From the NCBI GenBank assembly GCA_040882465.1, contig JBBEBG010000040.1, positions 62,818 through 97,050 on the forward strand: a stretch of DNA of 34,233 nt, given 5' to 3'. The notes under the pieces were generated by a model. The model did not search any database and was not told where the DNA came from. It worked only from the letters and a program-made list of their open reading frames with translations. The position numbers and the translations under genes were made by a program. Position 1 is the first letter of the stretch, and each line of letters starts with the position of its first letter. Source of the DNA: Gemmatimonadota bacterium. Lineage in GTDB: Bacteria; Gemmatimonadota; Gemmatimonadetes; Longimicrobiales; Gaopeijiaceae. Of the stretch, positions 1 through 34,233 are shown piece by piece.

Positions 1-541
1 GGGGGGGTGCATGCGGGGGGGGGCCCCCCCCGCCCCAGCTGTTCGGAGATGGTCAATATGCTGGCACCTGTCTCGGAGTCGAACCTACAACCTCCTGGTT
101 AACAGCGCCGCGGGATTCGGCCGATTTTCACGAAAGTCGAGTCGCCGCGCCAACATGATCCCCGGATCTCGTGGACGGTTTTCGGATCATCCACGGGGTT
201 CGGGGATCTCAACATGCACACAAACGTGCATACGGATAGGAGCGCCACCCTTCGCACCGCGTTCGATCATCGAGGCTGTCGTGCCGTGTCAGGCGGCCTG
301 AGAGAAACGTGCTGTCGCGGAAGTGTGGATCTCTCAGCCATCTTCACGGTGCAGTTGAACCGCGGCTCCGAAATCTGTCACACCCCCTCGATCTGGCACC
401 CTGGGTTCGTCTCCACCACCAGGGTCCCGACTCGCCCAGTGTCGCGTATCGCCAATGACGCCTTTCCCTCCCGTGCGTCCGAAGGGTGTTGCCGTTACAC
501 TGCGCAATGCCCTTCTATCCTGAGAACCCGACCGCCACAAG
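1..541. other. Region without a convincing gene at the window edge
   Basis: The first 40 bases are almost pure G and C runs and look like a poor-quality contig end. The rest is less GC-rich than the core of the window (about 53% GC in 181-240). Apart from the tRNA-Asn fragment at 79-106 I see no RNA gene or credible coding region: the open frames here have no ribosome site and no protein-like composition. A weak promoter-like pair, TTGCCG at 489-494 and TTCTAT at 513-518 (18-nt spacer), lies ahead of the lipoprotein gene. Confidence 0.55.
79..106 (-). repeat. tRNA-Asn fragment, direct repeat of the intact gene (att-like)
   Basis: These 28 bases are identical and in the same orientation to 1655-1682 inside the intact tRNA-Asn gene. 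They cover the anticodon loop, the 3' anticodon stem, the variable region, the 5' T stem and part of the T loop. Identity stops in the T loop on one side and just beyond the anticodon loop on the other, so no functional tRNA can form. A partial tRNA copy lying on the 3' side of an intact tRNA gene is the geometry left by site-specific integration, but no integrase is visible. Confidence 0.7.
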
Positions 542-550
542 GTGGAGACG

Positions 551-1306
551 ATGGTGAAGATTCGGCCGACCCGAGCCCTCCTGTTCCTTGGTGCCGCTGG
601 GCTTGCCGGATGTGATCAGACGATCGAGACGCCGGAGGAGATCGTGGAGGCGTCAATTGAACGGTACGGCGGGGATGTCTTCGAGAACGTCACGATCTCA
701 TGGGACTTTCGCGGCGTTCCCTTCCAGATCATTCGCGACGGGGGCGTCTACAGACACCAGCGCACCGTCGCGGATTCGCTTGGTACCACGGTCCGAGAGG
801 TCATGGATAATGAGGGGACCTGGGTCGAGGATGCGGGAGAACGGCGGGCTGCCGGGGAGGAGCGAAGCGGAGACATCGCGATGGCGGTGAACTCGACAGT
901 CTACCTCGGATTTCTTCCCTTTCGGCTGGATGATCCTTCCGTCCGCTTGGCCGACCTCGGCTCGGCCACGGTCGAAGGTCGACCGTATCGGAAGGTCGAG
1001 GTGACGTTCGGCGAGGATGGTGGCGGAAGCGGGTGGGAGAACCGGTTTGTCTATTGGTTCCGCGAGGGTGACTGGACCCTCGATTACCTCGCGTATGCCG
1101 AACCCCTCGATCCCCCTGTCACGCGGTTTCGACGCGCCGTCAACCGCCGGGGAGTCGGCGGGATCCTCGTCCAGGACTACGAGAACTACACGGCGGACCC
1201 TGAGATCGAGGACATCGCCAACTATGACGAGTTTCTCGAGCGAGGTGAGCTCCGACTCATCTCCATGGTGGAATTCGATTCGGTCAAAGTGGAGACGGGC
1301 CCCTAG
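551..1306 (+). CDS. DUF6503-family lipoprotein
   Basis: A 251-residue predicted lipoprotein. Residues 1-20 form a short signal sequence ending in the lipobox LAGC, with Cys21 as the lipidated residue. The rest resembles the DUF6503 family, known mainly from Bacteroidota: an N-terminal 'EEIVEASIERYGGD' segment, a central 'VNSTVYLGFLPFRL' stretch, 'YRKVEVTF' with 'GGGSGWENRFVYW', and a C-terminal 'YDEFLERGEL'. The function of that family is unknown; it would sit on the outer face of a membrane. I chose the ATG at 551 because GGAG lies just upstream and it starts directly at the signal sequence; a GTG at 542 in the same frame is possible. The gene stands alone in a lower-GC segment bounded by tRNA-Asn repeats, which suggests transfer. 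Confidence 0.75.
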   Translation: MVKIRPTRALLFLGAAGLAGCDQTIETPEEIVEASIERYGGDVFENVTISWDFRGVPFQIIRDGGVYRHQRTVADSLGTTVREVMDNEGTWVEDAGERRAAGEERSGDIAMAVNSTVYLGFLPFRLDDPSVRLADLGSATVEGRPYRKVEVTFGEDGGGSGWENRFVYWFREGDWTLDYLAYAEPLDPPVTRFRRAVNRRGVGGILVQDYENYTADPEIEDIANYDEFLERGELRLISMVEFDSVKVETGP

Positions 1307-1639
1307 GAAGTCTGGATTGATCGAAGCATGCTGAGCGCTCAGCCTCAGGCCGGAGGGCCTTTAGCTGGCTGACGGGCGTGCAGACGGACGTCCTCTCAAC
1401 TGACCCAATCACCCTCCGCGAGTTACGAGCGCCCGGCTCATCCTTTATTCCGTTGTCCTGTTCGCCCTCTCCGGCCTGATGGAGATCGGAGGTGGCTGTC
1501 TCGTCCTGACGCACCCGAGCCTCACGGTCTCTCCCACACGCAAGAGCCCGGCCGAACGTGCCTGACGAACATGCACACTCGACCGAGCTCACAAACTACT
1601 TGAGGTCCGCAAGTTCCTCACTCACACCACTTACAGCGA
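1307..1639. other. Gene-free stretch between lipoprotein and tRNA-Asn
   Basis: About 330 bases of lower GC content (near 60% in 1441-1500). It holds the palindrome and small hairpin described at 1330-1362 and nothing else I can support. Short open frames on both strands lack ribosome sites and conserved features. Confidence 0.5.
1330..1362 (+). terminator. Weak terminator candidate after the DUF6503 gene
   Basis: A perfect 14-bp palindrome GCTGAGCGCTCAGC (1330-1343) is followed by a 5-bp hairpin AGGCC-GGAG-GGCCT (1347-1360) and TT, 23 nt after the lipoprotein stop codon. The T tract is very short, so this is at best a weak or factor-dependent terminator. Confidence 0.4.
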
Positions 1640-1712
1640 CTGGGGCGGTAGGGCTCGAACCTACAACCTCCTGGTTAACAGCCAGGCGCTCTGCCAGTTG
1701 AGCTACACCCCA
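1640..1712 (-). tRNA. tRNA-Asn (anticodon GTT)
   Basis: Read on the minus strand, 73 nt fold as a full cloverleaf. The 7-bp acceptor stem is TGGGGTG with CGCCCCA and a G discriminator, as usual for tRNA-Asn. The D arm is GCTCAACTGGCAGAGC, the anticodon stem is CCTGG/CCAGG around the loop CTGTTAA with anticodon GTT, and the T arm is GTAGG-TTCGAGC-CCTAC. CCA is not encoded. A 28-nt piece of the gene is repeated at 79-106. Confidence 0.96.
1655..1682 (-). repeat. tRNA-Asn copy of the 28-bp direct repeat
   Basis: The part of the intact tRNA-Asn gene that matches 79-106 exactly. The two copies enclose about 1.55 kb of lower-GC DNA carrying the DUF6503 lipoprotein gene. Confidence 0.7.
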
Positions 1713-1856
1713 AAGGTGCGGCAAAAGATAACCGGGCGACCCCCTCGATCAAGGTTGCGCGCCGTGTTTCGAAGAGGACCCGACTCGATCGGTCCCCCTT
1801 GGTGTTCCCGCCGTGCTTCGGCAGATTGGTAATTCGCTCGAAATCTTCCATTCGAT

Positions 1857-1873
1857 CACAAGGAAACTTTGTG
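1857..1873 (+). promoter_or_regulatory. Hairpin over the asd ribosome-binding site
   Basis: CACAAGG-AAA-CTTTGTG can form a 7-bp stem (one G-T wobble) with a 3-nt loop. It contains the presumed Shine-Dalgarno AAGGAA and ends directly at the asd ATG (1874). Such a hairpin could limit ribosome access. No upstream riboswitch-like fold was recognised. Confidence 0.45.
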
Positions 1874-2944
1874 ATGGCGCGGGACAATCGGATTCCGGTG
1901 GCCGTCCTCGGCGCCACCGGAAGCGTGGGCCAACGCTTCATTCAACTCCTCGCTCGGCATCCCTGGTTTCGCGTCGTCGCCGTCACGGCGTCGGAGCGCT
2001 CCGAGGGGAAGCCGTACGGGGAAGCCGCGCGTTGGGTCCAGGACGATCCGCTCCCGCCCGAGATCGGGTCGCTCATGGTCCTTCCCACGGAGCCCGGCCC
2101 GGACGTCCGGATCGCCTTCTCCGCACTGGACTCGTCGGTGGCGGGCCCGGCGGAGACGGCCTTCGCCCAGGCCGGCGTCATGGTGGTCTCCAACTCGAAG
2201 AACCACCGGATGGACCGGGACGTCCCGCTCCTCGTCCCCGAGGTGAACCCAGATCACCTCGCGCTTCTGAAGGAGCAAAGCTTCCCCGAAGGGGGCGGGA
2301 TCGTCACGAACCCGAACTGCTCCACGATCGGCCTCGTGATTCCGCTTCGCGCCCTCCACGACGCGTTCGGAGTGGACCGGGTGAACGTCGTCACCCTTCA
2401 GGCGCTTTCCGGCGCGGGGCTTCCTGGGGTCGCTTCGATGGAAATCCTCGACAACGTCGTCCCCTTCATCTCGGGGGAAGAGGAGAAGCTCGAGACGGAG
2501 ACGATGAAAATCCTGGGAACGCTGAACGGGGCGGGAATTCGCGATGCCGAAATCAGGGTGAGCGCGCAGTGCACGCGCGTCCCCGTGCTGGACGGCCACC
2601 TCGAGATGGTCTCGGTCGGGCTTGAGCGGGACGCATCTCCGGAGGAGGTCGGGGAGGTGCTCGCCGCCTTCCGGGGCGCGCCGCAGGAGCTCGGGCTCCC
2701 TTCCGCGCCGGCACGGCCGATTCACGTCCTGGCCGGGAGGGACCACCCGCAGCCGCGCCTCCATCGCGACCTGGAGGGGGGGATGGCGGTTTCCGTGGGG
2801 CGGATCCGGCCTTGTCCCCTGCTCAGCATCCGGATGGCGGTCCTCTCGCACAACACGATTCGTGGTGCGGCGGGCGGCGCCCTCCTCTGCGCGGAGCTCG
2901 CGGCGGCCCAGGGGAAGTTCCCCGGAATCCGCGTTCCTTCCTGA
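1874..2944 (+). CDS. asd: Aspartate-semialdehyde dehydrogenase (archaeal/fungal-like type)
   Basis: Reduces L-aspartyl-4-phosphate with NADPH to aspartate semialdehyde, the branch point to lysine/diaminopimelate, threonine, methionine and isoleucine. The 356-residue protein has a Rossmann nucleotide site near the N-terminus (VLGATGSVGQ, residues 11-20), the catalytic cysteine in NPNCST (Cys149), and a late 'CTRVPVLDGH' segment carrying the general-base histidine. The wording around the cysteine and the length resemble the archaeal/fungal-like subfamily (TIGR00978) rather than the E. coli type. The ATG at 1874 follows AAGGAA with 9 nt spacing; an in-frame extension upstream has no family similarity. 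proC follows after 24 nt. Confidence 0.92.
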   Translation: MARDNRIPVAVLGATGSVGQRFIQLLARHPWFRVVAVTASERSEGKPYGEAARWVQDDPLPPEIGSLMVLPTEPGPDVRIAFSALDSSVAGPAETAFAQAGVMVVSNSKNHRMDRDVPLLVPEVNPDHLALLKEQSFPEGGGIVTNPNCSTIGLVIPLRALHDAFGVDRVNVVTLQALSGAGLPGVASMEILDNVVPFISGEEEKLETETMKILGTLNGAGIRDAEIRVSAQCTRVPVLDGHLEMVSVGLERDASPEEVGEVLAAFRGAPQELGLPSAPARPIHVLAGRDHPQPRLHRDLEGGMAVSVGRIRPCPLLSIRMAVLSHNTIRGAAGGALLCAELAAAQGKFPGIRVPS

Positions 2945-2968
2945 CCTTCCACTCGCACGGGGGATCCC

Positions 2969-3820
2969 ATGAGCGAGACATTCGGGAGAGCCGCCCTTCC
3001 CATCGCCGTTCTCGGCGCGGGAAACCTCGGCGCCGCGATCGCGAGAGGGATCGTGCGATCCGGGTACCGGCCGGCCGCCGAGGTTCTCCTCACACGGCGC
3101 CAACCCGAGCAGATCGCGGATCTGGCTGCGGCAGGACACCCGGTCGGGGACGACAACGCTTCCGCGGTCCGGCGCGCCGGAATCATCATCCTCGCGGTCC
3201 AGCCCAAACACGTCGGCCCCGTTCTGCGGGACCTGGCCGTCGTCCTGGATCCGAGCCAGCACATCATCGTCTCTACCGCGACCGGGGTTTCGCTCGAGAC
3301 GCTCCGGAGGGAGGTCGGTCCCGAGATTCCCGTCGTGCGAGCGATGCCGAACCTCGGGATCCAGACGCTGAACTCGATGACCTGCTTGGTAGCGGACCGC
3401 ACCTCGATGGGCGCGCTCCCCGAGGTCGAGGCGCTATTCGGGCACCTGGGGAAGACGATCCGCATCGAGGAGAGCAAAATGGCGGCGGCCACGGCGCTCT
3501 GCGCGTCCGGGATCGCCTTTTTTCTCCGCGCGATCCGCGCGGCGGGACAGGGAGGAGTCGAGATCGGATTCCACGCGGACGAGGCGATGCGGATGGCGGC
3601 GCAGACGGCGAAGGGTGCGGCGGAGCTCCTCATCCAGAACGAGACCCATCCCGAGACCGAGATCGACCAGGTGACGACGCCCAACGGCTGCACGATCGTC
3701 GGGTTGAACGAGCTCGAGAACCGCGGCTTCAGCTCGGCCATCGTTCGAGCCCTCGTCGTCTCGACTCAGCGAGCTGCCTCGCTCGATCCAACCTCGCAGG
3801 GGGGCTCTCCCCGGTCGTGA
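2969..3820 (+). CDS. proC: Pyrroline-5-carboxylate reductase
   Basis: Catalyses the last step of proline synthesis, NAD(P)H-dependent reduction of 1-pyrroline-5-carboxylate. The 283-residue protein has the N-terminal dinucleotide site AVLGAGNLGAAIARG (about residues 13-27), the 'VRAMPNLG' segment, and a C-terminal helical dimerisation domain with 'AAQTAKGAAELL' and 'TTPNGCTIVGL', which corresponds to the family's TSPGGTTI loop. The usual 'SGSGPAY' is 'CASGIAFF' here, a moderate divergence. GGGGGATC precedes the ATG. The stop overlaps the next start by one base (TGATG), suggesting coupled translation. Confidence 0.92.
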   Translation: MSETFGRAALPIAVLGAGNLGAAIARGIVRSGYRPAAEVLLTRRQPEQIADLAAAGHPVGDDNASAVRRAGIIILAVQPKHVGPVLRDLAVVLDPSQHIIVSTATGVSLETLRREVGPEIPVVRAMPNLGIQTLNSMTCLVADRTSMGALPEVEALFGHLGKTIRIEESKMAAATALCASGIAFFLRAIRAAGQGGVEIGFHADEAMRMAAQTAKGAAELLIQNETHPETEIDQVTTPNGCTIVGLNELENRGFSSAIVRALVVSTQRAASLDPTSQGGSPRS

Positions 3821-4278
3821 TGCAGCGGTTCTTCACCGTAAGGGAAGCGGAAACACTTCTTCCGCGGCTCGAGGCGACCTTCGCACAGATCCGTCTGCTC
3901 CGGGAAGAGATTGACACGCGGATGGATCAGATCCAGATCCTCGACGCGCTCTGGGGGAAGGTCGTGCAGGAGCCGGCGAATCCGGACCGCGAAGAGTTCC
4001 TTGCCCATCGCGCCGGGGTGAAGCGTGCGATCGGGGAGATCGAACGGCGGGTCGAACGGGAGATTCTCGGGCTCGGCGTGCGTTTTCCCCAGGGCGGATT
4101 GGAGCGCGGGCTCGTGGACTTCCCGACCCGATATCGGGGGCGGACCGTGTATCTCTGTTGGCAGGCGGGCGAATCCGGAATCGTGGCGTGGCATGAGGTC
4201 GAGGACGGTTTCGCGGGGCGCCGCCCGCTCACGGCGGAGGAGGCCATCCACATGGGACGGGAGGGGGAGGACGGGTGA
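3820..4278 (+). CDS. DUF2203 family protein
   Basis: A 152-residue soluble protein matching what I know of DUF2203: an N-terminal 'FTVREAETLLPRLEATFAQI' helix, a charged coiled-coil-like middle, and a C-terminal 'VDFPTRYRGRTVYLCW' followed by 'WHEVEDGFAGRRPL'. The family has no assigned function. The ATG shares one base with the proC stop and the stop overlaps the MATE start by 4 nt, so the gene is in the same transcript. No signal peptide or membrane segment is visible. Confidence 0.78.
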   Translation: MQRFFTVREAETLLPRLEATFAQIRLLREEIDTRMDQIQILDALWGKVVQEPANPDREEFLAHRAGVKRAIGEIERRVEREILGLGVRFPQGGLERGLVDFPTRYRGRTVYLCWQAGESGIVAWHEVEDGFAGRRPLTAEEAIHMGREGEDG

Positions 4279-5627
4279 CCCTTCGCCCCGGGCGGGCGGA
4301 TTTCGCTTCGGTGATCCGTCTCGCCCTCCCGGTCGCCGGAGTCCAGGTCGGTCTCACGGCGATGGGCGTGGTGGACACGCTGATGGTCGGCCGCGTCTCC
4401 GCCGCGGACCTCGCCGCGGTCGCGCTCGGAAACCTCTACTTCTTCGTGGTCGGAATTTTTGGGCTGGGCATCCTCCTCGCCCTCGACCCGGTGATGGCCC
4501 AGGCGGTCGGCGCGGGGGATCGGGAGGCGGCGGCGCGGGGGATGCAACGTGGGCTCGCCCTCGCCCTCGTGCTCGGCGTGGTTACGGCGCTGGTCCTCAT
4601 CCCCGGGGAGGCGGTCTTTCGGTTTGCGCGGCAACCGGCCGAGGTCATCCCGATCGCAGCCGGGTATGCCCGGGGATCCATCCTCGGAGCGGTGCCCTTC
4701 TTCCTCTTCATCGTTTTCCGACAATCGCTCCAGGCGATGGGACGCGTGAGCCCGATCTTCTGGACCGCAGTCTTCGGAAATGTCGCGAACGTGTTCCTGA
4801 ACTGGGTCCTGATCTGGGGCCACCTCGGGGTGCCCCCTCTCGGCGCGGTGGGATCCGCGTGGGCCACCTCGCTCTCTCGCTGGGTGCTGGCAATCGGGCT
4901 CCTCGTGGTCGCTTGGCCCCTGCTCGCCCCTCTCCTGCGTCCCTGGCGCGCGGAAGTCGGAAGGATCGCCCCTCTCCTACGAATGCTCTCCATCGGCATT
5001 CCGATTGGGATGCAGTTCGTGCTCGAGTTCGGCGCCTTCGCGCTGACCGGCATTCTGATGGGGTGGCTCGGGACGGAGCCGATGGCCGGACATCAGATCG
5101 CGCTCAATCTGAGCGTCTTCACCTTCATGGTTCCGATGGGGATCGGGGCGGCCTCGGCCGTCCTGGTGGGGCAGGGGATCGGACGGGGCGACGCTCCGGG
5201 GGCGAGGCGGGCGGCGGGGGCGTCCCTTTCGCTCGCCCTCGCCTTCATGTCGGCCGCGGCGCTCGTCTTCCTTTTCTTTCCCGAGCCGCTCGGCCGTCTC
5301 TTCACCGGCGATCCCGGGGTGGTGGCGATCGTCGCGGTCCTTCTCCCGATCGCGGGAGTCTTCCAGATCTCCGACGGCCTCCAGGCAGTGGCGGCGGGAG
5401 TCCTCCGGGGCGCCGGCGATACACGCGTCCCCATGCTCGCCAACATTCTTGGGTTCTGGCTCGTGGGCTTGCCGGTCTCCGGGTTCCTGGGCTTTGGCCT
5501 GGGGTGGGGACCCGCCGGGCTCTGGTGGGGGCTCGCGGCCGGGCTGGCGGCCGTGGCCGCACTCCTTCTCCTCCGGGTCCGCGTCCGATTCCGGCGCGAC
5601 CTCGAGCGGTTGGCTGTCGAAGGCTGA
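4275..5627 (+). CDS. MATE-family multidrug/toxin efflux transporter
   Basis: A 450-residue integral membrane protein with about 12 hydrophobic segments, the normal size for the MATE (NorM/DinF) family, which exports cationic drugs or metabolites in exchange for Na+ or H+. Family features are 'LALPVAGVQVGLTAMGVVDTLMVGR' split over the first two helices, 'FRQSLQAMGR' after helix 5, and the repeated pattern in the second half ('GIPIGMQFVLEFGAF', 'GVLRGAGDTRVPM'). It starts at a GTG overlapping the DUF2203 stop (GTGA). Substrate cannot be predicted. Confidence 0.9.
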   Translation: MTLRPGRADFASVIRLALPVAGVQVGLTAMGVVDTLMVGRVSAADLAAVALGNLYFFVVGIFGLGILLALDPVMAQAVGAGDREAAARGMQRGLALALVLGVVTALVLIPGEAVFRFARQPAEVIPIAAGYARGSILGAVPFFLFIVFRQSLQAMGRVSPIFWTAVFGNVANVFLNWVLIWGHLGVPPLGAVGSAWATSLSRWVLAIGLLVVAWPLLAPLLRPWRAEVGRIAPLLRMLSIGIPIGMQFVLEFGAFALTGILMGWLGTEPMAGHQIALNLSVFTFMVPMGIGAASAVLVGQGIGRGDAPGARRAAGASLSLALAFMSAAALVFLFFPEPLGRLFTGDPGVVAIVAVLLPIAGVFQISDGLQAVAAGVLRGAGDTRVPMLANILGFWLVGLPVSGFLGFGLGWGPAGLWWGLAAGLAAVAALLLLRVRVRFRRDLERLAVEG

Positions 5628-5675
5628 TGGAGAACCAGGAATGATCCGGATCGCGGTTGGCCCGAAGGTGGGATC

Positions 5676-6062
5676 ATGACGGAAGAGCGTTGGATCGAGA
5701 CGCGGAGGGGCGGGCTCTTTTTCGTGAACGCCCTCCTCATCTTTCCGGAGGTGATGGTTCTCTTTCCCCTACTGACGCGCGTCATCGTCCGGGCGGGAGG
5801 CGGCCTCGCGCGGTTAGCACCGATCCTCGACACCTTCCCGACGATCGCTGAGTACCTCCTTCCGCGGATCGGCTGGATCCTCCTCCTTCCGATCGGGCTC
5901 GTAGCGTACAACCTGAGCCTGGAGCGGGCGCTCGTTCCCCGGCTCGCCCTCGCCCTCTTTCTTCTGGTCCACCTCGTCTTCCTCGGGTGGACCGTCGCCG
6001 TCTGGACCGGTCTTCTTCCTCCCGTGCTCCCCGGTGGACCCCCGCCCCTTGGGTCTCCCTGA
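5676..6062 (+). CDS. Small membrane protein of unknown function
   Basis: A 128-residue protein with three likely membrane segments: about residues 13-38, 60-80 and 88-112. The last residues are Pro/Gly-rich. I do not recognise a family. AAGGTGGG lies just before the ATG at a workable distance. It follows the MATE gene by 48 nt and is probably in the same transcript; a 12-codon mini-frame (5641-5679) lies between them. It converges on murB with only 3 nt between stop codons. Confidence 0.7.
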   Translation: MTEERWIETRRGGLFFVNALLIFPEVMVLFPLLTRVIVRAGGGLARLAPILDTFPTIAEYLLPRIGWILLLPIGLVAYNLSLERALVPRLALALFLLVHLVFLGWTVAVWTGLLPPVLPGGPPPLGSP

Positions 6063-6065
6063 GGG

Positions 6066-7025
6066 TCAGGGCGTTCCGAAATCACCGATGAAGGAGATCT
6101 CCGGGACGAGCTCGTGCCCGAGTTGTCGAAGGACCGTTTCGCGGGCGAGATCCACGAGCGCGCATACCTCGGCCGCCGTCGCGCCCCCGAGGTTCACGAT
6201 GATGTTCGCGTGTTTGTGGAAGATGGCGGCCGCGCCAAAGACCCGCCCCTTGAGTCCACACTCGTCAATAAGGCGCCCGGCGCCGATTCCCTCGAGCTTT
6301 CGAAAGATGGATCCGACGCAGGGGTAGAGCCAAAGGTCGGGGTGCCGCTCGTCGCGCCAGGCCAGATTCTCCCGAACGACCCGACGCAACTCGTCGAGGG
6401 GGGAGGAATCGAGGCGGAAAGTCGCAGTGAGGACGATGTCGCGCCGCCGTTGGAGGATCGAGCGGTCGTACCCGAACTCGAAATAGTCGGCGCCGACCGT
6501 GCGCCGCTCCCCCTCCTCGCTCAGAATCTCCGCGGACTCGAGGACTTCCTCGATGAATACGGTGCGATCCCGTGCGGGCTCCGGGGAGAGGAAGTGGAGA
6601 TTCTGCCAGAGCGCCCCCCCCACCGTGCTGGGGATTCCGACGAAGTGATGAAGGCCGCCCAGCTCTCGGCGTAGGGTGGCCTGGATGAGATCCGGGAAAC
6701 ACTCGACTCCGGCTCCGGCCCGGACCCTTCCGTCGTCGAGAAAGTGGATTCCCCCGACCTCGGAGCGGATGACGAGCCCGCGGAATCCCGCGTCCGCCAC
6801 GAGGATGTTCGCCCCCCGGCCGAGGAGGAAGTGAGGGAGACCGAGCTCGCGAGCCGCGGCCACCGCCCGGACAAGCTCGTCCGCGGTCCGGGCCCGGACG
6901 AAGAGATCCGCCGGACCCCCGATGCGAAAGGTCGTGAACGGGGAGAGGAGGATCTCCCGCTCCAGGGGGAGGTTGCCCAGCCGCTCCTGGAGCGCTTCCA
7001 CGGGGTGAGGGGTCGGCTTGGCCAT
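6066..7025 (-). CDS. murB: UDP-N-acetylenolpyruvoylglucosamine reductase
   Basis: Second committed step of peptidoglycan precursor synthesis: FAD- and NADPH-dependent reduction of UDP-GlcNAc-enolpyruvate to UDP-MurNAc. The 319-residue protein has the FAD-binding segment 'TTFRIGGPADLFV' (about 31-43), 'LGRGANILVADAGF' (68-81), the 'GIPSTVGGALWQN' loop (130-142), the catalytic serine in 'CVGSIFRK' (Ser239) and the catalytic glutamate in 'LVPEISFIG' (Glu309). The ATG at 7025 has no Shine-Dalgarno but a -10-like TAGTTT sits 7 nt ahead, so the message may be leaderless. An upstream GTG at 7079 is in frame but has no ribosome site either. Confidence 0.92.
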   Translation of the reverse strand: MAKPTPHPVEALQERLGNLPLEREILLSPFTTFRIGGPADLFVRARTADELVRAVAAARELGLPHFLLGRGANILVADAGFRGLVIRSEVGGIHFLDDGRVRAGAGVECFPDLIQATLRRELGGLHHFVGIPSTVGGALWQNLHFLSPEPARDRTVFIEEVLESAEILSEEGERRTVGADYFEFGYDRSILQRRRDIVLTATFRLDSSPLDELRRVVRENLAWRDERHPDLWLYPCVGSIFRKLEGIGAGRLIDECGLKGRVFGAAAIFHKHANIIVNLGGATAAEVCALVDLARETVLRQLGHELVPEISFIGDFGTP

Positions 7026-7032
7026 GGCGGTC

Positions 7033-7062
7033 GAAACTACCGGGGACGGGCGACCGTCAACA
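7033..7062 (-). promoter_or_regulatory. Candidate murB promoter
   Basis: On the minus strand TTGTTG (7062-7057) and TAGTTT (7038-7033) are separated by 18 nt; an overlapping TTGACG would give a 15-nt spacer. Transcription would begin about at the murB ATG (7025), consistent with a leaderless message. Confidence 0.4.
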
Positions 7063-7175
7063 ACGGCCGCGGATCCCACCGAGAAGGGAGGTGTACAGCA
7101 CCCATTCCCAAATATGCTCGTCTGCCGGCCGGCGCCCCGAAGGGCTCGGACCGCGCAAATGGGGTCCGAATCAAA

Positions 7176-7195
7176 GGCCGACCTTGGCCGACCTT
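7176..7195 (+). repeat. Perfect tandem 10-bp repeat before the BlaI-type gene
   Basis: GGCCGACCTT occurs twice head to tail (7176-7185 and 7186-7195), ending 3 bases before the AGGAGGGG ribosome site. A one-helical-turn direct repeat at this place could be a regulator site, but it is not the dyad normally bound by BlaI/MecI proteins. Confidence 0.45.
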
Positions 7196-7208
7196 TTCAG
7201 GAGGGGTT

Positions 7209-7580
7209 GTGATCGCTCGTCCTGCTGTTTTCACGGAGCGCGAGTTGGATGTCATGGCGGTCCTCTGGGACTCCGGCTCGGGAACGGTTGCGGAGGTCAA
7301 AGACGGGATCGAGGACGAGCTCGCTTACACGACTGTTCTCACCATCCTGCGAACCCTCGAAGACAAGGGATACGTCGGTCACAAAGAAGAAGGTCGCGCC
7401 CATCGGTACCATCCTCTGGTTTCGCGCGAAGAGGCCCAGGCGTCCCACCTCGAGCGCCTCCTGCGGAAGCTCTTCAACAATTCGCCGAGCCTGCTCCTCG
7501 ACCGCCTCGTTTCGCACCCGGGAATTCCCGCGAAGCGCAGGACGGACCTGAAAAAGGCTCTCGGAACAAAGTCGAAGTAG
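7209..7580 (+). CDS. BlaI/MecI/CopY-family transcriptional repressor
   Basis: A 123-residue DNA-binding protein. The N-terminal winged helix (about residues 5-75) reads 'FTERELDVMAVLWDSGSGTVAEV', then 'YTTVLTILRTLEDKGYVGHKEEGRAHRYHPLV', the family hallmark. The C-terminal helices ('LERLLRKLFNNS', 'DRLVSHPG') fit the dimerisation region. Family members repress beta-lactamase or copper genes and are usually cleaved by a partner M56 (BlaR1-like) peptidase; no such gene is next to it. The GTG at 7209 is well supported by AGGAGGGG 2-4 nt upstream. It is divergent from murB and converges on the FixH-like gene. Confidence 0.88.
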   Translation: MIARPAVFTERELDVMAVLWDSGSGTVAEVKDGIEDELAYTTVLTILRTLEDKGYVGHKEEGRAHRYHPLVSREEAQASHLERLLRKLFNNSPSLLLDRLVSHPGIPAKRRTDLKKALGTKSK

Positions 7581-7598
7581 CGTCTCTCTTCGAATCGC

Positions 7599-8153
7599 TC
7601 AGGCGTCCGCGCCGGGCGTCTTCGAGTCAGGCCCCGCGGGCGATCCTCGGCGGGTGAGCCACCAGGCGGCGACGGCCAGCGGGATGAGCGAAACGAGAAC
7701 GAGGACGACCGGGTTGTCGAGCGGCCCCGGAGGGCGCGCGGTCAGCTCGAAACGGGTCTCTCCCTCCCCAGCCTCCCCGGAAATCGCGACCGAGATCTCC
7801 CACACGCCGGCGTGCGTCAGCACGAAGTGGTTGTGGTAATAACGGGGATCGTCGGACTGGTGGCGCATCGCCGAAACGGCGGGGATGGTAGCCGGAGGGT
7901 CCTCTGAGCGGGCCGAGATCCGGACTTCCACATCCTCCGCCACGACCCCCGTTCCCTCGCGCAGGACGAGCACCGATACATGCAACGTGTCCGGGCGCGC
8001 CGGCGTCGGGTCCGTGAAAACCGAGACCTGGTACCCTCCGATCGCGGCGTCCGCGATGCGAAGTGTCCCCCCGTTCCCGAGCGCCGAGCCGGCGGCGAAA
8101 AGGAGGCCTCCGAGAAGGAACACCGCCTGGAGAAGGGTCCGGGCTCGTTTCAT
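7599..8153 (-). CDS. Exported FixH/YtkA-like domain protein with C-terminal anchor
   Basis: A 184-residue protein with an N-terminal signal sequence (about 1-26), a beta-rich domain resembling FixH/YtkA-type domains ('GGYQVSVFTDPTPARPDTLHVSVLVL', shown here as two joined pieces) with 'YYHNHFVLTHAGVWEISV', and one membrane segment near 147-170 followed by a short charged tail. The domain would lie outside the cytoplasm. Similar domains occur near oxidase and metal genes, but its role is not known. The ATG at 8153 has a close GAGGCG upstream. It is divergent from the metal-uptake operon, whose metal-regulator-like palindromes lie 60-100 bp from this start, so shared control is possible. Confidence 0.6.
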   Translation of the reverse strand: MKRARTLLQAVFLLGGLLFAAGSALGNGGTLRIADAAIGGYQVSVFTDPTPARPDTLHVSVLVLREGTGVVAEDVEVRISARSEDPPATIPAVSAMRHQSDDPRYYHNHFVLTHAGVWEISVAISGEAGEGETRFELTARPPGPLDNPVVLVLVSLIPLAVAAWWLTRRGSPAGPDSKTPGADA

Positions 8154-8187
8154 CGCCTCGAAATTCGATCAGGAAGGGCTGGAATCC

Positions 8188-8216
8188 TTGACCAGGGAAG
8201 ATAACCCCCATAGAAT
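8188..8216 (+). promoter_or_regulatory. Sigma-70-type promoter of the metal ABC operon
   Basis: TTGACC (8188-8193) and TAGAAT (8211-8216) are separated by exactly 17 nt, the best vegetative promoter match in the window. Transcription would start near 8223. The palindrome at 8216-8229 covers the end of the -10 element and the start site. Confidence 0.7.
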
Positions 8217-8229
8217 TAGGCTAGCCTAA
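8216..8229. promoter_or_regulatory. DtxR/IdeR/MntR-type operator (perfect palindrome)
   Basis: TTAGGCTAGCCTAA is a perfect 14-bp palindrome and closely matches the half-site pattern (TTAGG...CCTAA) of DtxR-superfamily iron/manganese repressor boxes. It overlaps the -10 element and start site of the ABC operon promoter, a position where a metal-loaded repressor would block RNA polymerase. Confidence 0.72.
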
Positions 8230-8237
8230 AGTTCACA

Positions 8238-8251
8238 TTAGCTTGCCCTAA
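8238..8251. promoter_or_regulatory. Second, degenerate DtxR-type operator
   Basis: TTAGCTTGCCCTAA matches the first operator at 10 of 14 positions and keeps the outer TTAG...CTAA arms. It begins 22 bp after the first box, about two helical turns, so two repressor dimers could bind the same face of the DNA. Confidence 0.5.
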
Positions 8252-8283
8252 TTCAAAGGGAATTGGCGATTCCTTCGCCTTCC

Positions 8284-9285
8284 ATGAGACTCGGTTTCCA
8301 CTGCGCCTGGCGCCCTCCGGCTCCGCGTGTGCCCGCGCTCGGACGCGGGGTCGCGTCTCCGCTGGTCTTCGCGCTTCTCGCCCTTGCAGCGGGGTGCGCC
8401 TCGAACGACACCCCGGACGACGGCCGGCTGAAGGTCGTGACGACCATCGGGATGATCACCGATATCGTGGAGCGGATTGGCGGTGACCGCGTCGCCGTCC
8501 AGGGGCTCATGGGCCCGGGAGTGGACCCACACCTCTATAAGGCGAGCGCCGGCGATGTCCGACTCCTCTCCGAGGCCGAGCTCATCTTTTACAACGGGCT
8601 TCACCTCGAGGCGGCGATGTCGGAAGTCCTCGCCGAGATGAACGGGCGGATCCGGACACGGGCCGTCACCGACGGGATTCCACGCGACCAGCTTCTGACG
8701 CCTGCGGAGTTTCAGGGGCAATACGATCCCCACGTTTGGTTCGACGTGCGCCTCTGGATGTCCGCGGCGAGGACGGTCGAAGAGACGCTCCGCGAGGTGG
8801 ATCCGGAAGGCGCTCCGCTCTTCGCGGAGAACCTCGCGGCGCTCCTCGACGAGCTGGAACTCTTGGACGGTTGGGTGCGGAGCCGGGTCCAGGAACTCCC
8901 CGTCGAACTGCGCATCCTCATCACCGCCCACGATGCCTTCAACTACTTCGGGCGCGCGTACGGCTTCACCGTCGAGGGACTCCAGGGGCTCTCCACCGTC
9001 TCCGAAGCGGGGACCGGGGACGTCCAGAGGCTGGTCCGATTGATCACGGAGCGGGGGATTCCGGCGATTTTTGTCGAATCTTCGATTCCCCGGCGGAATG
9101 TCGAAGCGGTCCAGGCCGCGGTGCGGGCGCGGGGAGGCGCTGTCGAGATCGGCGGCCTTCTTTTTTCGGACGCGATGGGGGACCCGGGAACGGACGAGGG
9201 GACTTACCCGGGGATGGTGCGGCATAACGTGAGCACGATCGTGGACGCGCTCCTGGGCGGCGGAGGGGGAGGCGGAAGCGAGTGA
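8284..9285 (+). CDS. Metal-binding lipoprotein of a Mn/Zn/Fe ABC importer (TroA/ZnuA family)
   Basis: The solute-binding component that captures a divalent metal outside the cell. The 333-residue protein has a lipobox LAAGC (Cys38). Four likely metal ligands are visible: His83 in 'DPHLYKAS', His150 in 'DPHVWFD', His216 in '[10 protein letters not shown]' and Asp296 in 'LFSDAMGD'. His rather than Glu at the third position is TroA/ZnuA-like, and the His-rich loop typical of Zn-specific ZnuA is absent. With the MntR/DtxR-like operators, manganese or iron is the more likely cargo. The start is uncertain: the ATG at 8284 has no ribosome site, while an in-frame TTG at 8263 follows AAAGGGAA too closely. 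The C-terminus is a glycine tract. Confidence 0.9.
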
Positions 9286-10067
9286 CCGAGCCGGCAATCG
9301 AGGTCAACGACCTCACGGTTGCCTACAGGGAGAACCCCGTCCTCTGGGACGTGGATCTCTCTGTGCGCGCAGGCGCCCTCACGGCCATCGTCGGCCCGAA
9401 CGGAGCGGGAAAGACGACGCTCATCAAGGCCGTTCTCGGGCTCGTGAAACCGGCGGCTGGGCGGGTGCGGGTTCTCGGAAAGAGGTATCGCGACGCGCGC
9501 GGGGAGGTGGCGTACGTGCCTCAGCGCGGAACGGTGGACTGGGACTTCCCGACTTCCGTGATTGATGTCGTCCTGATGGGGACGTACGGAAAGCTCGGTT
9601 GGGTCCGCCGCCCCGGTGAAAAGGAACGAGCCGCCGCCGGCGACGCGCTAGAGAAGGTGGGGATGGAGGCCTTCGCCGAGCGGCAGATCAGCCAGCTCTC
9701 CGGAGGGCAGCAGCAGCGCGTCTTTCTGGCGCGGGCCCTGGTCCAGGCGGCGAAAGTCTATCTCATGGACGAACCCTTCCAGGGTGTGGACGCGCGGACC
9801 GAGCGTGCGATCGTCGAGGTCCTTCACGAGCTACGGGCGCGGGGCGACACGGTCGTCGCGGTGCACCATGCCCTCCAGACCGTGCCCGAATACTTCGACG
9901 ATGTCGCTCTCCTGAACGTCCGCAAGATCGCCTCGGGACCCGTCGCGGAGGTCTTCACCGAGGAGAACCTCCGCATGGCATACGGCGGGAGGATTCCCTT
10001 CCTTCAGGCGGTTGCGGGGCAGGCGGCCCCGCGAGACCCGGGCGCGCGGGCACCGGGGGCTCCGTGA
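9282..10067 (+). CDS. Metal ABC transporter ATPase subunit
   Basis: The 261-residue ATP-binding subunit that powers the importer. Walker A is GPNGAGKTT (residues 38-46), the Q-loop region is '[15 protein letters not shown]', the signature is LSGGQQQR (139-146), Walker B is VYLMDEP (159-165) and the switch histidine lies in 'VVAVHH' near residue 195. '[15 protein letters not shown]' is typical of the Mn/Zn/Fe (TroB/ZnuC/MntB) group. It starts at a GTG overlapping the previous stop (GTGA). Confidence 0.94.
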
Positions 10068-11200
10068 GTCTTCGGGAGCTCTTCGAACTCCTTCTCTTCG
10101 ACTACACGCTTCGGACGGTCGCGCTGGGCGCGGCGGCACTGGGTGCCGCGGCGGGCGCGCTCGGATGTTTCGCCCTCTTGCGCCGTCAGAGCCTCCTCGG
10201 TGACGCGATCGCGCACGCCGCCCTTCCCGGGATCGGAATCGCCTTCCTGCTCACCGGATCGCGCGCGGCCCCCGTCCTCATTCTCGGTGCGGCGATCGCG
10301 GGGTGGATCGGAACTCTGATCGTTCTCGGGATCGTGCGAAGCTCGCGCATTCCTCCCGATTCGGCGCTCGGAATCGTGCTCTCGGTCTTTTTTGGGCTCG
10401 GCCTGGTCATTCTGACCTTCGTGCAGCGCCTCCCGACGGCGGCGCAGGCCGGTCTCGACACCTTTCTCTTCGGTCAGGCCGCGACCCTTCTCGGCCGGGA
10501 CGTCGCGATGATCGCCTCCGTCGGCGCCGTCGCGCTTCTCTTCGTCGTCCTCTTCTGGAAGGAGTTCAAGCTCCTCGCCTTCGACCCCGAGTTCGGGGCC
10601 TCGATCGGCCTGCCGGTGGTTCGGGTGGAGATTCTCCTCACGACCCTGCTCGTCGTGGCAATCGTGATCGGGCTTCAGACCGCCGGCGTGGTCCTGATGA
10701 GCGCTCTCGTGGTCGCCCCGGCCGCGGCCGCGCGGCAGTGGACCGACTCGCTCGGGATCATGGTCTTCCTCGCCGCTGGGCTCGGCGCCGCCGCCGGGGC
10801 CGGAGGCGCCATGCTGAGCGCCATGGGCGGCGGGATTCCGACCGGCCCGACGATCGTGCTGCTCGCGACCGTGGCGCTCGTGGTCTCCCTTCTCGTCGCC
10901 CCGGGGCGGGGGATCGTCTCCGGACTCCTGCGGAGCTTCCGCACCCGCCAGCGAGTCCGCGCGGACTCGGTCCTCGCGGACCTCTATGCCCTTGCCGCCC
11001 AACACGGGGAGGGTACGGAGCATGCGCACCCCGTTGCGGTGCTCCGGGCCATGCAGCCACGGGCCAACGGCGTGGAGGGAAGTCTGCGCGCGCTCGCCGA
11101 GATGGGGTGGGCGCGCGAGTCCCGACCCGGGGCCTGGACGCTCACGCGGAGCGGCGTCGAGCGCGCGCGCACCCTTTTTCTCCCGGAGCACGACGCGTGA
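10064..11200 (+). CDS. Metal ABC transporter permease with C-terminal winged-helix-like domain
   Basis: A 378-residue permease of the ABC-3 (TroC/TroD, ZnuB) family. Residues about 15-290 hold 8-9 hydrophobic segments with the family signatures '[24 protein letters not shown]' (in two parts around 32-56) and '[11 protein letters not shown]' (216-226). After 'APGRG' (about 283) the protein continues for some 90 soluble residues instead of ending. Residues about 297-376 read as a winged helix: '[17 protein letters not shown]', 'HPVAVLRAM', a recognition-helix-like '[14 protein letters not shown]', then a wing '[18 protein letters not shown]'. This resembles DtxR/MarR-type domains. The GTG start overlaps the ATPase stop by 4 nt. 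Confidence 0.9.
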
Positions 11201-12309
11201 CCTCGGCCGATCTGGAGATCCAGCTGATCGCCGTGGTCGTGGCGGTCACCTGCGCCCTCCCCGGGACCTTCCTCGTATTGCGGAAGCTCGCCCTGATGAG
11301 CGACGCGATCTCGCACTCGATCCTTCTCGGGATCGTGCTCGCTTTTTTTGTCGTCGAAGAGATCACGTCGCCCTTCCTCATCGTTGCCGCAGCGGGGACC
11401 GGAGTCCTGACGGTCGCTCTGGTCGAGCTCCTCCTCCGGACCCGGCTCGTCAAAGAGGACGCGGCGATCGCTCTCGTATTCCCGGCACTTTTTTCAGTGG
11501 CCGTAATCCTGATCTCGCGGTATGCGGGAAGCGTGCACCTGGACCTGGATGCCGTCCTCCTGGGGGAAATCGCCTTCGCGCCCTTCCGGCGCCTGGTGGT
11601 GGGAGGGATGGACCTGGGGCCGGAGAGCCTCTGGCTCATGGGAGGGATTCTGGCGTTCAACCTCCTTGCCGTCGTCGTCTTCTACAAGGAGCTGAAACTC
11701 TCGACCTTCGATGCCGGCCTCGCGGCGGCCCTTGGATTTTCCCCGGTCCTCCTCCACTACGTGTTCATGGGGATGGTCTCGGTGACGGCGGTCGGCGCTT
11801 TCGATGCCGTCGGCTCGATTCTCGTCGTGGCCCTCATGATTGCGCCCCCCGCCGCGGCCTACCTCCTCACCGACAGGCTCCCCGTGCTCCTCGCCGGAAG
11901 CACGCTCATCGGCGCGGGATCCGCGATCTCGGGGTTCTGGATGGCGCGATGGCTCGACGCCTCGATCGCCGGCTCGATGGCCGTCATGGCGGGAATGGCG
12001 TTTCTCGCGGCCCTCCTCTTCGCACCGGAGAGGGGGCTGGTGGCGGGAACGCGGAGGAAGGCCGGACAGCGGATCGAATTCGCCGGCCTCATGCTCACGA
12101 TCCACCTTCTCCACCACGAAGACGGGGCCGGGGCGCTGGAAGAGAACCGCGTTGCGCACCTCGGGGAGCACCTCCGATGGACTGCCGACTTCGCGCAGCG
12201 GGTGGTTCGACGTGCCGAACGGGAAGGATTCGTGACCCGGGATGCCGGGGATCTCCTGCGGTTGACCCCGCTCGGACGGGAGGTCGCCAGGCACCGGATG
12301 GTCACCTGA
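11197..12309 (+). CDS. Second metal ABC permease, also with a C-terminal winged-helix-like domain
   Basis: A 370-residue ABC-3 family permease. Residues about 8-285 are the membrane domain, with 'GTFLVLRKLALMSDAISHS' (23-41), 'HLDLDAVLLGEIAF' (114-127, as in TroD-type subunits) and 'LMIAPPAAAYLLTDR' (213-227). Residues about 290-369 form a soluble tail: 'IEFAGLMLTIHLLHHEDG', 'NRVAHLGEHLRW', 'FAQRVVRRAEREGFVTRD', 'LLRLTPLGREVARH'. The last two parts look like a recognition helix and wing. The two permeases would form a heterodimeric channel and thus bring two such domains together on the cytoplasmic face. GTG start, 4-nt overlap with the first permease. Confidence 0.9.
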   Translation: MTSADLEIQLIAVVVAVTCALPGTFLVLRKLALMSDAISHSILLGIVLAFFVVEEITSPFLIVAAAGTGVLTVALVELLLRTRLVKEDAAIALVFPALFSVAVILISRYAGSVHLDLDAVLLGEIAFAPFRRLVVGGMDLGPESLWLMGGILAFNLLAVVVFYKELKLSTFDAGLAAALGFSPVLLHYVFMGMVSVTAVGAFDAVGSILVVALMIAPPAAAYLLTDRLPVLLAGSTLIGAGSAISGFWMARWLDASIAGSMAVMAGMAFLAALLFAPERGLVAGTRRKAGQRIEFAGLMLTIHLLHHEDGAGALEENRVAHLGEHLRWTADFAQRVVRRAEREGFVTRDAGDLLRLTPLGREVARHRMVT

Positions 12310-12330
12310 AGAATCGCAGCGGGACGCGCT

Positions 12331-12352
12331 GCCGGCCCTCACGTGAGCCGGC
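12331..12352 (+). terminator. Hairpin after the metal ABC operon
   Basis: GCCGGC (12331-12336) pairs with GCCGGC (12347-12352) over a 10-nt loop, 21 nt after the second permease stop. There is no T tract, so it is a stalling or mRNA-end structure at best. Confidence 0.35.
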
Positions 12353-12365
12353 CCGGTCCCGCGAA

Positions 12366-12399
12366 TTGACACCCCAGGGGGGCTCCACCAAGTTATAAG
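12366..12399 (+). promoter_or_regulatory. Promoter-like elements before secD with a long spacer
   Basis: A consensus TTGACA (12366-12371) and TATAAG (12394-12399) lie 22 nt apart, longer than the usual 16-19. The spacer begins with a CCCC-A-GGGG inverted repeat. Either only one element is used, or an activator corrects the spacing. The secD ATG follows at 12456. Confidence 0.4.
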
Positions 12400-12455
12400 G
12401 CTCAGTCGGGCCCCTCACCTACCCCCGCACCGCTCCCAAGCCCATCACCGACGCC

Positions 12456-14153
12456 ATGTTCCAGTCCCTTAGAGCGCGGATCGTCGTCATCCTGGCTGTG
12501 GTCGGGATCTGCGGCTGGTACCTCTACCAGAACTATGGCGAGCTCGGATCGGTCATGCGGTTGGGACTGGACCTCAAGGGGGGAATGCAGCTCGTTCTGG
12601 AAGTGGATGATCCGGACGGCGTCCTGACCGACGAGGCCCGCGCCGACGCGATTGATCGCGCCGAGGTCGTGATCCGGACCCGGGTGGACGAGCTCGGGGT
12701 GGCCGAGCCCCTCATTCAAAAGGTCGGAAACTACCGCCTGATCGTCGAGTTGGCGGGGATCAGCGACGAGGAGCGGGCGAAAGAGATCATCGGGACGACC
12801 GCCCTCCTGGAGTGGATGCTCGTCCGGCCGGTCGCCGACGTGTATCAGGCGCTCAGCCGCATTGACCGTGCGATCGTGCTCGCGCTCGGCGAAGACTCCA
12901 TTCGCGCCCTCGGGCGGGCCGTCCAAGCCGCCACGGATGCGACGGGAGCGTCCCTCGAAGACCTCTTCCTGGGACGTGCGGACTCCGCGGCCGAACCTGG
13001 GGACATCGCGGCGGTCGCGGACACCACGGTTCCACCCGACTCCGTCGCGGCGGACACTGCCTCGGCGCAGGACACGACCGCCGCGGAGGCCGAAGGAGGG
13101 GCGCTCGTGCCCTTCTCCGGAGCGCTTCTCCAAGGGCTCGACGTCGGCGAATTCCTTGTCCCGACGGAGGATTTCGAGATCATCCAGGGATTTCTCGAGA
13201 TCCCGGAAGTCGAGGCCGTCATCCCTCGCGACGTGACGCTCCGCTGGGGTTGGGAACCCTACGCGGTGGGTGGGCGCACCTACCGGCGCCTTTACGTCCT
13301 GGACAGGAATCCCTTCCTCACGGGGGAGGATCTGGAGGACGCGCAGGCGCAGCGGGCGGTGGATACGAACCAGGCGGTGGTGAACTTTCAGCTGTCCCGC
13401 GCGGGTGGACGCGACTTCGCCGATATCACCTCCACCAATATCGGGAACCGGATCGCCATCGTCCTCGACCGGGAGGTGGTGAGCGCCCCCGTGGTGCGCG
13501 CCCAGATCGGCTCGCAGGGCCGGATCGAGCTCGGTGCGGCTCCGATGGAGGAAGCGGCCGACCTGGCCCTCGTCCTTCGCGCCGGCGCCCTTCCCGCGCC
13601 CCTCCGGATCGAAGAGGAGCGGACAGTGGGGCCGTCGCTCGGGCAGGACTCCGTAGACCAGGGGCGGATTGCGGGGATCGTCGGGCTCCTCCTCGTCGTG
13701 GTGATCATGATCGTTTACTACAAGGTCGCCGGCGCCCTCGCCATCGCGGCGCTCGGCGTATACGTGGTGATCGTGATGGGAGGGCTGGCCGCACTGGACG
13801 CGGCGCTGACGCTTCCTGGAATCGCCGGCCTCGTCCTCTCGATCGGGATGGCCGTGGACGCGAACGTCCTGATCTTCGAGCGCATCCGGGAGGAGCTGGA
13901 TGCCGGGAGGGCGGTGCGAACCGCGGTGGACGAAGGGTTCGGACATGCCCTCTCGGCCATTCTGGACTCCAACCTCACGACCCTCATCACGGCCCTCATC
14001 CTCTATCAGGTTGGAACCGGTCCGGTCCGCGGCTTCGCGGTCACCCTCTCGATCGGGATCATCGCTTCCTTCTTCACCGCCCTGTACGTGACGCGCACCT
14101 TCCTCCTCATTCATTTGAGGGGAAAGAGCGCCACGGACACGTTGAGCATCTGA
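12456..14153 (+). CDS. secD: Protein translocase subunit SecD
   Basis: SecD works with SecF and SecYEG to drive late steps of protein export using the proton gradient. The 565-residue protein has a first membrane helix (about 9-25), the D1 motif 'RLGLDLKGGMQLVLEV' (35-50), a periplasmic P1 domain, and a C-terminal membrane domain with five helices (about 405-560). The conserved 'MAVDANVLIFERIREE' lies near residue 467. Residues about 169-218 are an Ala/Asp/Thr-rich low-complexity stretch inside the periplasmic region, not found in short SecD proteins. There is no clear Shine-Dalgarno before the ATG. secF follows after 10 nt. Confidence 0.94.
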   Translation: MFQSLRARIVVILAVVGICGWYLYQNYGELGSVMRLGLDLKGGMQLVLEVDDPDGVLTDEARADAIDRAEVVIRTRVDELGVAEPLIQKVGNYRLIVELAGISDEERAKEIIGTTALLEWMLVRPVADVYQALSRIDRAIVLALGEDSIRALGRAVQAATDATGASLEDLFLGRADSAAEPGDIAAVADTTVPPDSVAADTASAQDTTAAEAEGGALVPFSGALLQGLDVGEFLVPTEDFEIIQGFLEIPEVEAVIPRDVTLRWGWEPYAVGGRTYRRLYVLDRNPFLTGEDLEDAQAQRAVDTNQAVVNFQLSRAGGRDFADITSTNIGNRIAIVLDREVVSAPVVRAQIGSQGRIELGAAPMEEAADLALVLRAGALPAPLRIEEERTVGPSLGQDSVDQGRIAGIVGLLLVVVIMIVYYKVAGALAIAALGVYVVIVMGGLAALDAALTLPGIAGLVLSIGMAVDANVLIFERIREELDAGRAVRTAVDEGFGHALSAILDSNLTTLITALILYQVGTGPVRGFAVTLSIGIIASFFTALYVTRTFLLIHLRGKSATDTLSI

Positions 14154-14163
14154 GGGCTTTTCG

Positions 14164-15138
14164 ATGCGCCTCTTCAAGGACGCAAAGTACGACTTCATCG
14201 GCCCTCGGCGCCGTGCGTACATCCTCTCGGCCTCGCTCGTGGCGGTTGGGATCGTGGCGATGGTCGTCAACTTCGCGACCATGGGAAGCTGGCTCCGCTA
14301 CGGGGTGGACTTCACGGGGGGGACGCTGGTCCAGGTTCGCGTCGCGGAGGGTGTCACGGACGGGATGCTCAGGAACGCCCTCGGTGGCGCGCAGGCTCCC
14401 GCGATCACCCGATTCGGCTCCGACAGCGAATTCCTCATTCGCACGGAGCTCGAGGAAGGGGTCGCGGCGGAAGAGGTCGGACAGAGGGTTCGGGCCCAGC
14501 TCGAGGCGAGCCCCGAGATCGGCGCGGTCGAGGTCTCCCGCTCCGAGTTCGTCAGCGCCAAGATCGGATCGGAGCTGGGGGCGCGCGCAGCGACGGCGAT
14601 CCTCATCTCCTTCTTCCTCACCCTCGTCTATCTCGGCTTTCGCTTCGAGGTGAGGTTTGGATGGGCCGCGATCGTCGCGACGGCGCACGACCTCCTCGTG
14701 ACCCTCGGATTCCTCGCGCTCTTCCGGGTGGAGATTTCGCTTTCGACGGTGGCGGCAGTCCTCACGGTCATCGGGTACTCCCTGAACGACACGATCATCG
14801 TCTTCGACCGGATCCGCGAAAACCTTTCGAAGAAGGGCGCCCGCAGGGAGAACCCGGTCGAGCTCATCAACCGCTCGATCAACGAGGTGATTCCGCGCAC
14901 CGTGCTGACGTCGGGGACGACCCTCGCGGTTCTCACGGCCCTCCTCATCCTGGGGGGCGCCGTGATCCGCGACTTCACGATCGTCCTCATCCTCGGGATC
15001 GTCGTCGGGACCTATTCCTCTATCTTTGTGGCAGCGCCCGCCCTCCTCGAAATCCAGCGCCGCTGGGGGACGAAGGAAGAGGCGCAGCGGAAGAAGGAAT
15101 TGAAGCGGCCCCGCGGGAAGGAAGCCGTCTCGGTCTGA
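14164..15138 (+). CDS. secF: Protein translocase subunit SecF
   Basis: Partner of SecD in the export-enhancing membrane complex. The 324-residue protein has helix 1 at about 18-40, the motif 'YGVDFTGGTLVQVRV' that follows it, a periplasmic domain, and five more helices from about 140 onward. The conserved 'GYSLNDTIIVFDRIRENL' is intact. The C-terminus is Lys/Arg-rich, as expected for the cytoplasmic end. It is 10 nt behind secD and clearly cotranscribed. Confidence 0.95.
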   Translation: MRLFKDAKYDFIGPRRRAYILSASLVAVGIVAMVVNFATMGSWLRYGVDFTGGTLVQVRVAEGVTDGMLRNALGGAQAPAITRFGSDSEFLIRTELEEGVAAEEVGQRVRAQLEASPEIGAVEVSRSEFVSAKIGSELGARAATAILISFFLTLVYLGFRFEVRFGWAAIVATAHDLLVTLGFLALFRVEISLSTVAAVLTVIGYSLNDTIIVFDRIRENLSKKGARRENPVELINRSINEVIPRTVLTSGTTLAVLTALLILGGAVIRDFTIVLILGIVVGTYSSIFVAAPALLEIQRRWGTKEEAQRKKELKRPRGKEAVSV

Positions 15139-15194
15139 CCGGGGCCGGCGCCTCGCACGGTCCCACACCCCCTGGGGGAGCGTCTCCGTCCGAC

Positions 15195-15998
15195 ATGCTC
15201 CTCGACACTCACTGCCACCTGACCGACGCCCGTTACCGCGGCGAGCTTTCCGGCGTGTTGGAGCGCGCGGCGGGCGCCGGGGTGAGCGGCGTCATCGCGA
15301 TCGCCTCCGACCTCCGGGACGCCGAACGTGTGCGCGCCCTCCTGACGGAGAGCGCGGCTCCCGGCGGCGGGGGCGCGCGGATCTGGGGTACGGCGGGCGT
15401 TCATCCCCACGAGGCGGCGAAGGCACCGGCCGATTTCCGGGAGAGGCTCCGGGAGGCGCTCGCCCATCCCGAGGTCGTCGCCGTCGGGGAATGTGGGCTC
15501 GACTTCCACTACGATTTTTCTCCCCGTGATTCCCAGCGGCGCGTCTTCGACGAGCATATCGAGGTCGCCTCCGAGCTCGACCTCCCCCTCGTCGTCCACT
15601 GCCGCGAAGCGGAGGAGGAGATGACCGAGCGGGTGCTGGAGGCGGGAAAGGCGGGGGTTCGCGGCGTCCTCCACTGTTTCCCGGGCGATCCCGGGCTTCT
15701 CACGGCCGCGCTCGACGCGGGATGGCTCGTCTCGTTCACCGGCCTCGTTACCTTCAAGTCCTTCGACGGAGTGGAGGCGGTGCGAAACGTTCCGGCCGAC
15801 CGGTACATGCTCGAGACGGACGGGCCCTACATGGCGCCGGTCCCCTATCGCGGAAAACGAAACGAACCCGCCTTCCTTCCGTTGATCCGCGACCGCATGG
15901 CGGAGCTGAGGGGAGAGGCGCCCGAGAAAGTCGAGTGCGACACGAGCGAGACGGCATGCCGGTTCTTCCGCCTCCCCCATGCGAATGAAGGCGCCTGA
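15195..15998 (+). CDS. tatD: TatD-family metal-dependent deoxyribonuclease
   Basis: TatD proteins are TIM-barrel metallohydrolases with 3'-5' exonuclease activity, linked to DNA repair. The 267-residue protein keeps the metal ligands: 'DTHCHL' (residues 4-9), 'GVHPHE', 'GECGLDFHYD', 'VVHCREA', 'LHCFPGD' and 'METDGPYMAP' (leading residue is L-E-T-D here). The ATG at 15195 begins the barrel directly. The ribosome site is weak: GGGGGAG lies about 14 nt upstream. It lies 56 nt after secF and 6 nt before mutL. Confidence 0.92.
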   Translation: MLLDTHCHLTDARYRGELSGVLERAAGAGVSGVIAIASDLRDAERVRALLTESAAPGGGGARIWGTAGVHPHEAAKAPADFRERLREALAHPEVVAVGECGLDFHYDFSPRDSQRRVFDEHIEVASELDLPLVVHCREAEEEMTERVLEAGKAGVRGVLHCFPGDPGLLTAALDAGWLVSFTGLVTFKSFDGVEAVRNVPADRYMLETDGPYMAPVPYRGKRNEPAFLPLIRDRMAELRGEAPEKVECDTSETACRFFRLPHANEGA

Positions 15999-16004
15999 AC
16001 TCCG

Positions 16005-17777
16005 ATGCCCCGCACCATCCGCGTCCTTCCCGACAGCGTGGCGAACCAGATCGCCGCAGGCGAGGTCGTGGAGCGTCCCGCTTCCGTGGTGAAGGAGCTC
16101 GTCGAAAACGCGTTCGACGCCGGCGCGCGGGAGATCCGCGTGCAGCTCGTCCAGGGAGGAAAGCGGGTCGTGCGCGTGTCGGACGACGGCCGCGGAATGG
16201 GCCGCGAGGATGCCATCCTCTCCCTGGACCGGCATGCGACCTCCAAGATCCGGAGCGCGGACGATCTGCGGGCCGTGGAGACCTTCGGGTTCCGGGGAGA
16301 GGCGCTCCCGGCGATCGCCTCGGTTTCACGGATGACCCTCGAGACCCGCGTGCGAGAAGAGGAAGTCGGGACCCGGATCGTCGCGCGTGGCGGTGCGATC
16401 ACCGCGGTCGAGGATGTCGCGCGCACGCCGGGGACCACGGTGACCGTGGAAAACCTGTTCTTCAACGCGCCGGCCCGCGCGAAGTTTCTTCGCCAACCCG
16501 CCGCCGAGACTCGCGCCGTGACGGAGGCCCTCGCGCCCCTCGCCCTCGCGCACCCGGAAGTCGCAATCCACCTGGACTCTGACGAGCGGCCGCTGCTGGA
16601 GCTCCCCGCCGTCGCCGACGTCGTGGAGCGCATCGGTGCGATCTGGGGCGCGGAAGCTGCCGCCGACCTCCTTCCCGTCGCTTTCCGTGATGGGGACTTC
16701 GCAATTCATGGAGTCGTCCAGAGGCCCGACGCGACGAAGCCGGGCTTCCGCCGGTCGTACCTCTTCCTGGGAGATCGCCCCTTCCGCGAGCCCGTCCTTC
16801 TCCGCGCGGCGGACCGAGGATATCGGACGACGATCCCGCGCGAGCATCGTCCCTGGGTCTTCCTCTTCCTCGATGCGCCGCGGGGAGGGGTGGACGTGAA
16901 CGTGCATCCGACGAAAGCCGAGGTCCGGTTTCGCGATAGGGCGGCCGTCGAAGACCTCGTCGAGCGGGGTGTGCGAGGTGCGCTGGAAACCCTCGAGAGC
17001 GCCGCGACCTTCGGCACCGGCACGGTCCCCACGCTCCTCCGGGTCCGTGAGCGCCGGCCCGAGGGCACGCCGGCCGAAGCGCAGATGGCCCTCTTCCTTG
17101 CGGGGGGCGTGCAGCGTCCGTCGCATACCGAGCGGGCAGCTGGAAAAATGGAACCGGGGGCAGAGGGGGGGGCGGCGCAGGAAGCCACGGGAGGCGACGG
17201 GGCGGAGAGCCCGCGCCTCTGGCAGGTCCACGACGCCTGGATCCTGGCCGAGGTGCGCGACGGGTTACTACTCATCGACCAACACGCGGCTCACGAGCGC
17301 GTCCTCTTCGAGCGGATCATGGCCGGCTTCGGCGCCGGTGGCATGGAAGGACAGCGGCTCCTCTTTCCCCTGACGGTGCGCCTCACTCTGGCTGAATACG
17401 CGATCGTGGAGGAACTCGGCGGGCTTCTCCGGCGCACGGGATTCGAGGTCGAGGGATTCGGCGGGGATACGGTGATCGTGCATGCGGTCCCCCATCCGCA
17501 CCCCCACTTCGACGCGGAACGATGCCTGCGGGAGATGATCGATGAGCTGACCCGGGGCTCGGAGCTGACCCGCGCGGCGCGGAATCAACATGAGCGCGTG
17601 GCGATGAGCTTCGCGTGCAAAGGCGCGATCAAGGCGGGACAGCCGCTCTCGGACTCCGAGGTCCAGGAGCTCTTCGACGCCCTCTTCGCCACCGAGCTTC
17701 CCTTCCACGACGTGCATGGGCGACCGACGACGGTCCGCCTTTCCCGTGGGGAGATCGAGAGGAAGTTCGGGCGTTGA
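16005..17777 (+). CDS. mutL: DNA mismatch repair protein MutL
   Basis: MutL couples mismatch recognition by MutS to strand removal. The 590-residue protein has the GHKL ATPase domain: 'IAAGEVVERPASVVKELVENAFDAGA' in pieces (Glu31, Asn35), 'SDDGRGM' (Asp61), 'HATSKI' and 'GFRGEAL'. The transducer domain carries 'NVHPTKAEVRF'. A linker follows, then a C-terminal domain with the endonuclease motif DQHA(x2)E(x4)E at Asp425-Glu436 and the 'ACKGAIKAG' segment (Cys538). The usual CPHGRP motif reads DVHGRP (569-574), so one expected zinc-ligand cysteine is missing while the His remains. Nicking activity is likely from the first motif, but the metal site is altered. Confidence 0.95.
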   Translation: MPRTIRVLPDSVANQIAAGEVVERPASVVKELVENAFDAGAREIRVQLVQGGKRVVRVSDDGRGMGREDAILSLDRHATSKIRSADDLRAVETFGFRGEALPAIASVSRMTLETRVREEEVGTRIVARGGAITAVEDVARTPGTTVTVENLFFNAPARAKFLRQPAAETRAVTEALAPLALAHPEVAIHLDSDERPLLELPAVADVVERIGAIWGAEAAADLLPVAFRDGDFAIHGVVQRPDATKPGFRRSYLFLGDRPFREPVLLRAADRGYRTTIPREHRPWVFLFLDAPRGGVDVNVHPTKAEVRFRDRAAVEDLVERGVRGALETLESAATFGTGTVPTLLRVRERRPEGTPAEAQMALFLAGGVQRPSHTERAAGKMEPGAEGGAAQEATGGDGAESPRLWQVHDAWILAEVRDGLLLIDQHAAHERVLFERIMAGFGAGGMEGQRLLFPLTVRLTLAEYAIVEELGGLLRRTGFEVEGFGGDTVIVHAVPHPHPHFDAERCLREMIDELTRGSELTRAARNQHERVAMSFACKGAIKAGQPLSDSEVQELFDALFATELPFHDVHGRPTTVRLSRGEIERKFGR

Positions 17778-18748
17778 GCGCACTCGCTCTCGTCGGCCCT
17801 ACCACTTCGGGAAAGACGGTCCTCTCGATCTCCCTGGCGCTCCGGCTTGGTGCGGAGATCGTTTCGACGGACTCGCGGCAGGTGTATCGCGGGATGGACA
17901 TCGGAACGGACAAGGCGACGCCGGCCGACCGGGAGCGTGTTCCCCATCACGGGCTCGACCTCGTGGATCCGGGCGAGCGGTATTCCGCCGGACAGTTCGC
18001 CCGCGACGCGCGGGGCTGGATCGAGGGGATCCGCGGACGAGGGCGTGTTCCGCTGCTCGTGGGAGGAACGGGCTTTTTCCTCCGGGCCCTGACCGAGCCC
18101 ATCTTCCGCGAACCCCGTCTGGAAGGGGGGCGGCGCGAGCGGCTGCGGGGCTACCTCTCCACCCTGTCGGTCGAAGAGATGGGGCGTTGGGCACGTGCGC
18201 TCGACCCCGCTCGGGCGGCCCTCGCCACCGAAGGTGGGCGCCAGCGGCTGGCCCGCACCCTCGAGGTTCCCCTCCTGACGGGACACCCCCTCTCTTGGTG
18301 GCACCGGCACGCCCCCCCGGATGCTCTCCCGGTCGAGACTCGCATCGTGCGACTGCAGGTGCCACGCGACGAGCTCCACCGGCGGATCGATGCCCGCGCC
18401 CGCGCGATGTTCGAGGGGGGGCTCCTCGATGAGGTGCGCCACCTGCTGGAGAGGGGGATCACCGCTTCGTCGCCGGGAATGACCGCGACCGGATATCGGG
18501 AGGCCGCCGAAGTGCTTGCGGGGACCCTATCCCAGGAGGAGGCGATCGCCCGAGTCCAGAGTGGGACGCGCCGATACGCCCGCCGGCAGGAGACCTGGTT
18601 CCGAAACCAGCTTCCGGCCAACACCTTCGTCCTCGACGCGACGGTGCCGCCGGCCGACCAGGTCGCGCGGGTTTTCGACTGGTGGGCGGGGACCAGGAGC
18701 CCCCTGGAAGGGGTAGGGAGTGCGCCCGCACGGGGCGGCCCGGAATGA
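17774..18748 (+). CDS. miaA: tRNA dimethylallyltransferase
   Basis: Transfers the dimethylallyl group to N6 of adenosine 37 in tRNAs that read codons starting with U. The 324-residue protein has the P-loop GPTTSGKT (8-15), 'STDSRQVYRGMDIGTDK', 'HHGLDLVDPGERYSAGQFA', 'LLVGGTGFF' and the late 'TRRYARRQETWFRNQ' typical of MiaA. The start is a TTG overlapping the mutL stop (TTGA); no better start lies in frame. The mutL-miaA order is widespread in bacteria. Confidence 0.93.
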   Translation: MSALALVGPTTSGKTVLSISLALRLGAEIVSTDSRQVYRGMDIGTDKATPADRERVPHHGLDLVDPGERYSAGQFARDARGWIEGIRGRGRVPLLVGGTGFFLRALTEPIFREPRLEGGRRERLRGYLSTLSVEEMGRWARALDPARAALATEGGRQRLARTLEVPLLTGHPLSWWHRHAPPDALPVETRIVRLQVPRDELHRRIDARARAMFEGGLLDEVRHLLERGITASSPGMTATGYREAAEVLAGTLSQEEAIARVQSGTRRYARRQETWFRNQLPANTFVLDATVPPADQVARVFDWWAGTRSPLEGVGSAPARGGPE

Positions 18749-18779
18749 TGGCGCCTTCTTACTTTCCCCTCGGAGCCAC

Positions 18780-19937
18780 GTGAAGATCGGAATCACCTGC
18801 TACCCGACCTACGGAGGGTCCGGCGCGGTCGCGACGGAGCTGGGACTCGTCCTGGCGGACCGCGGCCACGAGGTCCACTTCATCTCGTATGCCCAGCCCT
18901 TCCGGCTTTCCGGATTCCGAGAGCGCCTCTACTTCCACGAAGTGGAGATGGATCAATATCCTCTCTTCGAGCATCCTCCGTATTCGCTCGCCCTCGCGGT
19001 CTCCATCCACGAGGTGGCCGTGAAATACGGCCTCGACATCATCCACGTGCACTACGCGATTCCTCACGCGACGTCGGCCTGGATCGCCGGACAGATGTTC
19101 GAAGGAAGTCCCGCGCCCCGGATCGTGACGACACTTCACGGCACCGACATCACGCTGGTGGGGCAACATCCATCCTTCCACTCGATCACCCGATTTTCGA
19201 TCCTTCGGTCCGATGGGCTTACGGCCGTTTCCGAGTACCTCCGCGACGAGACCGAGCGGAACTTCGGGGTTAAGCGCGAGCGGATCCGAGTCATTCCGAA
19301 CTTCGTGGATACGGAGCTGTACCGGCGGGACCGGGTTCCTTGCCACCGCTCGAGCCTCGCTCCGCCCGGAGAAAAGATCCTCATGCACGTCTCGAACTTT
19401 CGGGCCGTGAAGAGGGTCGAGGACGTAGTGCGGATCTTCGCGGGGGTGCAGGCGCGGATTCCTTCCCGCCTCGTCATGATCGGGGACGGCCCCGAGCGGC
19501 CCCGGGCCGTCCAGCAGGCCGAGGCGTCCGGCGTGTCCGATCGGGTCCTGTTTCTCGGAAAACACAGCTCGGTGGACGAGCTCCTCGCCTGCGCGGACCT
19601 CTTCCTTCTCCCGAGCGAATCCGAGTCCTTCGGCCTCGCGGCCCTCGAGGCCATGGCGTGTGGGACGCCGGTGGTGGCGTCCAAAGTGGGCGGCCTCCCC
19701 GAGGTCGTCGCGAATGGGGAGACCGGCTTCCTTTTCCCCCTTGGAGAAGTCGATCTCATGGTCGAAGGCGCGCTGGAGCTGCTCGGCTCGAAGGAGAGGT
19801 GGCAGGCGATGAGCCGCGCCGGCCGACAGCTCGCGGTGGAGCGTTTCTCGGCGGCCAAGGTCGTGCCCGCCTACGAGGAGTATTACGGCGAAGTGCTCGC
19901 AAGCGCGGCCCGGAAACCCGAGGCGCGGGCCGTATGA
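18780..19937 (+). CDS. bshA: N-acetyl-alpha-D-glucosaminyl L-malate synthase (bacillithiol synthesis)
   Basis: First enzyme of bacillithiol synthesis, joining GlcNAc from UDP-GlcNAc to L-malate. The 385-residue GT4 glycosyltransferase begins with the BshA hallmark 'KIGITCYPTYGGSGAVATELG' (residues 2-22, given as family signature). It has 'HVHYAIPHA' and 'TTLHGTDITLVG' in the N-terminal Rossmann domain, and 'SNFRAVKRVEDVVRIF', 'GDGPE' and 'LLPSESESFGLAALEAMACG' in the donor-binding C-terminal domain. The GTG at 18780 follows GGAG with 4 nt spacing. bshB and bshC are not in the window. nadC starts inside its stop codon. Confidence 0.92.
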   Translation: MKIGITCYPTYGGSGAVATELGLVLADRGHEVHFISYAQPFRLSGFRERLYFHEVEMDQYPLFEHPPYSLALAVSIHEVAVKYGLDIIHVHYAIPHATSAWIAGQMFEGSPAPRIVTTLHGTDITLVGQHPSFHSITRFSILRSDGLTAVSEYLRDETERNFGVKRERIRVIPNFVDTELYRRDRVPCHRSSLAPPGEKILMHVSNFRAVKRVEDVVRIFAGVQARIPSRLVMIGDGPERPRAVQQAEASGVSDRVLFLGKHSSVDELLACADLFLLPSESESFGLAALEAMACGTPVVASKVGGLPEVVANGETGFLFPLGEVDLMVEGALELLGSKERWQAMSRAGRQLAVERFSAAKVVPAYEEYYGEVLASAARKPEARAV

Positions 19938-20836
19938 GTATCGTCGAGGACGAGGCGAAGTTTCTTCTCGCCGCAGCGCTCGCCGAAGACGTGGGGGCGG
20001 GGGATCTTACCACGCGCTGGACGGTGAGCGACGATCTGGCCGGAGCCGCGGAGATCGTCGCGAAGGAGCCGCTCGTCCTCGCCGGCGCATTCGTGGCTCG
20101 CCTCGCCTTCCTCGCCCTCGACCCGGCCGCCGAAGTCGAGCTCCCGGAGCCCGAGGGCGCGGAGGTCTCCGAGGGGGCGACCGTCCTTCGTGTCCGAGGG
20201 AAGGTGGCGGGGATCCTCACGGCCGAACGAACGGCACTGAACTTTCTCGCGCGTCTCTCGGGGATCGCCACACTCACCCGTGAGTTCGTGGAGAGGGTGG
20301 CGGGAACGGGGGCGCGAATCACCGACACGCGGAAAACGACGCCGGGGTGGCGCCATCTGGAAAAGTGGGCGGTTCAGCTCGGGGGCGGCGCCAATCACCG
20401 GATGGGCCTCTACGACATGATCCTCGTCAAGGACAACCACATCGCGGCGGCCGGTGGCGTTCGCGAAGCTGCGCAGAGGGTCGTGGACCGGAACGAGGCC
20501 CGCCTCCCCGTCGAAGTCGAGGTCGTCCGCCCCGCAGACGTGGAGGAGCTCCGCGGGATGCGGGTGAACCGGATTCTCCTCGACAACATGAGTGAAGTGG
20601 ATCTGCGAGACGCAGTGGCCCGCGTCTCCCGATGGCCCGCTCCCCGCCCCGAGCTCGAGGCCTCCGGAAACATGACGCTGGATCGGGTCCCGGGCGTGGC
20701 GCGAACCGGCGTGGCTTGGATCTCCGTCGGGGCGCTCACCCATTCAGTGCGCTCCGTGGACCTTTCCCTGCGGCTGGCTCTTGCCGGAGATGAGGGGCGC
20801 CCGGAGGGCGAGGCGCCCCGGGGGGGCGTCGCGTGA
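19934..20836 (+). CDS. nadC: Nicotinate-nucleotide diphosphorylase (carboxylating)
   Basis: Converts quinolinate and phosphoribosyl pyrophosphate to nicotinate mononucleotide in de novo NAD synthesis. The 300-residue protein has 'EDVGAGDLTT' near residue 18, 'AERTALNFLARLSGIAT', then the active-site run 'DTRKTTPGWRHLEKWAV' with 'GGGANHRMGLYDMILVKDNH', and the C-terminal 'EASGNMTLDRVPGVARTGVAW'. ATG overlaps the bshA stop by 4 nt and the stop overlaps birA by 4 nt. nadA and nadB are not nearby. Confidence 0.95.
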   Translation: MSIVEDEAKFLLAAALAEDVGAGDLTTRWTVSDDLAGAAEIVAKEPLVLAGAFVARLAFLALDPAAEVELPEPEGAEVSEGATVLRVRGKVAGILTAERTALNFLARLSGIATLTREFVERVAGTGARITDTRKTTPGWRHLEKWAVQLGGGANHRMGLYDMILVKDNHIAAAGGVREAAQRVVDRNEARLPVEVEVVRPADVEELRGMRVNRILLDNMSEVDLRDAVARVSRWPAPRPELEASGNMTLDRVPGVARTGVAWISVGALTHSVRSVDLSLRLALAGDEGRPEGEAPRGGVA

Positions 20837-21687
20837 CCTCGATCCGGCGCGGAGAAGTGCCGTCGGCCTGGCGGGGACGGGAGGTCGAAGCCTGGGCGGG
20901 CGAGCTCGGTGTCCCCGCTCTCGAGCTCGCCGGTGTCATCCCCTCGACGAACGACCGTCTCCGCAACCTCGCCGATGGTGGCGCCCCACCCCTCACGACG
21001 GTGATCGCGGGAGCCCAGACGCGCGGTCGGGGGCGAAGCGGGAGGGGATGGCACTCTCCGCCCGACTCAGGACTCTGGATGTCGATCCTCCTCGCGGGTG
21101 AGGGAGGTGCCGCGAATGTCCTTCCGCTCGCGGTGGGGGTGGCCGCTGCCCGCGCACTCGAGCGCTTTTCTCCGCTTCCCGTGTCCCTGAAATGGCCCAA
21201 CGACCTTCTCTTCGGGGACCAAAAAGTGGCGGGAATTCTGTGCGAGGCGGCGGGGGATGGGCGCGATGGGATCGTCGTGGGAATCGGGGTAAACCTGCGC
21301 CGCCCTTTGAGCGGAGTCCCTGACGAGCTCGCTCCGAACATCGCGTTCCTGGAAGAGGTCGCGGGCGGGGCGGTACGGGAACCTTCGCTCGCCCGCGTCC
21401 TCGTCGGCGAGATCGGGCATTGGGCGCGCCCCGCTCCGCGTTCGCTCGCCGGGCGCCTGCGTGCGGAATGGGAGGCGCGGGACTGCCTCACCGGGCGCCC
21501 GGTCCACCTCGAAAATGGCATCCGGGGGATCGCTCGGGGCGTCTCCAAAGACGGGTCGCTGGAGCTGGTCGCGTCGGACGGGCGGGCCCTTCGCGTGCGA
21601 TCGGGGAGTGTTCGCCTCGACCTCGAGGACGGATCGCTCGCGCTCCATGCCTTCAACCGGGATCGGACGATCAAGGGAGGGGAGTGA
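20833..21687 (+). CDS. birA: Biotin--[acetyl-CoA-carboxylase] ligase
   Basis: Attaches biotin to carrier proteins such as the acetyl-CoA carboxylase BCCP. The 284-residue protein is a short (class I) ligase: it lacks the N-terminal winged helix found in E. coli BirA, so it should not act as a repressor. Visible motifs are 'STNDRLRNLA', the biotinyl-AMP loop 'QTRGRGRSGRGWHS', 'SLKWPNDLLFGDQKVAGILCE' (split here as two motifs) and 'VVGIGVNL'. GTG start with a 4-nt overlap to nadC. Its stop shares one base with the coaX ATG. Confidence 0.93.
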   Translation: MTSIRRGEVPSAWRGREVEAWAGELGVPALELAGVIPSTNDRLRNLADGGAPPLTTVIAGAQTRGRGRSGRGWHSPPDSGLWMSILLAGEGGAANVLPLAVGVAAARALERFSPLPVSLKWPNDLLFGDQKVAGILCEAAGDGRDGIVVGIGVNLRRPLSGVPDELAPNIAFLEEVAGGAVREPSLARVLVGEIGHWARPAPRSLAGRLRAEWEARDCLTGRPVHLENGIRGIARGVSKDGSLELVASDGRALRVRSGSVRLDLEDGSLALHAFNRDRTIKGGE

Positions 21688-22469
21688 TGCACCTCGCCAT
21701 CGACGTTGGAAATACCGAGTCGGTCATCGGGCTCTTCCAGCCCGACTCCCTCGATGTCGAGGCGCATTGGCGTTACGCGACGCCGGTTCCACGTTCCTCT
21801 GACGAGCTCCTCCTCCTCTTTCGGGGCTTTCTCCGCGACGCTGGGCGCGACATGGAGGAGTTGACCCGGATTGTCGTGGGGTCAGTTGTCCCCGCGCATG
21901 CCGAGATCCTTCGCCGAACCCTCGCCGGCGTGTCCGAGGGACAGGTTCATTTCCTGGAGGGCGCCGACCGGCTTCCGATCCGCCTCGAGGTCGAAGAGCC
22001 CCGGACGGTGGGCGCGGACCGAATCGCGAACACTCTCGCCGCCCATCATCTCTACCGCGAGGACACCGTCGTCGTGGATCTCGGCACCGCCACCACCTTC
22101 GACTGTATCGGCGGGGAGGGGACCTTTGTGGGGGGTGTCATCGCGCCCGGGATCCAGGCAGGGCAGGAGTGGCTCGGGGAGAGAACCGCCAAGCTTCCCA
22201 GCGTCGAGTTTTCCCCCCCGGACCGCGTGATCGGTCGGCGCACCGAAAGCTGCTTGCGGAGTGGCCTCTTTTATTCGGCCGTGGACGCAATCGATGGAAT
22301 TGTCGGGAGGATCCTTTCCGAGTGGGAGCGGCCGAAGGCGCGGGTCGTGGCGACGGGCGGGTACGCCGGCCTCGTCGCGCCGCACTCCCGCACCGTGCGG
22401 CACCTGGAGCCACACCTCACCCTCGTGGGGTTGACGCTCGCGGGTCGCTACCTCGACGGCGGCGCCTGA
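21687..22469 (+). CDS. coaX: Type III pantothenate kinase
   Basis: Phosphorylates pantothenate, the first step of coenzyme A synthesis. The 260-residue ASKHA-fold protein has 'LAIDVGNTESVIGLF' (3-17), 'PRTVGADRIAN' and 'VVVDLGTATTFDCI', all conserved in CoaX. AAGGGAGGGG lies just before the ATG, which shares one base with the birA stop. The birA-coaX pairing is common in bacteria. The 3' end overlaps the convergent squalene/phytoene-synthase-like gene by 22 nt. Confidence 0.95.
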   Translation: MHLAIDVGNTESVIGLFQPDSLDVEAHWRYATPVPRSSDELLLLFRGFLRDAGRDMEELTRIVVGSVVPAHAEILRRTLAGVSEGQVHFLEGADRLPIRLEVEEPRTVGADRIANTLAAHHLYREDTVVVDLGTATTFDCIGGEGTFVGGVIAPGIQAGQEWLGERTAKLPSVEFSPPDRVIGRRTESCLRSGLFYSAVDAIDGIVGRILSEWERPKARVVATGGYAGLVAPHSRTVRHLEPHLTLVGLTLAGRYLDGGA

Positions 22470-23482
22470 GGGGTCGGTCTTGCTGCTTGGCCCCGATGGG
22501 CCGCCAGCGCGAGGACCCTCTCCCTTTCTCCCTCGAGCCAGCGATTCGAATAAAACCGAAGCCGCGTCTCCAGGATGATCCTTCGCACGTCGCGGCGGCT
22601 CACCTTCACGGGTGTGTCGAAGACCTCGAGATCCTCCAGAGAAGCCTCGGCCGTCCGCGACGCGAGAAGCGCCGGCACGATGCAGAAGATGCGGATTCCC
22701 CGCGCCGACCTGGGGAGGATCTGGCAGTATCGAAAGCCGTCCGCGACGTGGCGGGCCGCCTTGCGCACGAGGAAGGCGAGGATCCGCTCCTTTTCGGCGC
22801 GTGAGAGGTGCCGGAGGTCGCGGGGTTCGGCGGCGTTCCCCAGGACATCGCGCGGCACGTAGGTCCAGCCGCGATGCGGGTCTTCGTGGAGCCCGCGGAT
22901 CACGTTGACCGTCTGAAGTCCGAGTCCGAAGGTGACGGCGACCGCTTCGAGCTCCTCCCGCTTCGCCGCGAGGGGTGGATGGTGCGCGAGGAAGAGGTCG
23001 GTGAGGAGGAGCCCGACCCGCCCCGCAACCTCGAACATGTAGGCGTCGAGCGCGGCTTCATCCGGAAAGTCGTCTCCGCGGCCGATCCAATGCGCCATCC
23101 CGCGGGTGGTGGCGGCCGTGTGCCGCCGGATGATCTCCTGAGGGACGGGAGGGACCGCCCGCAGTCCCGCGAGAATTCCCTCGGCCTCGAGGGCAGCGCG
23201 GCGGTCGGGAAGGGCCGCGTCGGCCGAAGCCACCGCTCTCGCCAGCTCCGCAGCCTCGATCCCTGCCCCGGCTCCCACGGCGCCATCGAGGAGGCGGGCC
23301 CACCCGTCGAGGAGCCGTCGCTTTTCGGAGGGGGCGAGGGTCGGGGAGTCCTCGAAATAGTCGGCGACGCGGAGAACGAGGTAGGCGAGGGTGACGCTGT
23401 CGCGAAGCCCCCGGGGAAGTGCCTCGATTCCGACGGCGAAGGTCCTACTCGTGGACCGTAGGAGGTCGTAATACTCCCGCAT
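22448..23482 (-). CDS. Squalene/phytoene synthase-like protein
   Basis: A 344-residue protein of the squalene/phytoene synthase fold, which couples two prenyl diphosphates head to head. The first Asp-rich motif is present: 'LVLRVADYFEDS' with Asp41, Glu44 and Asp45. The second region reads 'VNVIRGLHEDPHRGWTYVPRDVL' in two parts (around 192-214). Where squalene and phytoene synthases have Asp after the Arg, this protein has Gly197, although Glu200-Asp201 remain. 'STSRTFAVGIEALP' at the N-terminus is like squalene synthases. The product (squalene, a C30 or C40 carotenoid precursor, or something else) cannot be told. No other isoprenoid gene is adjacent. Confidence 0.82.
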   Translation of the reverse strand: MREYYDLLRSTSRTFAVGIEALPRGLRDSVTLAYLVLRVADYFEDSPTLAPSEKRRLLDGWARLLDGAVGAGAGIEAAELARAVASADAALPDRRAALEAEGILAGLRAVPPVPQEIIRRHTAATTRGMAHWIGRGDDFPDEAALDAYMFEVAGRVGLLLTDLFLAHHPPLAAKREELEAVAVTFGLGLQTVNVIRGLHEDPHRGWTYVPRDVLGNAAEPRDLRHLSRAEKERILAFLVRKAARHVADGFRYCQILPRSARGIRIFCIVPALLASRTAEASLEDLEVFDTPVKVSRRDVRRIILETRLRFYSNRWLEGERERVLALAAHRGQAARPTPQAPPSR

Positions 23483-23685
23483 GTTCGGGGGCTTTCGGGC
23501 TCCGGTCCGAGGGCTCTGGCGGACGACACTTCGAGAGGCGGGAAACTAAGCCGCCCCTCCAAGGGGAACAACCCGGACGGAGCCCCGGGGAAGCCCACGC
23601 ACCCCCCCCCAGAAACCCTCTACGGGGCCTCCGAAAATCCCCTCTCCAGGCCAATCTCGGCACGCCCGTCGCTCCCGGTCGGCCC
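23483..23685. other. Divergent intergenic region before groESL
   Basis: About 200 GC-rich bases between the minus-strand synthase-like gene and the groESL promoter. I see no gene, RNA or clear promoter for the synthase-like gene here. Confidence 0.4.
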
Positions 23686-23713
23686 TTGACGCCCAACGAC
23701 TCTCGCCTACATT
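23686..23713 (+). promoter_or_regulatory. groESL promoter
   Basis: TTGACG (23686-23691) and TACATT (23708-23713) with a 16-nt spacer form a vegetative-type promoter. Predicted transcription would begin near 23720, directly before the CIRCE element. Confidence 0.68.
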
Positions 23714-23725
23714 GGGTGCGGGTTG

Positions 23726-23752
23726 TTAGCACTCTCTCTGTTCGGGTGCTAA
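23726..23752 (+). promoter_or_regulatory. CIRCE element (HrcA operator)
   Basis: TTAGCACTC-N9-GGGTGCTAA, 27 bp, matches the CIRCE inverted repeat with one mismatch (GAG to GGG in the right arm). It lies just after the predicted transcription start of groESL. HrcA binding here is released on heat shock when GroEL is titrated by unfolded protein. hrcA itself is not in the window. Confidence 0.94.
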
Positions 23753-23812
23753 CACGAGTGCGAGGCCCGTTTGGAGCCCTTAATCATCGAAGAGGAGCAC
23801 GGAGGAACAACT

Positions 23813-25790
<1,978 letters not shown>

Positions 25791-25812
25791 TCGGTTCCGC
25801 CCAACCGTATCC

Positions 25813-25856
25813 GACGCCGCGGGCCGCCCTGGGGTGGCTCGCGGCGTCGTTTTTTT
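25813..25856 (+). terminator. Rho-independent terminator of groESL
   Basis: A 13-bp stem (25813-25825 with 25836-25848, one G-T pair) closes a 10-nt loop and is followed by G and seven T residues (25850-25856). It lies 22 nt after the groEL stop. Confidence 0.93.
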
Positions 25857-25874
25857 CTCCCCGGGGAGAGTGGA

Positions 25875-26432
25875 ATGAGAAGTGGTGCCGGCCGAATGGC
25901 GATCGTCCTGGGCGGAGCGACACTCGTCATCGCCGGGCTGGCGACGTGGGAACGTGCTTCTCGCGCCAACGACCCGGTCGCTGTCGCCACGGTGCTCCGC
26001 GACGAGCTCCGCGAGACGCGCGCGCGGGTGGCGGCATGCCTCGTCACCCAGGACCGGATCGCGATGCGCTTCGAGGCCGTAGCCATGCGCTCCCATTCGC
26101 TCCGGGCCGAGGTGGAATGGTTCGAGTCGCTCGACCCGCGCGGCGTGCCCGGCGTGCTTTATCCTTCTTATCTGGAGCTCGTGGAGGAGTTCAACGCGTC
26201 GGTCACCGAGTGGGAACGGGAGTCCACCGACCTAGTCGAATACGCGGGGCGGTGCCGGTCGCTGGTCGGCGCACACAACGCGGAGGCTGACTCCCTCCAA
26301 CGGTACCTGGTCGAAACCGGAATTTGGGCGGAGGACTGGCTGGAACCGGGCTTCGACGAACCCGCCGGAAGTGGCGAAGGCCCCCCGGCAGAGCCGGAGG
26401 GCCTTCCTGTGGTGCCGGTCCCGGAGGACTGA
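25875..26432 (+). CDS. Anchored or exported protein of unknown function
   Basis: A 185-residue protein with one N-terminal hydrophobic helix (about 7-25) that could be a signal anchor or uncleaved signal peptide. The rest is a Glu/Arg-rich, mostly helical domain (about 30-150) and ends in a Pro/Glu/Gly-rich tail. I recognise no family. GGGGAGAG precedes the ATG at 25875 with good spacing; an ATG at 25896 would also keep the helix. It lies right behind the groEL terminator and ends 7 nt from the convergent csp gene. A strong hairpin falls within its last codons. Confidence 0.65.
   Translation: MRSGAGRMAIVLGGATLVIAGLATWERASRANDPVAVATVLRDELRETRARVAACLVTQDRIAMRFEAVAMRSHSLRAEVEWFESLDPRGVPGVLYPSYLELVEEFNASVTEWERESTDLVEYAGRCRSLVGAHNAEADSLQRYLVETGIWAEDWLEPGFDEPAGSGEGPPAEPEGLPVVPVPED
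26376..26406 (-). terminator. Strong hairpin in the 3' end of the preceding gene, likely csp terminator
   Basis: GAAGGCCC (26376-26383) pairs with GGGCCTTC (26399-26406), and after one C/A mismatch CCGGC pairs with GCCGG around the triloop AGA. It lies 34 nt beyond the csp stop on the minus strand but inside the coding sequence of the convergent gene (its Pro/Glu/Gly tail). No T tract follows on either strand, so it may act as an mRNA end stabiliser or pausing site for both genes. Confidence 0.6.
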
Positions 26433-26439
26433 CCGCCGT

Positions 26440-26649
26440 TCAGCCGAGCTTGGTGACGTTCTCGGCGGCGGGGCCCTTGGCCCCTTCCACCCGGTCGAAC
26501 TCGACCCGCTCACCCTCGGTCAGGGACTTGAAGCCCTCCTGCTGGATCGCGCTGTGGTGGACGAAGCAGTCTTTCGAGCCGTCCTCGGGCGTGATGAAAC
26601 CGAAACCCTTGGCGTCGTTGAACCACTTGACCGTTCCCGTGGTACGCAT
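26440..26649 (-). CDS. Cold-shock domain protein
   Basis: A 69-residue single-domain OB-fold protein that binds single-stranded RNA/DNA as an RNA chaperone. '[15 protein letters not shown]' contains RNP1 (KGFGFI) and 'DCFVHHSAI' contains RNP2. The C-terminal '[21 protein letters not shown]' completes the fold. GGAG lies 6 nt before the ATG. The 110 nt upstream to the nearest terminator hairpin are non-coding and may form a cold-shock type leader; no clear promoter was found. Confidence 0.95.
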
Positions 26650-26758
26650 TCCGTACTCCGTGATTGTTGGTGAGACGGGGTGCGGACGTGCCGTACCGAT
26701 CGTTCACCTGTCTTGCGAGATTTCCCGCTCTCGCACATCGCGCAGGCGTCGGACAGAG

Positions 26759-26794
26759 AAAAAGGGATCCGAGAACGCCTTCGTCTCAGATCCC
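26759..26794 (-). terminator. Rho-independent terminator reading on the minus strand
   Basis: On the minus strand GGGATC-T-GAG pairs with CTC-G-GATCCC (plus coordinates 26764-26794, one internal mismatch, 11-nt loop) and is followed by five T residues (26763-26759). It would end cytochrome c transcripts before csp; if a csp promoter lies above it, it could instead act in the csp leader. Confidence 0.65.
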
Positions 26795-26892
26795 CGAACC
26801 TCTCCTCGTGTCACTGATCTTCGGGTCCCCCCTGGGATACGCGCCCAAGTAGACGCTAAGGGGCTCTCCGCCTCCTGTCAATAACGCCGTAA

Positions 26893-26922
26893 CCGGGCTC
26901 CGGCCGAGGGGCCGGAACCCGG
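26893..26922 (-). terminator. Hairpin just after the cytochrome c gene
   Basis: A bipartite stem of CCGGG/CCCGG (26893-26897, 26918-26922) and TCCGGCC/GGCCGGA (26899-26905, 26910-26916) with a 4-nt loop lies 21 nt beyond the cytochrome c stop on the minus strand. Only scattered T residues follow, so it may stabilise the mRNA end or terminate weakly. Confidence 0.5.
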
Positions 26923-26943
26923 CGGCGGCGCGACTTCCCAGAC

Positions 26944-27357
26944 TTACTGGCTCAGAGACGCGACGTACGCGCCGACGGCCATGAGTTGGTCTTCCGAAAG
27001 GCTGCCGCCACCCATCGCGGGCATGGGGGTCTGCCCGCGTGGCTGCGGGATTCCGCGCCGCACGAGGTCTGCGATGTCCCGGGCGAGCGTAGGGCTGGAG
27101 GGGTTCAGCCAGAGCCAATCGGAATCCGCGAGATTCGGCCCGAATCGGCCGTTCACGCCATTGGCTCCATGGCAGGTCTGACAGTTCCCCGCACCGGAAA
27201 AAACGAGACGGCCGGCCTGGATCATCTCGGGAGTCACCGCGACCGGCGCCGCGGCCGCCGCGCCGCCTTCCGCCGCCGAGGAGGCCGCGCACCCCGCGAC
27301 CAAGACCGCCAGGGCGAGGGGACCCACCACCTTCCAAGATTTTTCCCTGAAGGACAT
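26944..27357 (-). CDS. Lipoprotein c-type cytochrome
   Basis: A 137-residue monohaem cytochrome c anchored by a lipid. A signal sequence ends in the lipobox LVAGC (Cys23). After an Ala-rich linker (about 24-40) comes the haem site CQTCH (Cys59, Cys62, His63) and a distal methionine in 'TPMPAMGGG' (Met112 or Met115), then the closing helix 'SEDQLMAVGAYVASL'. It should carry electrons at the outer face of the membrane; the partner is unknown. The ATG at 27357 is preceded by GAGAGGCAGGG. Transcription is divergent from the MscS-like gene. Confidence 0.93.
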   Translation of the reverse strand: MSFREKSWKVVGPLALAVLVAGCAASSAAEGGAAAAAPVAVTPEMIQAGRLVFSGAGNCQTCHGANGVNGRFGPNLADSDWLWLNPSSPTLARDIADLVRRGIPQPRGQTPMPAMGGGSLSEDQLMAVGAYVASLSQ

Positions 27358-27597
27358 ATCCCTGCCTCTCCGCTGAGTTTCGCGCTTCCGTTTCGATCCA
27401 ATGGCACAGTAGAGACGGCCCTCCCAACGTGCAAGAGCACCGCAGGGCGAGCCGGATCCCCAGGAGGCGAAGGGCGGCGTGCGCACCGCCGTCCGACCCA
27501 CCGCGCGAGGGTTTTCCCTCGCGCCCGCTCGGCCTAGGTTCCTTCAATCGCGTGGCTTCTCGAGCCCTTGGGCACCCCGTCACCCCCGACCGGACCG

Positions 27598-28854
27598 ATG
27601 AACCTTCACCCACTGCTTGCTCCCTTCGAGGACTGGATCCTCGCGAATCCCCTTTTGGGGGGAATCGTCGTGGCCGCGTCCGTCCTCGTCCTGGGCGAGA
27701 TCCTCCACCGCGTCGTGAGCCGCTACATCCTCCGCATCATCGAGAAATTCGCGGAACAGAGCAGCGTCTTTTGGGACAATGCCTTCTTCGAGGCGCGTCT
27801 TCCGCAACGAATGGCTTGGGGCGTACCGCTCCTCTTCTGGTATTACGGCGTCCTGCTCATCCCCGGCCTCCCGGCGCCGGTCGCGACCGCGGTGCGGAGA
27901 GTCCTCCTCGCGTGTTTGGTCGTCGTGCTCGTCCTCTCCATCTCAGCGGCGCTCGACGGCATCCACCGCATCTACGCCGAGCTCCCCCGGGCGCGGGAGC
28001 GGCCGATCAAGGGCTTCCTCCAGGTCGCCAAGATCGTCGCCTACCTGGCGGGGCTCATCCTGGTGATCTCGGCGATCATGGCTCGCTCGCCCCTGATCTT
28101 TCTCACGGGGCTCGGGGCGATGACGGCGGTGCTCCTCCTCGTTTTTCGCGACACGATCCTCTCTCTCGTCGCGGGGGTCCAGCTCACGTCGAACGACCTC
28201 ATCCGCGTGGGGGACTGGATCGAGATGCCCCAGTTCGACGCGGACGGCGACGTCGTGGACATCGCCCTGAACTCCGTTCGCGTGCAGAATTGGGACCGGA
28301 CCTTCACGGTGATTCCCACGCACAAATTCCTGGAGCACTCCTTCCGGAACTGGAGGGGGATGCAGGAGTCCGGCGGGCGCCGCATCAAGCGGGCTTTTCA
28401 CCTGGACCTGAACACGGTGCGTTTCCTGAAGGAGGAAGAGGTCCAGGCCTTCGCGGAGTGGGAGCTCCTCGGGGACTACATTCGCGGGAAACGAGAGGAG
28501 ATCGAGACGTTCAACCGGTCTCGACCATCCGGGGAAGGAGTGCGCGTTCCGAACTGGCGCCGCCTCACCAACATTGGTACGCTCCGGGCGTACATCTTCG
28601 AGTACCTGAAGCATCACCCGCGAATCCACCAGGAGATGACGCTCCTCGTCCGCCAGCTTTCCCCGGGCCCGGAAGGGCTCCCGATCGAGTTGTACGTCTT
28701 CACTTCGGACACCGCATGGTCGGCGTACGAAGGGATCCAGGCGGACATCTTCGACCACATCCTCGCCACCGTCCCGCAATTCGACCTACGGATCTACCAG
28801 AAACCTTCCGGGACGGACGTGAGGCGAGCACTGAAGGAGGTGGCGGTTGGTTGA
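27598..28854 (+). CDS. Mechanosensitive channel of the MscS family, YbdG-like
   Basis: A 418-residue membrane protein, close to the length of E. coli YbdG (MscM-type) rather than the shorter MscS. Hydrophobic segments lie at about 18-38, 72-92, 100-120, 142-162 and 168-198. The last contains the pore-helix-like 'GAMTAVLLLVFRDTILSLVAGVQL' (in two parts). The beta domain follows with 'RVGDWIEMPQFDADGDVVDI' and 'VIPTHKFLEHSFRNW', both characteristic of the YbdG group. It would release solutes on osmotic downshock. The ATG at 27598 has only a weak CGGA upstream. Its 3' end carries the ribosome site of the next gene. Confidence 0.9.
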   Translation: MNLHPLLAPFEDWILANPLLGGIVVAASVLVLGEILHRVVSRYILRIIEKFAEQSSVFWDNAFFEARLPQRMAWGVPLLFWYYGVLLIPGLPAPVATAVRRVLLACLVVVLVLSISAALDGIHRIYAELPRARERPIKGFLQVAKIVAYLAGLILVISAIMARSPLIFLTGLGAMTAVLLLVFRDTILSLVAGVQLTSNDLIRVGDWIEMPQFDADGDVVDIALNSVRVQNWDRTFTVIPTHKFLEHSFRNWRGMQESGGRRIKRAFHLDLNTVRFLKEEEVQAFAEWELLGDYIRGKREEIETFNRSRPSGEGVRVPNWRRLTNIGTLRAYIFEYLKHHPRIHQEMTLLVRQLSPGPEGLPIELYVFTSDTAWSAYEGIQADIFDHILATVPQFDLRIYQKPSGTDVRRALKEVAVG

Positions 28855-29314
28855 CACGCCTCTTCGGACGGGTCGGGATACGCCGATGCGGCTCCGCCTC
28901 CTGATGCTGGCCACCGCTGGTCTCGGGCACGGGGCGCCGCTCCTCGCCCAGACCGCCGAAGGAGTCGCCGGACTCGAGATCGTCGCCGAGCTCAGGCTCC
29001 AGACCGATCGGAGGAGCGATCTGTCCATCGTCATTCCGGGCGTGTTCGTGCTCCCGGAGCGGCTCCGTTTGCGGGTCGAGGGGGGCGACGGCGTCCGCGC
29101 GGAAGTTGAGGAGGGGACGCTCCTTCGGTGGACCGGGCTCCTGGTGTCGGATGCGCTCGCCCTTCTGACCGCGGGCCAGGAGGATTCGTCCGCGCCCTTC
29201 AGCGTGCGCATCCTCATGGCGCCCGGGGCGGCGTTCGACGACATCTGGGACGTGCAGTACACACTTACGCAGGGGGGCATCCGCCGCGTTCGGTTCGTTT
29301 CGGGAGAGCCCTAG
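28847..29314 (+). CDS. Secreted protein of unknown function
   Basis: A 155-residue protein with a signal peptide ('MRLRLLMLATAGLGHGAPLLAQ', split as residues 14-35). The mature part is rich in short strands and acidic residues; no family recognised. A near-perfect AAGGAGGT at 28834-28841 lies 5 nt before a TTG at 28847, so I chose that start, which overlaps the MscS-like stop by 8 nt. The alternative ATG at 28886 begins directly at the signal peptide but has only a weak ribosome site. The overlap suggests translation coupled to the channel gene. Confidence 0.6.
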   Translation: MVDTPLRTGRDTPMRLRLLMLATAGLGHGAPLLAQTAEGVAGLEIVAELRLQTDRRSDLSIVIPGVFVLPERLRLRVEGGDGVRAEVEEGTLLRWTGLLVSDALALLTAGQEDSSAPFSVRILMAPGAAFDDIWDVQYTLTQGGIRRVRFVSGEP

Positions 29315-29339
29315 GGACCAGCAGTCACCCCCTGTGGAG

Positions 29340-29368
29340 TTGATTGCGGCGGGACGAGCGCATAGCAT
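29340..29368 (+). promoter_or_regulatory. Candidate promoter of the DUF4399 lipoprotein gene
   Basis: TTGATT (29340-29345) and TAGCAT (29363-29368) with a 17-nt spacer. Transcription would start near 29375, leaving a leader of about 35 nt before the ATG at 29410. Confidence 0.5.
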
Positions 29369-29409
29369 CTACCGGCACCCCCACATCCTCGAACCAAGGC
29401 AACCACGTT

Positions 29410-29898
29410 ATGTCGAGACATCGAGTATCCTGGGCCCTCGCGGCCACCACCGTCCTCCTCGCGGCGGGATGCGGAGAGACCGGGTCGGAGGGCATGGAAG
29501 GAATGGAGGAGTCCGCGGAAGCGGAAATGCCGGCACCGCCCTCCGGGCCCCATAGCGTATCCTTCGCGAGCCCGCAGGAAGGTGACACCATTCGCGGAGG
29601 AACCGTGCAAGTGGTTCTCGAGGTCTCCGGGCTCCAGATCGTGCAGGCGGGAATCATGGACCCGAACACCGGGCATCATCATCTCTATCTGGACGCGGAG
29701 CTGACTCCCCTCGACGTCGCGGTTCCGGCGGGAGTCGCGGGGATCACGCACATGGGGCTCGCGCAGACCGAGTACACCTTCGAAGGGGTCGCTCCGGGCC
29801 AGCACCGGTTGATCGCCGTGGTCGGGGACGGGGCCCACGTTCCGCTGTCGCCTCCGGTGGTGGACACGGTGACCTTCACCGTGGTGGCGGTCCCCTGA
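29410..29898 (+). CDS. DUF4399 family lipoprotein
   Basis: A 162-residue predicted lipoprotein with lipobox LAAGC (Cys21), a Met/Glu-rich linker (about 24-45) and a DUF4399 domain (about 46-160). Family marks are 'FASPQEGDTIRGG', 'GHHHLYLDAEL' and 'GQHRLIAVVGDGAHVP'. The His cluster and Met-rich linker could bind metal, but no function is established. An upstream in-frame ATG at 29344 would bury the signal sequence and overlap the promoter. It converges on dnaE2 with 12 nt between stops and no visible terminator. Confidence 0.82.
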   Translation: MSRHRVSWALAATTVLLAAGCGETGSEGMEGMEESAEAEMPAPPSGPHSVSFASPQEGDTIRGGTVQVVLEVSGLQIVQAGIMDPNTGHHHLYLDAELTPLDVAVPAGVAGITHMGLAQTEYTFEGVAPGQHRLIAVVGDGAHVPLSPPVVDTVTFTVVAVP

Positions 29899-29910
29899 AC
29901 GAAGGGGGGC

Positions 29911-32900
29911 TTACCCGAAGCTCTTCACGCCGGGTGGGCTCTGTCTCAGAGCGGTGAGGTAGGCGAAGGGGTCCGTCGCGTGATGCGGCGGGCCCCTCTT
30001 CTCTTCCGCAGGATTCGTCCGGAGCGCCTCCACCTCAAGGGCGATCACGTTGAGGGTGGCGCCGTCCCTCTGAAGCCTTCCCCGGATCTTCAGGAACGGC
30101 TCCATCCGGACGGCGGAGCGACATTTCTCGTAGATCTTCGGCTTCACAATCACATTGATGTGACCGAACTCATCCTCAATTAGAACAAATACATAACCTT
30201 TTGCAGTCTGGGGCCGCTGCCGGGCGATGACGATTCCGGCGAGGGTGACGATCGCCCCCTGGGGAAGCCCCGGAAGCCGGTCGGAAGAGGTGGTTTCCGG
30301 GGGAAGCCGGTCCCGCACGAGCCCGAGGGGGTGGAGCGCCGTCGAGAAGCGGAGCATCCGGTACTCGGCGACCATCCGCCCCCGGTCGTCCAGTTCCCCG
30401 AAGGCGCGCCCGGCGTCCGGGTCGTCCAGAGCGATGGGAAGCTGGGGATCGTCCGCGCGTCCGTAGGCCCGGGTCCTCTCTTCGTCGGGGCCGAGCCAGA
30501 GCCCGGTCTGCCAGAGGAGCTCCCGGCGGGTGAGCCCGAGTCCGTCGAGCCCGCCGACCCAGATGAGATTCTCCACCGCGGGACGCCGGAGCGCGACGGG
30601 AGTTCTCCGGAGGAAGTCCACGAGAGAGCGGAAGGCGCCCCCCCGGTCCCGCTCCTCCACGACCCGGGTCGCGATCTCCTCCCCCCACCCCCGGACGAAG
30701 CCGAGCCCCACGCGGAGGTCGTCTCCCTCGGCGGTGCAGGCGACTCCGCTCCGGTTCGCATCCGGGAGGCGGATCCTGATCCCGTTCCGCCGGGCATCCC
30801 TCCCCAGCGCGTCCAGCGAGTAGAACCCCATCGGCTGGTTGTTGAAGAGGGCGACGGTATACTCGGTCGGGAAGTAGTGACGGAGCCAAGCGGACTGGTA
30901 GGCGAGGAGAGCGAAGGCGGCGGCGTGCGACTTGGGGAAGCCGAATTCGGAGAAGGCCACCACCTGCTTGAAGACGGTTTTCGCGGTCTCCTCGTCCACG
31001 CCGCGGGCCGCCGCCCCCTCCCGAAAGGCCTCCCACTGTCCGCGCATCGCCTCCTTGGAGCGTTTCCGGCTCATCGCGCGGCGGAGCGACTCCGCCTGAC
31101 CATCGCTGAACCCGGCGAAGTCCCGGCAGACCTGGAGGACCTGGTCCTGATAGATGACGACCCCGAGCGTCTCCGCGAGCGCGTTTTCGAGGAGGGGATG
31201 GTCGTAAGGGATCCGGTATGCGGGGTCCGCGCGCTGCGCCTCCCGGCGGCGGACGTAGGGGTTCACGGCTCCTCCGACGATCGGCCCGGGACGGACGATC
31301 GCGACCTGGACCGCCAGTTCCTCGAGGTTCGCGGGAAGGGTGCGGCGGAGCATCTGGATCTGCGCCCGGCTTTCGACCTGGAACATCCCGACCGTGTCTC
31401 CCTCCTGGATCCGCCGGTAGATCTCGGGATCCGCGAGGTCGATTCGCGAGAGGTCCGGGGCGTCTCCGGCGAGGGGGATCGGCTTCGCGCGGCGCGCTTC
31501 CACCTCCCGCGCCACCCTCTCCGCGACCCGATGCGCCGTCCCCCGCTCCGCGATGAGATCCACAGCTTCTTCCACCAGGGAGAGCATCCCGAGGGCGAGA
31601 AAGTCGATCTTGATGAAGCCCGCGTCGTCGCAGGAGTCCTTGTCCCACTGGCAGAGGAAGCGTCCCTCCATCGCCGCCGGCTCGAGGGGGACGATCTCCA
31701 GGAGGGGGCGGCTCGAGACGATCATCCCCCCGACGTGCTGGGAGATGTGGCGGGGGAGCCCCCCGATCTCCTCCACCCGCTCGAGGAAGAGGGTCCAGGG
31801 GCGGCTCTCGAGCTTTTCCTTGAACCCGGGAATCCCGGCCAGATCCTCCCGAAGTCCAGCGGCGGACCGGTGCTCGGCGAGCTTCGCGATCTTTTCCAGA
31901 TCGCCTGGAGGGAGGTCGAGCGCCTTCCCGACCTCGCGCACCGCGGAGCGGAGCCGATAGGTGGGGAAAATGGCCACGAGCCCGGTGTGGTCGTGCCCGT
32001 ATTTCTCGTAGACCGCGAGGATCAGCTTCTCCCGGATGTCGCGCGGGAAGTCGAGGTCGATGTCCGGGACCGAGCCCATCGCCTCGTTCAGGAAACGTCC
32101 GAGGAAGAGGTTCGCCTCCACGGGATCCACATGGGAGAGCCCGATCAGGTAGCAGATGACGGAGGAGACGGAGGAACCTCTTCCGCGTCCCGGGGGGAGC
32201 CCGGAAGTCGCGCGCGGGGCCGATCCCCGCACTTGTGCCCCCACCTCCTTCGCGAGCTCCATGATATCGCGGTAAACGAGGAAGAAGCCGCCCAACTTAT
32301 GGCGGCCGACCAGGGACAGCTCGAGCTCGAGGCGGCGCTCCGCTTCGGCGCGGCGTTCGCGCTCCTTCCGTGTGCTTCCCGGTCCCACGGGATAACGCGC
32401 GTCGAGCGCCGCGTGAGTGACCGCGGTCAGGATCTCCATCGCGCTCCCCCGTTCGCTTCCCTCGAAGTCGGGGAAGCGATACCCGAGATCCTCCGTGAGA
32501 TCGAAGGCGGCACAGCGCTCCGCGATCCGTACCGTATTCGCGAGGGCGTCGGAACGGGAGGCGAAGCGACGCGCCATCTCCTTGGGGGTAGGGAGGTGGA
32601 ACTCGGCATTGGGGCGGCGGACGGCGTGAGAGGAGTCGAGGGTGTTCCGGTGGCGGATCGAGGCGAGGACATCCTGGAGGGGGTGCCGCTCCTTCCGGTG
32701 GTAGTGGACGTTCCCCGTGGCCACGACGGGGATCTCCATCCGGTCCGCGAGACGGGTCAGCCGCCGCGTCCGCTCGGCGTCGCCGCGCACCCTGTTCTCC
32801 TGGAGCTCGACGAAGAGGCGGTTCGGACCGAAGGCGCCCAGGAGGAGGCGGGCGAACGCCTCTCCCGTGGCGGTCGAATCCTCGAGGGCGCGCAGGAGGG

Positions 32901-33384
32901 GGCTCCGGCGGCAGCCGGTGAGGAGGATCAGCCCGGCGTTCCGCTCGAGGAGGAGATCGAGGGGGAGGGAGGGGGAGCCCCGCGGGCTCGTTCGGTGCGC
33001 CTGGGTCAGGAGGCGGGAGAGGTTTGCGTACCCCTCCGGCGTCTCGGCGAGGAGGGTCAGGTGGAAGAGGTTCGGGGGCTCGTCGGGGCGGGAAGAGGAG
33101 GCGGGGACGGGATGGTGACCGTGGTCATCGGTGGGCGCGTCGTTTCCCCCCCGGAATCCACACTCCCGCACCGTGACTTCCGCGCCCGTGATCGGCTGGA
33201 TCCCCTCCTCGTGGGCCGCCCGGGCGAATTCCATTGCCCCGTAGAGCCCGTCGTGGTCGGTGAGCGCGAGGGCGGCATATCCCAGCTCGTTCGCGCGCAG
33301 CACGAGCTCCTCGGGGTGCGAGGCACCGTCCAGGAAGGAGTACCCCGAGTGGGCGTGGAGCTCGACGTAGGGGGTGTTCGGCAT
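29911..33384 (-). CDS. dnaE2: Error-prone DNA polymerase DnaE2
   Basis: A 1157-residue C-family polymerase, somewhat longer than typical DnaE2. The N-terminal PHP domain begins 'YVELHAHSGYSFLDGASHPEELV' (in parts, residues 6-28), the wording of DnaE2 rather than replicative DnaE1. Catalytic aspartates are in 'VPDIDLDFPRD' (Asp441, Asp443) and 'FIKIDFLALGML' (Asp594). The C-terminal OB domain carries 'LPQGAIVTLAGIVIARQRPQTAKG' (in parts) and 'GHINVIVKP'. DnaE2 usually acts in mutagenic repair with ImuA and ImuB; neither is here. The ATG at 33384 has no Shine-Dalgarno but a -10-like element lies directly ahead. Codons for residues about 1060-1083 are strikingly AT-rich. Confidence 0.94.
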   Translation of the reverse strand: MPNTPYVELHAHSGYSFLDGASHPEELVLRANELGYAALALTDHDGLYGAMEFARAAHEEGIQPITGAEVTVRECGFRGGNDAPTDDHGHHPVPASSSRPDEPPNLFHLTLLAETPEGYANLSRLLTQAHRTSPRGSPSLPLDLLLERNAGLILLTGCRRSPLLRALEDSTATGEAFARLLLGAFGPNRLFVELQENRVRGDAERTRRLTRLADRMEIPVVATGNVHYHRKERHPLQDVLASIRHRNTLDSSHAVRRPNAEFHLPTPKEMARRFASRSDALANTVRIAERCAAFDLTEDLGYRFPDFEGSERGSAMEILTAVTHAALDARYPVGPGSTRKERERRAEAERRLELELSLVGRHKLGGFFLVYRDIMELAKEVGAQVRGSAPRATSGLPPGRGRGSSVSSVICYLIGLSHVDPVEANLFLGRFLNEAMGSVPDIDLDFPRDIREKLILAVYEKYGHDHTGLVAIFPTYRLRSAVREVGKALDLPPGDLEKIAKLAEHRSAAGLREDLAGIPGFKEKLESRPWTLFLERVEEIGGLPRHISQHVGGMIVSSRPLLEIVPLEPAAMEGRFLCQWDKDSCDDAGFIKIDFLALGMLSLVEEAVDLIAERGTAHRVAERVAREVEARRAKPIPLAGDAPDLSRIDLADPEIYRRIQEGDTVGMFQVESRAQIQMLRRTLPANLEELAVQVAIVRPGPIVGGAVNPYVRRREAQRADPAYRIPYDHPLLENALAETLGVVIYQDQVLQVCRDFAGFSDGQAESLRRAMSRKRSKEAMRGQWEAFREGAAARGVDEETAKTVFKQVVAFSEFGFPKSHAAAFALLAYQSAWLRHYFPTEYTVALFNNQPMGFYSLDALGRDARRNGIRIRLPDANRSGVACTAEGDDLRVGLGFVRGWGEEIATRVVEERDRGGAFRSLVDFLRRTPVALRRPAVENLIWVGGLDGLGLTRRELLWQTGLWLGPDEERTRAYGRADDPQLPIALDDPDAGRAFGELDDRGRMVAEYRMLRFSTALHPLGLVRDRLPPETTSSDRLPGLPQGAIVTLAGIVIARQRPQTAKGYVFVLIEDEFGHINVIVKPKIYEKCRSAVRMEPFLKIRGRLQRDGATLNVIALEVEALRTNPAEEKRGPPHHATDPFAYLTALRQSPPGVKSFG

Positions 33385-33395
33385 GGGATACCGAA

Positions 33396-33424
33396 GATAA
33401 ACCGAAAATCGGGCGGCGCGGCAA
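33396..33424 (-). promoter_or_regulatory. Candidate dnaE2 promoter
   Basis: On the minus strand TTGCCG (33424-33419) and TTTATC (33401-33396) are separated by 17 nt. Transcription would begin near 33389, about 5 nt before the ATG, implying a near-leaderless message. No LexA-type site was recognised. Confidence 0.45.
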
Positions 33425-33616
33425 GACAAGCTGGGAGGATGGGGAGATGGCGCCCGGGTGAGCTCGGGTCCGGGTCCCACGGCGTTCGTGACCCGAATCG
33501 AATCGCGGATCGACCGCGGACATGGCGACGACGACTGTCGATCCTCCCCCCCGGTCCCTTCTTGAGCACTGACGCAGAGGAGCGTGTCTTAGTTAACGGG
33601 TGGAGGTTGGAAATCA

Positions 33617-33674
33617 GGAGGCCGGCGCCACCCGCGGCCTCCCCCTGGCGGCGGGTCTCACCGCCTTTGTTTTT
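33617..33674 (+). promoter_or_regulatory. Attenuator-like leader before the small secreted protein
   Basis: Stem 1: GGAGGCCG (33617-33624) with CGGCCTCC (33635-33642), 10-nt loop. Stem 2: GGCGG (33647-33651) with CCGCC (33661-33665), followed by TTTGTTTTT (33666-33674), which looks like an intrinsic terminator. The ribosome site GGAGG starts 2 nt later. ACCCGC (33630-33635) can also pair with GCGGGT (33651-33656); that pairing would disturb both stems. It may be an attenuator, or a plain terminator for an upstream transcript. Confidence 0.5.
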
Positions 33675-33687
33675 CGGAGGGAGTTCC

Positions 33688-34173
33688 ATGAAAGGTGCAG
33701 TGGTACTGGCGAGCGCGCTCGCCACGATGCTGAGCTTCGCGGACCTTTCCGCGCAGGCGCCCGACTTCTCGGGGACGTGGACCTCGACGGCTCCGGCCGG
33801 GGGTGCCGGCGGGGCTGGCGGCGGCCGAGGCGGCGGCCGAGGTGGAGGTCTCGGGATGACCGCCACGATCACCCAGACGGCGAATACCCTCACAGTCGCG
33901 CGGACCCTGGGCGGGACCGCGATCAGTTCCGTTTACAATCTCGACGGATCCCCCAGCACCAACACCCTGAGCTTCGGTGGCCAGTCCATCGAACAGACCT
34001 CGACCGCCGCCTGGGATGGCGGGCGGCTCGTGATCACGACCCAGGGGCAGGTGGGGAACACCGTCATGGCCCTCTCGCTGAACGCCCAGGGCCAGCTTGT
34101 GGTGGAGACGACGGCGCCGGGACGCGGCGGCGGAGCGCCGGCCACGACGACGTTGACCTACACGAAGAACTGA
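33688..34173 (+). CDS. Small secreted protein with a Gly-rich linker
   Basis: A 161-residue protein with a signal peptide (about 1-24, ending SAQA), then 'PDFSGTWTSTAP', a Gly/Arg-rich linker (about 38-54), and a beta-strand-rich domain with repeated polar strands ('TATITQTANTLTVARTLGG', 'NTLSFGGQSIEQTSTAAWDGG', 'LVITTQGQ', 'LVVETTAPG'). It resembles small exported proteins of Gemmatimonadota and Acidobacteriota with a 'DFSGTW' start, but I know no function. GGAGG lies 7 nt before the ATG. A terminator-like hairpin stands in the leader and another follows the gene. Confidence 0.72.
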   Translation: MKGAVVLASALATMLSFADLSAQAPDFSGTWTSTAPAGGAGGAGGGRGGGRGGGLGMTATITQTANTLTVARTLGGTAISSVYNLDGSPSTNTLSFGGQSIEQTSTAAWDGGRLVITTQGQVGNTVMALSLNAQGQLVVETTAPGRGGGAPATTTLTYTKN

Positions 34174-34202
34174 CGCGTCGCGCGGTCGTTGCAGATCGGA
34201 AG

Positions 34203-34233
34203 GGCCCGGCGCCGCGCTCGCGGCGACCGGGCC
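34203..34233 (+). terminator. Terminator hairpin at the window end
   Basis: GGCCCGG-CGCCG (34203-34214) pairs with CGGCG-A-CCGGGCC (34221-34233) around a 6-nt loop, 12 bp with one bulged A, 29 nt after the stop of the small secreted protein. Any T tract lies beyond the window. Confidence 0.75.

What the first reader, a model, noticed from the sequence alone, without database searches (positions are those of the whole stretch)
8188..8251. DtxR/MntR-like operator pair laid over a near-consensus promoter
Seen: TTGACC-N17-TAGAAT, then a perfect palindrome TTAGGCTAGCCTAA overlapping the last base of the -10 element, then a degenerate copy (10/14) 22 bp on. Known: DtxR/IdeR/MntR boxes share TTAGG...CCTAA arms. 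Inference: the metal ABC operon is repressed by a metal-loaded DtxR-superfamily protein binding as two dimers on one helix face, and its cargo is Mn or Fe rather than Zn.
Basis: partly seen in the sequence, partly recalled or inferred. Interest (0 to 1): 0.65.

Follow-up and report, generated by a model that had tools for sequence, protein, structure and literature searches.

The report
Manganese/iron repressor operators before metal transporter
A Gemmatimonadota bacterium carries two copies of a short DNA palindrome over the promoter of its metal-import genes; the pair is kept at exactly the same spacing in its relatives and most likely lets a manganese/iron-sensing repressor of a well-known family shut the genes off, so it is a real but ordinary control element.

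Summary
TTGACC-N17-TAGAAT is followed by TTAGGCTAGCCTAA (8216-8229) and TTAGCTTGCCCTAA (8238-8251), 22 bp apart. In the 3.53 Mb genome (Gemmatimonadota by its nearest relatives) TTAGGN4CCTAA occurs once. TTAGN6CTAA occurs three times, two of them here. Thirteen of 14 orthologous promoters with readable upstream DNA keep both TTAG-N6-CTAA boxes at exactly 22 bp; all 16 arm bases are invariant while the flanks are about 28% identical. The operon is troABCD-like (nearest solved binding protein: Treponema TroA). The genome has one DtxR-family gene, unlinked, with the Mn-type ligand set Asp/Glu/Glu/His plus a Lys shared with the Mn/Fe-responsive DR2539. In other phyla homologues of this regulator lie directly before troA, and 17 of 20 such genes have an exact TTAGN6CTAA box in front (null 0.1). 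Each box matches the published 14-bp one-dimer DtxR/IdeR consensus (box 2 with one mismatch), and the 22-bp period equals that of SloR elements. I conclude this is a MntR/TroR-type tandem operator repressing troABCD. Mn versus Fe remains open; Zn is less likely. The principle is known; the instance is new. Side findings: DtxR-like winged-helix permease tails; TroABCD/FeoB exclusion among relatives.

The parts
8188..8193 (+). -35 element TTGACC
   Evidence: TTGA(C/T) found 26-28 bp before box 1 in 12 of 13 orthologs
8211..8216 (+). -10 element TAGAAT, 17-bp spacer; last base shared with box 1
   Evidence: only loosely conserved in orthologs
8216..8229 (.). Operator box 1, TTAGGCTAGCCTAA, perfect 14-bp dyad; predicted site for one dimer of a DtxR-family repressor
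8238..8251 (.). Operator box 2, TTAGCTTGCCCTAA, 22 bp downstream of box 1; predicted site for a second dimer
8284..9285 (+). TroA-like metal-binding protein, ATG at 8284
   Evidence: PF01297; nearest PDB entry T. pallidum TroA 1toa, E 1e-94
9282..10067 (+). ABC transporter ATPase (TroB-like)
   Evidence: PF00005; best NCBIfam models are Mn/Fe ABC ATPases, below cut-off
10064..11200 (+). ABC-3 permease 1 (TroC-like) with C-terminal DtxR-like winged-helix tail
   Evidence: PF00950; tail hhalign 95.7% to DtxR profile
11197..12309 (+). ABC-3 permease 2 (TroD-like) with C-terminal winged-helix tail
   Evidence: PF00950 (longer frame 10303-12309); GTG start overlaps the upstream stop; tail hhalign 84% to DtxR profile

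Best explanation
The pair 8216-8229 / 8238-8251 is a tandem operator for the genome's single DtxR-family (MntR/TroR-like) repressor, encoded in trans on another contig (C26, about 140068-140754). When cytosolic Mn(II), and probably also Fe(II), is sufficient, the metal-loaded repressor binds each 14-bp TTAG-N6-CTAA box as one dimer. The two dimers lie 22 bp (about 2.1 helical turns) apart, on roughly one face of the DNA. They cover the 3' end of the -10 element and the start region, which keeps RNA polymerase off the troABCD-like operon. When metal is scarce the repressor leaves and the importer is made. Shown here: the sequences, exact conservation of the pair, promoter overlap, the single DtxR gene with Mn-type ligands, and the association of the same box with homologous regulators next to troA in other phyla. 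Inferred: binding, metal response, repression and cargo.
For: Rarity in window and genome. Pair at exactly 22 bp in 13 of 14 orthologs, invariant arms, diverged flanks. Exactly one DtxR gene in G000; 18 of 19 TroA-bearing genomes show one DtxR match, and the 19th (61% complete) shows none. Regulator ligands D15/E107/E110/H111 plus H84/E88 and K18, identical in the listed orthologs except one K18 change. Nearest solved regulators are 8pvt, 5zr4, SloR and ScaR. Homologous DtxR genes lie directly before troA in other phyla with an exact TTAGN6CTAA box in front in 17 of 20, null 0.11. Published 14-bp TTAGGNNNNCCTAA one-dimer consensus (PMC8464063), SloR 6-6-6 elements 4 bp apart, i.e. a 22-bp period, bound cooperatively at sloABC/mntH (PMC12096823), and a TroR operator upstream of troA in Treponema (PMC2628430).
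Against: No binding or expression data. In relatives without TroA an almost identical palindrome precedes a different DtxR-FeoA/feoB operon, so the box alone does not say which family member or metal acts. Three Fur-family genes exist, and a Fur-type Mur is reported at Deinococcus mntABC promoters (PMC12524626). The SBP resembles TroA, which also binds zinc (own knowledge). The -10 element is poorly conserved.
Confidence: 0.9

Rival explanations
1. The boxes are bound by a Fur-family protein (Mur or Zur) rather than by DtxR, and the transporter is under Fur/Zur control.
For: Three Fur-family genes in the genome; Fur-type Mur reported at Deinococcus mntABC promoters (PMC12524626).
Against: The box matches the DtxR/IdeR one-dimer consensus and sits before DtxR genes linked to troA in other phyla (17 of 20). 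The genome's other ZnuA-type operon has a different dyad, TGATAATCGGTTATCA, that looks like a Zur site.
Confidence: 0.05
2. The pair is a DtxR operator but the system handles mainly Fe(II): TroABCD replaces FeoB and the regulator acts as an iron sensor. (A variant of the best explanation, differing in the metal.)
For: 18 of 18 TroA-bearing relatives lack FeoB while 91 of 102 genomes without TroA have it (Fisher p 5e-13, not corrected for shared ancestry). FeoB operons in relatives carry the same palindrome. DR2539, with the same Lys, responds to both metals (PMC3327659).
Against: Ligand set Asp/Glu/Glu/His is the MntR type, not Met/Cys/Glu/His (residues as listed in PMC4805248). The best NCBIfam regulator model is a Mn regulator. 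The own genome does hold one FeoB_C match.
Confidence: 0.3
3. Chance palindromes or a hairpin/attenuator signal without a protein partner.
For: Short dyads arise by chance, and the boxes lie in or near the 5' leader.
Against: Two copies at fixed 22-bp spacing with invariant arms in 13 of 14 orthologs; 0 of 100 shuffles; no Rfam match.
Confidence: 0.02

Closest known systems
SloR recognition elements at sloABC and mntH of Streptococcus mutans (PMC12096823)
   Same: DtxR-family Mn repressor; 6-N6-6 dyads 4 bp apart, i.e. 22-bp period; overlap the core promoter of an ABC Mn importer
   Different: SloR arms are AATTAA/TTAATT rather than TTAG/CTAA; three elements instead of two
IdeR/DtxR box and its 14-bp half site TTAGGNNNNCCTAA (PMC8464063)
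   Same: Box 1 fits the 14-bp one-dimer consensus exactly and box 2 with one mismatch
   Different: The classical 19-bp box overlaps two dimer sites by a 5-bp shift on opposite faces; here two separate sites are 22 bp apart. IdeR/DtxR is an iron sensor with Met/Cys ligands
Treponema troABCDR and TroR (PMC2628430)
   Same: Transporter type (nearest solved SBP is TroA), DtxR-like regulator, dyad at the sigma-70 promoter of troA
   Different: Treponema uses one 18-bp dyad and encodes troR in the operon; here the regulator is unlinked and there are two dyads
DR2539 (MntR) of Deinococcus radiodurans (PMC3327659; probably PDB 8pvt)
   Same: Nearest solved regulator is 8pvt by sequence; same Lys in place of B. 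subtilis MntR Glu11
   Different: Reported target is mntH with one inverted-repeat region

Membership tests
DtxR-family (MntR/TroR/IdeR type) operator | Inverted TTAGG-like arms around a 4-6 bp centre (14-bp TTAGGNNNNCCTAA per dimer) | tested here: met
   Box 1 exact, box 2 one mismatch
DtxR-family (MntR/TroR/IdeR type) operator | Overlaps the core promoter of a metal-uptake gene | tested here: met
   Overlaps the last base of the -10; troA-like ATG 33 bp after the end of box 2
DtxR-family (MntR/TroR/IdeR type) operator | Conserved at orthologous promoters | tested here: met
   13 of 14 orthologs with both boxes at 22 bp
DtxR-family (MntR/TroR/IdeR type) operator | Bound by the metal-loaded regulator | not testable with these tools
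   Needs gel shift or footprint
DtxR-family regulator, MntR-like subclass (gene on C26) | PF01325 wHTH plus PF02742 metal-binding/dimerisation domain | tested here: met
   E 2e-22 and 1e-30
DtxR-family regulator, MntR-like subclass (gene on C26) | Mn-type primary ligands Asp/Glu/Glu/His instead of Met/Cys/Glu/His | tested here: met
   D15, E107, E110, H111, conserved in all listed orthologs
DtxR-family regulator, MntR-like subclass (gene on C26) | B. subtilis MntR Glu11 (binuclear site) | tested here: not met
   K18 at this position, as reported for DR2539, so a mixed Mn/Fe response is possible
DtxR-family regulator, MntR-like subclass (gene on C26) | NCBIfam curated MntR equivalog cut-off | tested here: not met
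   Best model NF047407 (manganese-dependent MntR) 189 bits against a cut-off of 350
TroABCD-type (cluster A-I) Mn/Fe/Zn ABC importer | SBP, ATPase and two ABC-3 permeases in one operon | tested here: met
   overlapping gene ends 8284-12309
TroABCD-type (cluster A-I) Mn/Fe/Zn ABC importer | Metal specificity | not testable with these tools
   SBP closest to TroA; NCBIfam scores all below cut-off and split between Zn (AztC) and Mn models

The most novel reading that the evidence does not exclude
Control acts at two levels: the DtxR-type repressor on the tandem 22-bp operator sets troABCD expression, while the DtxR-derived winged-helix tails of the two permeases sense or relay metal status, or touch DNA or regulator, at the transporter itself. 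In this lineage the system has taken over the role of FeoB.
Probability: 0.1. Interest if true: 0.6.

Novelty: new member of a known kind. Interest (0 to 1): 0.3.

Why it matters
It gives a testable operator and regulator pairing for metal uptake in Gemmatimonadota, where a literature search found no MntR study. It extends the 22-bp period known from streptococcal SloR to a GC-rich, distant phylum. It shows one box, TTAG-N6-CTAA, tied to DtxR-troA units across many phyla, which would help predict metal regulons. The permease tails and the TroABCD/FeoB exclusion are leads that go beyond it.

Tried and rejected
Genome scan with one mismatch gave seven further weak sites outside this locus; in a rough ORF check two lie inside coding-like frames and none was tied to a metal gene. 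The regulator gene has no box in front of it (best score 7 of 10 in the 3.2 kb around it), so autoregulation by this box is not supported. Pattern scan of viral contigs gave 106 stretches that were not followed up and are uninformative. No Rfam element. Literature on Gemmatimonadota MntR gave nothing relevant, and on DtxR-permease fusions gave nothing. The weak Nramp match at C27 (40 bits) was not pursued. A structure prediction was not run because sequence matches to solved DtxR-family proteins were already strong.

Full report
Observation. TTGACC is at 8188-8193 and TAGAAT at 8211-8216, with a 17-nt spacer. TTAGGCTAGCCTAA is at 8216-8229 and TTAGCTTGCCCTAA at 8238-8251. The offset is 22 bp. 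The promoter is the only sigma-70-like match in the region, against 0.1 in shuffles. TTAGN6CTAA occurs twice in the 34-kb window and both are these boxes; 0.02 are expected and no shuffle of 100 had two. In the whole genome (3.53 Mb, 99.6% complete) TTAGGN4CCTAA occurs once and TTAGN6CTAA three times, two of them here.

Genes. Downstream, 8284-12309 encodes a ZnuA/TroA-type binding protein, an ABC ATPase and two ABC-3 permeases with overlapping ends. The nearest solved binding protein is Treponema pallidum TroA (E 1e-94). The nearest named relatives are Gemmatimonadetes genomes, so the host is taken to be Gemmatimonadota.

Conservation. Nineteen of 121 genomes of the same family carry the binding protein. 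In 14 of them the upstream DNA is readable. Thirteen have two TTAG-N6-CTAA boxes exactly 22 bp apart. The fourteenth (L140) has one box, and its binding-protein frame holds a TGA. Across the thirteen, all 16 arm bases are invariant, while flanking DNA is on average 28% identical. TTGA(C/T) stands 26-28 bp before box 1 in 12 of 13, and the -10 is looser. Positions 5 and 10, G and C in box 1, vary, so the conserved core is TTAG-N6-CTAA.

Regulator. The genome has one gene above cut-off for both DtxR domains, on C26, not linked to the operon. Its best solved matches are 8pvt (described there as an iron-dependent repressor, probably DR2539), 5zr4 (a metal-dependent regulator, probably the M. tuberculosis MntR), and further down SloR and ScaR (the two 'probably' names are own knowledge). 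Its primary ligands are D15, E107, E110 and H111, the set listed for B. subtilis MntR (Asp8, Glu99, Glu102, His103) rather than the Met/Cys set of DtxR (PMC4805248). At the Glu11 position it has K18, as reported for DR2539, which answers to both Mn(II) and Fe(II) (PMC3327659). All listed orthologs keep these residues apart from one K18 change. The best NCBIfam model is a manganese-dependent MntR, below its cut-off. In the 19 genomes with the transporter the DtxR search gives one match in 18 and none in one (61% complete). If a DtxR-family protein binds the box, it is therefore very probably this one.

Link between box and regulator elsewhere. In other phyla (loci titled Thermodesulfobacteriota, Dadabacteria, Anaerolineae, Rhodothermaceae, Meiothermus and others) homologues of this regulator lie directly upstream of the troA homologue. 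Of 20 such genes with upstream DNA, 17 have an exact TTAGN6CTAA within 250 bp of their start. A first-order Markov null gives 0.11, the reversed pattern 0, and TTAG is the commonest N6 dyad arm among all four-base arms. The regulator's start was estimated from the alignment, so distances are approximate.

Mechanism. A 14-bp TTAGGNNNNCCTAA is the published one-dimer site of IdeR/DtxR (PMC8464063). SloR of Streptococcus mutans binds 18-bp 6-6-6 elements 4 bp apart, a 22-bp period, cooperatively, at promoters of an ABC Mn importer and mntH (PMC12096823). TroR of Treponema denticola is a repressor with a dyad at a sigma-70 promoter before troA (PMC2628430). The simplest account is that two dimers of the metal-loaded regulator sit on one face, over the -10 end and start region, and exclude RNA polymerase. 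The 19-bp DtxR/IdeR arrangement, two dimers shifted by 5 bp on opposite faces, does not fit; two separate sites do.

Metal. Mn, Fe or both fit; Zn is less likely. The same genome has a second ZnuA-type operon (C25) whose best match is the zinc protein AztC, below cut-off, and whose start region holds TGATAATCGGTTATCA, a dyad that looks like a Zur site. AztC is also the top, sub-threshold NCBIfam match of the window's own binding protein, so that model does not separate the two. In the family, all 18 other genomes with TroA lack FeoB, and 91 of 102 without TroA have it, so TroABCD may stand in for FeoB. Shared ancestry inflates that statistic, some genomes are incomplete, and the own genome does hold one FeoB_C match (C3). 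In FeoB genomes of genera g2 and g3 the family's TTAGGC..GCCTAA palindrome lies before a DtxR-family gene, in the one locus read in full a DtxR-FeoA fusion followed by feoB, so the box does not by itself name the metal.

Verdict. The finding is real, and its interpretation holds on every point that could be computed. It is a new instance of a known kind of element. Interest is modest; the permease tails and the FeoB exclusion are the more unusual leads.

Noticed in passing
window 10064-11200 and 11197-12309 (C-terminal ends); L093 about 5593-6084: Both permeases end in cytosolic winged-helix tails related to the DtxR HTH (hhalign 95.7% and 84%). In L093 the same permease carries a longer DtxR-like unit including a metal-site motif.
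   Followed up: partly
family genomes G001-G120: TroABCD and FeoB are nearly mutually exclusive: 18 of 18 TroA-bearing relatives lack FeoB_C, 91 of 102 others have it.
   Followed up: partly
L095-L117, L119-L124: In genera g2 and g3 a single TTAGGC..GCCTAA palindrome lies before a DtxR-family gene in 29 of 30 loci (L118 is the exception); in L104 that gene has a FeoA-like end and is followed by feoB.
   Followed up: partly
L182 about 3645-3665 (minus strand): TGATAATCGGTTATCA, a Zur-like dyad at the start of the genome's other ZnuA-type operon, which begins with an outer-membrane-barrel-like protein.
   Followed up: no
window about 8198-8207: The -35/-10 spacer holds a conserved AAGGTAAC-like stretch in many orthologs, as conserved as the -35 itself; unexplained.
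   Followed up: no
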